A stretch of 64,000 nucleotides of DNA from Leptolyngbya sp. PCC 6406. Its GTDB lineage: Bacteria; Cyanobacteriota; Cyanobacteriia; Phormidesmidales; Phormidesmidaceae. Positions 1 through 64,000 of this stretch are shown here, one piece after another (within the stretch, counting starts at the first letter, position 1; every line of letters starts with the position of its first letter). A program made the position numbers and the translations under genes. Below the pieces are notes generated by a model. It was not told where the DNA came from, made no database searches, and saw only the letters and a program-made list of their open reading frames with translations. Where the stretch lies: the NCBI RefSeq assembly GCF_000332095.2, contig NZ_KI913949.1, forward strand, positions 1,148,291-1,212,290. Direction: 5' to 3'.

Positions 1-655
1 CTATTTGATATTGGGCAAGGCCATAGTTGACCCGCGCTAGGGCGAATTCTGGATCTAGATCAGCGGCGGTGCGGTAATCCGCGATCGCAGCTTCCCAATG
101 CTCCAGCCCCGCCTCCGCATTACCGCGATTGTTGTAGGCTGCCGCCTCTTGAGGATCTAGGGCCAGCACCTGGTTGTAATCCGCGATCGCGGCCTCCCAG
201 TCCCCCAGCATTTCGTAGGCTGCCCCCCGGTTTAGGTAGGGATCGGGAGCCTCGGGGGCTAGGGCAATGGACTGGCCATAGTCCTCAATCGCCTCCCGCA
301 GGTGCAACTGGCTAGCCCGCACCAGGCCACGATTACTCCAGATAGCTGCTTCCTCGGGCAAAAACTCCAGTAGATCGCCCCAGTATGCCTCCGCCCGATC
401 ATACTGCCCCGCCTGACTGGCGGCAAAGGCTTTTTCCCGCAGGCTGGCAATGGCTTCAATGTCAGCGGGGGAGAGATGGGTCAGGTCAGTAGCCGCGATG
501 GCCTGAGACCAGTCAAAGACCATGGCGGGACGCGCTAGCGGCACTGCCCACAGTAAGGCAGTCACTAGCACCACCCAAAATAGCCGCACCAGCACCTTTA
601 GCGTGGTAGCCCAAAAGTCGGGAGAAGATACAGCGGTATCAGAAAAGAAAATCAT
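1..655 (-). CDS. TPR-repeat protein, C-terminus cut off by window start
   Basis: Reading the minus strand from the ATG at 655 gives an open frame running off the window edge, 218 codons visible. Residues about 18-40 form one hydrophobic segment (signal anchor or signal peptide). From about residue 60 onward there are consecutive 34-residue TPR units with motifs such as AIWSNRGLV, PYLNRGAAYEMLGDWEAAI and AAYNNRGNAEAGLEHWEAAI. TPR proteins are scaffolds for protein-protein contact; no enzymatic domain is visible. Likely membrane-anchored with TPRs in the periplasm or lumen. The partner is unknown and the 3' end is not in the window. Confidence 0.8.
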   Translation of the reverse strand, partial: MIFFSDTAVSSPDFWATTLKVLVRLFWVVLVTALLWAVPLARPAMVFDWSQAIAATDLTHLSPADIEAIASLREKAFAASQAGQYDRAEAYWGDLLEFLPEEAAIWSNRGLVRASQLHLREAIEDYGQSIALAPEAPDPYLNRGAAYEMLGDWEAAIADYNQVLALDPQEAAAYNNRGNAEAGLEHWEAAIADYRTAADLDPEFALARVNYGLAQYQI

Positions 656-727
656 AGGGTCGGAGCAGAGAACTCCTCTAGCCTATCGAGATCTCTCCCC
701 TAAGGGGAACCTTTTGTTCATCACTGC

Positions 728-781
728 CCGCACAATAGCCAGTAGCCTTACGCAATCGTAAGGCTACTGGCTATTGTGCGG
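728..781. repeat. Perfect 25-bp stem-loop
   Basis: Positions 728-752 and 757-781 are perfect inverted copies around a 4-nt CAAT loop. The stem lies upstream of the TPR gene (start 655) and abuts a dispersed repeat starting at 781. No U-tract follows, so it is more likely part of a repeat element than a plain terminator. Confidence 0.85.
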
Positions 782-869
782 CGTAAATACTCTGACCGTT
801 TCATTGTGGTACACCTCGGCCCCTCACCCCAGCCCTCTCGCAAGGGGAGAGGGGACCGGAAAATATGGA
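781..869 (+). repeat. Dispersed repeat family A, copy 1
   Basis: A stretch beginning GGCGTAAATACTCTGACCG, with core GTGGTACACCTCGGCCCCTC and ending near GGGGACCGGAAAAT. It recurs at about 27280-27362 (same strand) and about 38081-38168 (opposite strand). The core contains a CCCTCTC/GAGAGGG inverted repeat. Noncoding; function unknown. Confidence 0.75.
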
Positions 870-1010
870 CATTAATAAACGTAATTCTGTCATGCTGCGG
901 AGTGACTCCAACGGAGTAACGGAGCGAAGTCGAGACATCTCGATTGTTGGCGGAGTCCGAGATTCCTCCTTACGTCGGAATGACAGCATTTAATTATGTC
1001 CACCTACTTA
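868..1010 (+). repeat. Left-truncated copy of MITE-like element B
   Basis: This stretch is closely similar to 6348-6505: ATGGACAT..AATAAACG near the left, GTCATGCTGCGGAGTGACTCC, GAGATTCCTCCTT, GGAATGACAGCATTTAATT, and the right end ATGTCCACCTACTTA. The left terminal inverted repeat seen in the other copy is missing; the copy instead joins repeat A at 868. It fills the gap before the glycosyltransferase gene at 1045. Confidence 0.75.
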
Positions 1011-1044
1011 CAAGGAACTGGGGGATAAGGTATAGCTTGAGCCA

Positions 1045-2148
1045 ATGGTTTCGGGCCTGTCCCATGACCCCAGGGCAACGCAATATCTGACGCAATATCC
1101 AGAAATGGGAGACACCGCAGCGCAACTAGAACTAGAAAAAGAGCGGCGGCAAAACCGTTGGCTGATCTATGCCTTGGGGGGCGGCTGGGGACACCTCAAT
1201 CGAGCCATTGCCTTGACCCAGGCAGTCCCCCATTTCGTAGACATTCTGGTCAATAGTCCCTACACCGCGACGGTGCAAGCCTCCCTTCAGCGGTCTGATA
1301 TCACCCTGCACGGCCTGCCCGAGGGACTCTCGGTGAATGGTGTCCCCCCCTATATCCACCACTGGATTACCCAACATCCTGCGGACTGCCTGATCGTCGA
1401 TACCTTTCCCCGAGGACTAGTGGGGGAGCTAGCGGACTTGCTGCCAGCACTGGAGATGCCCCGTATTTTGGTGCATCGTGACCTAGATCCCCGTTACCTT
1501 GCTGCCAAACAGATTCCCGGCTTTGTCCAGCAGCATTACGACCGCATCCTGGTTCCCGGCGAAGAGAGTGCGCCACTGCGTCATTTGCCCCAGGCTAGGT
1601 TGACCGCGCCTTGGCTATTGCGGGAGAGCCATGAGCTAAGCGCAATGCGTGAGACCGTGCGCGATCGCTATCGTCTACAGGGTGACCAGCCCCTTATCCT
1701 CATTTGCGCGACAGGTCGCCCCGACGAGTTAAGCCTATTTGGGGAGTTAGTTCGGGCGATCGCCGAAACCCATCCTTACTGCACGGTGCGCTGCCTTGCC
1801 CATCGTTGCCCACCGACCTGTCCCCCTAATCTGTGGATCACCCACTGGCCGGGTATTGAAGTACTCCAACTTGCCGATATCGTCATCGGCGGCGGTGGCT
1901 ACAACCTCACCTACGAATGTGCTGCCTTGGGGAAGCCTCTCATTGCCCTGCCCTTGCCCCGGCGGTACGATCGCCAGTTTGATCGCAGTTGTAGACACAG
2001 CTTTACCGCCAGTAACCCTGCCCATTGCCTGGGGATGATTGCCCAGATCCTAGCCCGCTTACCCTGGGTCCAGCCTGAGCCCGCTGTTCCTAATGTCAAT
2101 GGTGTCCACCAGGCAGTACGAGAAATTCAAGCCTTAGCCAAGCCTTAG
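1045..2148 (+). CDS. Glycosyltransferase of the MurG-like (GT28/GT-B) fold
   Basis: A 367-residue protein. The N-terminal half has a glycine-rich loop GGGWGHLNRA (around residue 47) like the GGTxGHxxP loop of MurG-type enzymes. The C-terminal half has IGGGGYNLTYECAALGKPLI (around residue 280), the donor-nucleotide region of GT-B enzymes. It probably transfers a sugar from a nucleotide donor; acceptor unknown. No signal peptide or membrane segment. The start is uncertain: ATG 1045 gives the longest frame, while ATG 1105 would begin just before the conserved part. It stops 2 bp before the convergent gene ending at 2151. Specific substrate cannot be called. Confidence 0.7.
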   Translation: MVSGLSHDPRATQYLTQYPEMGDTAAQLELEKERRQNRWLIYALGGGWGHLNRAIALTQAVPHFVDILVNSPYTATVQASLQRSDITLHGLPEGLSVNGVPPYIHHWITQHPADCLIVDTFPRGLVGELADLLPALEMPRILVHRDLDPRYLAAKQIPGFVQQHYDRILVPGEESAPLRHLPQARLTAPWLLRESHELSAMRETVRDRYRLQGDQPLILICATGRPDELSLFGELVRAIAETHPYCTVRCLAHRCPPTCPPNLWITHWPGIEVLQLADIVIGGGGYNLTYECAALGKPLIALPLPRRYDRQFDRSCRHSFTASNPAHCLGMIAQILARLPWVQPEPAVPNVNGVHQAVREIQALAKP

Positions 2149-2150
2149 CT

Positions 2151-2576
2151 TTACAGGGAGCCAGCGGGCATTTGGGACTGAATCAGGCGATCAAGCTGAT
2201 GCAGAAGGGGATCTTCGGGACGAGTGGCCACGATGGCCTGCACAGTCTTAACCAAGGGCCAGTTGGTCTCGGAGCCATCGCGAATGGTTTTACTGGCGGC
2301 ATAGTTAGCCGCCTCTGCGGACACATCTAGTTCGTCCGTTTCTCCCGTTTGCAGATAGTCTTGGCCGCTACGCCAAGACAACACCCGCCCGCGTAGGGTG
2401 ATTTGGAACCAAGTAATTTCGTCCTGACTGCGTTCCACAATGATGTCGAAATAGGGCTCATTGCCCTGATACCAGAGGCGTTCGCTGGCCCCAGTGGCAT
2501 CACCTTTCATCAGCTCCGGGTTAATACAGCTCAGGGATTTGCCGAGGGTTTGAATCGTGGCTTCGTCAAGTTTCAT
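2151..2576 (-). CDS. Conserved hypothetical protein, 141 aa
   Basis: Small soluble protein with no signal peptide, membrane helix or recognised motif. The middle section (DIIVERSQDEITWFQITLRGRVLSW) looks like alternating beta strands, followed by an alpha-helical C-terminus. It is convergent with the glycosyltransferase, with only 2 bp between stop codons. Coding is supported by length, codon use like its neighbours and a clean ATG start at 2576. I cannot assign a function. Confidence 0.6.
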   Translation of the reverse strand: MKLDEATIQTLGKSLSCINPELMKGDATGASERLWYQGNEPYFDIIVERSQDEITWFQITLRGRVLSWRSGQDYLQTGETDELDVSAEAANYAASKTIRDGSETNWPLVKTVQAIVATRPEDPLLHQLDRLIQSQMPAGSL

Positions 2577-2904
2577 CCTGGATTGCAGTCGCTAGTGATC
2601 TGATTATCGCAGCGCCTGCCAGCGCCTTTCAGTTTTTGAATATCCATATCGTGACAGCGATCGCGGTCTGATTGAGACCCAAAGATACTAATGGTAACGA
2701 TTGGGCGCAGTTTTGGCGAATCCCCTGGCAATGAGTCAATGGGTATCAACTCAAAGCGGGACAAATCTCCTGGAGAGGATTCAGGAATTAGAAGTTAGGA
2801 GCCAGAATCTAGGAGAGTACTGGCTTCTGGCTCCTGAATTCCTTGGAACCAATATTGTCTCGGCTGACGTTGATGCCCGAGTCAACGGATTCAGGGCCAA
2901 ATTC
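2577..2904. other. Intergenic stretch with a stem-loop at 2797-2835
   Basis: No gene is supported here. AGGAGCCAGAA at 2797-2807 pairs with TTCTGGCTCCT at 2825-2835, an 11-bp stem with a 17-nt loop. It lies downstream of the lipoprotein gene (minus strand, stop at 2905) and upstream of the 2576 start, so it may end the lipoprotein transcript. Short plus-strand open frames here overlap the lipoprotein and look like shadows. Confidence 0.5.
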
Positions 2905-3765
2905 TTAGCGAATCGCAATGGAGAGGTCATAGCTGGCATTACCTCGGGTGCCGCCCACAATCACCTGGTAGTCGCCAGTGTGGGGCAAAAAGACCTCTTC
3001 ATTGGTTCCCTCCACCACTTGCACCCAGCCCGAGGGGCCAACCACATCGAAGGCGGCATTATCTTCCAGGGCGCTAATGGAGAGGATCATCACCTGTCCA
3101 CCACTGGCTCCGAGCAGATACACATCTCGGTCCCCCCGAACCACGCTATTGCTTACCACCGTCTCGCTGCTGCCGGAGGCAAACTGCACCCGTTGGGTAT
3201 TGATATTGGTGGCATAGGCCAATAAATCTGTGCCTTCTACGCCGGTTGGTTCGGTGAAGCGCTCCTGCAATGCCTCACAGGCCACCGGACTAAAGGTGTT
3301 GCTGCCATCAGCAAGGCGATCGGGGGTCACAGTCCAGGTGGCCTCGTTTTCTTGCTGGTCATACTCGATCCAGGTGGTGATCTCTAGGGCCAGTTGATCA
3401 CCGCTGAGGGTACCCGCTAGAACTTCGCGGTAGGAGGTGTAGTAGCTGTTGGATTCATCGTGAACGGTGCCGAGGCCGTCTCCGGTCACGGTGCCATCGC
3501 TGGCGACCGTCAGGCGCACCGCTGCGGTGAGGGTGTCGGTTGTCGTCTCGTAGCACTTTGGGCCGGGGGCCAAGGCGGGGGCACTGGCGACGGCGGTTGG
3601 GGGGGGAGTAACGGGGGCAGGGCTGGAAGCCGGACTGGAAACGCCATTGGAAGGCACGCTGGAAGCAGAGGGTTCGGTGACATTCTGGGGATCGGATCCA
3701 CAGGCCATGAGGGTCAATAGCGCGATCGCAATAACTCGGTTAGGCCAGGTTAGTAGAACTGCCAT
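2905..3765 (-). CDS. Lipoprotein with C-terminal PPC-like beta domain
   Basis: 286 residues. The N-terminus has a hydrophobic core ending in the lipobox LTLMAC, then an Asp/Pro/Ser-rich linker (residues about 25-70), so a lipid-anchored exported protein is predicted. Residues about 70-170 form one domain of beta character with Cys72 and Cys160. Residues about 190-286 (GDRDVYLLGASGGQVMILSI..., GDYQVIVGGTRGNASYDLSI) resemble the bacterial pre-peptidase C-terminal (PPC) beta-sandwich that often accompanies secreted proteins. No catalytic domain is seen. Function unknown. Confidence 0.65.
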   Translation of the reverse strand: MAVLLTWPNRVIAIALLTLMACGSDPQNVTEPSASSVPSNGVSSPASSPAPVTPPPTAVASAPALAPGPKCYETTTDTLTAAVRLTVASDGTVTGDGLGTVHDESNSYYTSYREVLAGTLSGDQLALEITTWIEYDQQENEATWTVTPDRLADGSNTFSPVACEALQERFTEPTGVEGTDLLAYATNINTQRVQFASGSSETVVSNSVVRGDRDVYLLGASGGQVMILSISALEDNAAFDVVGPSGWVQVVEGTNEEVFLPHTGDYQVIVGGTRGNASYDLSIAIR

Positions 3766-3888
3766 GGGTGATGACCTCAGGGAAGAACTTGAAGAGCGTG
3801 CGCCCTAACTTTAGCCTGAGTTCCCCTGAATTCCCGACAAACGTTCCCTCCCTAACCCCAGTGCCATCCCATTACAGCCCCAGACCGC

Positions 3889-4959
3889 CTAGTTCGCCCC
3901 TAGGGTCAAATACCCCCGAGAGACAAAGGGAATCTCTAGGACCGTAGCCGTGGCAGTCCCCACCTCAACCGTGAGCCCTGCCCCGCCCACCTTAGTCCGG
4001 AGATAGCCCAACCCCCTGACCCCGGTGGGGGTTGCCATGACGCTGGTGAGCCGTCCTGCTCGCACTCCCCCATGGGTAATCTCCGTGCCAGAGGGCACCA
4101 GGTCACTTAGGCTGAGACCCCAAAGCTGCTGTTTCACCCCCTGATAGGTCTGGAGGCGGGCGATGGTTTCCTGGCCGATGTAGCAGCCCTTATCAAAGGA
4201 CACCGCTGCCCAGAGCCCTGCCTCTAGGGGATTGTAATCCGCTGTTAGCTCTGCCCCCGCAATGGGCCGTCCCTGCTCAAGGCGGAGTTGCTCCCAACGC
4301 TTTTCCCCCAGGGGGATTGCGCCGCCCGCGATGAGGGCCGACCACAGGGGGGCGGCCTCGGCGGCGGCGGCGGTCAGGGTGTAGCCGGGAAGCCCCAAAC
4401 CGCTCCCCGCCGCCAAGCGACAGGAAATGCCCTGGCAATCCACAAGAATATGCCGTTGGGCGGCGGGGAGCGCCTGCGTAGAGAGGCCCAAGCCCTGCAA
4501 TAGGTTGGCACTCTCGGGGCCAATCAGGGTCAAGGTAACGGTGGTCTCGGTTTCGTCAGTGAGCTGAACCTTGTCAGCAAAGAAGACATAGCGGTCCATC
4601 CACTCCAGAAGAGCGGCGGCTTGTCCGGGGGAGACCAGCAGCACCACGGCCCCGTCATCAACGTAGGCCGTGGCTAGATCTAGGGTGCGGCCTGTGGGGG
4701 TCACAAACACGGTGTCGCATTGGTGGCCTGCCTGGAGGGTTTGCAGTTGATTGGTGGTTTGATTGTGCAAAAAGCGCAGGTGATCGCGATCGCTCACCCG
4801 CAGTCGGCCCCAATGGCTGCGATCCACCAGGGCTACCCCCGATCTCGCGGCCCCATAGGCTGCATCGTCGTTGCCATAGCTGAGGGGCACAGCCAGCCCT
4901 ACTTCTGGGGCAAACACGGCTCCCATTTGGCTTTGCAACGCTTGCAGCGGAGTATCCAT
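3889..4959 (-). CDS. ygfZ: Folate-binding protein YgfZ (Fe-S assembly/repair, GcvT-like)
   Basis: 356 residues with the signature motif KGCYIGQE near residue 255, which defines the YgfZ branch of the GcvT/aminomethyltransferase fold; the motif cysteine is present. Members bind tetrahydrofolate and support iron-sulfur cluster enzymes, notably MiaB. The N-terminal SGVALVDRSHWGRLRV stretch and the C-terminal GCV_T_C-like barrel fit the family and the length is normal. Start ATG 4959. No co-directional partner lies close by, so it is probably monocistronic. Confidence 0.88.
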   Translation of the reverse strand: MDTPLQALQSQMGAVFAPEVGLAVPLSYGNDDAAYGAARSGVALVDRSHWGRLRVSDRDHLRFLHNQTTNQLQTLQAGHQCDTVFVTPTGRTLDLATAYVDDGAVVLLVSPGQAAALLEWMDRYVFFADKVQLTDETETTVTLTLIGPESANLLQGLGLSTQALPAAQRHILVDCQGISCRLAAGSGLGLPGYTLTAAAAEAAPLWSALIAGGAIPLGEKRWEQLRLEQGRPIAGAELTADYNPLEAGLWAAVSFDKGCYIGQETIARLQTYQGVKQQLWGLSLSDLVPSGTEITHGGVRAGRLTSVMATPTGVRGLGYLRTKVGGAGLTVEVGTATATVLEIPFVSRGYLTLGAN

Positions 4960-5288
4960 GACACCTCGAAAAAAGAAACCTGTGGCGGGAAGGGTGATAG
5001 GGAGCTTTTATCCGTACCCCTACGTCCCGGTGCTGTCCAGAACTTGTGCTTCCCAAAAACAGATTACTCTACTGGGCGGGATATTCTGGGGGTCAGCGGC
5101 CTGGGGCTGCGCGGAAGGAGAACCTCAGGCGTTGAAGGAGAGACTGTTCAGGGGATCCGCCTCTTCTAGGCCACCTCGGTAATGCCCTCCAGGAAAATCC
5201 GTCGACTGCATCCGCTCAGGGATGGAGCATTGGGGGAAATGTTGAGGATAATCAGGGGATCTGGATCTCACTTATCTCGACAAGTGTC
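4960..5288. other. Intergenic gap without a supported gene
   Basis: About 330 bases between divergent ygfZ and the 5289 gene, presumably holding both promoters. Short frames read through it but have no family resemblance. No tRNA, riboswitch or strong stem-loop was seen. Confidence 0.4.
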
Positions 5289-6350
5289 ATGAAGGTTGTT
5301 CAAGAGACCTCTAGTCACCTCACGCTACAGTTGCGTCCTTGGTTTCTATGGCTGCTTGGCAGCATCTTTGGGGTGGCGGGTCTATTACCCAGCCTGTTTC
5401 TGGGGAGCCAAAGTCTACTCTGCGATCGCAATCCTCCACCCGGTCAATGTGAGCTGACCCAAACCACCCTTTTGCGCAAGCAGAGTCAAACCTGGCCCTT
5501 GGCAGAACTGCAAGGGGCCGAGGTAAATGTCTCCAGCGGTAGCGATGGCAGTCCCACCTATCAAGTGATACTGCGGACCCGCGAAGACAGCATTCCCTTG
5601 AGCAGCTACTCCAGTTCTGGGGAGGAACGCCATCGACAGCAAGCCGCTGACATCAACCAGTTTCTGCAAGATTCAGCCCAACCCCAACTGCTCATCCAGC
5701 ACAATGATGCCTGGTTCGGGCTCCTCTTCGTCGGCATTTTTACCGGAGTTGCTCTGGTGATCATTCTGGTCTTTGGCCAGATCGTCACGGTGGATCTCGA
5801 TAAACTGGCCAATCAATTTACCCTCACCCAGCGCGGGGTGTTGGGGGTCAAGCGCATTGAGCATCCGCTACGGGCTATCGTCAGCACCCGCATTGAATCC
5901 TCTCGAAATAGCAAAGGCAGCACCACCTATCGCCTCAGTTTGGTCCTGAATTCAGGAGAGGTCATTCCCCTAACGCCCTACTACAGCTCTGGCTACGACG
6001 AGAAGCAAAGAACAGGGGAACGCATCTCCACGTTTCTCGGTCTCGCCCCGCCCAGCACCAACTCTGAACATCCCCTGGTTCCCAACTTCAAGGATCTGTT
6101 CACCCTAGTAACGGGGGGTACCGCTAAGCGGGAGCACGCGATCGCAACCTATCGCGATCGGTTGCAAGCCAACCCCGAGGATATGGATGCCCACACCCAA
6201 CTCGCCCTAGTCCTAATAATGCAGGGTGAAAAAACAGAAGCCCGCAATCACCTCACCGCCGCCCGTCGCCAGTTCCTGGCTGAGGGCAAGACCGACCTCA
6301 GCAACCAGATCACAGCCCTAATAGCCCAGGTCGATACCCAGGATAATTAA
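5289..6350 (+). CDS. Membrane protein with duplicated domain and C-terminal TPR
   Basis: 353 residues. Hydrophobic segments lie at about 17-40 and 145-167. After each follows the same type of domain: EVNVSSGSDGSPTYQVILRT...IPLSSYSSSGEE (about 78-115) and RIESSRNSKGSTTYRLSLVL...IPLTPYYSSGYDE (about 200-238). This is an internal duplication of a TM plus beta-domain unit. The C-terminus (about 270-353) has a TPR-like stretch, YRDRLQANPEDMDAHTQLAL. Its stop codon TAA is the first three bases of MITE-like element B. Function unknown. Confidence 0.65.
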   Translation: MKVVQETSSHLTLQLRPWFLWLLGSIFGVAGLLPSLFLGSQSLLCDRNPPPGQCELTQTTLLRKQSQTWPLAELQGAEVNVSSGSDGSPTYQVILRTREDSIPLSSYSSSGEERHRQQAADINQFLQDSAQPQLLIQHNDAWFGLLFVGIFTGVALVIILVFGQIVTVDLDKLANQFTLTQRGVLGVKRIEHPLRAIVSTRIESSRNSKGSTTYRLSLVLNSGEVIPLTPYYSSGYDEKQRTGERISTFLGLAPPSTNSEHPLVPNFKDLFTLVTGGTAKREHAIATYRDRLQANPEDMDAHTQLALVLIMQGEKTEARNHLTAARRQFLAEGKTDLSNQITALIAQVDTQDN

Positions 6351-6505
6351 GTAGGTGGACATCAATAAACGTAGTTCTGTCATGCTGCGGAGCGACTCCA
6401 AGGGAGTAGCGGAGCGAAGCGAAGTCGAGACATCTCGGTCGTTGACGGAGTTCGAGATTCCTCCTTTCGTCGGAATGACAGCATTTAATTATGTCCACCT
6501 ACTTA
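6348..6505 (+). mobile_element. MITE-like element B, full copy with terminal inverted repeats
   Basis: 158 bp flanked by TAAGTAGGTGGACAT at the left and its inverse ATGTCCACCTACTTA at the right. An inner inverted pair CTGTCAT/ATGACAG lies just inside. It has no coding capacity. A second, left-truncated copy is at 868-1010. It sits exactly between the stop codon of the 5289 gene and the stop of the convergent transporter gene, so as RNA it could also end both transcripts. Mobilising transposase not identified. Confidence 0.7.
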
Positions 6506-6510
6506 GATCG

Positions 6511-7467
6511 CTATTCAGTAGGCGCGTTTCCCCGTCGCTCTCCACTCAAAGCCGCCACACTAACCGTCACCAAAATCACCCCCAGCACCTGCACTGGACC
6601 TAGGGTTTCCTGAATCATGAACCAGGCCAACACCACGGTAAACGCCAGATTGCTGGCCCCCACCATGGCCGCTGCCGTCGCCCCCACCAGACGAATCCCA
6701 GAGTTGTAGAGGACATGGCCACCGAAGGTGACCAGCCCCGACAGCAGGCTACCGATCCACAGCGGCCCCCACTCTAGGGACGCCATCTCCTCTGGATGAT
6801 TGCCCACGAGGCACAGTCCCGCCAAAGCCAAGGTGACGGCAAAGCTCATCCAGGTGAACAGCACCGGATGGATCATCTCAAAGGCTTTCTGGGCATTGAC
6901 GGTGTACAGAGCATAGGCCACCCCGGAGGCCACTCCCATCACCAACCCCCAAGTGCTACCGCCGCTCCAAGTCAGATCCGAGGGCGGCACCGTCATGACG
7001 CTGCCCACGATCACACAGGTCATAATGCCCCAGTGAAAGAACGAGGGTTGACTGCCAAATAGCCCCCAGGAAAAGAGGGCAGTGAAAACAGGAAAGGTGA
7101 AAAACAGGGTCATGGCAATTCCCGTGGGCACTAGCCCCACCGCCAGATACAAAAGCGCCAAGTAGGCAAACATCAGCCCGCCGCCCACCAGGCTGTGGAA
7201 CAGGGCACGCCGCTGGGTCGGGTGGCCCAAATGCCACAGGTCAGTCCAAATTTTAGGATGAAGCCCCTTGGAGAGTGCTGCCATCAAGGGCACTGCCAGT
7301 AGCATTCGCAAAAACAGCAACAGAAAGGAGTTGCCCAGGGTCGGTGGTACATAGCCCCCAATCATCCCCAAGCCGATGACGGGCTGCTCGGTAAACAACA
7401 CCCGCACCACCACGTTTTGGATGCAGAAAAATAGGGACGAAGAGAGAACAATTAAGTAGCCCAGCAT
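6511..7467 (-). CDS. EamA/DMT-family transporter
   Basis: 318 residues with about ten hydrophobic segments in two similar halves, the classic 5+5 EamA arrangement. Visible family features include an N-terminal helix LGYLIVLSSSLFFCIQNVVV and a C-terminal half with NSGIRLVGATAAAMVGASNLAFTVVLAWFMI-like sequence followed by a last helix. Inner-membrane drug/metabolite transporter; substrate cannot be predicted. It is 7 bp downstream of the co-directional gene at 7475-8071, so the two may be cotranscribed. Confidence 0.85.
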   Translation of the reverse strand: MLGYLIVLSSSLFFCIQNVVVRVLFTEQPVIGLGMIGGYVPPTLGNSFLLLFLRMLLAVPLMAALSKGLHPKIWTDLWHLGHPTQRRALFHSLVGGGLMFAYLALLYLAVGLVPTGIAMTLFFTFPVFTALFSWGLFGSQPSFFHWGIMTCVIVGSVMTVPPSDLTWSGGSTWGLVMGVASGVAYALYTVNAQKAFEMIHPVLFTWMSFAVTLALAGLCLVGNHPEEMASLEWGPLWIGSLLSGLVTFGGHVLYNSGIRLVGATAAAMVGASNLAFTVVLAWFMIQETLGPVQVLGVILVTVSVAALSGERRGNAPTE

Positions 7468-7474
7468 GGCAAAT

Positions 7475-8071
7475 TTAGCGATCGCGCTCTTCTAACTGGG
7501 CCAAAACGCGATCGCGAAATTCTGTATCAGTATTCGCCAGCCCCAGCAGTTGCCAATAGTCTAGGCGTGTCAGCCCAGTCTCTTCAATTAGATCATAGGC
7601 CGCAGTTTGAATCGCCTGCTGGAGCCGCAGAGATTCCGCCTCCGTTTGAGCACGCTCCAGTTCCTCACTGCGGCTATCGATCAGATTCACCACTTGCATA
7701 TAGGCCGACACAAATTGAGTCACCTTTTCCGACGGAATATCAGAGGAATTGACCTCCGAAGCCAAAGGCTCCGGCAACACAGACTCAGATTCCGAGTCCG
7801 CCCCCGCCGGAGCCATCCCCAGCCCAAACACCAAGCTGCCCACCAGAATCCCCACCAGCCCACCCCTCAACAACGGACGCCAGCCCCCCTGCACCGTCCA
7901 GCCCAGCCCAGCCACCACCGACCAAAACCATTGCCAACCCCAGACCACCGCCTTCCCCACAGTGACCCAAAAGCCCATCTCCCAGGAAGCGAACCAACCC
8001 CAGCCCAATGCCCCCAGTCCCAGAAACCGATCTAACATCCGTCCATCCCCTTTACAGTTCAAAATTGCCAC
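7475..8071 (-). CDS. DUF4168-like protein with N-terminal membrane segments
   Basis: 198 residues. The first half is Trp/Gly rich with two hydrophobic stretches (about 25-60 and 70-92). The second half, from EKVTQFVSAYMQVVNLIDSR to the end, is a charged alpha-helical domain resembling DUF4168, found in cyanobacterial periplasmic proteins. The N-terminus is odd in its Trp content, so the true start could be internal. Function unknown. It precedes the DMT transporter in the same direction with a 7-bp gap. Confidence 0.55.
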   Translation of the reverse strand: MAILNCKGDGRMLDRFLGLGALGWGWFASWEMGFWVTVGKAVVWGWQWFWSVVAGLGWTVQGGWRPLLRGGLVGILVGSLVFGLGMAPAGADSESESVLPEPLASEVNSSDIPSEKVTQFVSAYMQVVNLIDSRSEELERAQTEAESLRLQQAIQTAAYDLIEETGLTRLDYWQLLGLANTDTEFRDRVLAQLEERDR

Positions 8072-8403
8072 CTATCTACTCCAATATCGAGCACCCACCC
8101 ACTGGAGCATCCTGTTATGAGAGTGCGAGGGTCTGAGCGCAATACCTGGGTTGGTGGGCGATGCCCTGCATTGGGTGCGGAAACCGCGCCCCTACCCCTA
8201 AGCCCTATGCCAAAGGCAGGCTACTCGCCAACGGGCAGGCTAACTCCCAGGGAGTGACTTCGCCAACGCCTTTCTTGAATGCCGTTAGGCTATACACCGG
8301 GTCACCGGGCAACAAGGACAACCACCCTACGACTAGGTTGCTCCTCCGGAGCAACCGACCCAACCCAAAATGTTGGGTAATGCACGGAAGAAACAGAGGG
8401 AAG
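8072..8403. other. Noncoding stretch, repeat-rich
   Basis: No supported gene. Contains short degenerate motifs seen elsewhere in the window (GGGGCGCG and GCCAACGGGCAGGCTAAC types) and small inverted repeats. It leads into the 126-bp tandem repeat that starts at 8404. Confidence 0.4.
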
Positions 8404-8710
8404 CCTGTCATTCCGAGCGCAGGGAGGAATCTCGATCTGGGCCGTTAGACCGAGATGCTACTCCCAGAGAAGCCGCTTCGCGTCTACGACTCCGCTCAAC
8501 ATGACAAGTGTACTTAACATGACAATAAGCCTGTCATTCCGAAGCAAGGGAGAAATCTCGATCTGGGTCGTTAGACCGAGATGCTACTCCCAGAGAAGCC
8601 GCTTCGCGTCTACGACTCCGCTCAACATGACAAGTGTACTTAACATGACAATAAGCCTGTCATTCCGAGCATCGTGAAACGGAGAGAGGAATCTCGATCC
8701 CTCAGCAAGG
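8404..8710 (+). repeat. 126-bp tandem repeat, 2 full copies plus a partial
   Basis: Units begin CCTGTCATTCCGA at 8404, 8530 and 8656. The first two are nearly identical over 126 bp, including GAGATGCTACTCCCAGAGAAG and ACATGACAAGTGTACTTAAC; the third stops after about 55 bp. The GTCATTCCGA / GGAATCTCGA words relate it to the interior of element B. A C-rich run of short CCCACTC units follows at about 8724-8755. Noncoding. Confidence 0.85.
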
Positions 8711-8821
8711 AGGGATCCTGCTCCCACTCCCCCACTCCCCCACTCCCCCACCCTCACCCCCAGGAATAAGCAGTAAACACAGTAAAATAGGCATATATAC
8801 ATATCGAAGCTCTAACAACCT

Positions 8822-9109
8822 ATGGCAAGCAACGAGCCTCCCCCCACCTATAGCCAGGGCACCCTCTCGGAGCGCGAGTTGCAGATTGTTGAGTTGGTCG
8901 CCGCTGGACTCACCAACCAAGAAATTTCCGCAAAGTTAGAAATCAGCAAACGGACTGTCGATAACCATATCAGCAACATTCTGACCAAAACCGCCACCGT
9001 CAACCGGGTGGCGCTGGTGCGCTGGGCATTGCGCTGGGGTAAGGTCTGCATCAATGATGTAAACTGCTGTGCTCTGCCCGAACTCGATCCCAGCACCGAA
9101 AACCCCTAG
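8822..9109 (+). CDS. pedR: Small LuxR-type regulator, PedR-like
   Basis: 95 residues, almost entirely a GerE/LuxR helix-turn-helix domain: LSERELQIVELVAAGLTNQE, then ISKRTVDNHISN as the recognition region (about 41-52). No receiver domain is present. The C-terminal KVCINDVNCCALPE has Cys76, Cys82 and Cys83. PedR (Ssl0564 in Synechocystis) is a small LuxR-type regulator that responds to photosynthetic electron flow through a C-terminal cysteine and thioredoxin; size, HTH and Cys cluster fit. Start ATG 8822; AT-rich TAAAAT/TATATA stretches lie just upstream. Assignment by recognition of the family. Confidence 0.72.
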   Translation: MASNEPPPTYSQGTLSERELQIVELVAAGLTNQEISAKLEISKRTVDNHISNILTKTATVNRVALVRWALRWGKVCINDVNCCALPELDPSTENP

Positions 9110-9171
9110 GGGTTGTCCTGAATCCGGTGTCCATGGCAACAGCGAAGGGCGGCTACTGATGACGATGATCC

Positions 9172-9612
9172 ATGACTATGGCTAACGAAAAGTCGGCTAA
9201 CGACAAGTCCACCCCACCATCGCCAGAGGCGGTTCTCCCCAGGGCCGCCGCCCCCTCTAGCAATACCGCCCCTTTCCCCGATTGCGCCAGCGCCGAAGAG
9301 GCCAGTCCCCCAGCAGTTCTAGGGGAGCCCCAAGAGACCCCCAAAAAAATTGAATATCGCCTTTGTAGCTTACGCCTACCCCTAGCGGTATATCGAGAGG
9401 TGGCCGCTCATCTGCGCCAGATTGAGGGTGTCGAAACCGGACTGGTGCCCCAAACCTCCCAGCAGTTTGACTACCTCCAAAGCCAGGTGGGGGGTCTGTG
9501 GATTCGCTACGCCGAGGCCGCCGCTGACCACTGTCAACCCCAGATAGAAACTGTTTTGGCCTATTATGGCGATCGCTATGGCCAGTGGGAGAACCTGACA
9601 ACAAAGGTATGA
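9172..9612 (+). CDS. Conserved cyanobacterial hypothetical protein
   Basis: 146 residues. The first 60 are Ala/Ser/Pro-rich and probably disordered; residues 61-146 are a compact domain ([20 protein letters not shown] ... WENLTTKV) with the look of an alpha/beta fold. The stop TGA overlaps the ATG of hisS (ATGA at 9609-9612), so translational coupling with hisS is likely. Start ATG 9172 or 9178. No known function. Confidence 0.6.
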
Positions 9613-10895
9613 CAACGATTCAGGCGCTACGGGGTACAAGGGATATTCTGCCGGAGGAAACACCCCTTTGGCAGTGGGTAGAAACGGTGGCCCGCGACAG
9701 TTTGCAGCGTGCTGCCTATCGGGAGATTCGCCCACCCCTGATTGAGCAGACTGACCTTTTTGCCCGAGGCATCGGCGAGGCTACCGATGTGGTGGGCAAA
9801 GAGATGTACACCTTTGAAGACCGGGGGCAGCGCTCTATTACCCTGCGGCCAGAAATTACGGCGGGGCTGGTGCGATCGCTAATTGAGCACAAGCTCACAG
9901 CCCAGGGGGGTGTGCAGCGTCTTTGGCACATCGGCCCCGCCTTTCGCTATGAGCGGCCCCAAGCGGGACGCCAGCGCCAGTTTCACCAACTGGATGTGGA
10001 GCTGATCGGCAGTCGCGACCCCCGCGCCGATGCGGAGGTGATCGCCCTTGCCCATAGCCTGCTGCAAACCTTGGGTCTCCAATCCTTGACCATGGATTTG
10101 AACTCCGTGGGCGATCGCCATGATCGCCAGCGCTACCGAGAGGCCCTGGTCGACTTCCTCACACCCTACCGTGCAGACCTAGACGCCGACTCCCAAGACC
10201 GCCTAGAGCGTAACCCCCTACGCATTCTGGACAGTAAGGACGAAACCACCCAAGCCATCGTTCAAACGGCTCCTAGTCTGGGGGATTACCTCAGCGATGA
10301 CTCTCAGCGCCACTTTGAGCGAGTACAGCAGTTCCTCACCAATCTGGCCATTCCCTATCAGCTCAACCCCCGACTGGTGCGCGGCCTAGACTACTATACC
10401 CACACCGCCTTCGAGATTCAGTCCGCTGATCTGGGAGCCCAGGCTACGGTGTGCGGGGGCGGTCGCTACGATGGCCTTGTAGCCCAACTGGGGGGACCAG
10501 ATGCCCCCGCTATTGGCTGGGCGATTGGCCTAGAGCGCCTCACGCTGTTGCTGAAGCAACTCCAAAATGCCCCCGCAACCTCGATGGATGTCTATGTGGT
10601 CTCCCGAGGGGAGGCCGCTGAAGCCGCTGCCCTGCGCCTCGCCCACGGTCTACGTCAGGCGGGCTTGGCGGTGGAAATGGACCTCAGCGGAGCCGCCTTT
10701 GGCAAGCAATTTAAGCGGGCCGATCGCAGTGGTGCTGCCGTCTGTCTCATTCTCGGAGATGAGGAGGCGACCCAGGGAACGGTGCAGGTGAAGTGGTTGG
10801 CAACGGGGGAGCAGGCAGCCCAGTCCCAAGGGGATCTCTTGGCGAATGTGGATGGGTTGCGATCGCAAATCCTTACTGCTCAGCAGCCCCAATGA
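9609..10895 (+). CDS. hisS: Histidyl-tRNA synthetase
   Basis: 428 residues from ATG 9609, class II aminoacyl-tRNA synthetase charging tRNA-His. Visible: [10 protein letters not shown] at the N-terminus, class II motif 2 with [19 protein letters not shown], the histidine-binding signature [11 protein letters not shown], motif 3 with GWAIGLERL, and a C-terminal anticodon-binding domain ([15 protein letters not shown] ...). I chose 9609 over an upstream ATG at 9585 because [12 protein letters not shown] is the conserved start and it overlaps the upstream stop by ATGA. Length is normal. A clear terminator follows. Confidence 0.95.
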
Positions 10896-10902
10896 AGAAT
10901 CT

Positions 10903-10933
10903 AAATGCCGCTTCCACCCTGGGAGCGGCATTT
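10903..10933 (+). terminator. hisS: Stem-loop terminator after hisS
   Basis: AAATGCCGCT (10903-10912) pairs with AGCGGCATTT (10924-10933) around an 11-nt loop, 8 bp after the hisS stop. Only a short T-run follows, but position and stability fit intrinsic termination. Confidence 0.75.
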
Positions 10934-10989
10934 AAGGTGAGGACCAACAGGGGGAGGGATTTACATTGCCGTATTTGCGCCGCCCAGTA

Positions 10990-11361
10990 CTAAGCTTTGC
11001 TGCGGAGGAGCTGTTTGACGGTCTCCAACATTTCATCTGGGCGGAAGGGTTTAGCAATATAGGCATCGGCCCCTTGCTTCATGCCCCAATAGCGATCAAA
11101 CTCCTCACCCTTAGAGGAGCAAATTACCACTGGCACATCTTGGGTGCCGGGATTATTTTTGATCCAACGACAAAGTTCATAACCGTTCATATTGGGCATA
11201 ACGATATCCAGAACTACGAGGTCTGGGGTAGTGGCTGCCAGTTTCTTCTGGGCCTCAATCCCGTCCTTGGCCTCTAGGATTGTCATTCCCGCTTGAATTA
11301 GCAGACCGGCCACCATCTCCCGTAGGGCTGAACTGTCATCCACAATCAGGATAGTGCTCAT
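10990..11361 (-). CDS. CheY-like single-domain response regulator (PilH-type)
   Basis: 123 residues, a complete receiver domain with nothing attached. Visible: acidic pocket ILIVDDSS, phosphoacceptor Asp in LVVLDIVMPNMNGYEL (about residue 52), the Ser switch residue in VVICSSKGEE, and Lys in DAYIAKPF. Such stand-alone receivers act in pilus motility/phototaxis or chemotaxis phosphorelays in cyanobacteria (PilG/PilH, PixH). The sequence is PilH-like, but no pil or che gene is beside it, so the pathway is not shown. Monocistronic, convergent with hisS. Confidence 0.85.
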   Translation of the reverse strand: MSTILIVDDSSALREMVAGLLIQAGMTILEAKDGIEAQKKLAATTPDLVVLDIVMPNMNGYELCRWIKNNPGTQDVPVVICSSKGEEFDRYWGMKQGADAYIAKPFRPDEMLETVKQLLRSKA

Positions 11362-11479
11362 GGTGTTGACCTGCGGCTCCGATACGCTCCCTTTGCTTCA
11401 ATACCTTACGGCATCGTCTCTGTATTATGGCGAAATTCTGGTAGGCAATCACCCCCTTGACAAAAACCGCTGATATTCA

Positions 11480-12694
11480 TTAGCGCTCAAGGCAATCCAG
11501 CACCGTTTTGGGGGTGAGCTTGTTTTTGAACCACACCACCCGCGCCGAGACCTGACTCAAATTCACCCCTGCCTTGTCTAAACTCAGGCGCTCCGAAATG
11601 GCCAAAATCAAGTCATCCCGTGCCGCCAGATGAACCTGAGCAAATTTTTTCCGTAAATACTCAGGTCGCCAGTAGCCGACAATCTCCAACAAAAAGGTGC
11701 GGCCATCAGGATGTACCAGGCGGAAGTCAGGAATCATGACGCTGCCGGGAATGGGAATCAGGTCTACCTCCCGCTCTAACTGCCAAGGGGTACTTTGGGG
11801 CCAGCGATTGGCAAAGGATGCCTCCACCATGCTGTCGTAGGGCTTGCCGGGGGGATAGTGGGATACCAGGCCACAGTTCGCTGCTAGGGTGAAGCGGAGA
11901 TCGCGGATCTGATCGCTGTAGTTGTCGCGGGTTTGTAACGTGGCGGTGAGGCTCCAGCGGGTGACGTGGAGAATGGCAGGGATGAGCTTGGCCATATCCA
12001 GCCCGTAACGGGTACTGGCCTTGAAGAGGCTGGTGGGGCCGTCAATGGTGACAGTGAAGCCGTGGTCTGCATCCCCCTCGATGTAGGCCATGAGGCGAAA
12101 CAGCTTCAGATAGCGGAACATCAGCTTGTATTCGCCAGGATCATTGCGGTGGACATTTAGCACCACCTGGCTCGCTTTGTAGAAAATGCCCTGGACCTGG
12201 GACAAGTTGTAGCGGTGTAGCAAGGCTTCGGGGGTAGGGGCTTCAAAGGCGGTGAGGATGTGGTTTTCCTTAAGGTCAGCGTAGAGGCCCTGGCGCACCT
12301 GTTCTGGGGTAATTTCCTGCTCTAGTTCTTGCCCGAGGTGGCGGGCTAGGTGGGCCAGGTGCTGCTGGGTGGCTTCGGGACTGGGAACCGTCTGACTTGC
12401 GATCGCAAATACTCGTTCCCGCAGCATCTCAGGCTCTAGGGGACTCACCGCCTCAAAGGTGCTGAAGCTGGAGCGCAGAATATGGGCCAGCCCCCGCTTG
12501 ACCCGATAGTCGGTGTCATCCCCCTCCAGACTCTGGAGTTGTTCATTTAGATCCCCCTGGGTCCGTCCTTGGTGGGCCTGGAATAGGTCAATCAGGGTAG
12601 TTGCGATCGCAAGATTCTCCCCCACGATCTGCAAACGCTTGGGGTAGATAGATTCGCCTTGGGGGCGGTGAATCAGGAGGTCAGAGGGTAACGT
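11480..12694 (-). CDS. DUF790 / Bax1-like nuclease, no standard start codon
   Basis: A TTG-initiated frame at 12634 gives 384 residues of a DUF790 protein. The family includes archaeal Bax1, an endonuclease partner of the XPB helicase. Homologous sequence continues in frame upstream: LPSDLLIHRPQGESIYPKR is encoded before 12634, and family members usually start MLPSDLL. Here the codon in the Met position (12692-12694) is ACG, and no ATG, GTG or TTG occurs upstream before the frame enters repeat DNA. The gene therefore starts at ACG, starts at TTG 12634 as a shortened protein, or is inactivated. The C-terminal half (PDFRLVHPDGRTFLLEIVGYWRPEYLRKK) carries PD-(D/E)XK-nuclease-like residues. No XPB-like helicase is nearby. 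Confidence 0.7.
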   Translation of the reverse strand, partial: TLPSDLLIHRPQGESIYPKRLQIVGENLAIATTLIDLFQAHQGRTQGDLNEQLQSLEGDDTDYRVKRGLAHILRSSFSTFEAVSPLEPEMLRERVFAIASQTVPSPEATQQHLAHLARHLGQELEQEITPEQVRQGLYADLKENHILTAFEAPTPEALLHRYNLSQVQGIFYKASQVVLNVHRNDPGEYKLMFRYLKLFRLMAYIEGDADHGFTVTIDGPTSLFKASTRYGLDMAKLIPAILHVTRWSLTATLQTRDNYSDQIRDLRFTLAANCGLVSHYPPGKPYDSMVEASFANRWPQSTPWQLEREVDLIPIPGSVMIPDFRLVHPDGRTFLLEIVGYWRPEYLRKKFAQVHLAARDDLILAISERLSLDKAGVNLSQVSARVVWFKNKLTPKTVLDCLER

Positions 12695-13041
12695 AGGCGG
12701 TCTCCGGGGGTGTGAGGGTGTGAGGTATTGGGGTATTGGGGTTATTCCCGTAGGGGCAATCCCTTGTGGTTGCCCTTGTTGCCGGGTGACCGGTATTGGG
12801 GTGGGTAGGGGCGCGATTTCCGCGCCCAGTGCAGAATGTGTCTGTAGGAGCGGGTTTAGCTCGTATTGGCTGGGATATCCAGAATGGGAGGTTCAAAACC
12901 CGCCCTACCCCGTACCGGGTAATCCAGTAATGGTATGCACCCGTAGGGTCGCGGGGCTTCGCGCCCAAGGCAGGGGGTGACAGGAATGGGGATCCCGTGG
13001 GTTCGGATTGGCGGGGAAATTCTAGCCGGTGCTTAGCCTCT
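12695..13041. repeat. Intergenic repeat region
   Basis: Noncoding. Short GTATTGGGG units at 12723-12800 are followed by a segment (about 12845-12925) with GCGGGTTTAGCTCGTATTGG and TCAAAACCCGCCCTACCC. The same segment occurs inverted at about 20170-20262. The left end abuts the DUF790 gene where its start codon should be. Confidence 0.6.
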
Positions 13042-13833
13042 CTACCAGGGTAGGGGACTGCCGTCCCAAGAGAAAAACTCGCCGCTATTGGTTTCCGTGA
13101 GGCTGTCGATCACTGCCATTAGTTGCTGGGCCGTGCGGGCTGGGGGAAACAGCTTCTCTGGGGGGACGGTGCGGTGAAAAGGGGCCGAGAGGCGGGTAGC
13201 GGTGGTACCGGGATGGAGGGCCGCGACGATGGTATGGGGGCTCTTGCGGTGGTATTCAATGGCGATGGTTTTCAGGAACATATTGAGGGCTGCCTTAGAG
13301 GCGCGGTAACCGTACCAGCCGCCGAGATGATTGTCACTAATGCTGCCAATCTTGGCGGAGATGGTGGTGAAGACACTGGCGGAACTGGTCTTGAGCAGGG
13401 GCAGCAGATATTTGGCCAGCAGCACCGTGGGAATACTGTTCACCTGGAAATACCGGAGCAGATGGTCGGCATTGATCTGGCGTAGGCTTTTCTCCGGTTG
13501 AATAGTGGCGGAGTGGAGAAAGCCGACACAGTTGATGACCAGATCAAGGCAATCGCTGCGGGTTTGTAGTTGGGCCGTCATCGCTGCAATTTGCTCCTCA
13601 TCCGTGGCATCTAGGGGTAGGCACACCAGTTGGGGGTGATCTGCCAGCGCCAGTAGCCCACCCGCCGTCTCGATTTGACGATAGGTGCCATAGACCCGCT
13701 CCACCCGAGGATCCACCAGCAGGTGCTTGACAAAACCCAGACCAATGCCCTGGCTTGCCCCCACTACGAGAGCATGTCCATTGTGCAACCTTGCCCCAAA
13801 CTTGGCCCCAAAGGTATCATCAGCGGTCATCAT
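13042..13833 (-). CDS. Short-chain dehydrogenase/reductase (C-factor/CsgA-like)
   Basis: 263 residues with the Rossmann nucleotide loop GASQGIGLGF (about 27-36), a central NxxG-like VINCVGFLHSA, catalytic Tyr and Lys in GYRASKAALNMF and a Ser-rich strand TISAKIGSISDN before them. Classical SDR NAD(P)H-dependent oxidoreductase, cytosolic, substrate unknown; the sequence is of the CsgA-like group. It overlaps the upstream arsR-type gene by 4 bp (ATGA) and so forms an operon with it. Divergent from an Old Yellow Enzyme, suggesting a common role in handling reactive carbonyls or electrophiles (inference). Confidence 0.8.
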   Translation of the reverse strand: MMTADDTFGAKFGARLHNGHALVVGASQGIGLGFVKHLLVDPRVERVYGTYRQIETAGGLLALADHPQLVCLPLDATDEEQIAAMTAQLQTRSDCLDLVINCVGFLHSATIQPEKSLRQINADHLLRYFQVNSIPTVLLAKYLLPLLKTSSASVFTTISAKIGSISDNHLGGWYGYRASKAALNMFLKTIAIEYHRKSPHTIVAALHPGTTATRLSAPFHRTVPPEKLFPPARTAQQLMAVIDSLTETNSGEFFSWDGSPLPW

Positions 13834-14147
13834 GACGGTGTCGTCTCCTTCGCGGATTGCAGTATGGTCGCCAGCAGACCGGGAAAACGGGCCTCTAGCT
13901 CCTCCCGACGCAAGGAGTTCAGATGTTGGGTGCCCTGTTTGCGGCAGTAGACCACCCCCGCCTCCCGCAGAATTTTGAAATGGTGGGAGAGGGTGGATTT
14001 AGCCACGGGTGCCGCGATCGCGGCACAACACAACTCTCCCTCAGCGGCAAGGCGGGTAACGATGGCAAGGCGCACGGAATCCCCGAGGGCATACAGCACA
14101 CCTTCCAGAGTGATCTCCGTGATGTCTGGGTGATAAATCGGTCGCAT
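13830..14147 (-). CDS. ArsR-family transcriptional regulator
   Basis: 105 residues, a winged helix-turn-helix: GDSVRLAIVTRLAAEGELCC, then AKSTLSHHFKILREAGVVY as recognition helix and wing start. A CC pair lies in the first HTH helix (ELCCAAI), a possible sensing site in ArsR-type repressors; other cysteines are few (YCRKQGT). First gene of a two-gene operon with the SDR (4-bp overlap) and divergent from the OYE gene. An inverted repeat in the shared promoter is a likely operator. Ligand unknown; electrophile/quinone or metal sensing are both possible. Confidence 0.85.
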   Translation of the reverse strand: MRPIYHPDITEITLEGVLYALGDSVRLAIVTRLAAEGELCCAAIAAPVAKSTLSHHFKILREAGVVYCRKQGTQHLNSLRREELEARFPGLLATILQSAKETTPS

Positions 14148-14180
14148 GGTTGCATTATCCCACAGGACAGACTATCGTCT

Positions 14181-14205
14181 AATTGTTCGACTAAATTGAA
14201 CTATT
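14181..14205. promoter_or_regulatory. Probable ArsR-type operator in divergent promoter
   Basis: AATTGTTC (14181-14188) and GAACTATT (14198-14205) form an AATNGTTC-N9-GAACNATT dyad. It lies in the 72-bp gap between the regulator and the OYE gene, 15 bp before the OYE ATG. Position and symmetry fit a site where the ArsR-type protein represses both operons. Confidence 0.6.
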
Positions 14206-14219
14206 GAATTTAGCACCCC

Positions 14220-15329
14220 ATGGCTACAACACCTGAACCCAATCTCTTTACTCCGGTGCAACTGGGACGCTACACACTGCCCAACCGCATCATCATGGCT
14301 CCCCTGACCCGTAACCGGGCCGGGGCCGGGAATATACCGCTAGATCTCCACGCCACCTACTATCAACAGCGAGCCTCCGCTGGGCTGATCATCACCGAGG
14401 CCACCCAGGTCTCTCCCCAGGGCGTTGGCTATCCCGCGACCCCCGGCATCCACAACCCAGAGCAGGTAGAAGCGTGGCGCAAAGTGACGACGGCAGTGCA
14501 CCAAGCCGGAGGACTGATCTTTCTGCAACTGTGGCATGTGGGGCGCGTATCCCATCCCTCCTTTCATGGGGGTGAGTTACCCGTAGCCCCCAGCGCCATC
14601 GCCCCTGCTGGGGAAGCCATGACCTACGCGGGGATGCAACCCTTTGTCACCCCCCGAGCTTTAGCACTAGACGAAATTCCTGGCATCATCGACCAGTACC
14701 GCCAGGGGGCCAAGAATGCTTTAGCAGCGGGCTTTGATGGTATCGAAGTACACGGGGCCAATGGCTATCTACTGGATCAGTTTTTGCGGGATGGCAGTAA
14801 CCATCGCACCGATGCCTACGGTGGTCCGGTGGAAAATCGAGCTCGTCTGCTTCTGGAGGTAACCCAGGCAGTCGTGGAGGTCTGGAGCCGCGATCGCGTC
14901 GGGGTTCGACTCTCCCCCAGCAGTACCTTTAACGACATGGCCGACAGCGATCCTCGGGCCACCTTTGGCTATGCGATTCAGGCGCTAGATGCCCTAGATC
15001 TAGCCTACCTACACCTGCTGGATCCCAGTGAAGCCGACCTCCGCCACGGCGGCACTCCCGTTCCCAGCAAGGACTTTCGGCCCCTCTATTCAGGGCACCT
15101 GATGGTGAACTGGGACTACGACCAAGCCAAGGGCCACCAAGTCATCGCCGCTGGAGAGGCGGATTCTGTCTCCTACGGCAAGCTCTTTATTGCCAACCCG
15201 GATCTGCCCAAGCGCTTTGCCCTCAATGCACCGCTAACGGAACCAGACCCCAGCACCTTCTATGGCGGCGATGAGCATGGATATACCGATTATCCTGCCC
15301 TGAAAGATGAAGTTTTATTGACAACCTAA
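14220..15329 (+). CDS. Old Yellow Enzyme family alkene reductase (NemA-like)
   Basis: 369 residues, FMN-dependent TIM barrel that reduces activated C=C bonds with NADPH. Visible: FTPVQLGRYTLPNRIIMAPLTRNRA at the N-terminus, QLWHVGRVSHPSF, the substrate-binding HGANGYLLDQFLRDGSNHRTD-type stretch (His and Asn present), and ENRARLLLEV; a C-terminal FMN phosphate loop follows. Length is typical. It starts 15 bp after the dyad that probably binds the divergent ArsR-type regulator, so induction by electrophiles is likely. Confidence 0.9.
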   Translation: MATTPEPNLFTPVQLGRYTLPNRIIMAPLTRNRAGAGNIPLDLHATYYQQRASAGLIITEATQVSPQGVGYPATPGIHNPEQVEAWRKVTTAVHQAGGLIFLQLWHVGRVSHPSFHGGELPVAPSAIAPAGEAMTYAGMQPFVTPRALALDEIPGIIDQYRQGAKNALAAGFDGIEVHGANGYLLDQFLRDGSNHRTDAYGGPVENRARLLLEVTQAVVEVWSRDRVGVRLSPSSTFNDMADSDPRATFGYAIQALDALDLAYLHLLDPSEADLRHGGTPVPSKDFRPLYSGHLMVNWDYDQAKGHQVIAAGEADSVSYGKLFIANPDLPKRFALNAPLTEPDPSTFYGGDEHGYTDYPALKDEVLLTT

Positions 15330-15391
15330 ACGGCACTCTTGGATCTGAGATAAGAAGTGGAGCGAGTTTCCTCTTGGGGCAAAGCCAATCC

Positions 15392-17209
15392 ATGGTCAAT
15401 CGTTTCCTCCTATCGACAGTCCTTTGTGTCGGCGGCCTTATCGGTGGCCTCAACCTGGGGACACCGGAGGTCGCCCACGGCGCAACCCCAGCCCCAGAGG
15501 CGACCCCCCCCCCAGCAACGGTAATCGCCCAGCAGCCCAGTGGCTACACGGTAATCTACGTCAATGCCAGCGCCGGGGATGATCGCCGGGGAAATGGGAG
15601 CCAGATGCGGCCCTTTCAGACCATTACCCATGCCCTCACTATTGCCCAGCCCAATACGGTAATTGTCCTAGCGGCGGGCATCTATAGCGATCGCAGTGGG
15701 GAGCAATTTCCCATTCAACTGCGACCGGGAATCACCCTCCAGGGCAACCCCAGCCCCAACTTGGCCGAAGTGGTGATCCAGGGCACCAGCAGCTACCTCA
15801 CCCCCAGTCAGGGACTCCGTAACGTCACTTTGCTGGGGGCTGACGGGGCTGGCCTTGCCAACGTTACCGTCAACAATCCCCATCCCAACGGCCACGGCCT
15901 TTGGATTGAGGCGGGCAGCCCGGTGATTTTACAAAGTGCCTTTGTAGGCAGTGGAGCTACCGGCATTTACATTGCCGGAGCAGGCAGCCCCGTCATCCAG
16001 GGCAATTTTTTCCTGGAAAATGGCCAAGCGGGACTGGTGATTAACGGCCCCTCTTCGGCCCAGGTGCAGGGCAATATCTTTGAAAATACGGGTACAGGCA
16101 TTGTGGTGGCTCCGGCAGCGACACCCCAAATTCAGGGCAATCGTATCACCCGCAACCAGGATGGACTTGTGCTTCATGCCGACGCCCAGCCCATCCTGAG
16201 CAATAACCAAATTAGTGACAATCGTCGCAATAGCGTCTTAGACTACGCCCCTTGGCCCCAAGCCAGCCCTGGTGCTGTGCCCGTGGCCGCTGCCCCGCCT
16301 CCATCCAGCCCTGCGATAAATCTAGCGGCGACGCCCGAGGCCCCAGCCCCAATCGAGGTGGCAGCACTGCCAAACATCCCTGAGTCTGCCGCTGCCCCAA
16401 CGACCTTACGAGATCCCGCACCCGCTGCTCTCCAAGCCCCCGTGGAGGAGATTCCCATCGCTCCACGGGCAACCCGTCCCCCAGCCTCTGTGACCGTCCC
16501 CCCCCCTATCACCCCGCTGGATGCTGCAACTCAGTCCCCAACCCCCAGCAGCGGAGATGCAATTCCAGTGGAAATTGCCGTTAGCAGCCCCCCTGAGGCG
16601 GAGACTGCTGAGGTTAATACTGAGATCGCCGATCGACAGGCATCGTTGCGGGCACGCATCCAGGCCAATCGCGCCGCCCAGCAGGCAGCGGCGGTAGCCA
16701 ACGATACGGCGGTAGCCAACGATACAGTGGGGGCTGATGCCATCGAGATTGCCGTCATTCCCCCTCCAGCTTCCTCCGCTCCCGTTGCCCCTTCCGTCGG
16801 GGATCTACCGCCAGTGCCTAGTAGCGCTACCGCGCTCCTGCCCACCCCTAGCACAGCTCCCCAGGGCTCCCTGTCTAGTAACATCCTGACGGTGCCCAGT
16901 GCCAGTATTCCTGTGGGGAATGGGGGCTCTGCTCCCAGTGTTGTTCTGGGAACGCTGACCCCCGGTGGTCCGCCGCCCCCCCCCTCGCGGGCATCTTCCT
17001 TGGGCCTCTATTACCGCGTTTTTGTGGAGGCTGATGACGAGGTGGCCCGAACCCGATTGCGATCGCTGGTACCCGATACCTTCCAGGTGCGAGTGAATGG
17101 TCGATCCATGATGCAGGCCGGAGCCTTTAATACCCAGGAGGAGGCTCAGCGTACTGCTGACTGGCTAAATGCCAGTGGTTTCAGAGCCCAGGTTGAGTAC
17201 ACGCCCTAG
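15392..17209 (+). CDS. Secreted DUF1565/right-handed beta-helix protein with SPOR domain
   Basis: 605 residues from ATG 15392 (a TTG at 15374 is possible). The N-terminus VNRFLLSTVLCVGGLIGGLN is a signal peptide. Residues about 50-280 form DUF1565 plus parallel beta-helix coils with recurring units such as SPVIQGNFFLENGQAGLVI and AQVQGNIFENTGTGIVV. Then about 240 residues of Ala/Pro/Ser linker. The C-terminal about 70 residues (LGLYYRVFVEA ... SMMQAGAFNTQEEAQRTADW) are a SPOR-type peptidoglycan-binding domain. It probably sits in the periplasm on septal or lateral murein; the beta-helix could bind or cut a polysaccharide, but no catalytic residues are evident. Confidence 0.75.
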   Translation: MVNRFLLSTVLCVGGLIGGLNLGTPEVAHGATPAPEATPPPATVIAQQPSGYTVIYVNASAGDDRRGNGSQMRPFQTITHALTIAQPNTVIVLAAGIYSDRSGEQFPIQLRPGITLQGNPSPNLAEVVIQGTSSYLTPSQGLRNVTLLGADGAGLANVTVNNPHPNGHGLWIEAGSPVILQSAFVGSGATGIYIAGAGSPVIQGNFFLENGQAGLVINGPSSAQVQGNIFENTGTGIVVAPAATPQIQGNRITRNQDGLVLHADAQPILSNNQISDNRRNSVLDYAPWPQASPGAVPVAAAPPPSSPAINLAATPEAPAPIEVAALPNIPESAAAPTTLRDPAPAALQAPVEEIPIAPRATRPPASVTVPPPITPLDAATQSPTPSSGDAIPVEIAVSSPPEAETAEVNTEIADRQASLRARIQANRAAQQAAAVANDTAVANDTVGADAIEIAVIPPPASSAPVAPSVGDLPPVPSSATALLPTPSTAPQGSLSSNILTVPSASIPVGNGGSAPSVVLGTLTPGGPPPPPSRASSLGLYYRVFVEADDEVARTRLRSLVPDTFQVRVNGRSMMQAGAFNTQEEAQRTADWLNASGFRAQVEYTP

Positions 17210-17240
17210 GGACTGAGCCTAGGCTCCAAATTAATCCAAA

Positions 17241-17276
17241 TTAAAAGAGCGCGGCCCTAGGGCCGCGCTCTTTTAA
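17241..17276. terminator. Perfect bidirectional terminator palindrome
   Basis: A 36-nt perfect palindrome (arms TTAAAAGAGCGCGGCCC with TA centre) with A/T runs at both ends. It lies between the convergent beta-helix/SPOR gene and infC and can end both transcripts. Confidence 0.9.
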
Positions 17277-17314
17277 TGCAATCGAATCATGATTCGAAAA
17301 ACTTAGGTTGACAA

Positions 17315-17836
17315 TTACGAACTGGGCACCAGTTGTACAATCAGCGATTGCTGGTCAAAGGTTTGGACCTTGGCGACTTGGCTGAGGTCATCGACAATGC
17401 GTTGCAAAAGATCCCGTGCACGATCGCGGTGCTGGTGTTCGCGACCCCGCAGGCGAACTTGAAATTTGACGTGATCGCCCTTGTCGAGCCACTTGGTGGC
17501 CCGCTCAATACGAATCCCATAGTCGGCATCATCCACATTGGGGCGCAGCTTCACCTCTTTCATGGTGGGCTTAGCACTCTGCTTCTGACGCTTCTTTTGT
17601 TGGTACTGGTGTTTGCCGTAGTCGAGAATTTTGGCAACGGGGGTCTCTGCCCCGTCTGACACAATAACCAAATCCAGTCCTGCCTCTTGGGCGATTGCCA
17701 CGGCATCTCGGGTGTCGATGAGTCCGCGATTATTGTTCTCGTGGTCAATCAACAACACGGCAGGGGCCTTGATGTTGTGGTTGATATTGGGCTGTTCAGG
17801 ACGAACGCGGCGGGTGTCAAGACTTCTTCTAACGAT
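17315..17836 (-). CDS. infC: Translation initiation factor IF-3, probable ATC start
   Basis: IF-3 binds the 30S subunit, blocks 50S joining and checks the start codon. From TTG 17758 the frame encodes VAIAQEAGLDLVIVSDG, PVAKILDYGKHQYQQKKRQK and LRGREHQHRDRARDLL, all IF-3. In-frame homologous N-terminal sequence (PNINHNIKAPAVLLIDHE) continues upstream, with no ATG, GTG or TTG at the expected N-terminus. A strong Shine-Dalgarno AAGGAG (17846-17851) lies 9 nt before ATC at 17834-17836, giving 173 residues. Non-ATG infC starts (AUU in E. coli) underlie IF-3 autoregulation because IF-3 rejects them; AUC would behave likewise (inference). No rpmI/rplT follows. Confidence 0.88.
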   Translation of the reverse strand: MVRRSLDTRRVRPEQPNINHNIKAPAVLLIDHENNNRGLIDTRDAVAIAQEAGLDLVIVSDGAETPVAKILDYGKHQYQQKKRQKQSAKPTMKEVKLRPNVDDADYGIRIERATKWLDKGDHVKFQVRLRGREHQHRDRARDLLQRIVDDLSQVAKVQTFDQQSLIVQLVPSS

Positions 17837-17967
17837 GGCACTAGGCTCCTTAGCTCAGCGAACTTATTAAAGTTATTGTGCTTTCACGTTAGCTTAAGAT
17901 GCTGCGCTGCGCCTCTTTCTAAAGGGAGAATTAAGGGTCTTTCCCCGTTCTGGTAACAATTCTGTAC

Positions 17968-18381
17968 CTATGGCGGAGCGTACTGGGTAATGGCCAGACA
18001 ATTGCGATCGCAGGTGCGGCGATAACTGACCTCATCCGTCACCCGGCGCAGCAGAAACCAACCATAGCCACCCGTTTGGGAAAGACTGCCCGGTTCCGGC
18101 TCCGGCAGCCCCGTAGGGTCAAAGGGCTGGCCCCGGTCCCAAATGTGAATATCAACGCGATTGATCGCTAGGGAGACCTCAATATCAATGGGGGTTTCTG
18201 GAGGCAAGGCCGCATGGGCGTGGCGGACCGCATTGGTAAACCCCTCCGCCAGAGCCAGATTCAGGTAATCAAACCGATCCCTGACCCAGGGCATCTCCGC
18301 TTCCAGAGACGTACACACCTCCTTAAACCACCGTTGAACCTTCAGCAAGGCTTCCAGACGACTTTCGACCACTAGGTGCAT
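17968..18381 (-). CDS. RsbW-type anti-sigma/serine kinase (HATPase_c)
   Basis: About 137 residues from ATG 18381 (an upstream GTG at 18444 gives 158). ATP-binding GHKL fold: ALAEGFTNAVRHAH holds the N-box Asn, VDIHIWDRGQPFD the G1 box, GGYGWFLLRRVTDEV the G2 box. Members bind and inhibit sigma factors or phosphorylate anti-sigma antagonists. No STAS antagonist or sigma gene is adjacent, so the partner is unknown. It lies between infC and petD on the same strand, but large gaps and a terminator separate it from petD. Confidence 0.8.
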   Translation of the reverse strand: MHLVVESRLEALLKVQRWFKEVCTSLEAEMPWVRDRFDYLNLALAEGFTNAVRHAHAALPPETPIDIEVSLAINRVDIHIWDRGQPFDPTGLPEPEPGSLSQTGGYGWFLLRRVTDEVSYRRTCDRNCLAITQYAPP

Positions 18382-18520
18382 TGCTTTGCCGTAAGTCAAT
18401 TCCCGATCCCCCTCCCAGCCCATTCCTGGGCCATGGCGATCCACTCCACTGTGGCGCTAATAGACTCTGTCGGAAACACTACCTCCACAATAGTCTCAGG
18501 TTTCTCGGAATCCTGGCATC

Positions 18521-18564
18521 AAAAAAAATACCCGTCCGTTTTCCTAAGAAAAAGGACAGGTATT
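18521..18564 (-). terminator. petD: Intrinsic terminator after petBD
   Basis: On the minus strand AATACCTGTCC (18564-18554) pairs with GGACGGGTATT (18537-18527, one mismatch) and is followed by a run of eight T (18528-18521), 23 bp after the petD stop. Confidence 0.8.
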
Positions 18565-18586
18565 TTCCAGAACCACAAGTGTTTTT

Positions 18587-19069
18587 CTAGAACAGACCTA
18601 AAGTCAAGGATTCGCGGATCGGCAGAGTTGCACCGATACCGAGCCAGAGGGTAAAGGCCGTGCCAAACAGAAAAACCGCCGTCGCTAGGGGCCGACGGAA
18701 GGGATTTTGGAACTTGTTGACGTTTTCCAGAAAGGGCACCAGCATCAAGCCCAGGGGAATGGCGGTCATGCCCGCAATACCCAGCAGCTTGTTCGGCACA
18801 ATCCGCAGCATCTGGAAGGTGGGATACAGGTACCACTCCGGCAGGATCTCTAGGGGGGTGGCAAAGGGGTTGGCAGGCTCACCCACCATGGCGGGGTCAA
18901 GGACGGCCAAGGCCACACAACAGGCGATGCTGCCCAGAATAACAACGGGAAAGATATAGAGCAAATCGTTGGGCCAAGCGGGCTCACCGTAGTAGTTGTG
19001 CCCCATGCCCTGCTTCAACATCTCTCTCAGCTTAGGATCGCTTAGATCCGGCTCTTTGATAGTTGCCAT
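18587..19069 (-). CDS. petD: Cytochrome b6f complex subunit IV
   Basis: 160 residues, thylakoid membrane, three transmembrane helices (about 35-57, 95-115, 130-150). Carries the PEWY motif ([16 protein letters not shown]) that lines the quinol-oxidising Qo site. With cytochrome b6 it forms the b-core of the complex that passes electrons from plastoquinol to plastocyanin/cytochrome c6 and pumps protons. It follows petB by 86 bp on the same strand, the usual petBD operon. Length is standard. Confidence 0.97.
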
Positions 19070-19155
19070 AGCGTTTCGACTCAGATTAGGTACAGACAGT
19101 TTAATGAAAACGAAGCTGATAGCGCTAGGTTGCTAGCGTAGTGCCCATCCCTGGC

Positions 19156-19824
19156 CTAAAGGGGGCCAGAAATGCCTTGCTTGCGGATCATCAAGAAGTG
19201 CAGCAGCATGAACACCGCGATCGCCCAAGGCAGTACGAAGGTGTGCAGACTGTAGAAGCGGGTCAGGGTGGCTTGGCCTACGGCTTCTCCACCGCGCATG
19301 AGTTCCACAATGGTGGAGCCTACGACGGGAATCGCACCGGGAACACCGGAGACGATCTTCACAGCCCAGTAACCGACTTGGTCCCAGGGGAGGGAATACC
19401 CCGTTACCCCAAAGGTTACGGTGATGACTGCTAGGACGACGCCCGTCACCCAAGTCAGTTCGCGGGGTTTTTTGAAACCGCCAGTGAGATAGACACGGAA
19501 AACGTGGAGGATCATCATCAGCACCATCATGCTGGCGGACCAGCGGTGGATGGAGCGAATCAGCCAACCAAAATTCACGTCCGTCATCAGGTATTGAACG
19601 GAGGAGAAGGCTTCGGTGACCGTCGGCTTGTAGTAGAAGGTCATCGCGAACCCAGTGGCGAACTGGATGACGAAGCAGGTTAGAGTAATTCCCCCGAGAC
19701 AATAAAAGATGTTGACGTGGGGGGGGACGTACTTGCTGGAGATGTCATCGGCGAGCGCCTGCACTTCCAGCCGCTCATTAAACCACTGGTAGGCTTTTGA
19801 ATTCGTTACTTGCTTTGTAAACAT
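19156..19824 (-). CDS. petB: Cytochrome b6
   Basis: 222 residues with four transmembrane helices and the conserved N-terminus [20 protein letters not shown]. The Cys in NIFYCLGG holds the covalent heme ci. Histidine ligands for the two b hemes lie in [31 protein letters not shown] and [11 protein letters not shown]. First gene of petBD; thylakoid quinol-oxidising core. The sequence is near-identical to family consensus over its length. Confidence 0.97.
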
Positions 19825-20324
19825 GAAGCGGGGAGCTAATAATCTATGCAGTGCAGTCCCTAAAAATGTAACACAGTTGAAACGGCCCCGATTCCTTGGG
19901 GGGCATAGATTTCATGGCCTCAGAGCAGGCGACCAGCCGGGATATCCGAATTTGACGAGATCTGGCCGAAGAAGGCTTTGTATTCGCCAAATGAAAATCC
20001 TGTTGCAAAACTTTACCCTGTCTCCTCATTTTTAGATTCCCCAGTCCCATGCTGGATTCCCCAGCCAATAAGAGTCCAACCCGCCCCTACGGTTCTTCCC
20101 TGTCACCTGTCACCCCCACACGGGTCACCCGGCCACAAGGGCAACCACAAGCCCCTACGGGATTTACTTCAATCCTGGATTTCTGGATTTCCCGGCACTG
20201 GGTAGGGCGGGTTTTGATCCTCCCATCTGGGATTTCCCAGTAGACACGAGCTAAACCCGCCCCAACACCCCAACACCCCAACACCCCAACACCCCAACAC
20301 CCCAACACCCCTAAGCCCTAAGCC
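19825..20324. repeat. Intergenic region with dispersed and short tandem repeats
   Basis: The petB promoter should lie in the first 150 bases. About 20040-20262 carries GC-rich repeat DNA including an inverted copy of the 12845-12925 segment (GGGTAGGGCGGGTTTTGATCC, GACACGAGCTAAACCCGCC). About 20266-20310 is six to seven ACACCCCA units, then CTAAGCC units. No gene. Confidence 0.65.
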
Positions 20325-20604
20325 CTAAGCCCTTCGGGCAGGCTTCGCCCACACCCCATCACCCCATCACCCCTAAGCCCTTCGGGCAGGCTTCGCCCAC
20401 ACCCCATCACCCCATCACCCCTAAGCCCTTCGGGCAGGCTTCGCCCACACCCCATCACCCCATCACCCCTAAGCCCTTCGGGCAGGCTTCGCCCACACCC
20501 CATCACCCCATCACCCCTAAGCCCTTCGGGCAGGCTTCGCCCACACCCCATCACCCCATCACCCCTAAGCCCTTCGGGCAGGCTTCGCCCACACCCCATC
20601 ACCC
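20325..20604 (+). repeat. 48-bp tandem repeat, about six copies
   Basis: Unit starts CTAAGCCCTTCGGGCAGG and ends with CACCCCATCACCCC; starts at 20325, 20373, 20421, 20469, 20517 and 20565, copies essentially identical. Each unit contains two small stem-loops (GCCCTTCGGGC and GGCTTCGCC). It ends 25 bp before the ATG of the S41 protease, so copy-number change could alter its leader. Because 48 is a multiple of 3 the opposite strand is open with a 16-residue repeat; I regard this as an artefact. Confidence 0.92.
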
Positions 20605-20629
20605 TGCCCTCGGTTTACAATTAATCACT

Positions 20630-21892
20630 ATGGGAAAATACGTCGTGCGCGGGTTGAGCATTCTGATGCTGGTGGCTGGGCTCTGGCTGGGCTGGGGATC
20701 TCAGCCTGCCTATGCTCTTACGGATGAGCATCAGTTGCTCTCTGAGGTCTGGCGCATCGTCAACCGTGCCTATATTGATGAAAGTTTTAACCATCAGAAT
20801 TGGTGGTTTGTGCGTCAGCGCTGGCTCCAACAACCCCTAGAGACGCGGGAAGAGACCTATGGGGCTATTGACGAGATGTTGGCGACGCTGGGGGATCCCT
20901 ATACTCGACTGTTGCCCCCGGAGCAGTACCGCAGTCTGCAAACCAGTACCTCAGGGGAGCTGACGGGGGTGGGATTACAGATTGCCAAGGATGAGCAGGA
21001 TGGCACGTTGCAAGTTGTTGCCCCGGTGGAGGGATCTCCGGCGGCGGCGGCGGGCCTGCAACCCCGCGATCGCATTCTCTCTATTGATAATGTTGCCACC
21101 ACCACCTTGACCCTAGATGAAGCGGCCCAGCGAATGCGGGGACCATTAGGGAGCACGGTGGTCTTGACGGTGCTGCGCCCTGGGGGGGCCGCGCCATCGT
21201 CCTTAGAACAGCCTGTAGAACAGCGGTTTGAACTGAAGCGCGATCGCATTAGTCTCAACCCCGTCACTGTCCAGTTTCAGACCCTAGACAATGGATTGGG
21301 GATTGGCTACATTCGCCTGAGTCAGTTCAATGCCAATGCCGTCACGGCGGTAGCCCAAGCGATTAAAGACCTAGAGGCTCAGGGGGCCAATGCCTATGTG
21401 TTGGACCTGCGCAACAATCCGGGGGGCTTACTCACCGCTGGCATTGAAATCGCCCGTCAGTGGCTAGAGGAGGGCACGATTGTCTACACCGTAGACCGTC
21501 AGGGGGTATTGGACAGCTATACCGCCACCGGAGCAGCCCTAACCCAGGCTCCCCTAGCGGTCTTGGTGAATGAGGGCACCGCGAGTGCCAGCGAGATTTT
21601 GGCCGGGGCGCTCCAGGACAATCAGCGGGCGGTTTTAGTGGGGGGCATTACCTTTGGTAAGGGTTTAATTCAGTCCCTTTTTGATCTCTCTGATGGTTCG
21701 GGGTTGGTGGTAACGGTAGCCAAGTACGAAACCCCTGCCCACCACGACATCAATCGCTCGGGTATTCGTCCCGACCAGCGGGTGAGTCTTGCGCCCCTAG
21801 GCCGGGACCAGGTGGCGACGGCGGCGGACACCCAATACCAAGCGGCGGTGGAGTTACTGACGCAACGGGTTGCGATCGCGCGTGTCTCCTAA
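20630..21892 (+). CDS. S41 C-terminal processing peptidase (CtpA family), paralog 1
   Basis: 420 residues. Signal peptide at residues 1-29 (hydrophobic core, then AYA). Order: N-terminal helical region, PDZ domain (about 105-190, LTGVGLQIAKDE ... RDRILSIDN), protease domain with catalytic Ser in NEGTASASEIL and Lys in TFGKGLIQS. Ctp enzymes cleave C-terminal tails in the periplasm or lumen; CtpA matures PSII protein D1. The three cyanobacterial paralogs cannot be separated surely here. Its 3' end overlaps the downstream HD gene by 11 bp, implying cotranscription. Confidence 0.85.
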   Translation: MGKYVVRGLSILMLVAGLWLGWGSQPAYALTDEHQLLSEVWRIVNRAYIDESFNHQNWWFVRQRWLQQPLETREETYGAIDEMLATLGDPYTRLLPPEQYRSLQTSTSGELTGVGLQIAKDEQDGTLQVVAPVEGSPAAAAGLQPRDRILSIDNVATTTLTLDEAAQRMRGPLGSTVVLTVLRPGGAAPSSLEQPVEQRFELKRDRISLNPVTVQFQTLDNGLGIGYIRLSQFNANAVTAVAQAIKDLEAQGANAYVLDLRNNPGGLLTAGIEIARQWLEEGTIVYTVDRQGVLDSYTATGAALTQAPLAVLVNEGTASASEILAGALQDNQRAVLVGGITFGKGLIQSLFDLSDGSGLVVTVAKYETPAHHDINRSGIRPDQRVSLAPLGRDQVATAADTQYQAAVELLTQRVAIARVS

Positions 21893-23168
21893 ACGCCGCC
21901 GCACCTACCACGACCCACTCCACGGGGCCATCACCCTGGATGCCCAAGATCCCGTGGAAGCGTTACTAATTGACCTGATCGACACGCCCCCCTTTCAACG
22001 GCTGCGGCGTATTCGCCAACTCGGACCCGCCAGCCTCACCTTCCACGGGGCGGAAAGTTCCCGCTTTACCCATGCCCTAGGGGTAATGGCCCTAGCCCGT
22101 CGTGCCTTTGACACCTTGGCCCAGACCTATCCCAACTTGCAGGAGCATCGGGCCACGGTACTCTGTGCCGCCCTGCTCCACGATATTGGGCATGGTCCCT
22201 TTAGCCATGCAGCAGAAGACCTGTTTCAGTTTCACCATGAAACCTGGACACGACGGATTGTGCAGGAGGCGGTGTCGGTGCGATCGCGCCTAGACCGTTA
22301 CAGCCCCGAGTTGGCCCCCGCCATTGACTCGGTCTATACCCATGAACACCCCCTGCCGTTGGTCTGGCAGTTGGTTTCCAGCCAGCTCGACTGCGATCGC
22401 TTGGATTACTTGATGCGGGACAGCTATTTCACCGGAGCCTCCTACGGCCATCTGGATCTAGACCGCATCTTAAATGCCTTGGCCATGGACCCCACTACGG
22501 GACAGATGGTGGTCCGCCAGAAGGGGTTGGCGGCGGTGGAACACTATCTGATGGTGCGCTATTTCATGTATGCCCAGGTGTACAACCATCCCAAAAACCT
22601 AGCCGCCACCTGGATGCTACACCAAGCCTTTGCCCTGGCCCGTCAAGCCCTGGCAGCAGGAGACATCCAGGTCGATGACACCGTCGGTCAGTGGCTCCGT
22701 CAGCCCGCCGCCGATTGGTCCCTCGACACCTATCTCTCCGCCGATGACATTGTCTTTACCTACCATCTCCATCGGTGGCGGGCGGCGGCCACCGCCGCCA
22801 CCGCGCCCCTAGCGGATCTCTGTCGCCGCTTTTTAGACCGAGATCTGTTCAAAGCGCGGGAGGTATCTCACTTGTCGGCAGCGGCTAGGAAGAGGCTATT
22901 GGCGACTGTGCAAGAGGCACTACAGCAACAGGCGCGATCGCCAGAGATTTACTGCGGCTTTAGCCACAGCCACAGCCGGGGCTACACCCTCTACCAACAA
23001 GGTATCCAGATCTGGGTGGACAATCAGGCCCAAGACATTAATCAAGTCTCGCCCTTGGTCGCCCCCCTAACCCAGATCCAAGCCCGGACCTGGCTTATTT
23101 ATCCCCCAGATCTCACCGCCTTTGTCGCATTCTGGCTAGAGGGTTCCGGCTCAGAGTATTCCATCTAA
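21882..23168 (+). CDS. HD-domain phosphohydrolase (dGTPase/SAMHD-like)
   Basis: About 428 residues from GTG 21882 (TTG 21870 is also possible). Metal-binding HD residues lie in RFTHALGVM and LLHDIGHGPFSH, with a later Asp in LDCDRLDYLMRDSYFTG; these mark the YdhJ/SAMHD1-like HD group. Members hydrolyse dNTPs or other nucleotides, often as oligomers. An N-terminal YHDPLHGAITL motif is typical. Overlap with the upstream protease suggests cotranscription, though no functional link is known. Substrate unproven. Confidence 0.85.
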   Translation: MSPKRRRTYHDPLHGAITLDAQDPVEALLIDLIDTPPFQRLRRIRQLGPASLTFHGAESSRFTHALGVMALARRAFDTLAQTYPNLQEHRATVLCAALLHDIGHGPFSHAAEDLFQFHHETWTRRIVQEAVSVRSRLDRYSPELAPAIDSVYTHEHPLPLVWQLVSSQLDCDRLDYLMRDSYFTGASYGHLDLDRILNALAMDPTTGQMVVRQKGLAAVEHYLMVRYFMYAQVYNHPKNLAATWMLHQAFALARQALAAGDIQVDDTVGQWLRQPAADWSLDTYLSADDIVFTYHLHRWRAAATAATAPLADLCRRFLDRDLFKAREVSHLSAAARKRLLATVQEALQQQARSPEIYCGFSHSHSRGYTLYQQGIQIWVDNQAQDINQVSPLVAPLTQIQARTWLIYPPDLTAFVAFWLEGSGSEYSI

Positions 23169-23310
23169 AAAATCATCGACCCGAGGCAGAGCCTCTTGGA
23201 GGTTCCCAGCCGCAGGCAGGGAACAAGAAAAGCAAGGCAATGGGCGATAGGGTGAAATATAGACCATATTCTTTGACCTTACGTCAATTCGGTATCAGCG
23301 CTGTCACCCC

Positions 23311-23372
23311 GCCGGGAATTCAAAATTCCCGGCCCATCTCCCAGTCCATTTTTAATGGACTGGGAGATGGGC
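23311..23372. terminator. Two adjacent strong hairpins
   Basis: CCGGGAATT/AATTCCCGG makes a palindrome within 23311-23333. Then GCCCATCTCCCAGTCCATT (23332-23350) pairs perfectly with 23354-23372 around a TTT loop, a 19-bp stem. Located about 140 bp after the HD gene and 207 bp before the next protease gene. Probably terminators or repeat remnants; the rest of 23169-23578 holds no gene. Confidence 0.7.
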
Positions 23373-23578
23373 TGGGGGGGGTATCAACTCAAAGTCGAAC
23401 TCAGGCTTGCCCTTAATTTCCAGCCTACAAGGGACAGTCTGTGATCTGGCTTTTTGGCGCAGCAGGAATGGCACAACAGGACTAGAATGACTGCGTTCAG
23501 ATTGTTGCTACCCCCACAGAAACCCTGTGTTAGATTGGGGCTTAGCTGCCCAAAGGAACTGCCCAGAGGAATTCGGAT

Positions 23579-24868
23579 ATGGCGATCGCGAAGCGTGGAC
23601 TTGTTGTTGGGGCAACGGCCCTGGCTGTTGCTGCCGTGACGGTCACTGGCGCAGGGTTGCACTTTTCCCAGAGCAAAGCTTTTTTTGAAGAAAGCCCCAA
23701 GGAACTGGTTGATGAAGTTTGGCAGCTCATTGATCGCACCTATGTGGATGCCACCTTTAATCAGGTGGATTGGGAAGCAGTCCGCACTGAATATTTAGAA
23801 CCCGACTACTCCACCCGCGAAGACGCCTACGTTGCAATCCGGGAGATGTTAGAACTCCTGGGGGATCCCTACACCCGGTTCATGGATCCCCAAGAGTTCC
23901 GTAACATGCAGGTGGATACCTCCGGAGAGCTAACGGGGGTCGGAATTCAGATCAGCCAGGAAGAAGAGACTAAGGAGATCGTGGTGGTGTCTCCGATTGA
24001 AGACACCCCTGCCTTTGAGGCGGGACTACGCTCCCAGGATGTGATTACCGCCATCGACGGCGAGAGCACTGAGGGCATGGACCTGAATGACGCGGTAAGC
24101 CGCATTCGGGGCACGGTGGGGTCTGAGGTGACCCTGACGATACGTCGGGGGGAAGAAATCATTGACTTTAACTTGATCCGAGCCCGGATTGAGATTCATC
24201 CGGTGCGCTACTCTATCCAAGACAGTCCGGCGGGGCGGGTGGGCTATATCCGCCTGACCCAGTTCAGTGCCAATGCTGCTAAGGAAATGAGTGAAGCCAT
24301 TGAGACCCTGAATAACGACAATATCGTGGGCTACATCCTAGACCTGCGCTCCAACCCAGGGGGGTTGCTGTATTCCAGCATTGAGATTGCCCGCATGTGG
24401 CTGAGTGAAGGCACCATTGTTTCCACAGTGGACCGTCAAGGCGTGGTGGATGAGGAAGCGGCCAGCAATCGAGCTTTGACGGACAAGCCTTTGGTGGTGT
24501 TGGTAGATGGCGGCTCCGCCAGTGCTAGTGAAATTCTGTCGGGGGCGTTGCAGGACAACAGACGCGCCCAACTAGTGGGGACTAAAACCTTTGGTAAGGG
24601 CTTGGTGCAGTCGGTGCGTAGTCTGCCTGATGGCTCTGGCCTCGCGATTACAGTGGCGAAATATCTGACTCCCAGTGGTCGCGACATCAATAAGTTAGGG
24701 ATTGAACCCGACATTATTTTAGAGTTATCGGATGAGGCGCAGGAATTGCTGGCCAGCGATCGCACTTTGATCGGTACGGGCGATGACCCCCAGTATGCTC
24801 GGGCGCTGGAGGTATTGACGGAGGTGGTGCGGACTACCCGCCAAACTGCTAGCAGTGTAGGGAATTAG
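23579..24868 (+). CDS. S41 C-terminal processing peptidase (CtpA/B/C family), paralog 2
   Basis: 429 residues with an N-terminal signal/anchor (ALAVAAVTVTGAGLHF, about 13-28). PDZ domain about 105-190 (LTGVGIQISQEEE ... SQDVITAIDGEST), then the protease domain: VGYIRLTQFSANA, DLRSNPGGLL, catalytic Ser in GGSASASEILSGAL, Lys in TFGKGLVQSV, and GRDINKLGIEPDI at the C-terminus. Exported protease processing C-terminal tails. Clearly paralogous to the 20630 gene; only the HD gene lies between. Length and motifs intact. Confidence 0.87.
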   Translation: MAIAKRGLVVGATALAVAAVTVTGAGLHFSQSKAFFEESPKELVDEVWQLIDRTYVDATFNQVDWEAVRTEYLEPDYSTREDAYVAIREMLELLGDPYTRFMDPQEFRNMQVDTSGELTGVGIQISQEEETKEIVVVSPIEDTPAFEAGLRSQDVITAIDGESTEGMDLNDAVSRIRGTVGSEVTLTIRRGEEIIDFNLIRARIEIHPVRYSIQDSPAGRVGYIRLTQFSANAAKEMSEAIETLNNDNIVGYILDLRSNPGGLLYSSIEIARMWLSEGTIVSTVDRQGVVDEEAASNRALTDKPLVVLVDGGSASASEILSGALQDNRRAQLVGTKTFGKGLVQSVRSLPDGSGLAITVAKYLTPSGRDINKLGIEPDIILELSDEAQELLASDRTLIGTGDDPQYARALEVLTEVVRTTRQTASSVGN

Positions 24869-24998
24869 TTCTAGACCCAACTCAATTCGACGACCAGAAA
24901 CGGTGGCGGTCAAGGCTATTTCATTCTAAAAATGCTTTGGCCGCCATAGCGACTGCTATCAAGATTCAGTGGATCCTCTTATGCGTCTTCATCCTGAA

Positions 24999-25334
24999 TC
25001 ACATTGATGTTAGTAGGGGGCGGATCATAGCCAACAGTTCAGGTATATCCGACTTCAGGACTGACCAAAGATCATTCAAGTCAACCCGGTCGTACTGATG
25101 GGCAACAATGTCTCTCATTCCAGCAATATCCTTCCAGGGGATTTCCGGATGCTGGTTGCGAAACTTTGGAGACAGGCGCTTCACTGCTTCACCGATGACA
25201 ATGATCTGGTAGAGAATTGCAGACTGCTTTTCCAGGTTTGTTGCTAGGGCCAATGGCTCTAGTCCCGCTGAAAATGCCAAGATTCTCTGGGCAGCATGAA
25301 AAATATCCAACAGGGCTGCGTTATCTTGCTTCAT
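24999..25334 (-). CDS. hepT: HepT-like HEPN ribonuclease toxin, copy 1
   Basis: 111 residues from ATG 25334. All-alpha HEPN domain (DUF86) with the RNase motif R-x4-6-H in GMRDIVAHQYDRVDL, catalytic Arg and His present, and AILYQIIVIGEAVKRLSP in the family core. HepT cleaves RNA and is neutralised by MntA, which AMPylates it at the Tyr after the His (here HQY). Overlaps the upstream mntA gene by 14 bp. Start chosen because MKQDNAALLDIFHAAQRIL matches family N-termini. Confidence 0.85.
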   Translation of the reverse strand: MKQDNAALLDIFHAAQRILAFSAGLEPLALATNLEKQSAILYQIIVIGEAVKRLSPKFRNQHPEIPWKDIAGMRDIVAHQYDRVDLNDLWSVLKSDIPELLAMIRPLLTSM

Positions 25335-25644
25335 AGATAACTTGAGCTGAGTTGAGGATATGTTGCCGTCGCAGCCAGTTAGCGCTATCAAGGACGCTCT
25401 GCCGAACCACTAGATCCACCTTGCGTCCAGTCATGTCTTCTAGCTCATGTTTCATTTTCGCTAGGGTCAATAGCCCTCGCTTGGCTATTGGGGAAAATGT
25501 AATCAAGATATCGATGTCACTGTTAGGGCTGTAATCTGGTCGCAAGACAGACCCAAATAGGGCTAGCGTTTGCACCTGCCACCGCTGACAGAACTCTGCC
25601 ACCGCTTGATCGGATAAGGAAAAATTGCTCACCTGGAGTGCCAT
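25321..25644 (-). CDS. mntA: MntA-like nucleotidyltransferase antitoxin, copy 1
   Basis: 107 residues. Minimal nucleotidyltransferase motif GSVLRPDYSPNSDIDILI, i.e. GS-x10-D-x-D with both Asp, plus a third carboxylate in RKVDLVVRQSVL. It transfers AMP from ATP to HepT, silencing the toxin. First gene of the pair, antitoxin before toxin, overlap 14 bp. Complete. Confidence 0.85.
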   Translation of the reverse strand: MALQVSNFSLSDQAVAEFCQRWQVQTLALFGSVLRPDYSPNSDIDILITFSPIAKRGLLTLAKMKHELEDMTGRKVDLVVRQSVLDSANWLRRQHILNSAQVIYEAR

Positions 25645-25791
25645 CGGTCAAGGCTGTCCTATTCACAACCAGCAATATCTCCATCCTAGGGTAACCACAC
25701 CCGTTAGCCTCCCTACAATTCAGGAGATATCTCTTGTAGGTGGTTGGGTCAATCGGGCGCAATAACTCATCTTGGGTCATGGAGGATGGTA

Positions 25792-27270
25792 ATGACACGA
25801 CTGCGCCGATTGGCAATCGCCCTCGGGGGTTTGCTGGCCCTGGGTATGGGTCTGTGGTTGGTGGACTTTATTGTGCGGGTGCAGGCGGCGCTGGCGCTAA
25901 TGTCACCGCTGCTGGCTCAGATTTTTCTGCTGCTGGTGGGGATGGGTGCGATCGCACTTTTCTTCTATGGCAGGCAATTTCTGCGCCCCCGGAAATCTCG
26001 CCCCGTCCCCACCCTGCCCCAGGAAACTGTGGCGGCAACCCATACCGCCTTGGACGCCCTCAGCCAGCAGGTGGCCCAAATCCAAGACCAAGTGGCCCGC
26101 GAAGCTCTGGGACAGCGAGCACAGCAGTTGAGTGAAAATCTAGCCCAGCGCGATATCCGGGTTGTCGTATTCGGCGTCGGCTCCGTGGGCAAAACCGCTC
26201 TGGTGAATCGTCTCCTGGGTCAAGCTGTAGGGGAAGTCGCCGCCCCCCTGGGCAGCACCACCATTGCTGCCACCTATCCCCTACGCCTCCCCGGTGTGGA
26301 CCAAACCCTGTGGCTGACGGATACACCGGGATTACTAGAGGCTAGCGCCGAGGGGCCGGGACGGGAGGCCCAGGTGCGTCAGTTGGCCACGGAGGCGGAC
26401 CTGCTGCTGTTTGTCATTGATGATGATCTGCGCCAGTCGGAATATGCTTTGACGCGATCTCTGCTGGCGATGGGCAAGCGGCTGCTGGTGGTGTTCAACA
26501 AGGCGGATCTCTATCCTGAAGAGGATTTGGCAGAAATTTTGGCACGGGTGCGATCGCGATTCCAGACCGCCCTAGATCCCGAGGATGTGGTGGATATCGC
26601 CGCCGACCCCCAGCCCATCCCCCTGGCCAGCGGGGGTATGACCCAAATGGATCCTGACCTGTGGCCCTTGGAACAGCGCTTGACGGCAGTACTACGGGCG
26701 GAGGGGGCAAGTCTGATGGCGGATACGATTTTGCTGCGATCACAGCGGTTGGGGGCAGAAGCCCGCCAGCTCATCGATCGCCAGCGCCGGGAGGATAGCG
26801 ATCGCATTGTGGATCGCTACCAGTGGATCAGCGCCGGGGTAGTGGCGGCGACGCCCCTGCCCCTAGTGGACCTGCTGGCGACAGCCGCGATCAATGCTCA
26901 GATGGTGGTGGAACTGGGACGGGTTTACCGCTGTGATCTATCGATTGAGGAGGGCAAGACCCTAGCCCTGACCCTAGCCCGCACCCTCACCAGCCTGGGT
27001 ATTGTCAAGGGGGCAATGAATCTGCTGGCGGTGGGGATGCAGGCCAATCTGGCTACCGCGATCGCGAGTCGGGCGGTGCAGGGGGCCAGCGCTGCCTACC
27101 TGACCCGGATTGCGGGCAAGAGCTTCATCACCTACTTTCAGCAAAACCAGGACTGGGGCGATGGGGGCATCGGCGCGGTGGTGGAGCAACAGTTTCAGAT
27201 CAACCGCCGAGAAGCCTTCATCCAAGACTTTGTGAAAACCGCAATTGACCACATGGAGCGAGATCGCTAG
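25792..27270 (+). CDS. Membrane GTPase with DUF697/YcjF-like C-terminus
   Basis: 492 residues from ATG 25792, with GGAGG at 25781-25785 as ribosome site. Two N-terminal hydrophobic segments (about 7-27 and 35-58) anchor it. GTPase domain: P-loop GVGSVGKTALVNR (about 125), LTDTPGLLE as G3 and VVFNKADLY as G4. The C-terminal half (YQWISAGVVAATPLPLVDLL ...) is the DUF697 hydrophobic domain. Such Era-like GTPases are common in cyanobacteria with unknown cellular role. Clean ends. Confidence 0.85.
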   Translation: MTRLRRLAIALGGLLALGMGLWLVDFIVRVQAALALMSPLLAQIFLLLVGMGAIALFFYGRQFLRPRKSRPVPTLPQETVAATHTALDALSQQVAQIQDQVAREALGQRAQQLSENLAQRDIRVVVFGVGSVGKTALVNRLLGQAVGEVAAPLGSTTIAATYPLRLPGVDQTLWLTDTPGLLEASAEGPGREAQVRQLATEADLLLFVIDDDLRQSEYALTRSLLAMGKRLLVVFNKADLYPEEDLAEILARVRSRFQTALDPEDVVDIAADPQPIPLASGGMTQMDPDLWPLEQRLTAVLRAEGASLMADTILLRSQRLGAEARQLIDRQRREDSDRIVDRYQWISAGVVAATPLPLVDLLATAAINAQMVVELGRVYRCDLSIEEGKTLALTLARTLTSLGIVKGAMNLLAVGMQANLATAIASRAVQGASAAYLTRIAGKSFITYFQQNQDWGDGGIGAVVEQQFQINRREAFIQDFVKTAIDHMERDR

Positions 27271-27279
27271 TACTGGGCG

Positions 27280-27362
27280 GCGTAAGTACTCTAACCGTTC
27301 TATCGTGGCACATCTCGGCCCCTCTCCCAGGGGGCGAGGGGACCGGGAAATGTTGGGCTGGT
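27280..27362 (+). repeat. Dispersed repeat family A, copy 2
   Basis: GCGTAAGTACTCTAACCGTT, ATCTCGGCCCCTCTCCCAG and GGGGACCGGGAAATG match 781-869 in order, lacking a few bases in the centre. Starts 9 bp after the GTPase stop. The remaining gap to 27714 includes a short GGGTGAA/TTCACCC-type tract and no gene. Confidence 0.7.
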
Positions 27363-27479
27363 GCATCATCAGGTTTGATTTTCAGGGTTTCGTAGTCTGC
27401 GTAGATTGGGTGAAACGAAGGGTCACCCAACAGCGGTGGGCCATGTTGGGTTCCGCTAGCGCTGCACCCAACCTTGTAT

Positions 27480-27714
27480 GTAAGCGGCCTGCCATCGAGA
27501 GTTATTTTGGAAGCAGACCGTCAGGGGAGAACTCCGAACCCAACCCCAAGCCTTCAAGCTTGTTTCGTAGATTCATTGAGCCTCCCCCCTCCCCCAAGGG
27601 CATCGCCAATCAGCCTGGACAGTATCATGAGCGGCCCGACTGGGCACCTCGAATTTAGCAAGGATAGTGCGATTGTTGAGCCCCTGCCAACCTCTATTCT
27701 CTGGAGCCAGTCCA
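27480..27714 (+). ncRNA. Possible IS110 left-end noncoding region (bridge RNA candidate)
   Basis: 235 bases directly before the IS110-type transposase ATG without a convincing gene. IS110-group elements are known to encode their bridge RNA in the noncoding left end, so this is where one would lie. I see only weak base-pairing (GGGCATCGCC, CAAGCTTG areas) and did not locate the guide loops or element end, so this is a positional suggestion. Confidence 0.25.
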
Positions 27715-28712
27715 ATGAGTACAGCCCCCATCATCTTCCTCGGTATTGATATCAGCAAAGCCACCTTTGACGTAGCTTTACTGAGTGGTGGTAAGCGTAA
27801 TGGCAAATCCTCTAAACACGCCAAGTTTGACAACACCCCCAGCGGCTTTGAGCAGTTGAGCCATTGGCTCCAAGGGAATGCTCTCGGGGCAATTCATGCC
27901 TGTCTGGAGGCGACCAACATCTATGGCCATGACTTAGCTACCTATCTCCATGAGCAGGGCCACCAGGTCAGTATCGTCAACCCAGCCCGCATCAAGGGGT
28001 ATGCCAAAAGTCAACTCAGCCGCACCAAGAACGATGCCGCTGATGCCGCCCTGATTGCCCGCTTTTGTCGAGATATCCAGCCCAGTCTGTGGCATCCCAC
28101 GCCAGCGGCGATCGCCCAGCTCCAGAGCCTCACCCGCCGTCTGAAGGCGCTGGAGCAGATGCTCACCCAAGAGAAAATCGCCTTGAGCTCTGTCGTGACT
28201 CGGAACTGAGAACGGATATTGAGGCCCATATCGAGTTTCTCGAAAAACAGGCTAAGGCTCTCAAGGAGCGCTGCCAGCAGCATATTCAAGGGGAGGAATC
28301 GTTGGCGGAGCCCTGCCGCTTGTTGACCTCCATTACTGGCATTGCTGAACATAGCGCTAGCATTATCCTGGCGGAAATTGGCTCGATTAAGGTCTTTGGC
28401 TCTGCCGCTCAACTGGCGGCTTTTGCTGGGTTGACTCCCCAGGAGCATCAGTCTGGCTCTTCTATCAATGGCAAGGCGCGGTTGTGCAAAATTGGCAATG
28501 CTCATCTGCGCGAAGCTCTTTTTTTCCCAGCGCTGAGTCTGATGCGTCATTGCCCTGAGGTCAGAGCTTTTCGCCAACGGCTCTTGGGCAATGGCAAGCA
28601 CAAGATGGCGGTGGTGGGGGCGGTGATGCACAAGCTCATTCGTGTGATCTATGCGGTCTTGTCCTCTGGACAGGAATTTGACCCCAAAAAGCTAGCGCCT
28701 CAGCAGTCTTGA
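27715..28712 (+). pseudogene. IS110-family transposase, interrupted by a frameshift
   Basis: Frame 1 (27715-28209) encodes the N-terminal DEDD RuvC-like domain: first Asp in GIDISKATFDVAL, Glu in CLEATNIYG, and DxxD in TKNDAADAALIARF. The sequence then moves to the -1 frame at about 28165-28185 (the A-run in GAGAAAATC); the second frame runs to 28712 with LLTSITGIAEHSASIILAEIG, the Ser-containing SGSSINGKARLCK and IGNAHLREALFFP, the Tnp20-type domain. Both halves look complete, so only one base change or a programmed -1 slip separates them. No terminal inverted repeats were recognised, as is usual for IS110. Confidence 0.85.
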
Positions 28713-28759
28713 CCCTAAGGCGCTAACACAGTATCTACAAAATTAGGCTTGACAGACCA

Positions 28760-29551
28760 CTAGTCATCTAGGGGAATGGTCGTGGGACCCGTGGCGGCGG
28801 GTTCATGGGTGCGAACCTGGCGGTAGTCGGCATAGAGGCGATCGCGCCAGTCAAAAAAGGGCTGATAATTGGCGTCATCGGCCAGACCAGGAACCCCTTT
28901 ATCACAAATTCCCTCCGGCAGATCTACATAGCGATAGGCTGGAAACTTCAGGTAGAAGGACATTCCGGCCACGGCGAAATCCGCCAGGGTGGGGTGCTCC
29001 CCCACCAGGTAGGGGCGGTCCTGCAACATCAAGCACAGTGCTTCTAATGCCTGCTTCAGACTGCGAGTAGCGGCCTTGATGACTTCGGGGCCATAGCCCA
29101 CCCCCGTCCCCAAAAAGCTGAGCACATCCCCCGGTACCGCCTCCACCAGGGTTTTGAGCAAATCTGGTGTCGTTGCCGGCAGCACCGCCGTGCGGAAGCG
29201 GGGATGCTGGTTAAAGGCTCCCACCATCACCTTGCGTCCCGCTGCCCCTAGGGATTCATCGGCCCAGTCCTCTAGGGCAAGGCACAGACCCCGCTGTTGG
29301 GGCTCCGAGGGCAGTAGCGGACGATCAGGATATTTGTCATCGAGGTAACGTGCGATCGCAGTTGAATCGGGCACCACCTCCGAGCCATCCTTAAGGACGG
29401 GAACCTGGCGCTGTCCCGATAGATGGAAGACCTCAAGCTGACCTACCCCCGGCGTTACCTCCACGGTGCGGTAGGGCAGTTGCTTGTAGTCCAGGATAAG
29501 ACGGACCTTCTCGCTGTAGGCGGAGGCAGAAAACTGATAGAGCTCTAGCAT
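28760..29551 (-). CDS. Glutathione S-transferase family protein
   Basis: 263 residues. N-terminal thioredoxin fold LELYQFSASAYSEKVRLILD (Ser/Tyr at the catalytic N-terminus rather than Cys), cis-Pro region RQVPVLKDGSEVVPDSTAIARYL (glutathione site), then an all-alpha domain with YLVGEHPTLADFAVAGM. Cytosolic detoxification or thiol-transfer role likely; substrate unknown. Last gene of a minus-strand row (ggpS-glpD-gpsA-DUF4230-GST), though gaps of 58 bp or more make a single operon doubtful. Confidence 0.85.
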   Translation of the reverse strand: MLELYQFSASAYSEKVRLILDYKQLPYRTVEVTPGVGQLEVFHLSGQRQVPVLKDGSEVVPDSTAIARYLDDKYPDRPLLPSEPQQRGLCLALEDWADESLGAAGRKVMVGAFNQHPRFRTAVLPATTPDLLKTLVEAVPGDVLSFLGTGVGYGPEVIKAATRSLKQALEALCLMLQDRPYLVGEHPTLADFAVAGMSFYLKFPAYRYVDLPEGICDKGVPGLADDANYQPFFDWRDRLYADYRQVRTHEPAATGPTTIPLDD

Positions 29552-29609
29552 GGCAATTCTCGGGGTAGCGCTAAGGCCAGGGCTGAGACCAGCTCAGGAC
29601 TGGCCCCGT

Positions 29610-30395
29610 TCACTGTAGCGCGCCTGCTGCTGCCGTTGCACAGCCCGTATTTTCCGGCAGACGGGACTCCACCTCCACGGTGCCAAAGTCAGTGTGGGCC
29701 AAGAGCTGGGCCACCACTAGCTCCGCCCGCGCACTGGCCTCCTGCAAAATTCCCTCCTCGCAGGCCGCCAGCATCACCTTTTGTAGCGCTGCTTCCTGGG
29801 CTTGGCCCTGGAGTTCTGGAGCACGGTCAGGTCCCAGCCCCAGAAAGCCCCGGCTGTAGTCATAGACATCAGAGCGGCTGACATCGATTTTGCTGTCCAA
29901 AATTTTGGGCGGCGGCAAAATCACCCGCAGCGTCTCACCATTGACCCGCACATCGGCGGCGGTGATTTCGCTCAGGTCCACCCCTGCCCGCACCTCACCA
30001 TAGGCCACGTAGATGAGGGTGGTTTTGCCAATTTCATAGTTGGCCACGGTGCGACTGCTGGTGGCGGGTACGACAGCCTCCATAGCAAACACCGCTGTGG
30101 TCAGTTCACTGGCCCCCCGCACCTGCTGGACGACAACGGTGCGCACATCCACCTCTTCTTGAGGTGGCTGGGGGGTCAAGGCCATCTTAATGCCGTTGAC
30201 GAATTGCTCCCCCGAGCGCCACAGGCCAATGCCCACAATAATCCCCAACACCAACATCCCCCCCGACAGGCTACCCGCAAGAGCCTTCAATATTCTGAGG
30301 ATCAGGGGTGTTTTCGGCGGTGGCGGCGGGCTTTGGTAGCCCCACTGACTGTAGGGTGGGGGCGGCGTGTCGTGGCTGGGCGGCTTAACTTGCAT
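29610..30395 (-). CDS. DUF4230 membrane-anchored protein
   Basis: 261 residues. A Pro-rich N-terminus (about 1-28) precedes one transmembrane helix (about 36-56, SLSGGMLVLGIIVGIGLW). The rest is the DUF4230 domain: VRTVVVQQVRGASELTTAVF, TLIYVAYGEVRAGVDLSEI, VILPPPKILDSKIDVSRSD. This family is widespread, exported or periplasmic, and uncharacterised. Start ATG 30395. It lies between gpsA and the GST gene on the same strand. Confidence 0.75.
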   Translation of the reverse strand: MQVKPPSHDTPPPPYSQWGYQSPPPPPKTPLILRILKALAGSLSGGMLVLGIIVGIGLWRSGEQFVNGIKMALTPQPPQEEVDVRTVVVQQVRGASELTTAVFAMEAVVPATSSRTVANYEIGKTTLIYVAYGEVRAGVDLSEITAADVRVNGETLRVILPPPKILDSKIDVSRSDVYDYSRGFLGLGPDRAPELQGQAQEAALQKVMLAACEEGILQEASARAELVVAQLLAHTDFGTVEVESRLPENTGCATAAAGALQ

Positions 30396-30553
30396 GGTGG
30401 AGGTGGCTTCAGCAGAAGACAGTAGAGACCCATTGGCTACGAGGGTACCAATAAAGTTCCCCTAAAGCTCCCCAGGACTGCCACTATTCACCAATTCCTC
30501 CAACTGTCCCTATATGAATTGCCCCTATATGAATAGGGGACGGGCGGCAGCTA

Positions 30554-31540
30554 TCACAAATCGCAGGCTTCTGGCTTTAGGTCTCGTTCCATTAAGGCTT
30601 CTACCGCCTCTTGGGGGGTGATTTTGCCCAGTAGCAGGCGGTGGACTTGGCGGGCAATGGGGACGGGGATACCTTCGCGGTTTGCGATCGCAACCAACAC
30701 CTGGGTTGTGTTCACCCCCTCCGCCGTACTGCCCAGTTCCTCCAGAATTTGGGCCAGGGGCTTACCCTGGGCCAACCCATAGCCCACCCGATAGTTGCGG
30801 CTAAGGACACTGGTGCAGGTGGCCAGCATATCCCCCAGACCCGACAGGCCAAAGAAGGTTTCCGGCTGTCCTCCCAAGTGGGTACCAATGCGGATCACCT
30901 CCGGCAGCGCCCGAGTGATCAGCGCCGACCGGGCATTGGCCCCCAGATTCAGCCCTTCGCAAACGCCAACTGCGATCGCGATCACATTCTTCAGCGTCCC
31001 CCCCAACTCTGCCCCCAGGGGATCGGGACTGCTATACACCCGAAAGGTATCGGAAGAGAACAGATACTGCACCGCCTCAGCCGCCGCCGGATGCAGGCTA
31101 GCCGCCACGGTGGCAGCGGGCTGGCCCTGCTCAATCTCCTTGGACAGGTTTGGCCCCGACAGCACCACCACCGGATTATCAGGAAAGGCGGCTTGAATCA
31201 TTTGGGACGGGGTACGGGTGGTCTCCGGGTCCAGACCCTTGGTGGCCGTCACCAGGATCGTCTCTGGAGGAATATCGATGTCCCGCAACTGCGCCACCAC
31301 CGACGGCACCCCCTTCATCGACACCGCCGACAAAATCACCTGGGCCTGATCCACCGCTTCCCCTAGGGAAATCTCACTGCGACGGGACCACAACCGGACG
31401 GTATGGTTATTTTTCTGAACTAGGGACGCTAGGGCCGATCCCCAGGCTCCCGCCCCGATCACCGTCAACTCAACGGATTCAGTTTGGACAACCTCAGCAT
31501 CTAGAGAAAGGATAGAAGGGGCATTTGGCATCACAGGCAT
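30554..31540 (-). CDS. gpsA: NAD(P)+-dependent glycerol-3-phosphate dehydrogenase
   Basis: 328 residues. Rossmann loop VIGAGAWGSALASLV (about 27-41), SGPNLSKEI, catalytic Lys in GGTLKNVIAIAVG, and FFGLSGLGDMLATC. Reduces dihydroxyacetone phosphate to sn-glycerol 3-phosphate, precursor of phospholipids and of glucosylglycerol. The segment between the first beta-strand and VILSAVSMKGV is shorter than in E. coli GpsA, as I recall for cyanobacterial enzymes. It lies downstream of glpD and ggpS on the same strand, supplying the acceptor used by GgpS. Confidence 0.93.
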   Translation of the reverse strand: MPVMPNAPSILSLDAEVVQTESVELTVIGAGAWGSALASLVQKNNHTVRLWSRRSEISLGEAVDQAQVILSAVSMKGVPSVVAQLRDIDIPPETILVTATKGLDPETTRTPSQMIQAAFPDNPVVVLSGPNLSKEIEQGQPAATVAASLHPAAAEAVQYLFSSDTFRVYSSPDPLGAELGGTLKNVIAIAVGVCEGLNLGANARSALITRALPEVIRIGTHLGGQPETFFGLSGLGDMLATCTSVLSRNYRVGYGLAQGKPLAQILEELGSTAEGVNTTQVLVAIANREGIPVPIARQVHRLLLGKITPQEAVEALMERDLKPEACDL

Positions 31541-31701
31541 GGTAGAAAACTAAAGGGACTACGAAACCGAAGGATTTTGCTCGAACAGAAATTCCCTGCA
31601 TGGGTTGCATAGCCGTGCAACCTTACGAGATTGGGATTTCGTAAGATGGGATTTTCGCTACCAGAAACCGCATCTTGGGGTCATAGCAGCAACTGTCAGC
31701 C

Positions 31702-33411
31702 CTACCCAGATGCAACGACTCCGACTGCCTGGGACGGGACCGCAGGGGTATCGAGAGCATAGTCGGGAATGCAATTGGCTTCCATAAACGCTTGATGTTG
31801 AGCTATTTGAATTTCGGATTGGGCGGTGGTCCAGCCGCAGTGGGTCTGGAGGGCGGCGACGATGCTCGGTAAGGCGTCGTGGCCATAGTTGGCCTGCATG
31901 GCTAGGGTGGTGCGGCGGCGGGTAATGTCCAGTAGCGTGTGGGCCATTTCCGCCTGGATGGCATAGACGGCCTGGGCCTGAATATCGGGCAGACCGGGCA
32001 CAATCGGGGTAGCGAGGTCGGGGGCATCCTCTACCAAGGCCAGCACCTCTAGCGCCCGTGCCCCATACATTTGGAATAGGTGCTCTAGGACTGAGGCGGG
32101 GACTAGGGTGCGGTAGTGGGCGGCAGCCTCCGCCCGCCGGGGATCATCGGGCCAGATGCAGCCCGGTAGAGCGCGATCGCGGGTGGGGCTAGGGGGAGCC
32201 GTCTTTCCCCACTTTTGAAAGGCCCAATTCGTCATCTCTTCCCCGACTTGACGGTGGGTGGTGAGTTTACCGCCGATCAAGGAGACCAGATTTACCACCC
32301 CATCCTTACCGTGGTCGTAGAGAATATGGTCGCGGCTAATGCTGCCGGCCTTTTTGCCCTCACCGACATAGGGCAGGGGGCGAATGCCGGAGTAGGTGAA
32401 ACGCACATCCGCCCGTGTCAGACGGGCCGTGGGGATCACCTGATTGGTTTCCCGCAGGAGGTAATCCACCTCGTCATTGCTGGCCTTGAGGGGATCTAGG
32501 GGGCCGTCATATTTCAGGTCCGTGGTGCCGATCAGGTATTGCCCCAGCCAAGGGGTAATGAAGTAGGGGCGGCCATCGGATTTGGCCTCAATATAGAGAG
32601 CGGCGCTGGGGGCTCCAGGAAAGGGATCCACGATGATGTGGCTACCCTTGGTGCCCCCAATTTTGCGATCGCGACCCAGAACCGCCTCCGCACCCTGACC
32701 TTGCTCCAGCCCCAACACCTGATCCACCCAAGGACCAGAGGTATTCACCACCACAGCGGTCTCCGACAAAGTTACCGTGAAGGACTCATCGGCGATCTGG
32801 TCATGGGCAGTGAGGGCGGTAATGCGATCGCCGACCCGACCCAGCGCCGTCACCGTAGCGTAGTTGAGGACATCCGCCCCCGCTACCTGGGCATCCAGCA
32901 CAATTTCTAAACACAGACGCTCCGCGTAAGCCGCCTGCCCATCGTAATACTGAGCCGCCCCACAGGACTGTTCCGCATCCAGGGAACGGAACAACTGCCG
33001 CAACTTCCGGGCCGACAACATGCGGTGGTTGGGCAAACTCTTGTCATAACTGAGCAGGTCATAGAGAATCATCCCCGCCTGAATTTCCCAATAGCTGCGA
33101 GAACCCTGCTTGTAGATGGGAATTGTCATCTGGATCGGCTTAGCTAAATGGGGGGCCGTACGGAGCAGGATTTCCCGCTCCCGCAGAGATCCCCGCACCA
33201 GATGAAACTCAAAATATTCCAGGTAGCGCAGGCCACCATGAATCAGGCGCGTAGACCAACTGGTGGTGCCGCTGGCAAAGTCCCCCTTCTCAATTAGGAG
33301 GACAGACAAGCCCCGCAGGGCTGCGTCTCGGGCAGTGGCCGCACCATTAATGCCACCACCAATCACAATCAGGTCGTAGTCACGGCGCTGAAGGGCTTGG
33401 AGATCTCGCAT
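31702..33411 (-). CDS. glpD: FAD-dependent glycerol-3-phosphate dehydrogenase
   Basis: 569 residues from ATG 33411 (an upstream in-frame start at 33537 would run through a palindrome and lacks homology). FAD-binding DLIVIGGGINGAATARDAALRG at the N-terminus, DFASGTTSWSTRLIHGGLRYL, GTKGSHIIVD, and RADVRFTYSGIRPL in the substrate region. Oxidises glycerol 3-phosphate to DHAP, passing electrons to quinone at the membrane. With gpsA it forms a G3P/DHAP cycle; next to ggpS it likely handles glycerol released from glucosylglycerol. Confidence 0.92.
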   Translation of the reverse strand: MRDLQALQRRDYDLIVIGGGINGAATARDAALRGLSVLLIEKGDFASGTTSWSTRLIHGGLRYLEYFEFHLVRGSLREREILLRTAPHLAKPIQMTIPIYKQGSRSYWEIQAGMILYDLLSYDKSLPNHRMLSARKLRQLFRSLDAEQSCGAAQYYDGQAAYAERLCLEIVLDAQVAGADVLNYATVTALGRVGDRITALTAHDQIADESFTVTLSETAVVVNTSGPWVDQVLGLEQGQGAEAVLGRDRKIGGTKGSHIIVDPFPGAPSAALYIEAKSDGRPYFITPWLGQYLIGTTDLKYDGPLDPLKASNDEVDYLLRETNQVIPTARLTRADVRFTYSGIRPLPYVGEGKKAGSISRDHILYDHGKDGVVNLVSLIGGKLTTHRQVGEEMTNWAFQKWGKTAPPSPTRDRALPGCIWPDDPRRAEAAAHYRTLVPASVLEHLFQMYGARALEVLALVEDAPDLATPIVPGLPDIQAQAVYAIQAEMAHTLLDITRRRTTLAMQANYGHDALPSIVAALQTHCGWTTAQSEIQIAQHQAFMEANCIPDYALDTPAVPSQAVGVVASG

Positions 33412-33438
33412 GGGTTGAAGAAAAATTGTTGGAGGGCA

Positions 33439-33468
33439 TTGATTGAGGCGGTGCACCGCCTCAATCAA
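33439..33468. promoter_or_regulatory. 30-bp perfect palindrome upstream of glpD
   Basis: TTGATTGAGGCGGTG (33439-33453) and its exact inverse (33454-33468). It lies 28 bp upstream of the glpD ATG and in the ggpS-glpD gap. Without a loop or U-tract it looks more like an operator than a terminator, but as RNA it would form a strong hairpin in the glpD leader. Binding protein unknown. Confidence 0.6.
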
Positions 33469-33607
33469 TTCTGAACAGAAGACCAGGGGATCACGAGTTA
33501 ATAGTGTGCCAAGTGACCAGGGTTTGACTTCGCTCAACCTTCAGTGATCGAGGGCTGAACGAAGGGAAAAAGTCCAATCAGCGGGTACGTTATTTTCCTG
33601 CGAGTCC

Positions 33608-35107
33608 CTAGACTAACGCAGGCTCTAGGGCGAGTCCTGTAGCATTGGCCTCTCGGAACATGTGATTGGCCCATTCCTGCACGTCGTAGCGGCGTACCGC
33701 TTCGTAGAGTTTGGTCATCCGTTCCCGCTGCTCCTCGGGGCTCATGTCTAGAGCCTTGTCAATGCATTCGTCCATGTGCTTATCGGAATAGGGATTGGTG
33801 AGCACCGCCTGAGGCAGTTCCACCGCTGATCCGGTAAACTCCGACAGCACCAGTACTCCGTCCTGTCCCTGGTGGGCGGAAATATATTCCTTCGCCACCA
33901 GGTTCAGTCCATCCCGCAGGGGCGGAATCCAGGCAATATCCGCCGTGCGATAAAAGGCCATCAGATCCACAAAGGGAATCGGCTCTGTAAAGAGGAGAAT
34001 TGGGGTCCAGTTGAGCTTGGCGTAGCGACCATTGATCTTGCCCGCCAACTGTTCAATCTGGCTTTGGGCATTTTTGTACACCCGCATCCCCTCAGCCGCC
34101 TTCACCGCCGTCATCACTAGATTCACCTTGCCCTTCATCTCAGGGCGACGCTCTAGCAGCCGCTCGAAGCACAGCAGCATTTCCTTCGCGCCCTTGACAT
34201 AATCCACCCGCCCCGCCGAGACAATCAGCTTGTTGTTGCCAACGTCCTTACGAATGTCCTCCACCCGTGCTTGCACCTTGGGGGAGTTAACCGTATCGGC
34301 GATGTACTGGGGGTTAGTGCCCACGGGGAAGGCGTCCAGATGCACAGTGCGCCCCTGATAGCGCAGTTGGGTGGTCATTTCTGGCTCCGCTAGGGCTTGA
34401 CCATAGGGCACAAAGGCGGAGCGGACGGGACCGCGTTCTACCAGTTCCACAGGCCGTAAACTCCGGGCCACAGAGACAAAGTTTTCCACGTAGCGGGGAA
34501 TGTGGAAGCCGCAAAGGTCGCAGCACAGCAGGCTATCCACAATGGCCTGCCGCCAGTGAAGAATGTTGAACACATCGGCGGCGGGGAAAGGGGTGTGATG
34601 GAAGAAGGCAATTTTGACATTCGGCATTTTTTGCCGGATGTAATACGGAGTTAGCCACAGATTGTAGTCATGGATCCAGATCAGGGCATCCGCCGCCGCA
34701 TCTTCGCAAGCAGCATCGGCAAAGAGGCGGTTGATCTGCTGAAAATTTTCCCAATCGGAGCTTTCGTAGGTGAAATGCTCAGGAAAGGAGTGCAAAATCG
34801 GCCAGAAAGCTTCCTTGGCGGTGATGTGGTAGAACTCCCGAACCTGTTGGGCTGAAAGGGGAATCCGGCGGACCACACAGCTTTCGTTGCCACCTTCCAT
34901 GGTCACCCGCTCTTCAAAGTCGTTTTGCTGCTTTTGGGGCACCTGCTTCCAAGCGATCCAGGTGCTACTTTTGGCATTGGCAAAGAAGGTTTTGAGGGTG
35001 GGCACAATGCCATTGGGGCTTTTCTTATCGCGATAGACGATCTTGCCGTCAACCTTAACCTCGTCGTAGGGTTCACGATGGTAAAGGATGACTAGGGAAG
35101 ATTTCAT
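33608..35107 (-). CDS. ggpS: Glucosylglycerol-phosphate synthase
   Basis: 499 residues from ATG 35107, with AGGAGA 9 nt upstream. GT20-type fold like trehalose-phosphate synthase, but the N-terminus SSLVILYHREPYDEVKVDGK and SPNGIVPTLKTFF match cyanobacterial GgpS rather than OtsA. Makes 2-O-(alpha-D-glucosyl)-glycerol 3-phosphate from ADP-glucose and glycerol 3-phosphate, the first step to the salt-stress solute glucosylglycerol. Visible: ALIWIHDYNLWLTP, IAFFHHTPFPAADVFN, GRVDYVKG, and RDGLNLVAKEYI in the donor site. The phosphatase GgpP and transporter Ggt are not in the window. Divergent from the hydrolase gene gghA. Confidence 0.92.
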   Translation of the reverse strand: MKSSLVILYHREPYDEVKVDGKIVYRDKKSPNGIVPTLKTFFANAKSSTWIAWKQVPQKQQNDFEERVTMEGGNESCVVRRIPLSAQQVREFYHITAKEAFWPILHSFPEHFTYESSDWENFQQINRLFADAACEDAAADALIWIHDYNLWLTPYYIRQKMPNVKIAFFHHTPFPAADVFNILHWRQAIVDSLLCCDLCGFHIPRYVENFVSVARSLRPVELVERGPVRSAFVPYGQALAEPEMTTQLRYQGRTVHLDAFPVGTNPQYIADTVNSPKVQARVEDIRKDVGNNKLIVSAGRVDYVKGAKEMLLCFERLLERRPEMKGKVNLVMTAVKAAEGMRVYKNAQSQIEQLAGKINGRYAKLNWTPILLFTEPIPFVDLMAFYRTADIAWIPPLRDGLNLVAKEYISAHQGQDGVLVLSEFTGSAVELPQAVLTNPYSDKHMDECIDKALDMSPEEQRERMTKLYEAVRRYDVQEWANHMFREANATGLALEPALV

Positions 35108-35462
35108 GACAGGCGGTCTCCTGATGACGGATATACGGATATATGGTGGGTCTGATCCCTGGGGACGGAGCAGGGCTAGATCTACGCTAGATCTGCTATC
35201 TAGCCTCCTTTCCACCCTATTCAATCCCGTAAAAGGGTCTCTGGGCCTCTGACGGGGGATAGATTTTTGCCGGGAAATCGGAGCAATGGCGCATATTTGC
35301 GAGCGATGGGGGTGGCAAAGTCTCCTTACGCTCATCAGAATAAGCGTGTTAGCTTTGCCCATTCCCTGCTAAATGTTCTTAAATCTTTGGCTGGGTTCGG
35401 TTGGTAACAGGACTGGTTACATTGAAAGTTACATTGAAAATTGGTATTGAGAATTAGGTGCT
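35108..35462. promoter_or_regulatory. Divergent ggpS/gghA promoter region
   Basis: 355 bases between the divergent ggpS and gghA starts. Contains a small direct repeat GTTACATTGAAA (35416-35440) near gghA and inverted tracts such as CTAGATCTACGCTAGATCTG near 35176. In Synechocystis a small gene ggpR overlaps the ggpS promoter; here an in-frame extension upstream of ggpS is open for 85 codons (to 35362) but shows no family match, so I do not call it. Confidence 0.5.
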
Positions 35463-38030
35463 GTGGCAGTTAAGACCGCGTCTATCACGTCTGATTTACC
35501 CCCTGTAAATTCCTCCCCTATCTATCTTGTGGAGGATGAAACCCAAACTTTGCTCCATTGGGCGGCTTCGGTAATGGGGTCTGATGATACCTATTTTGGC
35601 CGGGGGCAGCGGCTGGCCAAGCGTTTGGGAGCCCATCCCCGGCGAGATGGGCTGACGGAGTTTGGCTTCTGGACGCCGGAGTTAGCTGCGGATGTGATCC
35701 AGTCAGAGCGAACCCTGGAGTTGGAAATTTTTACGCCCTTGGAGCCCATTCGGTTTCAGGCCGATCAGCAGACAATTCTGTTTCAGCGCGATCGCGTTCC
35801 CGTAGCCCAGCAGGGAGAATTTGTCTGGGCCGTGGTGGCGGGGGTACAGGCCGGAAAGCGCGATCGCGCCGGGGCCTTTTACTGGCTGCGCCACGTAGAC
35901 GCTGAGCAGCGAGTCCATATCATTCGTGATCCCCTAGCCAAATCCACCCCCTACGGCATCTTTGCCCCCGCCGAAGTCTACGACACGCGACTGCTCCAGC
36001 GACAGCGGCCAGACCTAGCCTACTTTCGTCGCCATGCCGCACCCAAGAACATCCCCGATGCCGAAATTCCTCGGGTATCTGCCCCCACCAATATTCTGCA
36101 AATCCACGTACCCACCGCCTCCCCCGAAGGCACCCTGGCAGGGTTGACCCGCATCTTTCAGCGCATCTCGGACAAACTAGCAGCGGGAGAACTGCTCACC
36201 CCTGCCGAAGCGGTATATACCGGGTACGAGGCCGTGCAACTCCTGCCCATAGAGCCCACCATCGAATACCGCCGGGAAGATGCCAACATCGACCACGAGC
36301 TATTCGCAATTCCCCGCACCGCTGCCCCCGGTGACGAGTCACCCCTCACCGACGAAGCCCAATCCACCCAGCTTGAGGTGACCCTACGCAAATCCCAGAC
36401 CCAGAACTGGGGTTATGATGTCCCGATTCTGGCTTCCTCCGCCACCAACCCCGCCGTATTAGGGAGCCTACGCCCCGATGAGGTAGTGGACTTCATCGCC
36501 ACCCTCCATAACTTTTCCCAAGGATCGATGGGGGTAATTTATGACCTTGTGTATGGCCACTCCGATAACCAGGGGCTGGAACTGCTAACCCAGCAATTTT
36601 TCAAAGGCCCCAACATGTACGGCCAAGACCTCAACCACCAACTGCCTCAGGTGCGGGCCATCTTGCTAGAAATGCAGCGGCGCAAGATCAACACCGGGGC
36701 CGATGGTATTCGGGTGGATGGTGGTCAGGACTTCCGTTTTTTCAACCCCCTCTCCGGTCGGGTAGAGCAGGACGATGTCTACCTCCTCGCCATGAGCGAT
36801 GTGGTGCAGGATATCCAGGGCTATCGACGACTCATGTTCACCATTTTTGAAGATGGTCGTCCCTGGCCAGAACCGGGCTGGGAGGAAAAGTCTACCTATC
36901 GAGAACTGGCGGAGATGAAACCCGGCTCTTACCAATGGGGACCACTTATTTTCGCCCACAATACCCCCACGGTGAAGGGCTTTTGGGATCGCAAATGGCG
37001 GCGGGTCTGTGAGGTGATTTTCCAAGGCGATCACTGGATTACGGGCTGTGGTAACCACGACACAGTGCGCCGGGGTAATCAGATCGATCTGGACGCAGAT
37101 ATTAATTGGAATTTGGGCACCACTCGCCCCCAAGTGCTCCATCGGGCCTACAACAATTCCGCCACGTTGCTGTGGGTCCATGGCTTCTCGCCGGGACTAC
37201 CGATGGACTTTTTGAATGCCACGGTGGGGACGCCCTGGGGCTTTTTCCGCAACACTGACGATCGCTATGGGGTCAAGGTGGTATCGGAGGAGGTGGGTTT
37301 TCTGGACTGGGAGATCGAGCCAGAAATGTATGACGAGGCGGACACCTTTCCTCGACTCAAGGCTCTGGGCTTTCAGGACTATGACCAACTGCGAGGCTTT
37401 GCCTACGCCCTCCGGGACGCGATGGAGGAAACGGACTACGATCTCCAGGCGGTGGCGGAAATTTGCCAACATTGCCTCGGGGCCAATGGCGATGCGGTGG
37501 CCTGTGAGGTGCCGTCCCTGGAGGATTTGAAGGAGCCCAGCCTGCCCCGTTTTCTGGCAACGTTGGATGTGCCTAAACTCAAAACCTTTGCCATGGCCTT
37601 TATGGAAGATGGCCATGACATGTGTAATGTCGGTCGATATTTAGATCGTCTAGACCCGGCCATTGGCCATTTTGGCGTGCAACTACGCCAATTTCGCCAG
37701 AAGCGTCCTTGGTTGCGAGAAAACCTGACGGGGCGCGATCGCTTTAACCGCATCAGCGATGACCAGCGCATCATCTTCTATGGCTACCGTTCGGAACCCC
37801 ATCCCAGCGACGACCGCCCCAACGAGGTGGTTTTGATCAGTCACATGGGGGGCGAACCGATGACGGTGAACCCTGGCGACTGGTTGCAACTGGATATGGC
37901 CCAATGGCAGGTCACCTTGGCGTCTCCGAGCCTCAATGTCCAGCGAGACTTGAAGGATCTCCGGGCCTTTACGCTGCAGGATGGGGAGGGGGTCTTGCTG
38001 GAACGCCTAGCCCTAAACCAAGAGGGCTGA
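35463..38030 (+). CDS. gghA: GH13-type glycosidase, probable glucosylglycerol hydrolase
   Basis: 855 residues starting at GTG 35463. The central GH13 barrel shows GADGIRVDGGQDF (nucleophile Asp), FTIFEDGRPWPEP (acid Glu) and WITGCGNHDTVRR (transition-state NHD). The N-terminus (LGAHPRRDGLTEFGFWTPEL) and overall size resemble Slr1670/GghA of Synechocystis, which hydrolyses glucosylglycerol to glucose and glycerol. The divergent position to ggpS supports this. It allows breakdown of the osmolyte on dilution; glycerol would then enter via kinase and glpD. Other alpha-glucosidic substrates are not excluded. Confidence 0.75.
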   Translation: MAVKTASITSDLPPVNSSPIYLVEDETQTLLHWAASVMGSDDTYFGRGQRLAKRLGAHPRRDGLTEFGFWTPELAADVIQSERTLELEIFTPLEPIRFQADQQTILFQRDRVPVAQQGEFVWAVVAGVQAGKRDRAGAFYWLRHVDAEQRVHIIRDPLAKSTPYGIFAPAEVYDTRLLQRQRPDLAYFRRHAAPKNIPDAEIPRVSAPTNILQIHVPTASPEGTLAGLTRIFQRISDKLAAGELLTPAEAVYTGYEAVQLLPIEPTIEYRREDANIDHELFAIPRTAAPGDESPLTDEAQSTQLEVTLRKSQTQNWGYDVPILASSATNPAVLGSLRPDEVVDFIATLHNFSQGSMGVIYDLVYGHSDNQGLELLTQQFFKGPNMYGQDLNHQLPQVRAILLEMQRRKINTGADGIRVDGGQDFRFFNPLSGRVEQDDVYLLAMSDVVQDIQGYRRLMFTIFEDGRPWPEPGWEEKSTYRELAEMKPGSYQWGPLIFAHNTPTVKGFWDRKWRRVCEVIFQGDHWITGCGNHDTVRRGNQIDLDADINWNLGTTRPQVLHRAYNNSATLLWVHGFSPGLPMDFLNATVGTPWGFFRNTDDRYGVKVVSEEVGFLDWEIEPEMYDEADTFPRLKALGFQDYDQLRGFAYALRDAMEETDYDLQAVAEICQHCLGANGDAVACEVPSLEDLKEPSLPRFLATLDVPKLKTFAMAFMEDGHDMCNVGRYLDRLDPAIGHFGVQLRQFRQKRPWLRENLTGRDRFNRISDDQRIIFYGYRSEPHPSDDRPNEVVLISHMGGEPMTVNPGDWLQLDMAQWQVTLASPSLNVQRDLKDLRAFTLQDGEGVLLERLALNQEG

Positions 38031-38080
38031 GAAGGAGATATGGAATCTAGTACCGCAGGGCGTAAATCAGCCCACTATCG

Positions 38081-38168
38081 TCGCACCAGCCCAACATTTT
38101 CCGGTCCCCTCTCTCCTTGGGAGAGGGCTAGGGTGAGGGGCCGAGGTGTACCACGGTATGGTCTGAAA
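38081..38168 (-). repeat. Dispersed repeat family A, copy 3 (inverted)
   Basis: The reverse complement reads CCGTGGTACACCTCGGCCCC, CTCTCCCAAGGAGAGAGGGG and ACCGGAAAATGTTGGGCTGG, matching 781-869 and 27280-27362. It fills most of the gap between gghA and the Uma2 gene. The extra GTTGGGCTGGTGC tail is shared with copy 2. Confidence 0.72.
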
Positions 38169-38242
38169 GTCGCCCACCTTGACCCCATCGGTTAACCTGG
38201 GGTAAAAACTGCCGCGCCACTTCCCGACGTTCCATTGCCCCC

Positions 38243-38785
38243 ATGATTGCCATCCCCCAGAGTCCTCCCATTACCCTGCCCCTAGCGCAGTGGCTAGAAA
38301 ACCCACCCTCCAGAACCGAATGGGTGGACGGCTTTCTTGTTCGGAAATCTGAGATGACCCTGAAGCACAGCAAAATCCAGCGACGACTGAGCACCCTCTG
38401 GAGTTTGTACGTTGAGGCCCAGGGACAGGGCGGGGAAGTGTATACCGAGCCCCCTTGCCGCACCAACCAACAAGGGCGATCTCCGGATGTGGCCTACCTG
38501 CCCCCAGATCTCCTGGCCCAGTACGGAGAAGCCAAGGTGCTGCCCCAGAGTTTTCCCCTCTGTGCTGAGGTGGTCTCGCCGACGGATTTGGCGGAGGAGG
38601 TGGTGGCTAAGGCGTATGAGTACCTGGACTCTGGGAGCCAGGAGGTTTGGCTGGTATATCCGGAAAGTGGCTGGATTGTGGTGGTGACGGCGGACAGCCG
38701 AGAAATTTTTGGCCCCCATGAGGTGGCCAAAACCCAGCGCCTCATGCTGGGGTTCCAAGTCCAGGTGGATGAGTTAATGGCCTGA
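38243..38785 (+). CDS. Uma2-family endonuclease-like protein (DUF820), copy 1
   Basis: 180 residues. PD-(D/E)XK-type fold of the Uma2 group: WVDGFLVRKSEMTLKHSKIQ, RSPDVAYLPPDLL (Asp), LCAEVVSPTD (Glu) and YLDSGSQEVWLVYPES (Lys-equivalent position is Gln/Glu). Very common and multi-copy in filamentous cyanobacteria, linked to mobile DNA, with no proven role. Start ATG 38243. First of three Uma2 genes in 5 kb. Confidence 0.82.
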   Translation: MIAIPQSPPITLPLAQWLENPPSRTEWVDGFLVRKSEMTLKHSKIQRRLSTLWSLYVEAQGQGGEVYTEPPCRTNQQGRSPDVAYLPPDLLAQYGEAKVLPQSFPLCAEVVSPTDLAEEVVAKAYEYLDSGSQEVWLVYPESGWIVVVTADSREIFGPHEVAKTQRLMLGFQVQVDELMA

Positions 38786-38811
38786 TATCAAGTCCGGTGA
38801 GACAGCCTCTC

Positions 38812-39465
38812 CTACTCCATCCTTTCCCAATTCCCCGCCAGCACAAAGGCCGCCCAATAGTAGGGATGGCTATACTCGCCCCCCTGGTTGATCATCTCCA
38901 ACTGCACCACCCGCAGCGCTTCACTGCGACCCATCCCCGCCATCAGCTTCTCGTAATAGCGGGCCATCAAACTCTGGGTGCCAAAATCATCCACCTGCCA
39001 CAGACTCAGCAACTGCGTCTCCGCTCCAGCAATGGCAAAAGCCCGCCGCAAGCCATACACTCCCTCCCCATTGGCCACATCTCCTAACCCCGTGTCACAG
39101 GCAGAGAGCACTACCAACTGAGTGCCAAACAGGTTCAACTGCGACGCTTCTAATGCGGTGAGTGCCCCATCTTCATCGCCGCTGCTGCGGGTGTTGAATC
39201 CCGCCAGAGCTAAGCCCGAACGCAGTAGGGGATTCTCGATGGGGATGCCGACAAGGGCGCTAGGGTTCAGCGACTCACCCCCGGCAATTAAGCCCAATCC
39301 CCGCGAGTCGGCATTGGGGCGCTCCACATCTGCCAGAAAGAAGCCATGGGTGGCGATGTGGAGAATGCGGGGGGACTGTACCTGCTTCAGGGCGTTCTCG
39401 GTGGCACGGCCCTGGTCTAGGACAGTGGGATTGTTCAGCCCACATTCCGCACTTTGAAGTGTCAC
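38812..39465 (-). pseudogene. Truncated CHAT-domain protein
   Basis: 217 residues from GTG 39465. Contains the C-terminal part of a CHAT peptidase with the His in LHIATHGFFLADVE and Cys in VVLSACDTGLGDVANGEG, and the end YYWAAFVLAGNWE. Usual CHAT proteins of this type are 700-1000 residues with TPRs before the domain; upstream of 39465 the frame hits stops at once and no TPR sequence remains. Probably a 5'-deleted gene, although catalytic residues are kept and a stand-alone domain is possible. Confidence 0.75.
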
Positions 39466-39823
39466 ACTCAGGTATTAACCTTAAAAGCCTTTGAGTTCAG
39501 GGGTTTCAACGTTTAGCAGTGCAATTGAACTAGGTGCGGTCGATTCTCAATTAGAGCTGACTAATGAAAATCTGGCCGAAGAAAATTGCCGTGATCCTTA
39601 TGCTTTCGTTCTAAATATCTAATGTGCCAGTTGGAAGGGCGGAATGTCGGCCCCAGGTACTCTCCGTAAAGGTACCTACTTCCCCGCCCCATCCACCTAT
39701 TCACCCCCCCCTCTCTTTAGATTTCCATCGAGCAACCCCCGTAGGCTGGGTCAAGGAACGCCGACCCGGCATCTTTCAAGGGCGACACCCCGGTTGCTGG
39801 GTCAACGGACCCAGCCTACGATG
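39466..39823. other. Gap with gene debris and GGGT repeats
   Basis: No intact gene. A short plus-strand open tail ending at 39621 (SSAIELGAVDSQLELTNEN ... VLNI) could be a remnant. About 39735-39825 holds GCTGGGTCAAGGAAC / GCTGGGTCAACGGAC direct repeats. Confidence 0.4.
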
Positions 39824-40180
39824 CTAGGAACTATCGTCTCCGTCATTGGCGATCAGCCTGTGGACTGCGGCTTCCAACTCTGGTATGTACACCTCCACAG
39901 CATCCCAAACTCGATTCATATCAATGCCCCCCAAATAGTCATGCACCAACACATTCCGAAAGCCAGACAGTGCCCGCCAGTCCACTTCAGGCGCGCGGGT
40001 CTTCAGGTCATCGGATAGCCGCTGCGTTGACTCCGCCATGGTTTGCAGCCGCCGCAGTACCGCATCCTGCACCAGAGCACTTGCCATAAACCTAGCCTTG
40101 CCATGGCTTGTGTAGTCTTGAATCAGGGCAATACAGGTCAAAATATGCTCCAGATAAACCCGATCTTGGTCAGAGATCAT
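39824..40180 (-). CDS. hepT: HepT-like HEPN ribonuclease toxin, copy 2
   Basis: 118 residues, all-alpha DUF86/HEPN. RNase motif Arg...His in LSGFRNVLVHDYLGGID with the Tyr after it that MntA modifies. AMAESTQRLSDDLK-type helix is present. Its ATG overlaps the upstream antitoxin stop by 4 bp. Only distantly like the 25-kb copy, so an independent acquisition rather than a recent duplication. Confidence 0.87.
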   Translation of the reverse strand: MISDQDRVYLEHILTCIALIQDYTSHGKARFMASALVQDAVLRRLQTMAESTQRLSDDLKTRAPEVDWRALSGFRNVLVHDYLGGIDMNRVWDAVEVYIPELEAAVHRLIANDGDDSS

Positions 40181-40470
40181 AGGGGCTTAGCCTCTGCCAA
40201 CACCCGCTCCCGGATTAGGGGGCTAATTCCCTGGTCCGTCAGGATGTCTACCCGGCAACCGAGCAAGTCCTGCCAATCCATCAATAATCCACCCGGAAAC
40301 CAGGGGGTCACCTTGGCCGGGTCGTAATCCACCAAAAAATCAATGTCACTATCGCGGGTCTCTTCACCCCGAGCAACCGAGCCAAAGACCCGCACGTTAT
40401 GGGCTCCATGCTTAGCGGCAATGGCTAAAACCTGAGCCCGATTTTTCTGTAGAACCTCTGATAGGGTCAT
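40177..40470 (-). CDS. mntA: MntA-like nucleotidyltransferase antitoxin, copy 2
   Basis: 97 residues. Core motif VFGSVARGEETRDSDIDFLVD (GS-x-D-x-D intact) and a third Asp in CRVDILTDQGI. AMPylates and silences HepT. Antitoxin first, toxin second with ATGA overlap. Complete, short and typical. Confidence 0.88.
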   Translation of the reverse strand: MTLSEVLQKNRAQVLAIAAKHGAHNVRVFGSVARGEETRDSDIDFLVDYDPAKVTPWFPGGLLMDWQDLLGCRVDILTDQGISPLIRERVLAEAKPL

Positions 40471-40708
40471 GGTTGCGTCGCGTCCCTGGTGACTACACCT
40501 TGATTCTAGGGGGGCAGGGGATTGGGTGGGGGGGGAGTTTAGCTGCCCAGGAGGGCGAGGGAGAGTACCGCCTGAGATGATGCGAACCTTACCCCCTCGG
40601 TAGGTTACATCTGAATTCAGGATCTATCCTCAATACCTGCAAACACGCCACCAGCTGAGCCATTAAAATTAGGAAACCCGATGATGTGTCGCTTTGCCGG
40701 AGAGTCGC

Positions 40709-41269
40709 ATGGTACAAGCCCCTTCCAAATCACCGACCTTGCAAGACTTTCTGCAACTGCCAGAAACCAAGCCTGCCAGTGAATACATCAACGGTGAAAT
40801 CACCCAAAAGCCCATGCCCAAGGGACGCCATAGCCGCTTGCAAGGCAAACTTTGTAGCACCATTAACCAAGTGGCAGAAGACGCTAAACGGGCCTATGCC
40901 TTCCCAGAGCTGAGATGTACTTTTGGCGGACGCTCCATTGTTCCAGACATCGCTGTTTTTCAGTGGGAGCGAATTCCCTTTACCCCAACTGGCGACATCC
41001 CCGACAACTTCGACCTGCCCCCCGACTGGACGATTGAAATCCTCTCTCCTGAACAAAGGCCCAACAAGGTTCTGGGCAACATCCTTCACTGTCTAGAGCA
41101 TGGCAGCCAGTTGGGCTGGTTTATTGATCCCGATGATCGCAGCATTTTGGTGCTTCGCCCCCAACAGCAGCCCAGCCTCTGGGCTAGCGACCAAGTCCTG
41201 CCCATTGTTCCTGAGTTGGATCTTGCTCTCACCCGCGATCGCATCTTTGGCTGGCTAAACATGGGCTAG
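40709..41269 (+). CDS. Uma2-family endonuclease-like protein, copy 2
   Basis: 186 residues from ATG 40709. PSEYINGEITQKPMPKGRHS-like N-terminal region (here ASEYINGE), RSIVPDIAVFQW (Asp), WTIEILSPEQRPNKVLGNI (Glu) and GSQLGWFIDPDDRS. This is the subgroup with HSxLQ and PNKV motifs. Role unknown. Not closely similar to copies 1 and 3. Confidence 0.85.
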   Translation: MVQAPSKSPTLQDFLQLPETKPASEYINGEITQKPMPKGRHSRLQGKLCSTINQVAEDAKRAYAFPELRCTFGGRSIVPDIAVFQWERIPFTPTGDIPDNFDLPPDWTIEILSPEQRPNKVLGNILHCLEHGSQLGWFIDPDDRSILVLRPQQQPSLWASDQVLPIVPELDLALTRDRIFGWLNMG

Positions 41270-41316
41270 CGGGTCATTTGGCGCAAACATCGCTATTCCC
41301 GGAACGCTCCTGCGCC

Positions 41317-41531
41317 TTAAACCTGCTCCAGCCGTTCAGCCAGCCAGACCTTAATGATTGATTGCCGACTGACCCCCAGCCGCATTGCCTCTCGATCTAG
41401 CGCCTCAATCATCCAGACTGGGAAGTCGATATCTATGCGCTGCTGCTCATGGCCAGGGCGTTTGAGTTGAGACAGGTCTAGGTCATCAATGATGTCCTCT
41501 TGACCCTGACAAATTTTTGGTCAAACGCTTC
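41317..41531 (-). pseudogene. Broken BrnA/CopG-type antitoxin remnant
   Basis: The frame ending at 41317 encodes EDIIDDLDLSQLKRPGHEQQ, RIDIDFPVWMIEALDREAMR and GVSRQSIIKVWLAERLEQV, the ribbon-helix-helix antitoxin of BrnA type. The expected upstream FDQKF piece lies in another frame at 41511-41525, so there is a frameshift at about 41500-41512. The true start is lost in a GC-rich CGGCTCCGCCGCC tract. No toxin BrnT gene is adjacent. Confidence 0.65.
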
Positions 41532-41619
41532 TCCGGGGGCGGCTCCGCCGCCAGAGCCAGAGGCAGAGCCTCAGCAGCGGGTGCCCCGGCAGAGCCAGGG
41601 CACCAGGGGGATGCAGGGT

Positions 41620-41829
41620 TTAAACCAGTTCTGGGGTCAGCAACCCTCTCAAATCCAAGTTTTTCAGATCTACTTTGGTCGAGGCGAGGTCAATTTCTAT
41701 GCCGACAACGTTCCCAGCTTTATCAAAGTCGATCACCACATCTGGGGCGATTTCTGACGACTCTGTGCTGGGATTGTTATTCAGTCGAATTGAGAGCGTG
41801 TCCGTGTCTGAAAAATACTGGACCTTCAT
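41620..41829 (-). CDS. DUF2283 protein, likely antitoxin-like partner
   Basis: 69 residues: VQYFSDTDTLSIRLNN, then SSEIAPDVVIDFDKAGNVVG and IEIDLAS, the DUF2283 pattern. It overlaps the upstream 84-residue gene by 4 bp (ATGA). Such small pairs are frequent in cyanobacteria and behave like toxin-antitoxin modules by arrangement; activity is unproven. Confidence 0.8.
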   Translation of the reverse strand: MKVQYFSDTDTLSIRLNNNPSTESSEIAPDVVIDFDKAGNVVGIEIDLASTKVDLKNLDLRGLLTPELV

Positions 41830-42080
41830 GGCTCTAAACCCCTTTGTAAACGAGCGCGGAAATTACGGTCAAAATAGGCGTTATGTAGCGTTTCACCATC
41901 TTCTAATATGATCACTCTGAGGACGCGATCGCCATATTCTGGGATGACCGCCCAAGCGCTAGTTCGACCATTGGGCTGAGTCATTGTTTTCATGGGTTCT
42001 CGTAGAACGAAGTCGCACCACTCCCGGCGAATTTTAGGACGTTCCAACAGCTTTTGCTCAAAATAGGCTGTCGTTTTCAA
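41826..42080 (-). CDS. Small DUF4258-like protein paired with DUF2283
   Basis: 84 residues with a TTG start at 42080 (frame overlaps upstream stop by TTGA). Motifs: RREWCDFVLREP, GRTSAWAVIPEYGDRVLRVI and LEDGETLHNAYFDRNF. This family stands next to DUF2283 genes and resembles RelE/DUF4258-type small toxins. Coupled to both neighbours by 4-bp overlaps. Function inferred from arrangement only. Confidence 0.7.
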   Translation of the reverse strand: MKTTAYFEQKLLERPKIRREWCDFVLREPMKTMTQPNGRTSAWAVIPEYGDRVLRVIILEDGETLHNAYFDRNFRARLQRGLEP

Positions 42081-42283
42081 TGTCTCACGCCCGCAATTTC
42101 TGCGAGGGCATCGGCATACTGCTCCAGATTACTGCGTAACGCCTCTAACTCACTCCGCAGTTGGGGTTCCCGCTCCCAGGCTTTTTCGTGGGTTTGGGGG
42201 CTGGTGTCGGCAAGGAACGTTTTGGTGTAAGCGTTAAGGTCAGCATGACGACCTAAGACATCGGTTCTGCCTAAAGTTTAGCC
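42077..42283 (-). pseudogene. Gene fragment upstream of the DUF4258-like gene
   Basis: Open from the TAA at about 42284 to TGA 42077: LGRTDVLGRHADLNAYTKTF, then HEKAWEREPQLRSELEALRS and NLEQYADALAEIAG, a coiled-coil end. No start codon in frame; the 5' limit coincides with the 55-bp repeat at 42230-42284, so the front of the gene was lost. Family unknown. Confidence 0.5.
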
Positions 42284-42284
42284 G
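42230..42284 (+). repeat. 55-bp exact repeat, copy 1
   Basis: AGCGTTAAGGTCAGCATGAC through GTTTAGCCG is identical base for base to 53393-53447, 11 kb away in the same orientation. Each copy lies at a broken end of a gene fragment. Confidence 0.9.
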
Positions 42285-42291
42285 CGAGACG

Positions 42292-43014
42292 CTACGCCAA
42301 AGTATTGGGGTCAACCCCCAACTCCCGTAACTTAGCTGCCAGTTTTTCATTGCGTTCCTCCGGGCTGGGTACCAAGTCGCTGTCAGCGGTGAAAAAGCGT
42401 AGTTGCTGCTGATGTACCCCCAGGTAGAGGCCCAATTGTTCGCTCCACAGCCAACCTGACTCCGTCGGCTCCAGGGGTTGATAGGTGCCATCCACCAGGT
42501 GAAAGCCCTCGAACTCCAGGGTGTAGGGGTCAAACCAGAAATAATCCGGGGTGCGGAAGGTGTCTTGGTAGATTTGCTTCTTCAGACCGCGATCGGTCGT
42601 GGCGGTGGAGTCCGATAGGAACTCAATAATCACGTTGGGATACTTGCCCTCCTCCTGCCACACCACCCAGCTCTTGCGGGGGCGGCGCTCGGTGCCCAGC
42701 ACCACAAAGAAATCTGGCCCTCGGAAATACTCAGACTTCAGTTGGTTGGGGCTGTAGTAAATCGTCAGGTTGCCGGATACATAGAAGTTCTGACGATCTT
42801 GCCAGAGGAACCGCAGCAGGTGAATCAGCAGATCAATTTGGTCACGGTGCAGGTCGCTTTCCAAGGGCGGTTCGTCGCTGTAGAGGTCACCGGGGGGAAA
42901 CACCACCGTCTCCCCGGTTTGGGACGCAAGCCCCTGAGACCACTCCTCAGGGGCGATGGTCTTCGACCGGCCTTTGGCCATCGCAGCGGTACCGGGTTCC
43001 TTGGCCAGGGTCAT
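42292..43014 (-). CDS. Uma2-family endonuclease-like protein, copy 3
   Basis: 240 residues, the longer Uma2 subtype: FPPGDLYSDEPPLESDLHRD at the N-terminus, FRGPDFFVVLGTERRPRKSW (Asp), PNVIIEFLSDSTATTDRGLK (Glu, Lys), IYQDTFRTPDYFWFDPY. It has a C-terminal charged helix (PEERNEKLAAKLRELGVDP). Unproven role. Start at 43014; the sequence from DLYSDEPPLES onward is the conserved part. Confidence 0.85.
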   Translation of the reverse strand: MTLAKEPGTAAMAKGRSKTIAPEEWSQGLASQTGETVVFPPGDLYSDEPPLESDLHRDQIDLLIHLLRFLWQDRQNFYVSGNLTIYYSPNQLKSEYFRGPDFFVVLGTERRPRKSWVVWQEEGKYPNVIIEFLSDSTATTDRGLKKQIYQDTFRTPDYFWFDPYTLEFEGFHLVDGTYQPLEPTESGWLWSEQLGLYLGVHQQQLRFFTADSDLVPSPEERNEKLAAKLRELGVDPNTLA

Positions 43015-43483
43015 GGCAATACGAGGGTGGGGATAGGTTTAGTGTAGCCAGGTCTGCTGCCATACTGGTCCACGCCCAGCACGGGGCTTAACCCATCACT
43101 GAAGGGGGGCATTTTCCTGAAACTGCTGGAAGCACGCTTCTAGCTCCTCTAGTGCTTGTAAACTGCCCACCGTCCAGCTTCGGCTAACCGCCTGCTCTAT
43201 CAATGGAACAATACTCTAGGAGTTCAGTGTTCCGTAGGCATCCATGGGGAGGCAGGCGCATTGGAGATTGCGTCCGATTAGCGCCAGTATCACTTGCAAC
43301 AAGTATCTGATTGCGCCTTGCTCCCAGCTTCGACCTCCCGAATTCCGAGTCGGGTCATCGTGGGCAGATCAGGAGTCACATCCAAGTTTGATGGGGGGGA
43401 CTTTCACCCTCATCAAGAGGACAGTTCAGCTTTTTAGAGGGCTTCATATTTGGAAGCCAAGCTGGCAGAGTTATTTACGGGCT
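43015..43483. other. Gap with a small gene remnant
   Basis: No intact gene. On the minus strand, ending at TGA 43096, a piece reads SRSWTVGSLQALEELEACFQ then QFQENAPLQ, probably the tail of a lost gene. The remainder up to the kinase stop at 43484 has no recognisable content. Confidence 0.4.
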
Positions 43484-46258
43484 CTAACCGTTATTCGTCT
43501 GCAACGAATCGCACTCCCTATCCCGGCTAGCTGCTGCTGGCTTCGTGTGAGGAAAGATGATAGTAACCGTCGTGCCCCTGTCTATGTCACTAGATATTGT
43601 AATGTTACCGTCATGTAAGTCAATACACTTTTTGACAACCACAAGTCCTAATCCTGTACCAGGGATATTGCGGACATTCCTTCCTCGATGAAAGGGTTCA
43701 AACAATTGGTTCTGATCCTGAACTAAAATGCCAATACCTTGGTCGGAAACCTGAATTATCGAACTGTACTTATCAAAATTCAAAAGGCATTTAACTTGAG
43801 CATTTTTAGGTGAATATTTAATGGCATTTGAAAGTATATTTCCCAGGATAGAGCGAAGTAATTTTTCGTCCATATAAACTTTTTGCCACTGCCCTTCACA
43901 CGAAAATTCTAAAGCATGATTAGATGCATCTCCTAGACGGATTTCATCTATAAAATTACGGCAAAATTTTTCCAAATCTAGCCATTGGGGGTTAAATTCC
44001 AACTTTCCAGTTTCTGCTCGGCTGATAGTCAAGATGTCATCAAGAAGCTGCACCATATTTTTGACTGCGTCTTGAATTCGCCGAAAGTTACGCGATCGCT
44101 TCTCGACATCTTCCCAAGCTTGTGGTGAGTTCTCCAGGATTTGAGCGGCGGCTAGAGCTGTACTCAACGGTGTCCGAAATTCATGGGATGCCATTGAGAA
44201 GAAGCGAGTTTTCAGGATGCCCAATTCTTTTTCATGCTCTAATGCGGTATGTAGTTCAATCAATCGTTTTCGTTCAGTAATATCGCGTGAATTAACCACG
44301 ACTTGAGTAGATTCAGAATCGTTGATAAACTTTTGGCTGATCGCTTCCAAACTCCGCCAAGAGCCATCTTTATGCCGACAGTTAAATTCTATCGGCAAAG
44401 CTACCTCTGGATTTTTAGTTGCATTCGTAATGCTGTAGCAGGTTGCAACGAAATCGTCAGAATGGATCAGTTCAAAAAAATTCTTACCAATCAAACTAGA
44501 TGGTGAGTAGCCTAACACTTTCTCAACTGAGGGACTAATGTATTGAATAATGCCATCTGTTTCGAGAATTGCCACAATATCAAGCGCATTTTCGATAAGC
44601 GATCGATAGCGTTCTTCACTCCAACGTAGTTCCTGCTCAATGCGCTTGCGCTCGGTAATATCTCGTTGCACGGCAATCCAATGGGTATAATAACCCGTCC
44701 GGTCTGCCACAGGTACAATACTAAACTCAACCCAAAACTCTGAACCGTCTTTACGGTAGTTGATTACCTCTGCCGTCACCGGTCGCCATTCCAATAGTGA
44801 TGCTCGGACTATATCAAGAACCGCTCGATCGGTTTTAGATCCTTGAAAAATTCGAGGAGTTTTACCGACTACTTCTTCAAGAGAGTAACCTGTTGTTCGG
44901 GTAAACGCTTTGTTGACATACAAAATTCTGGGTCCTGGTTCATCAATCGGCTCAGCTTCTGTAATCAAGACTGCATCATTCGTATTAACAACAACGGACT
45001 GAAGTAACCTTACCTGTTCTGCCTGACGTTTTTGTTCGGTAATATCAGCAACGACAACGACTATTCCATTAATGATTCCATTGCTCTCTCGTAGAGGAGC
45101 AGCCGAAAAAACGATTTCAATCGGAGTGCCATCTTTTTTCCGTCGTCGAATCTCCAAGCTTGGAGGTGTAATCCCTTTCATTACATTATTCTTAATTGTT
45201 TGATATTCCTCTAACTCCTCAGGCATAATTGGGTTGGGTTGATCCAACAGTTCCACTTCAGTCCAGCCAAACATGTGCTCGGCTGCCGGATTCCAAATCC
45301 TAATATGGTTTTTTAAATCTACAGTAAAAATTGCACGAGGTGAAGCAGCAATCAGCGATTGCAGAGTTTGGTTGGTATGACGTAAGGCGGCTTCAGTCTG
45401 CTGACGTTCAATAATTTCTGCTTGAAGTAATACATTGGATTGAGAGAGTTCTCTGGTGCGTTGTTGGACTCGATTTTCTAAATCAATATTCAGGTGCTGC
45501 AACCGCTCATAGAGTTCGGATTGCTGAATAGCGATCGCGATTTGGGTTGACAGTTGTTGCATTAGTTCCACTTCCCAGGGATGCCACTGGCGTGGTTGAC
45601 TGCATTGATGGGCAATCAACAGTCCCCACAGGTAAGGCTGGGTCAGAGGAGGAGCAGAGTTAGGCTGTGGTTGGGTGGGTAATACTGCTGGGTCAGATGC
45701 AGATGGTTCTGCTTTCTCAAGTCTTTCTTGAAGGATGGGCACGACCAATTTTGCTTTTACCCCAAACTGTTGAACAAACTCCGCCAAGCAGGGTTCGACA
45801 TCCAACTGTTCAACATTAGCAATCACGCGAGTTTTGCCTAGGGTATAAGCATGATGATATTCTCTAGGAAACACCTCTTCTGGAAAAGTTTCATCTAAAA
45901 TCGCGATATAATGGGAGGATACTGCTTCAGCAATCGCACTACCTGTAGCGTCTTCCGAAATCTGATAGATTAATACCCGATCAGCTTGTAAAAACTGTTT
46001 GACTTCTGCAACAGTAGTCGCTAATACTTCATCCAAGTCAAGCGATCGCCGGATCTGCTGAGCAATTTGATTAACCAGTCGCTCTCGCTCTGTTTGTTTC
46101 TGTAGCGTGCGCTCTGCTCGTTGTCGCTGGGCGATTTGCCAGGATAGGACGTAATAAATTGCGAAGAGAACAATCGCAAACACCCCAATCCCAAACCCTA
46201 GCGAACTGAGCCAAGGCAAGGAATTGAGAGTTAGATTAATAATCTGACTAAACGCCAT
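43484..46258 (-). CDS. ccaS: CcaS-like cyanobacteriochrome histidine kinase
   Basis: 924 residues. One transmembrane helix (about 14-40); GAF domain (about 60-255); coiled coil with ENRVQQRTRELSQSN; three PAS domains (about 300-415, 420-545, 550-670); HisKA with phospho-His in SMASHEFRTPLSTALA; HATPase with NILSNAIKYSPK and GTGLGLVVVKK. The GAF resembles green/red CcaS: Cys157 in DVEPCLAEFV lies where the bilin-binding Cys sits, followed by KAKLVVPIL and YLWGLLIAHQC. Leu rather than His follows the Cys, and a Pro/Gln-rich insertion of about 30 residues lies between these strands. It likely senses green/red light and phosphorylates the CcaR-like regulator at 52369. An IS separates it from cpcL. 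Confidence 0.8.
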   Translation of the reverse strand: MAFSQIINLTLNSLPWLSSLGFGIGVFAIVLFAIYYVLSWQIAQRQRAERTLQKQTERERLVNQIAQQIRRSLDLDEVLATTVAEVKQFLQADRVLIYQISEDATGSAIAEAVSSHYIAILDETFPEEVFPREYHHAYTLGKTRVIANVEQLDVEPCLAEFVQQFGVKAKLVVPILQERLEKAEPSASDPAVLPTQPQPNSAPPLTQPYLWGLLIAHQCSQPRQWHPWEVELMQQLSTQIAIAIQQSELYERLQHLNIDLENRVQQRTRELSQSNVLLQAEIIERQQTEAALRHTNQTLQSLIAASPRAIFTVDLKNHIRIWNPAAEHMFGWTEVELLDQPNPIMPEELEEYQTIKNNVMKGITPPSLEIRRRKKDGTPIEIVFSAAPLRESNGIINGIVVVVADITEQKRQAEQVRLLQSVVVNTNDAVLITEAEPIDEPGPRILYVNKAFTRTTGYSLEEVVGKTPRIFQGSKTDRAVLDIVRASLLEWRPVTAEVINYRKDGSEFWVEFSIVPVADRTGYYTHWIAVQRDITERKRIEQELRWSEERYRSLIENALDIVAILETDGIIQYISPSVEKVLGYSPSSLIGKNFFELIHSDDFVATCYSITNATKNPEVALPIEFNCRHKDGSWRSLEAISQKFINDSESTQVVVNSRDITERKRLIELHTALEHEKELGILKTRFFSMASHEFRTPLSTALAAAQILENSPQAWEDVEKRSRNFRRIQDAVKNMVQLLDDILTISRAETGKLEFNPQWLDLEKFCRNFIDEIRLGDASNHALEFSCEGQWQKVYMDEKLLRSILGNILSNAIKYSPKNAQVKCLLNFDKYSSIIQVSDQGIGILVQDQNQLFEPFHRGRNVRNIPGTGLGLVVVKKCIDLHDGNITISSDIDRGTTVTIIFPHTKPAAASRDRECDSLQTNNG

Positions 46259-46367
46259 TCTGATTGTATAGGACTAGAATTTTACTCCTTATTATTAAGT
46301 GAGAGGAGTGGATGCAGGGATAGTTTCGGGAAAGAACTTTACATTTTGACTCTTTATCCTCTTCAAA

Positions 46368-47411
46368 AGACCTCTTCAAAAACAAGAAAAATCGGCAGGT
46401 CAATCTGTTTCCAGCCCCTTAAGGCTGAAAATTAGACATACTGAACCCGTAATCGGACCAGTCCGCAGACACACCCGATTACCTCCTCATACATCCGAGA
46501 GCGCATCCGAAATTCCTCCTTGGCAATGCGGAAGATTTTGATGACTCGGATGACGTGCTCCACATAAACTCGCCGTTGGCTGACCTGGCGATTGAAGTCC
46601 TTCTGCGCTTGGGTCAGTTCTCCGCCTGGGGGTTTCTTTATCGCGGTGGTGGTGTTGCGGCGACCAACATAGGCTTTATCCGCTGTAAACCGCAACGCCC
46701 CTGGCAACTCTGCCTGGGCCTGCTCCAAAAATTTGCTATCACTGCGAGGACCGGGTTCACCGATGACCACATCAACAATATCGGTGCCTCCCGGCAGGGT
46801 AATGAGTTGATTCTTGCGGGTATGGCTCTTCTGTTTGCCAGAATAGAAGGCTTCTTGAGCCTCAGAGTCTTGGGGACGGGGAATCGGCTGCTCCCAGGTA
46901 TCCACCAGCAAGTCCCCTGCTGGCAATTCGGCTAACCACTTCTCCAGTTCAGCCCGCTCTACACTGGAGCACTCCTGTTGCCATTGCTCCAACAAGCTCG
47001 CTGGCAGTTGGCTACTCACATAAGGCAGCATCTCGTGAATGTAGTTGCACACGGTAGATTCCGCACAGTCCAGGGTTTCACAGAGGGCTTGCATCGTCCA
47101 GTGTTGTCTCAGGTAGATTAATGTGACCAACAAGCGACATAACACGTTGGCATCCCGTTTACGCCCACCACCCACTTGCCGTTGCCGTCCAGGCCGCTGC
47201 GCCCGATCGAGCTCCTCCGCTTCCTTGAGTTTTGCGATCCGTTGCCACAGTTCCCATAGTGCGTCTGGGCCTAGCCCCACCATTCGCTTCCCTTGCTGTG
47301 GACGCTTATTCAGCAGATGCAGTAGATGATTGAAAAAGTCCTGTTTCATCACCCCTCTCCAGCGACTCCTCTCCCTATTGTGAAACCCTCGGCTTATTCT
47401 TTAAGAGGTCT
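46368..47411 (-). mobile_element. IS5-like insertion sequence between cpcL and ccaS
   Basis: About 1044 bp. AGACCTCTTCAAAAACAAG at the left (46368 onward) matches the reverse complement of the right end, AGACCTCTTAAAGAATAAG (from 47411 inward), with two or three mismatches. It encloses one transposase gene. The right end is 6 bp beyond the cpcL stop codon. A target duplication could not be defined. Left flank repeats CTCTTCAAAA. Confidence 0.75.
46432..47352 (-). CDS. IS5-family-like DDE transposase
   Basis: 306 residues. N-terminal HTH region LRQHWTMQALCETLDCAEST. DDE catalytic set: Asp in AGDLLVDTWEQPI, Asp in FTADKAYVGRR, Glu in RRVYVEHVIRVIK. YSGKQKSHTRKNQLI is typical for this transposase group (HARBI1-like/IS5 type). 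The frame is intact, so the element may be active. It reads in the same direction as the pec operon. Confidence 0.85.
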   Translation of the reverse strand: MMKQDFFNHLLHLLNKRPQQGKRMVGLGPDALWELWQRIAKLKEAEELDRAQRPGRQRQVGGGRKRDANVLCRLLVTLIYLRQHWTMQALCETLDCAESTVCNYIHEMLPYVSSQLPASLLEQWQQECSSVERAELEKWLAELPAGDLLVDTWEQPIPRPQDSEAQEAFYSGKQKSHTRKNQLITLPGGTDIVDVVIGEPGPRSDSKFLEQAQAELPGALRFTADKAYVGRRNTTTAIKKPPGGELTQAQKDFNRQVSQRRVYVEHVIRVIKIFRIAKEEFRMRSRMYEEVIGCVCGLVRLRVQYV

Positions 47412-47417
47412 ATTGGG

Positions 47418-48155
47418 TCAAGAAGAGAAAAGCCGGTTGGTCTCTGAAAATAGCAGCAAAAAGATAATGATCATAAAGGTAATTAGCATTACTCTAGATG
47501 CTCTAGTCCAATTTGCCCGTTGCATAAAAGCTTGCAGTTCAAACTTCTCAAATTGATCAAATAAACCTGTGGGTAATGGTTTCGGAAGTTTGTCACGGTA
47601 GTCCGCACCATAGCGAGGCATCCGAGCAAAAGGCAACTCACCTTGAACACGCTGGGTCAAAATGCGCCGCCGCTGATAAGGGACAATATTGTCACCAAAC
47701 CGCTCTAGATACTCCTCTGTGTTGACCAGAGCATCAACAAAGCCCTTTAGCCCTTTCGTCGCCAACACAATTGACCAGGAAAATGTCTCTCGATTATTGT
47801 AAATCGAACGGCCGAGGACACGCTGAATTACCATTTCAATAAATCGGTAGTTACTATTAACCTCGTAATTCAAGCGCCGAAATGAGTCAGATAAAACTAA
47901 CCCACGAATAAAGTCTCGAACTGTAATTTGACGAGTTCGTAGCTGCGACTCAAGTGCAACTTGGCGGTGGTAAGCAATGCATTGTTGCTCGTTAAATATC
48001 TGTCTATATGCTGACCAAATCAGCATATCCATTTCAGAAGAATCCAACAAGTCATCCATCGAATAAATTCTAGGGGTCTCATCTCCGGGCACTTCAAACC
48101 CTTGAACTCGTTGATTTTGACTGGAAGGGGTATAGGTGAGAGAAGGAATTGTCAT
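47418..48155 (-). CDS. cpcL: CpcL (CpcG2-type) rod-membrane phycobilisome linker
   Basis: 245 residues. N-terminal linker domain of CpcG type: PSLTYTPSSQNQRVQGFEVP, RQITVRDFIRGLVLSDSFRR, YRFIEMVIQRVLGR, then VPYQRRRILTQRVQGELPFA. Unlike rod-core CpcG, the C-terminus ends in a hydrophobic helix (about 222-237, RVMLITFMIIIFLLLF), the mark of CpcL, which anchors rod-shaped phycobilisomes in the thylakoid membrane and serves mainly photosystem I. Last gene of the pec row, 27 bp after pecF, so probably cotranscribed with it. The IS lies just behind it. Confidence 0.92.
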   Translation of the reverse strand: MTIPSLTYTPSSQNQRVQGFEVPGDETPRIYSMDDLLDSSEMDMLIWSAYRQIFNEQQCIAYHRQVALESQLRTRQITVRDFIRGLVLSDSFRRLNYEVNSNYRFIEMVIQRVLGRSIYNNRETFSWSIVLATKGLKGFVDALVNTEEYLERFGDNIVPYQRRRILTQRVQGELPFARMPRYGADYRDKLPKPLPTGLFDQFEKFELQAFMQRANWTRASRVMLITFMIIIFLLLFSETNRLFSS

Positions 48156-48182
48156 TGTTTTGGTGAGAGTTTAGAGGGTTGC

Positions 48183-48791
48183 TTAGGTGGAAAAAAGAAG
48201 ATGAATCCGTTGTTGAACGACGCGATCGTTCTCTTGCACTAATGCTTGCTGGAGTGCATTGATCGCCTCATCTGTGGCAATTTCCCCTAGGGAAACAGCA
48301 GCAGCATATCGAAGTGCCCAGTCTTCGGTATGCAGTAATGCCCAGATGAGTTTATCGATCGCCTGTGAGTGATGATTGCAGCGTGAAGGGTGGGAGCGCA
48401 GCATTTTACCCAATCCCCGTGCGGCAATCCGGCGCACATTCCCCTGACAATGGTTGGCAATCTCAACTCCGACCATATTAATCAGTAATAACAAGGCACG
48501 ATCATCCCCAACATTTGCCAATATTTGGACAATTCGTGCTTGCATTCCGTGATCAATACTGTCATCAAAAGCAGCTATGAGCGGTTCAACACTGTCGGGT
48601 GCAAACTGTTCTAATGCCTGGGCAGACATTGACGCAATCTCAGTGTAATGGTGATCCAGAAGTTGAATTAGAGCTAGAATTGTCGATTGAGTACGGTTTT
48701 CAACCAGAATTCTCAGCCACAGTGCTGCCTCTGTGGGTGTAGTCGTGTTGCGGATTTGATAAATGATTTGCTTGGAGTTGGGAGATGACAT
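48183..48791 (-). CDS. pecF: Phycoviolobilin lyase-isomerase subunit PecF
   Basis: 202 residues of HEAT-like repeats (MSAQALEQFAPDSVEPLIAA, RYAAAVSLGEIATDEAINAL). Carries NHCQGN at residues 113-118, the motif known as essential for the isomerase activity of PecF and absent from plain CpcF. With PecE it attaches phycocyanobilin to Cys84 of PecA and isomerises it to phycoviolobilin. The order pecE-pecF after pecC is the classical one. The spacing to cpcL is 27 bp. Confidence 0.93.
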   Translation of the reverse strand: MSSPNSKQIIYQIRNTTTPTEAALWLRILVENRTQSTILALIQLLDHHYTEIASMSAQALEQFAPDSVEPLIAAFDDSIDHGMQARIVQILANVGDDRALLLLINMVGVEIANHCQGNVRRIAARGLGKMLRSHPSRCNHHSQAIDKLIWALLHTEDWALRYAAAVSLGEIATDEAINALQQALVQENDRVVQQRIHLLFST

Positions 48792-48859
48792 AACAGTTAA
48801 GATGAATCAATGGATGAGCGGGTGAATGGCATGGCAGTAGAACTGCAACCGCAGTAGCT

Positions 48860-49642
48860 TCAAAGTTGTAATAGCAGTCCATCAATCGCCTGAAACAAGA
48901 TTTGCGTCGCCTTCTGTTTTTCGGTGGTTGAACGATCACTTTCCAAAACGGCTTCTAAAATGCGTTTTAGATTTAATAGCTTGAGACTGTTAGCAATATT
49001 GGCTTGCAAAATCGCCTGAGCTGCTTCCAGATGCCCGATCGCACCCAAGTCAAAGACCGCCGCCCAACGCAAATAGGGATTGATATGGTTCAGATTCTGG
49101 ATAATTCGCTCCAGATATTGGGGTTGCTGAGTCATTTGATAGTAATAGCGAGCTGCCGCACATTGAATACGTTCTGAGGAATCCTGTAAAAATGGCTTCA
49201 CATCAGATAACGCTTCTTGCACTTGCAACTGCCCTAACGCTTCAATCAATGCCTCATAAGGTTGGGGTTCACCAGAACGCAACAAATGCAACAAGGGGAC
49301 AACCGCACGGCGATCACCAATTGCTGAAAGAGCTTGAATCACCGCTTCCCGGAACTGTAAATCCTCCTCGCACCAGAGGGCATCCACGAGCGCGGGCACT
49401 GCCTCAACCTGTTTGAGTTGTCCCAGGGCACGGGCTGCCTGCCGCCGCAGGGGATACCCACCCTGAACCGTCCGATAGCCGTCATCGTGGAGTAAGTCGC
49501 AGAGCACTTCCCCGGCCACTTGAATTTGGTGTTTGCCCAACCACCAAGCTGCATAATATCGAAGCTGGTTATCATTTCCTTGGAGAGCTGCGATCGCTGA
49601 CTCAGCCGAGAGGACAGGTTCTGCAGAAGTCGTTACAGTCAT
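48860..49642 (-). CDS. pecE: Phycoviolobilin lyase-isomerase subunit PecE
   Basis: 260 residues, HEAT-repeat lyase of the CpcE/PecE type: NQLRYYAAWWLGKHQIQVAG, GGYPLRRQAARALGQLKQV, REAVIQALSAIGDRRAVVPL, INPYLRWAAVFDLGAIGHLE. Forms a heterodimer with PecF. Position between pecC and pecF and the partner's NHCQGN motif distinguish it from cpcE. It precedes pecF by 68 bp. Confidence 0.92.
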   Translation of the reverse strand: MTVTTSAEPVLSAESAIAALQGNDNQLRYYAAWWLGKHQIQVAGEVLCDLLHDDGYRTVQGGYPLRRQAARALGQLKQVEAVPALVDALWCEEDLQFREAVIQALSAIGDRRAVVPLLHLLRSGEPQPYEALIEALGQLQVQEALSDVKPFLQDSSERIQCAAARYYYQMTQQPQYLERIIQNLNHINPYLRWAAVFDLGAIGHLEAAQAILQANIANSLKLLNLKRILEAVLESDRSTTEKQKATQILFQAIDGLLLQL

Positions 49643-49679
49643 TTATGTTTCAAACAGTAAAAATAGGCAAGGAGATTTA

Positions 49680-49699
49680 GGGCGTACAAAAATACGCCC
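49680..49699 (-). other. Small stem-loop in pecC-pecE gap
   Basis: GGGCGTA (49680-49686) pairs with TACGCCC (49693-49699) around CAAAAA. It lies in the 183-bp spacer between pecC and pecE and could stabilise or attenuate the upstream message. Confidence 0.55.
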
Positions 49700-49825
49700 A
49701 CAAACAGTAACTGTAAACGCCCCACGCCCCCTTCGGGCTAAGCTTGTTTAAGCCAGATTTCACGGCCAGCATCCCTTGTGCCCCCACCTAGGGGACGTTT
49801 ACCAGTAACTGAACTAGCTGCAATA

Positions 49826-50656
49826 TTAGACGGGCGTGATTCGAACGATTTTGCCGCCGCGTTGGTGAATTTCTTGATACCGAGTAGATAGTTGATCAAA
49901 CGGCACGGCATACATCGTTCGACTCCGACGAACCGTAACCGAGGTCTTACTCGCTCCCTGAATAACTTCCACCATAAACACTCGCTTGTCTCCCCGTACA
50001 GGAGTCATTCCCAACCCAGTAAGGAATTCTAGTGAGCTGAAGGATGAGCTTGGCGGCACAATGGCATTGGACAGATTCAATGCAACTTGCTGCCGTAAGC
50101 GAGAGTTTTTGCCACCCCCTTGAGCATTGTCACTGCTGCCATTTCCCCGATACAACCGAAACAACCGATTAAATCCTACCTGTTTCATGCCAGGAATTGA
50201 TTGAAATCCTCGGTAGTAAGGCACAATGAAATCGCCAAAGGCATTGTTGTATTCAGAGCTTTCAAAGTAAGATGCGATCTCTGTCGCATAACCTTGGGAG
50301 GCATAGAGATCAACATGATAAGCAATTTCTGCTTGATCGTAGGGCGCGCGTCCCAACAGATGCTTGTAGTTCAATTCAATGAATCGAACCTGAGAATTAC
50401 GGTAGAAGAAGCGTTCTTTATAGTACTCTGACTGGGCTAGGGCCTCAATGAACTGACGCACATTAATTTTGCCATTTCTCAGTAATGCCTCAGCACTGGC
50501 AAATGCCTCGCTGAGGGCTAGACCTTCCCGTCCAAATACATGGGTATAGGCAGATCGAAAAACCTGCTGCAAATCGTCTTCATTCCAATTTTGGCGAAGT
50601 TCAACTTTCTCATCAATCACTTCACCAATCCCCAGTCGAGATTCCATTAAGCTCAT
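49826..50656 (-). CDS. pecC: Phycoerythrocyanin-associated rod linker
   Basis: 276 residues. Residues about 20-185 are a phycobilisome linker domain ([66 protein letters not shown]). About 225-276 is a CpcD-like cap ([17 protein letters not shown] ... [11 protein letters not shown]). It attaches PEC hexamers to the distal end of the rod. The call pecC rather than cpcC rests on its place between pecA and pecE. Confidence 0.88.
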
Positions 50657-50867
50657 GATTTCGTCTCCATAAATAACAACAAGATGTTAGGAAAAAAAGG
50701 GAACCAGGATTAGTTAACTCTTGTCCTGCATCTTCTATAGCGATCCTGCATGAGCTTTGAGTAAACTTCTTTGTGGGTTGCGCTGCGCTTCACCCACGCT
50801 ACGAAGGTCTTCAGAAATCAAATAGGATTGCCATACTGGAAAGAGGTTGCAAAAATAAATCGGAGAT

Positions 50868-50899
50868 TAAGGTCTGTAGCCTAGCTCAATTCTCCGATT
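50868..50899 (-). terminator. Attenuator-like stem-loop between pecA and pecC
   Basis: On the minus strand AATCGGAGA (50899-50891) pairs with TCTCCGATT (50876-50868), followed by TATTTTTGC. It lies 65 bp after the pecA stop inside the operon and probably causes partial termination, giving more subunit than linker mRNA, as is common in phycobilisome operons. Confidence 0.65.
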
Positions 50900-50963
50900 A
50901 TCCTGAGTTGTACACCACTGTAGAAACGCGGTTAACTAACCCCAGCTCTCCGTTTGCTGGTGA

Positions 50964-51452
50964 TTAGCTCAATGCATTGATGGCATAGTTGAGGTAGATG
51001 TTAGCTTCGCCACCCACATCTCCAGACAGACCATGGTTGTCCCGAACAAATTCAAGTGCAGCAACATACCAGCTTGGTGACAAACCGAGAGCGGCATTAA
51101 ACTCTTTCACACCCGCAATCACATACTCATCTAATGGCCCAGTACCACCAACTACACAGCAATAGCTGATAGTCCGAAGATAATGGCTGATGTCACGTAC
51201 GCACTTGGACTTGCCTTCAGGCGTAGAGGCATACTGAGAGCCCTGCATTTGGGTCGTATAGGGGAACTTTTGATACACATGGTTCGCGGCCGCTTCAGCC
51301 CACGCTTGACCATTTTGGCTGAACGCTTTGGCTGCATCTAAACCAGCTTTAGCACGGTTAAATCGACCGAAAATTGCTTGCATCTCGGTATTACTCAGGT
51401 AAGCACCACGAGAATCAGCAGCAGAGATTGCCTCAGTCAAAGGGGTTTTCAT
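50964..51452 (-). CDS. pecA: Phycoerythrocyanin alpha subunit
   Basis: 162 residues, globin-like biliprotein fold. [19 protein letters not shown] at the N-terminus and [20 protein letters not shown] match PecA. Cys84 in [14 protein letters not shown] carries phycoviolobilin (absorbs near 570 nm). [18 protein letters not shown] is also typical. Pairs with PecB into hexamers at rod tips, extending absorption to yellow-green light. 70 bp downstream of pecB. Confidence 0.95.
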
Positions 51453-51522
51453 CGCTAATAGGTCTCCTTAAGAATGCAAAAATGAAAAACGATGGCAAAA
51501 GCACAATTGAAAATCACGGACA

Positions 51523-52041
51523 TTAAGCAACAGATGCAGCAGCTCGGTCAAAGTAACCAGCCAGTTCTGACATAAGGGACTTGCAGTCGCCTTGGGTAAT
51601 GCCATTCGAGTCGTTGGCGATGGCAAGAGCTGCATCTTTCATTTTCCCAATACCGGAAGCAACGGTTGCACCTGGTGTGCCCAGAGCTTGGTAGGTTTCC
51701 CGTAAGCCATTCAGGCAGCGATCGTCCATTACACTGGCATCACCAGACAGCATCGAATAGGTGACATAACGCAGAATGAAGCCTAAATCACGAAGGCAGG
51801 CGGCCTGATTACGATGGTGAAAGCAAGCACCACCGGGACCAAAGACTTGGGGTTGATCAGCAACCAAAGCCCGGTAAGCATTAGATGTAATTGCTGCTGC
51901 GTTGCTAGTCAGACGGTTGACCACATCTAACCGCTTGTTGCTATCAGCAACCATTGCAGATAAAGCGTTCACTTGGGTATCACTCAGGTATGAACCCTGG
52001 CGATCGGCTTGTTCAACAACTCTGGAAAAAGCATCCAACAT
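51523..52041 (-). CDS. pecB: Phycoerythrocyanin beta subunit
   Basis: 172 residues from ATG 52041. [19 protein letters not shown] and [19 protein letters not shown] identify PecB; CpcB has a different sequence around residues 65-80. Bilin sites Cys82 and Cys153 ([12 protein letters not shown]) carry phycocyanobilin. Asn72 methylation site of CpcB is not obvious here (Ala/Cys area). First gene of the operon, divergent from the CcaR-like regulator; tandem boxes lie upstream. Confidence 0.95.
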
Positions 52042-52133
52042 AGTGTAAAGTCTCCTAATTTTTCTGGGGTCTGTGTAAGAAGGTTTTGCCCTCAATCCAC
52101 ATGAGTTAGGAGCTTACGGCGTGAAAGGTAAGA

Positions 52134-52167
52134 AAATCGGTACGGAAGTCGTAAAGAAATCGGAAAG
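52134..52167 (-). promoter_or_regulatory. Tandem G-box-like CcaR sites upstream of pecB
   Basis: On the minus strand CTTTCCGATTT (52167-52157) is followed directly by CTTTACGACTT (52156-52146) and, after one base, by CGTACCGATTT (52144-52134). The first fits CTTTNCNATTT, the CcaR direct-repeat motif as I recall it; the second has one mismatch; the third is degenerate. They end 92 bp before the pecB ATG and about 200 bp before the regulator gene. Confidence 0.72.
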
Positions 52168-52368
52168 ACCAGGGAAAATGTGTCATCTGTTACAGAACGC
52201 AACAAATATACAGCGGATTTTCTCGTCAGATTCGCCTTTAATCGGGCTGAAAGTCCTTTTGCAGCGCTTCCTGAAGCTTGGCTTGCATTTCCCTTAATCT
52301 CTCTTAAAGATGGGCATGGTCCCTTTTCCTCTATGCTGAAATTGAATGAGGTTTAAATATCGATCCGC

Positions 52369-53043
52369 ATGAGGATCCTTTTAGTTGAAGATGATATTCC
52401 CCTGGCAGAAACACTGGCAGAGGCCATGACTGACCATCTGTATGTTGTTGACTTAGCAGAGGATGGTGAGCAAGGCTGGGATTGCGTCAAAGCCTTTGAC
52501 TACGATCTCATGTTGTTGGATGTAATGTTACCAGAAACAGACGGGCTGACTCTGTGCCAACGACTGCGATCCCACGGTTATCAAATTCCAGTGTTGATGA
52601 TTACAGCACGAGACACAATTAGCGACAAAATTACCGGGTTGGATGCCGGAGCTGATGATTACATCATCAAGCCAATTGATCTAGGAGAATTGTTTGCTCG
52701 CATTCGTGCTCTTCTCCGACGAGGCAGCAATATCACTCCTCCCATCCTAGAATGGGGTGATTTACAATTGAATCCCAGCACTTATGAAGTAAGTTACAAT
52801 CACCATCCTCTCCGGCTAACACCTAAGGAATTTAGTTTGTTAGAATTACTACTACGAAATAATCGCCGAGTTCTTAGCCGTAGCGTTATTATCGAACATC
52901 TCTGGAAAACCGAATCTTCTCCAGATGAACATACAATAAAAGTCCACATCAGAAGCTTAAGAAAAAAGCTCAAAGCCACTGGCGCAGATGAAGATTTTAT
53001 TGAGACGGTTCATAGCATTGGCTATCGTCTTAAGTCTCTTTAA
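52369..53043 (+). CDS. ccaR: CcaR-like OmpR-family response regulator
   Basis: 224 residues. Receiver domain: RILLVEDDIPLAETLAEAM, phospho-Asp in LMLLDVMLPETDGLTLC (about residue 51), Lys in YIIKPIDLGELFARIR. DNA-binding winged helix: LRLTPKEFSLLELLLRNNRR, VLSRSVIIEHLWK, HTIKVHIRSLRKKL. The sequence is very close in pattern to CcaR of Synechocystis (e.g. TARDTISDKITGLDAGADDY, STYEVSYN). It activates cpcL/pec-type genes under green light after phosphorylation by CcaS. Divergent from pecB with shared promoter. Confidence 0.87.
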   Translation: MRILLVEDDIPLAETLAEAMTDHLYVVDLAEDGEQGWDCVKAFDYDLMLLDVMLPETDGLTLCQRLRSHGYQIPVLMITARDTISDKITGLDAGADDYIIKPIDLGELFARIRALLRRGSNITPPILEWGDLQLNPSTYEVSYNHHPLRLTPKEFSLLELLLRNNRRVLSRSVIIEHLWKTESSPDEHTIKVHIRSLRKKLKATGADEDFIETVHSIGYRLKSL

Positions 53044-53440
53044 GTCACATCGATTTAATCTTGGATTACGGAGTATATCGAACCCAATGTAGAACCAGCG
53101 GCCTTTGTCATCGTTTCGGCCACCTTCATCCATTTGCTGGATAGTTCAAACAAACTATTCGATCTAAAGCCTTGTCCCACAAAGTTTACGGATTACTGAG
53201 AAAAATGCTTGCTCAGTCGGAGTGGCCGAAACGATAATTAACGCCCACAACAGTCCTGATGTTCTCAAATTATGTTTTAGCGAAGGAGGGGAAGTGAGTA
53301 GCAACGCGGTCGGGTAAAGGAAGGGGTTTTAGATATAGCTCCTTAGTGACTCTGGCTCTGTGCCCAAAAGGGTAGCAGCGGTGTTGAGATCTAGCGTTAA
53401 GGTCAGCATGACGACCTAAGACATCGGTTCTGCCTAAAGT
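53044..53440. other. Noncoding region after ccaR
   Basis: No gene is supported. AT-rich, without clear terminator except TTTACGGATTACTGAG-type short tracts. It leads into the 55-bp repeat at 53393-53447. Confidence 0.45.
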
Positions 53441-53447
53441 TTAGCCG
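53393..53447 (+). repeat. 55-bp exact repeat, copy 2
   Basis: Identical to 42230-42284 in the same orientation. Its right end coincides with the truncated 3' end of the VapC remnant. Confidence 0.9.
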
Positions 53448-53690
53448 TACAGTGCAATCAGCGGTGAATTGTTGATCGCGATCGCAAGATTCTCGGACTC
53501 TGACTGACTGACCCGCTGAACCACCTCAGCATATCCCCGCTGAAAGAGTGAAACAGGGTCGGTATCCAGAATCCAGAGGCTCACATTGAGGCATCCTCAA
53601 ACGAGTCGAGTTGCTGACGGTAAGTGTCCACCTCATCAACCACCTGATCAAACAATCAGTGCTCAACGGTTCCGGTACTTTATTTAGACG
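53441..53690 (-). pseudogene. Degraded VapBC toxin-antitoxin remnant
   Basis: GTG at 53584 begins SLWILDTDPVSLFQRGYAEV, the PIN-domain N-terminus of VapC, but the frame ends at 53441 after 47 residues. Just upstream (to 53581) lies an antitoxin tail, LFDQVVDEVDTYRQQLDSFE, overlapping by GTGA and broken by a TGA in front of it. Both genes are inactive. The PIN fragment ends in the 55-bp repeat. Confidence 0.75.
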
Positions 53691-53697
53691 CACATCC

Positions 53698-56600
53698 CTA
53701 AGGGTTTAGTAGCGTCTGGATCCTTTTGACCAGTTGCTTCATTCTGACCGGCTTACTTAAATAGTCAGTCGCACCAGCGGTAAGGCAACGATCGCGATCG
53801 CCGGACATGGCTAGGGCCGTCAGGGCGATCACAGGTATATCGGCTAGGTTTGGATCGCGGCGAATGTGGCTAATCGCCTCTAGTCCATCCATCCCCGGCA
53901 TTTGGATATCCATCAAAATTAGGTCAGGTCTTAGGCGCTGGGCTTTCTCGATCGCGGCTTGGCCGTTGTTGGCTATTGCTACCCGATAGCCCTTGGCCTC
54001 TAAATAGCTGACCATCGTGCTGATGCTGGCTTCGTTGTCTTCGGCCAGCAAAATTAGCGCCTTACTTTCAGGAATGGCCGCCTCCGTCTGGAGTGGCGTT
54101 GTGGCGGATAAGTCTGGTTGTGGGCCTAGGGGGGTGGGCAGCAGCGCGATCTCCACTCCATAGGGTAGGTCAAAGGTGAAACAACTTCCCACCCCCACTG
54201 CACTGGTGAGACCGACCTGCCCTCCGTGCAGCTCAACAATGCGCTTAACTAGGGCCAACCCTAACCCGGTGCCCTGGTATTGGCGGTTGAGGGCACTGTC
54301 CACCTGTACAAAGGGCTGAAACAGACGCTGCTGATCTTCAGGGGTGATGCCAATGCCGGTGTCGGTCACGGCAAATCGCAGATAGAGGGGCTCCTTGCTG
54401 GGTGGTGAGGGTGTGAGGGGGGTGACATCAAGGGTGATGTGTCCACCTTCGGGGGTGAATTTCACCGCATTGTTGAGCAAATTGATCAATACCTGCCGAA
54501 TACGCCGTTCATCTAAAGTAATCTCTGGCAAGTCGGGGGGCATATTGACGGTGAGTTGAATGCGCTTTTTGAAGGCGGGTTGCTTGACAAACGTGAGACT
54601 AGAGCGACACAGGAGGGCGATCTCAGTGGAGGTGTAGTCTAGCTCCATCTGACCAGCTTCAATCTTGGCCACATTTAGGACATCGTTGATCAACTCCAGC
54701 AGGTGTAAACCGCTGCGCTCGACGCTTTTCAGAGCTTTCAGTTGTTGGGGGTTAACTGGCCCAAATACGTCTTCTTCTTGCAGGCTCTCTGTCATGCCCA
54801 AGATGGTATTTAGGGGAGTGCGCAGTTCATGGCTCATATTGGCCAGAAATTCATCCTTGAGGCGGGTGGCGCGGATGAGCTCCTCGTTGCGTTCTGTAAG
54901 TTGGTGTTGCGCCTGCTGGCGTTCGGTGAGTTCCTGTTGCAACTGCTCAAACAGGTTGGACTGTTGAATGGCGATCGCGAGTTGGTTGGCAATTTGCTGC
55001 AAGAGCTGGGCCTCGTCTGCCTGCCACACCCGCTGGGTCTGGCAGGCATGGACCACTAGCACCCCCCACAGTTTATTGCTGCCTTCTGGGCAGACCCAGC
55101 GATGCTCCTCGACACTGCGTAACTCTTGCAGAATGGGGGCTACCATCTTGGACTGAATCTGTCCGGCTTGGGCATAGTCCACCAAACAATCCGTCCAAAT
55201 ATCATCCATCACGTCGGGCACAATGCGGGGTTGTCCCTGCCAGTAGTGTTCCAGAATGTCCAGAGGCCAGGTTTCACCTTCCCAGTGCATGGCCTTGAGG
55301 CTAGGCAGGTCGGGGGTGACGGCTTCTTCGACGATGCGGCTGTGGCCATCGTGGTAAACCTGAAACACAATCACCCGATCGCTGTGCAAAAGCTCCTGCA
55401 CTTGCTGGGTGGCGATCGCCAAAATTTCTGGCAGGTCGAGGGACTTGCGAATCTGCTGTAGGATCAGCTCCAAGGCTGTTTGCTGCCGCAGTTGCTGGGT
55501 GATGGTGGACTCTGCCCGCTGGCGTTCTTGCAGTTCGGCCTGGAGCTGCTCGTAGAGAATGGCTTGCTGAATGGCAATGGCTAACTGGTTGGCGAGTTGC
55601 TGCCCTAGGTCAACTTCAGATTGGTGCCAATGGCGGGGGCCATCACACTGATGGATGCACAGCAAGCCCCACAGCTCGTGGTTACAGAGCAACGGCATGA
55701 CTAGGTTAGCCCGCACCTGAAACTGGGCCAAAATGTCGGCATGGTAAGAGGTGAGACCAGGGTGGTAGATGTCATCCACCACCTGGTAGCGTCCTTGGGC
55801 ATAGAGGGTAGAATAGTTTTCGCCAAAACAGTGGTCATGGACTCGGATAGCCACCACGGAGGAAAGGCCATTCACCACCGATTCTGCTACAAATTCGCCA
55901 TCGTCGTAGCCAGTGTTGGGGTAGAACTTGAAAATGCCCACCCGGTCGGCCTGGAGACAGGTGCGAATTTCCTCGCAGGCGGTGTCAAAAATGGTTTGCA
56001 AGTCGAGGGATTCGCGAATGCGCTGGCTGATCTCCCGCAGTACGGTTTCGCGCGCGGCCTGCTGGCGAATAACTTCTTCACTGCGTTTACGCTCGGTGAT
56101 GTCTTCAGCAATGCCGGCTAGGCGGTAAATCTCTCCCTGGGCATTGCGGATGGGGAAGGCCCGATCATGAATCCAGCGCTGGGTGCCATCGGGGCGAATG
56201 ATTCGATATTCCTCGTCGAAGGTGCCTTGGATTTGTTTGGGAATAGCCGCTAACACCTGCTCCCGGTCGTCGGCATGGATCATCTCAACCCAGGCATCGG
56301 GGGTCACGTAGAGTTCGGTGCAGGGGCGACCCCAAATCCGCTCATAGGCAGGGCTGACATAGACCCGATCAGTGCGGTTCAGATGCAAAATCCAAAAGAC
56401 CGCATCGACCACTTCGGCGAGTTGGCGAAACTTTTCTTCACTTTCCCGCAGGGCCTCTTCTGCTTGTTTGCGATCGGTGATGTCTTGGAAGGTGCCGACA
56501 ATGCCGATGGCGTTCCCGGCTCCGTCCCGCAGGGGCAGTTTATTGGTTTCAATCCACCGCTGTTGGCTGCCCGCAGGGGTGACTGTTTCCTCAATTCCTA

Positions 56601-59600
56601 GCTTGGCAATGCCCGAGGTCATCACCTCGTAATCATCAGCGGTATAGCTTTCAGCTTCGGCTTGGGTAAAGCCGAGGTCGAAGTTGTTTTTACCAAGCAC
56701 ATCAGCAACTTCGGCAAACCCGGAGGCGGAAGCAAAGGGCTGGTTGCAGCCGAGGATCACCGACTGCCGATCTTTCCAAAATACGGACAGGGGTACGGTG
56801 TCGAGCACGGTTTGCAGTAACTGCTGGGAGTCTTGTAGGGCGGTTTCGTAGCGCTTGCGATCGCTAATATCCACCACCACACAAACACAACGACCATCAA
56901 TTGCAGAGAGCAACGCGACGCTGATTAAGACCGCGACGCGACGGCCATCTGGGCGCAGGTACTCTTTCTCCCAAGGCAAGATCTCGCCATAGCGTTGCAA
57001 TTGGTCGATCGCCCGTTGGTCGGCTTCAACGTACTCTGGAGGGGTGATCTGTGCCCAGTTGATGCGATGGGCCTCTAAGTCGGCCCGACTGTAGCCAATG
57101 AGGTCTAGGAAGCGATCGTTGGCATCGGTAACGTGACCGCTCAGGTCGGCAAACAGCATCCCCACCACGTTGGACTCGAATACTCGCCGAAAGCGGATCT
57201 CGCTGTCCCGTAGGGCTTGTTCCGCTTTCATGCGATCGCTGATATCAGTGAGGGTGCCCACGTACCCGGTCTGTGTTCCGTTGGCATCGGTTTCAACTAA
57301 AACCTGACAGTAGTACCAGACAATGCTGCCGTCATCGCGCAAAATTCGGGCTTCATTTTGAAACATTGTTACTGTGCCCGACTGTAACCATTGCTGGGTT
57401 TCAGTCTGGCTGCGCTCCCGATCATCAGGGTGAATGGTTTCTAGCCAGCGATCGCCCATGGCCGAGGCGATCGGTTTCCCGGTCATTTCACTCCAGCGCT
57501 CGTTGACGTAGGTGCATTGCCCTTGAAGATCGAAGCGAAAAATGGCTACGGGTGCTGCCTGAGCCAGCATGGCATAGCGCTGTTCGCTCTCTTTCAGGGC
57601 TGCTTCTGTCTGTTTGCGATCGCTGATATCCTCGCAAACACAAATCAGGAGGTTATCTGGCGAGAGTGTCAGCGACAAATGCTCAGGGAAGGTGGTCCCA
57701 TCTTTGCGAGTTGCCATCACTTCTCCCCGCCAAGACATTTGCTCGTATAAAGCAGGCCAAATTTCCTGATCAAACCGTTCTAGTTCCTCAGGAGAATAGA
57801 GAACGCGCCAACTTTGTCCAATCAGTTCTTGAGGACTTTGATAGCCAAATAGCTCTACATGGGAGGAGTTGAGATATAGGTAACGCTCATTCTGAAGAAT
57901 AGCGATGCCATTAATAGCGGCTTCGATTACCACCAACTGGCGTTGTAAGGCAATGTCGGCGTTTCGACGTTCGGTGATGTCTTGATAGGTGCCCAGAATC
58001 CCAATCACGTCTCCTGCCAGATTGCGGAGGGGCAATTTGTTAGTTTCCAACCAAATTTCTGCTCCGTCTTTTTGGTGCAGGGTTTCGACAATGCCCAGTT
58101 TGGCCTCGCCACTGTCTATGACGGCGCGATCGTCGGCGCGATAGGCTTCTGCCTCAGTTGCGCCCCAGGGTAGATCTAAGTCGGTTTTGCCCACCAATTC
58201 TGAGACAGAACTGAGGTCCGCATCCTGGAGAAAGCGTTGGTTGGCCCCAAGGTATTTGGAGGTTCGATCTTTCCAAAACACCGAGAGGGGCACGGTGTCC
58301 AAGATGGTTTGCAGAAATTGTTGAGATTCTTGCAGGGCGATTTCATAGCGCTTGCGATCGCTAATATCCACCACCACCCCCACACAACTCCCCTCCTCGC
58401 GAGACAGCACCGCCACCCCAATCAACACCGGAACGAGATGCCCATCTTTGTGGCGGTAGGCTTTTTCCCAAGGGGTGATGGCCTCGTGGTGCTGGAGGTG
58501 GGCGATCACAGCTTCGTCTTGGGCCTGATATTCCGATGGGGTTAAGTCGGCCCAGTTGAGGCAACAGCCCGACTCTAGCTCCTGGCGGCTATAGCCCAGC
58601 ATGTCTAAAAAGCGATCATTAGCGTCGCTGATGTGGCCACTGAAGTCGGCAAATATCATCCCCACCACGTTGGACTCGAATACTCGCCGAAAGCGGATTT
58701 CGCTGTCTCGTAGGGCTTGTTCCGCTTGCAGGCGTTCCCGAATATCGTGGAAGATGCCCTGAATAATGGTTTCTTCCCCCACCTCAATGACTGAGCCCGT
58801 GATATCCACCGGCACCCGTTGCCCATCCTGCCGCAGGATCTCAAAGTTTAAAACCTCTATTCGTCCCCCTTGGGCCAAGGATCCAAAGGCTTCTGACACA
58901 GTAGACAGAGCTTCTGGGGGGTGGAGCTGGGTGAAGTGCATCCCCACCAACTCATGGTGCTCGTACCCCATCAGATCTACGGCTTGAGGGTTGACCTCAA
59001 TCAGGTATCCCTCGGGATTGGCCAGCAGAATGGCGTCGCTGGCCCCTTCCATCAGGGCACGGTAGCGGGCTTCTCGCCGCTCTAGCTCTAGCTCTGCCGC
59101 TTTTCTAGCCGTGATATCTCGGAAGATGCCTCGGGTAGAGACGGGGCGTTGGCGACCGTCGGCCTCGGTGACAAACCGACAGTTGACATTCCCCTCTACC
59201 ACCACCCGTTGCCCTGACTTACCCACAAAGGTAAGTTCCATCGGATCTAAATGGGTGATATCCCCGGATTGCATTTGCGCGAATATCGCTTGGCAGTGGG
59301 GATGACAATCCGGCGCTAACACATCGAAACAAGTCAACTGTGCCACGTCATCGGTGGTGTACCCCAGCACAGTTTGCCAAGCGCGATTCACAAACTCAAA
59401 CCGCCCAGTGTCAATCTCCACCATTTGAATCAGGTCATTGGCATTATCCAAGAAGTCTTGCAGGAGAGCTTCCCGTTCAGCCAATGCTGCGGTGCGTTCT
59501 GCCACCCGAGATTCTAACTCCCCATTAAGCTGTTCTAGGGCCTGCGCCGTCATTAACCGCTCTAGTTCAGCTCCGGCACGGGCAGCAAAAATAGAGAGCA

Positions 59601-61941
59601 GGGTTTGCGCCCAATCCGGATCAGCCAAGGGGGCATCATGGAGAATGCAGAGATTGCCAATGGGATCTCCTGCTGCATTTTGCAGCCTGACTCCGAGATA
59701 ACTGTCTACCTGTAGGTCATGAAAAAGGGCATTGCCAGGGTACAGCGCTTGCACCCCCGAAGGGTGACAACAACTTCCCGTTTGGAGCGATTTGAAGCAA
59801 CAGGGGAGTTCATTGTAGGGCAGAAATAGAGGGGGGGAAAGTTCGCCATCGGCAAAAAAGGCCAAGACTTGAAAGCCCTCTGGCATCGCTTGATCAATCG
59901 AAACATAGCGAACCCCTAGGGCTGCGGAAATGTGGCGCACTAGGGCAGGGAAGAAGGCTTCCCCGGTCACAGCAGCAGTCCCTTCGATTACTTGGCGCAG
60001 AGCGGCTTCGGCCCGTTCGCGGCAAAGTTCGGCTTCTTGCTGTTGGGTAATGTCCTGGGCTGTACCCCGCGAGATCAGGGGAGCGCCGTCAGCACTATAG
60101 GTCGTTTCCCACCACTCCTGCATATACTTAATGCGACCATCGGGCATTTGCAGGCGATGCACTAGGCTAGTGGGCTGGCGACTGCGCAGATGGTTTGCAT
60201 AGGCTTCGTCAACGAGGGTGAGATCGTCGGGATGTACCAAACCGAGAAAGGTTTCATAGGAAGCACTGATTTGCTGCGCATCGATTTCGAGGATGCGAAA
60301 AACTTCCTCTGACCAGTAGAAGGTATGGCGCTGGAGATCCTGTTCCCAATTGCCGACATGGGCAAGGCGCTGGGCCTCTTGGAGACGCTTAGCTAGCAAC
60401 GTCGCATTGGCTTCAGCTCTCCGTCGGGCAATGGCACTGCCAATCGTGCCAGCGATCGACTTCAGGGCCGATTGAGTGCTGTTTTCCCAAACCCGTTCCT
60501 CGTGACAGTCATCAAATCCAACCATGCCCCAAAAATAGTCCTCAATAAAAATAGGGACTAGCAAAATGGACACAATGCCTTGGGGCCGTAGATGGGCTTG
60601 CTCCTCTTCGGGAAAGTCTTTGGTTAAACCACCCACGGTCTGACCCTGAGAAAGACTTTGATACCAGTTCGGAAGAACTTTATCAACCGGGATGTTTTGT
60701 AACTCAGGGTTGTCAATTTGGCGGGTTACGCCCTCAGCCACCCATTCCCAGCGCTGGCTTAGAACCATCTCCCCCGTTTTGGGGTGAGGATGATTTTCAA
60801 AAATATAGCTGCGATCGACTCTGAGGGCAGATCCTAAAGCATCCAACGCGGCCTGTACCGATTCGTGGCCATCTTGGAGGGTCATCAGATGGGTGGTCGC
60901 CAGGGCAAAGCCCTGTAACAGGCGATCGATTTCCGCCTGCATCCGTATCGCTTGGTTGCTCTCTGTTATGTGCCATTCCAACTCCGCCGACTGGCTCTGG
61001 AGCAGGGCAATCCGCTCCGTTTCTAGGTGTACTACCTTTTGCTCAAGCACCTCCGCCAGTTGGTACAGTTCGATTGGGTTAAAGGCTTGCAGCAGGCTGG
61101 TTTGGGTGACAATGCCCAGCAACTCCCCCTGCTCCCCCGCCACAATCACCCGGCGAATTCTGTGCTGCTCCATCACCTGCTGCACCGTCCACAGGGAGTC
61201 TTGGGGGGCAACGGCAAACACGGGGCTACTCATCACCGTTTGGGCCGTGGTTGTGGTCAAACTAAGCCCCAGAGCCTGGAACTGCACTAGATCTCGCTCT
61301 GTTAGCAGCCCTACCGCCCGCCGAAAGGGGGCATCGGTGCTACCACCCGGCAGCGTGATCACGACTGAACTCACCCGACGATCGGCCATCAGTTGCGCAA
61401 TTTCTAGCATGGCGCTATCGGGTGCCGCGCAGAGGACATCTGCGGTCATCACCTCTTGCACCAGCCGCAGCCGCAGCAAGTCCACGGGGCGGGTCAACTG
61501 CCGCAGGCTTTCGTGGGTGAGCAGACCCACCAGGCGATTCTGATCATCCACCACCGGCAGGTGACGAATGTGATGATGCTTTAACAGATGAATGGTGCTG
61601 AATAGGTCAGTGAGGTCAGATTGACGGTGGGTGATCACCGGCTGGGCCATGACTTCGGCTACTAAAAGTTGATCGAGGGGCTGCTGCTGGGCACTGAGGC
61701 GTACTACATCCCGCTCGGTCAAGATACCTGCCACCAGGTCGTTTTCCACTACTACCAGCACACAACTGGAGCGGTGCTCTAGGTGTAGATTGTCATTAGA
61801 AGTGGGGTTGCGGTCAGTAGAGCAAAGGGTGCGCACGCTGCTCATCAGGGCGATCGCATCCTGTACCAGAGTCTCTGGTGTAACGGTCAGGGGGCTGGGA
61901 ACAATCGCCGCTGTGAGATCAACTTTCATTGCCCTAATCAT
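53698..61941 (-). CDS. Giant CBS/GAF/PAS hybrid histidine kinase
   Basis: 2747 residues, no membrane segment. Order: four CBS units (1-290), GAF (about 345-500), PAS (545-640), GAF (655-810), PAS2-PAS10 (about 850-1955), GAF3 (1960-2150), GAF4 (2160-2350), HisKA with His in [14 protein letters not shown] (about 2369), HATPase ([25 protein letters not shown]), and a receiver (2628-2745; [12 protein letters not shown]). PAS8-9 repeat PAS4-5 ([20 protein letters not shown] in both). GAF3 is cyanobacteriochrome-like with a DHCF motif near 2036 but Tyr (LTSYHADIL, about 2065) in place of the bilin Cys. GAF4 keeps a Cys in WTDCLVDYA (about 2250). Probably a cytosolic integrator of adenylate (CBS), light and redox signals. 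Partner unknown. Confidence 0.88.
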
Positions 61942-62264
61942 GAGTTTGGGTTATCCGCAGCCATAAATTTAGCTGGTATCAAAAGACACATGTATGAAGT
62001 CACGATCATAGGTCACAATTTGGTTTTAGTGTAGTTTCGATCCCCCCGACGGGGGTGAGCTGGGAGGCTGGTCAGTGCGATCGTTATCCATGGGTCACCG
62101 GGTTGCTCGGTGAGCGGGTAGCCGATATTGGGGAGGGGAGGGTGGAGGGATTTTGTGAAACCTGAGCGGAGTCGAAGGGTGGAGGGATTTTGTGAAACCT
62201 GAGCGGAGTCGAAGGGTGAAGGGATTTTGTGAAACCTGAGCGGAGTCGAAGGGTGAAGGGTGGG
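61942..62264. other. Gap with 37-bp tandem repeat at 62135-62262
   Basis: No gene. Three copies of a 37-bp unit (GGGATTTTGTGAAACCTGAG with CGGAGTCGAAGGGTG, starts 62147, 62184, 62221) and a partial fourth. The first 180 bases should hold the kinase promoter. Confidence 0.85.
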
Positions 62265-64000
62265 TTAGGGGGCGGTCTGGGGCTGAGTACCAGGGGCAAG
62301 CTCCGGCATCAGGGCGGCATAGGCGGTAGACCATTCTCCCAACAGGGGCGCTGTCCAGAGCCAACTGTATTGGGGGCCGGAAGAGCCGCCAACAGCATTT
62401 GCTAGGGTGGTCGGGCTTAACCCGCCCTCGGGGTCTAGGTTCTGCAAATCCTCTAGATAGCTGAGCGCAAAAGCACGGTTTCTGGCCGTAGTATCAGCAT
62501 CTAGATCCGCAGTGGCAATCTGGAAGTAGGCCAAAACTAACCCCCCATAGGCATGGAGCACAATGGGTTCTTGTAGGGGGGCTGTGGCGGGGTCGGGCTG
62601 GCGCGATCGCTGATCCAGTTCCACCTTATCCACGGCTTGCTCCCAGAGACGAATGGCTTCATCCACCTGACCCTGGGCATAGCGGGCAAATCCCAGGGCG
62701 ACCAACCCCTCTGGAGACAGGGTCCGGCGCTCCACCAGATCGGCCCAGGCAGTGGCGGCGGTGTCGAGGGCTTCAATGGCGGTGGGGCTTTGGGCTAATC
62801 CCGGCGTTTCTCCCACCTCCAACTTGTAGGTTTGCCAATAGGCTCGGCCTTTGACAAACAGCAGTTGTTCGTCTTCGTAGCCCACCAGCAGGGTGCGGAC
62901 TTGTTCGTTGGGGTCTAAGAGATTGCCGATTCTTGCCTGCACGGTGGGCTCTAGCAAATGAGTCAATAGGGTCTGGGCAGTCTGATAGTCTCCGGCCTGG
63001 AGGGCTGTCTGGGCTTGATCTCGCAGAATGTCAGGATCGCTGCTGGTGATAGTCCCAGAGGTTGCGGTTGGGGTGGCCCTGGGGTCAGTGCGGACAAGAA
63101 TGGTAATGGTACCAAGAGCCAGGGTGGCTGCTACTCCCAGACCTGCTACAAGCATCCAAAGGGGAAAGGTGGAACGGTTTTCATCGCCAAGATTGGGGCG
63201 AGCTGTCAAGGGGGTATGGTACAGACCTCGATAGGGGGGGATCGATCGCTCCTGTTCGGGGAGGGTATAGCTAGGGGGGGGTGTTGGGTTGTCAGGGGAG
63301 TTACCTAGGGCTTCTTCGTAAATGCCCAAGCCCTGCTTCAGGGAGTTGTCTGGCAGTAGGGTTTCTTCCTGGGCGGCGAGATCGGGGATGTCTATTGTTG
63401 ACGCTTCAGAGCCAGGTTGGGATAACTGTTCCACCAACTGGGCCACGCTGGCGTCGGTAGGGTCCAGGCTGGTGTCTTCTGGGGTGAAGGTATCTGGATC
63501 CAGAAGAGAAAGGGGTAGGGCTGCGCCTTGATCGAAGTTGGATGGGACATCCATCTCAGTCCCAGGGTTGGGGGCTGTTTTAGCATCAGGTTCAAAATCA
63601 ATGCTAGGTCCGGGATCCCGTCCGGTAAGGGCGTCATTAGCAGGGTTTGAATGGGCCTCTGGGGTAGCCCAATTATCGTCGTTGTCCCAGGGGTTGAGTC
63701 GTTCAGCGGCAGTGCGATCGCGCTCTGTTAAACAGCCGTCAAATTCCGGTTGCAAATACAGCACCGGCAGCAACCAGTAATGGCGATCGGAGCTAAATTC
63801 AGACACCAAACTCTGGCGGGTGAACTTGAGGCTCAGGTCAATGGGGTAACCTTCATTAATATTCTTGTAGAGACTCCGGGTAAAGGCTGCTGCCACCGGG
63901 TCGGGAATACGCTCCGCCATGGCGATGACACTGGGAACCCCCCGATTCACCAATGCCTGCACCAGGTTTTGCTGCCGCCAGTCCATTTCGGCGTCGTCCC
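62265..64000 (-). CDS. CHAT-domain protein with membrane segment and TPRs, N-terminus off window
   Basis: The frame is open to the window end (578 codons visible); an internal ATG at 63986 is not the likely start. The first visible residues (LVNRGVPSVIAMAERIPDPV ... NINEGYPIDLSLKFTRQSL) are the end of a CHAT peptidase domain, so His/Cys lie outside. Then a Pro/Asp/Thr-rich linker (about 90-265), one transmembrane helix (about 275-298, LWMLVAGLGVAATLALGTIT) and a C-terminal TPR region (LQAGDYQTAQTLLTHLLEP, LVALGFARYAQGQVDEAIRL). Probable caspase-like membrane protein. Stop at 62265. Confidence 0.8.
   Translation of the reverse strand, partial: DDAEMDWRQQNLVQALVNRGVPSVIAMAERIPDPVAAAFTRSLYKNINEGYPIDLSLKFTRQSLVSEFSSDRHYWLLPVLYLQPEFDGCLTERDRTAAERLNPWDNDDNWATPEAHSNPANDALTGRDPGPSIDFEPDAKTAPNPGTEMDVPSNFDQGAALPLSLLDPDTFTPEDTSLDPTDASVAQLVEQLSQPGSEASTIDIPDLAAQEETLLPDNSLKQGLGIYEEALGNSPDNPTPPPSYTLPEQERSIPPYRGLYHTPLTARPNLGDENRSTFPLWMLVAGLGVAATLALGTITILVRTDPRATPTATSGTITSSDPDILRDQAQTALQAGDYQTAQTLLTHLLEPTVQARIGNLLDPNEQVRTLLVGYEDEQLLFVKGRAYWQTYKLEVGETPGLAQSPTAIEALDTAATAWADLVERRTLSPEGLVALGFARYAQGQVDEAIRLWEQAVDKVELDQRSRQPDPATAPLQEPIVLHAYGGLVLAYFQIATADLDADTTARNRAFALSYLEDLQNLDPEGGLSPTTLANAVGGSSGPQYSWLWTAPLLGEWSTAYAALMPELAPGTQPQTAP

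Follow-up and report, generated by a model that had tools for sequence, protein, structure and literature searches.

The window, a 64,000-nucleotide stretch of the Leptolyngbya sp. PCC 6406 genome, contains an antenna operon in the order pecB-pecA-pecC-pecE-pecF-cpcL, with an IS5-family transposase gene and then ccaS coming next; this whole series lies on the minus strand, and the response regulator gene ccaR is divergent from pecB. Operon, sensor and regulator genes are all open reading frames free of internal stops:

51523..52041, minus strand: pecB, phycoerythrocyanin (PEC) beta; nearest solved chain 2c7j_B, 309 bits versus 249 for the best phycocyanin
50964..51452, minus strand: pecA, phycoerythrocyanin alpha; nearest solved chain 2c7j_A, 324 bits versus 236 for phycocyanin
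49826..50656, minus strand: pecC, rod linker with a CpcD domain (PF00427 and PF01383)
48860..49642, minus strand: pecE, bilin lyase subunit (CpcE-family, with HEAT repeats)
48183..48791, minus strand: pecF, bilin lyase-isomerase subunit (NHCQGN motif in the translation)
47418..48155, minus strand: cpcL, rod linker (PF00427) with a hydrophobic C-terminal tail, read from the translation
43484..46258, minus strand: ccaS, GAF-PAS3-histidine kinase; nearest solved GAF domains those of the histidine kinase 8k9o and RcaE 7ckv
52369..53043, plus strand: ccaR, OmpR/PhoB-type response regulator (PF00072 receiver and PF00486 winged helix), divergent from pecB

The assignment as a PEC operon follows from the presence of both PEC subunits, alpha and beta, and of a PecE/PecF isomerising lyase that retains NHCQGN, a motif on which isomerisation by Fischerella PecF depends (PMC2246261). 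The CcaS product has an N-terminal membrane helix (called by eye), three PAS regions and a kinase, and its Cys157, within a conserved GAF segment, is followed by Leu, a pairing reported for CcaS and RcaE but not for RfpA (PMC9415938). A CcaS lacking the chromophore Cys was considered and ruled out, as Cys157 lies in EPCLAEF, which aligns with the RcaE segment. The protein is thus a kinase of light-sensor type and a predicted CcaS photosensor. In a tree that was built without the characterised Synechocystis CcaR, the regulator, a candidate CcaR orthologue, falls among the ccaR genes found beside PEC or CpcL operons, and the curated families matched by its product include no CcaR model. Between cpcL and ccaS lies a single-copy IS5-family element (window 46360-47411; transposase 46432-47352) whose terminal repeats start AGACCTCTT. 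The cpcL-ccaS gap in the nearest relative, L031, is only ~70 bp, and the insertion may therefore change sensor expression.

Upstream of the operon, adjoining ccaR and on the operon's coding strand, is an array of short direct repeats, followed by promoter-like elements:

52157..52167, minus strand: CcaR box 1, CTTTCCGATTT; identical to the first half of the G-box and the best conserved element in 44 aligned sites
52146..52156, minus strand: CcaR box 2, CTTTACGACTT; adjoins box 1 at an 11-bp step and matches the second half of the G-box at 10/11
52134..52144, minus strand: CcaR box 3, CGTACCGATTT; 12-bp step from box 2, score peak at +23
52123..52133, minus strand: weak CcaR box 4, TCTTACCTTTC; second downstream score peak, at +34
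52111..52116, minus strand: probable -10 element, TAAGCT; A at +52 and T at +56 in 42/44 sites
52050..52058, minus strand: ribosome-binding-like sequence, TTAGGAGAC, ahead of the pecB ATG at 52041

The minus strand from 52167 to 52146 reads CTTTCCGATTTCTTTACGACTT and shares 21 of its 22 bases with the Synechocystis CcaR G-box CTTTCCGATTTCTTTACGATTT, a published 22-bp element of two tandem 11-mers (PMC8256508); the single mismatch falls in box 2 (ACGACTT here, ACGATTT in Synechocystis). The original prediction had placed two directly adjacent 11-bp repeats on the pecB strand, with letters and coordinates that proved exact, and its assignment of them to the CcaR direct-repeat motif is borne out by this near-identity. 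It had also described a degenerate third repeat. This repeat is real, sharing 9 of its 11 bases with box 1, but its step from box 2 is 12 rather than 11 bp, with one spacer base (C at 52145) between the two. The fourth box (52133-52123) was absent from that account, which had therefore seen the layout only in part. From 52167 downwards, the full intergenic order is CTTTCCGATTT-CTTTACGACTT-C-CGTACCGATTT-TCTTACCTTTC, then ACGCCG, TAAGCT and the pecB ATG.

Conservation of the box was assessed in CcaR relatives picked solely for their protein similarity, both in 390 genomes of the class and in named genomes, with the gene surroundings fetched afterwards. Among class relatives at least 67.5% identical to CcaR, 37 of 40 have a box matching at least 17 of 22 positions no more than 700 bp away on the strand of the operon; the remaining three (L195, L200 and L215) have none within that distance. 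A wider set of 56 loci, composed of the class relatives, named-genome loci, loci partly chosen by pattern and the window itself, has the box in 50; one more locus, L035, has a 20/22 box that lies 1.4 kb upstream. The box is missing from seven more distant paralogues (49-66% identity). The genes behind the box belong to PEC, CpcL-only or other linker operons. The PEC set with a divergent ccaR relative comprises eleven loci other than the window, ten of them distinct (L178 and L033 are apparently the same record), and all ten distinct loci besides the window keep 19-20 of the 22 G-box bases on the pecB strand, which is the conservation that the original prediction had named as a check on itself. 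Its further claim, that the PEC operon stands under the divergent regulator, is supported by this association of box and ccaR in 37/40 relatives and in every other PEC locus compared. A search of three same-genus genomes found no close CcaR, but these genomes are only 61-87% complete, and gain by transfer is accordingly not argued here.

An alignment of 44 non-identical sites indicates that conservation extends well past the 22 bases of the G-box, with CTnACCnnTTT at +23 to +33 and CCTTAC from +34; the TTAC core of box 4 is nearly invariant. When each offset is scored with weights derived from boxes 1 and 2 of 32 distinct sites, two downstream peaks appear, each with z 5.8, at +23 and +34, in addition to the main peaks at 0 and +11. 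The array ends ~6 bases ahead of the -10-like TAAGCT, beyond which conservation falls to background level. The pecB promoter is most likely a -10 element without a normal -35, and transcription would start near 52104. It is possible, if rather doubtful, that boxes 1 and 2 are the sole operator and that boxes 3 and 4 are promoter sequence kept for RNA polymerase contacts. The CcaR publications consulted name only the 22-bp G-box, and boxes 3 and 4 match the box weights much worse than boxes 1 and 2 (mean score -1.8, versus 15.3 and 11.8), so they are best described as degenerate repeats. Against this, the downstream peaks coincide with the next box steps, the conserved TTTCCTTAC is unlike a -35 hexamer, and a sister array elsewhere in the same genome has box-like repeats at the same offsets as boxes 3 and 4.

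That sister array accompanies the closest same-genome CcaR paralogue, a response regulator 62% identical to CcaR (G000:C1:973102-973770). In the corresponding locus, L230, the genome's own second tandem 11-mer array, CTTCCCGATTTCTTCCCGAGTA (L230:3152-3173, minus strand), lies near this CcaR-like regulator (L230:7100-7771, minus strand). The array has a variant core, CTTCCCGATTT, and stands ahead of an ABC solute-binding protein gene, with a CHASE-domain histidine kinase gene alongside. L234, L235 and L237 have comparable arrays ahead of a gene of this kind, and in them a -10-like hexamer sits at +50. As the closest paralogue, with a similar tandem array ~4 kb away that marks the pecB and L230 sites as related, the 62% regulator is the natural rival to the divergent CcaR for control of the pecB boxes. 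Such control is nonetheless very unlikely, since the core of the L230 array differs and since residues 192/195 are Val/Arg in 54 of 54 CcaR relatives but mostly Ala/Lys in the sister set; the pecB box carries the CTTT core, the one that accompanies ccaR. These differences suggest a base-residue code in which letter 4 of the box may be linked to residues 192 and 195.

Other CcaR-like regulators have related boxes of their own. Regulators 68-71% identical to CcaR at L215:1574 and L228:5862 are without an upstream CTTT box; instead, CTTCCC arrays follow downstream of their genes, and the tree places both among the sister regulators. In other cyanobacteria, a further CcaR-like regulator, encoded next to a kinase (L231:2688, L232:5938, L233:5883 and L236:4997), has CTTTCCGA(G/C)TTCTTTACTTTTT boxes within a few kb. 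An Fe2+-dependent dioxygenase and a PepSY membrane protein are among the products encoded nearby, which suggests metal control by these regulators. A search of titles and abstracts in the RppA/nickel-regulator literature found no mention of 11-bp repeats. A combined reading seems about as likely as not, in which the working CcaR operator would extend beyond the 22-bp G-box as a four-repeat array (11-12-11) fused to the -10 element, and in which a wider CcaR/RppA-like clade would use related 11-bp boxes at a nearly equal distance from the -10, with letter 4 of the box (T/C) covarying with residues 192 and 195.

The pecB site stands apart from the rest of the genome. A degenerate form of the 22-mer, allowing up to two mismatches, has one match in 5.78 Mb, the pecB site itself, with no mismatches; the reversed control at the same loose setting also gives one match, and the weight therefore rests on the match being perfect. 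A 40-base array pattern allowing up to three mismatches has the pecB site as its sole genome match, and its reversed control has none, but this pattern was loosened until the pecB site fell within it, and so demonstrates uniqueness rather than an independent match. No second CcaR array was found genome-wide with the 40-base pattern, and no further CcaR target is consequently proposed. Among 252 dinucleotide-shuffled upstream regions the best G-box match is 16/22, and none reaches 17. A position-weight scan of the window, with the array's own site left out of the weights, ranks the array first. The pecB-ccaR intergenic region had no match in a search of plasmids. Chance resemblance or a functionless remnant has next to no probability, given a site that is unique in the genome and conserved across families in strand and position, and both readings were dropped with nothing counted in their favor.

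On this evidence, the repeats are very probably the operator through which a CcaSR green/red switch would control the PEC and CpcL antenna operon in chromatic acclimation type 7. Regulators of the OmpR/PhoB type bind direct repeats as head-to-tail dimers, and four repeats at an 11-12-11 step would fit two such dimers. By analogy with published CcaSR work, CcaS would phosphorylate CcaR in green or yellow light, and binding of the phosphorylated CcaR to the array would be light-dependent. One head-to-tail CcaR dimer would occupy boxes 1 and 2, and a second, one base further on, may occupy boxes 3 and 4. Because the array takes up the place of the -35 and runs up to the -10, bound CcaR may stand in for the -35 element and draw in RNA polymerase in the manner of PhoB at pho boxes; the layout thus suggests activation by -35 replacement.

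The core of this finding is already known, since both the G-box and CcaSR control of PEC and CpcL have been published. For Leptolyngbya sp. PCC 6406 itself, a PEC and CpcL operon governed by CcaSR in chromatic acclimation type 7 (CA7) has been reported (Hirose 2019, as cited in PMC12461855 and PMC9415938), and the locus described here would likewise place PEC and cpcL genes under CcaSR. The pecB repeats, as a near letter-perfect CcaR site, are therefore a solid but unremarkable case of a light-acclimation switch already in the literature, and their contribution is to confirm membership of the PEC operon in the CcaSR regulon from sequence alone. The four-repeat geometry seen across the 44 sites is possibly undescribed, and so is the way in which a sister regulator, with a differing box and differing recognition residues, partly reuses it. 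Neither the geometry nor the sister boxes were found in the open-access text searched, a body of literature that excludes the primary G-box and CA7 papers. For the many laboratories working with CcaSR in optogenetics, tighter or orthogonal promoters would be easier to design with the four-repeat layout and the candidate specificity residues at hand, and, if the proposed correspondence is true, box letter 4 and residues 192/195 would amount to a readable DNA code for light and stress switches.

Other systems also bear comparison with the pecB site. PhoB is a regulator of the OmpR family whose pho box consists of 11-bp direct repeats that replace the -35 element; the pecB array differs in its box sequence, in having four repeats at an 11-12-11 step, and in that it would answer to light rather than phosphate. 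The G-box at cpcG2/cpcL in Synechocystis sp. PCC 6803 (PMC8256508, PMC12461855) is also a pair of tandem 11-mers upstream of an antenna gene and beside a CcaSR cluster, although the first gene behind the box is cpcG2/cpcL there and pecB here. The RppA-like sister regulators resemble the pecB site in their tandem 11-bp CTT(T/C)CCGATTT boxes and in the nearly equal distance to a -10-like hexamer, but differ in their CTTCCC core, their recognition residues, their ABC solute-binding protein target and their CHASE-domain kinase gene.
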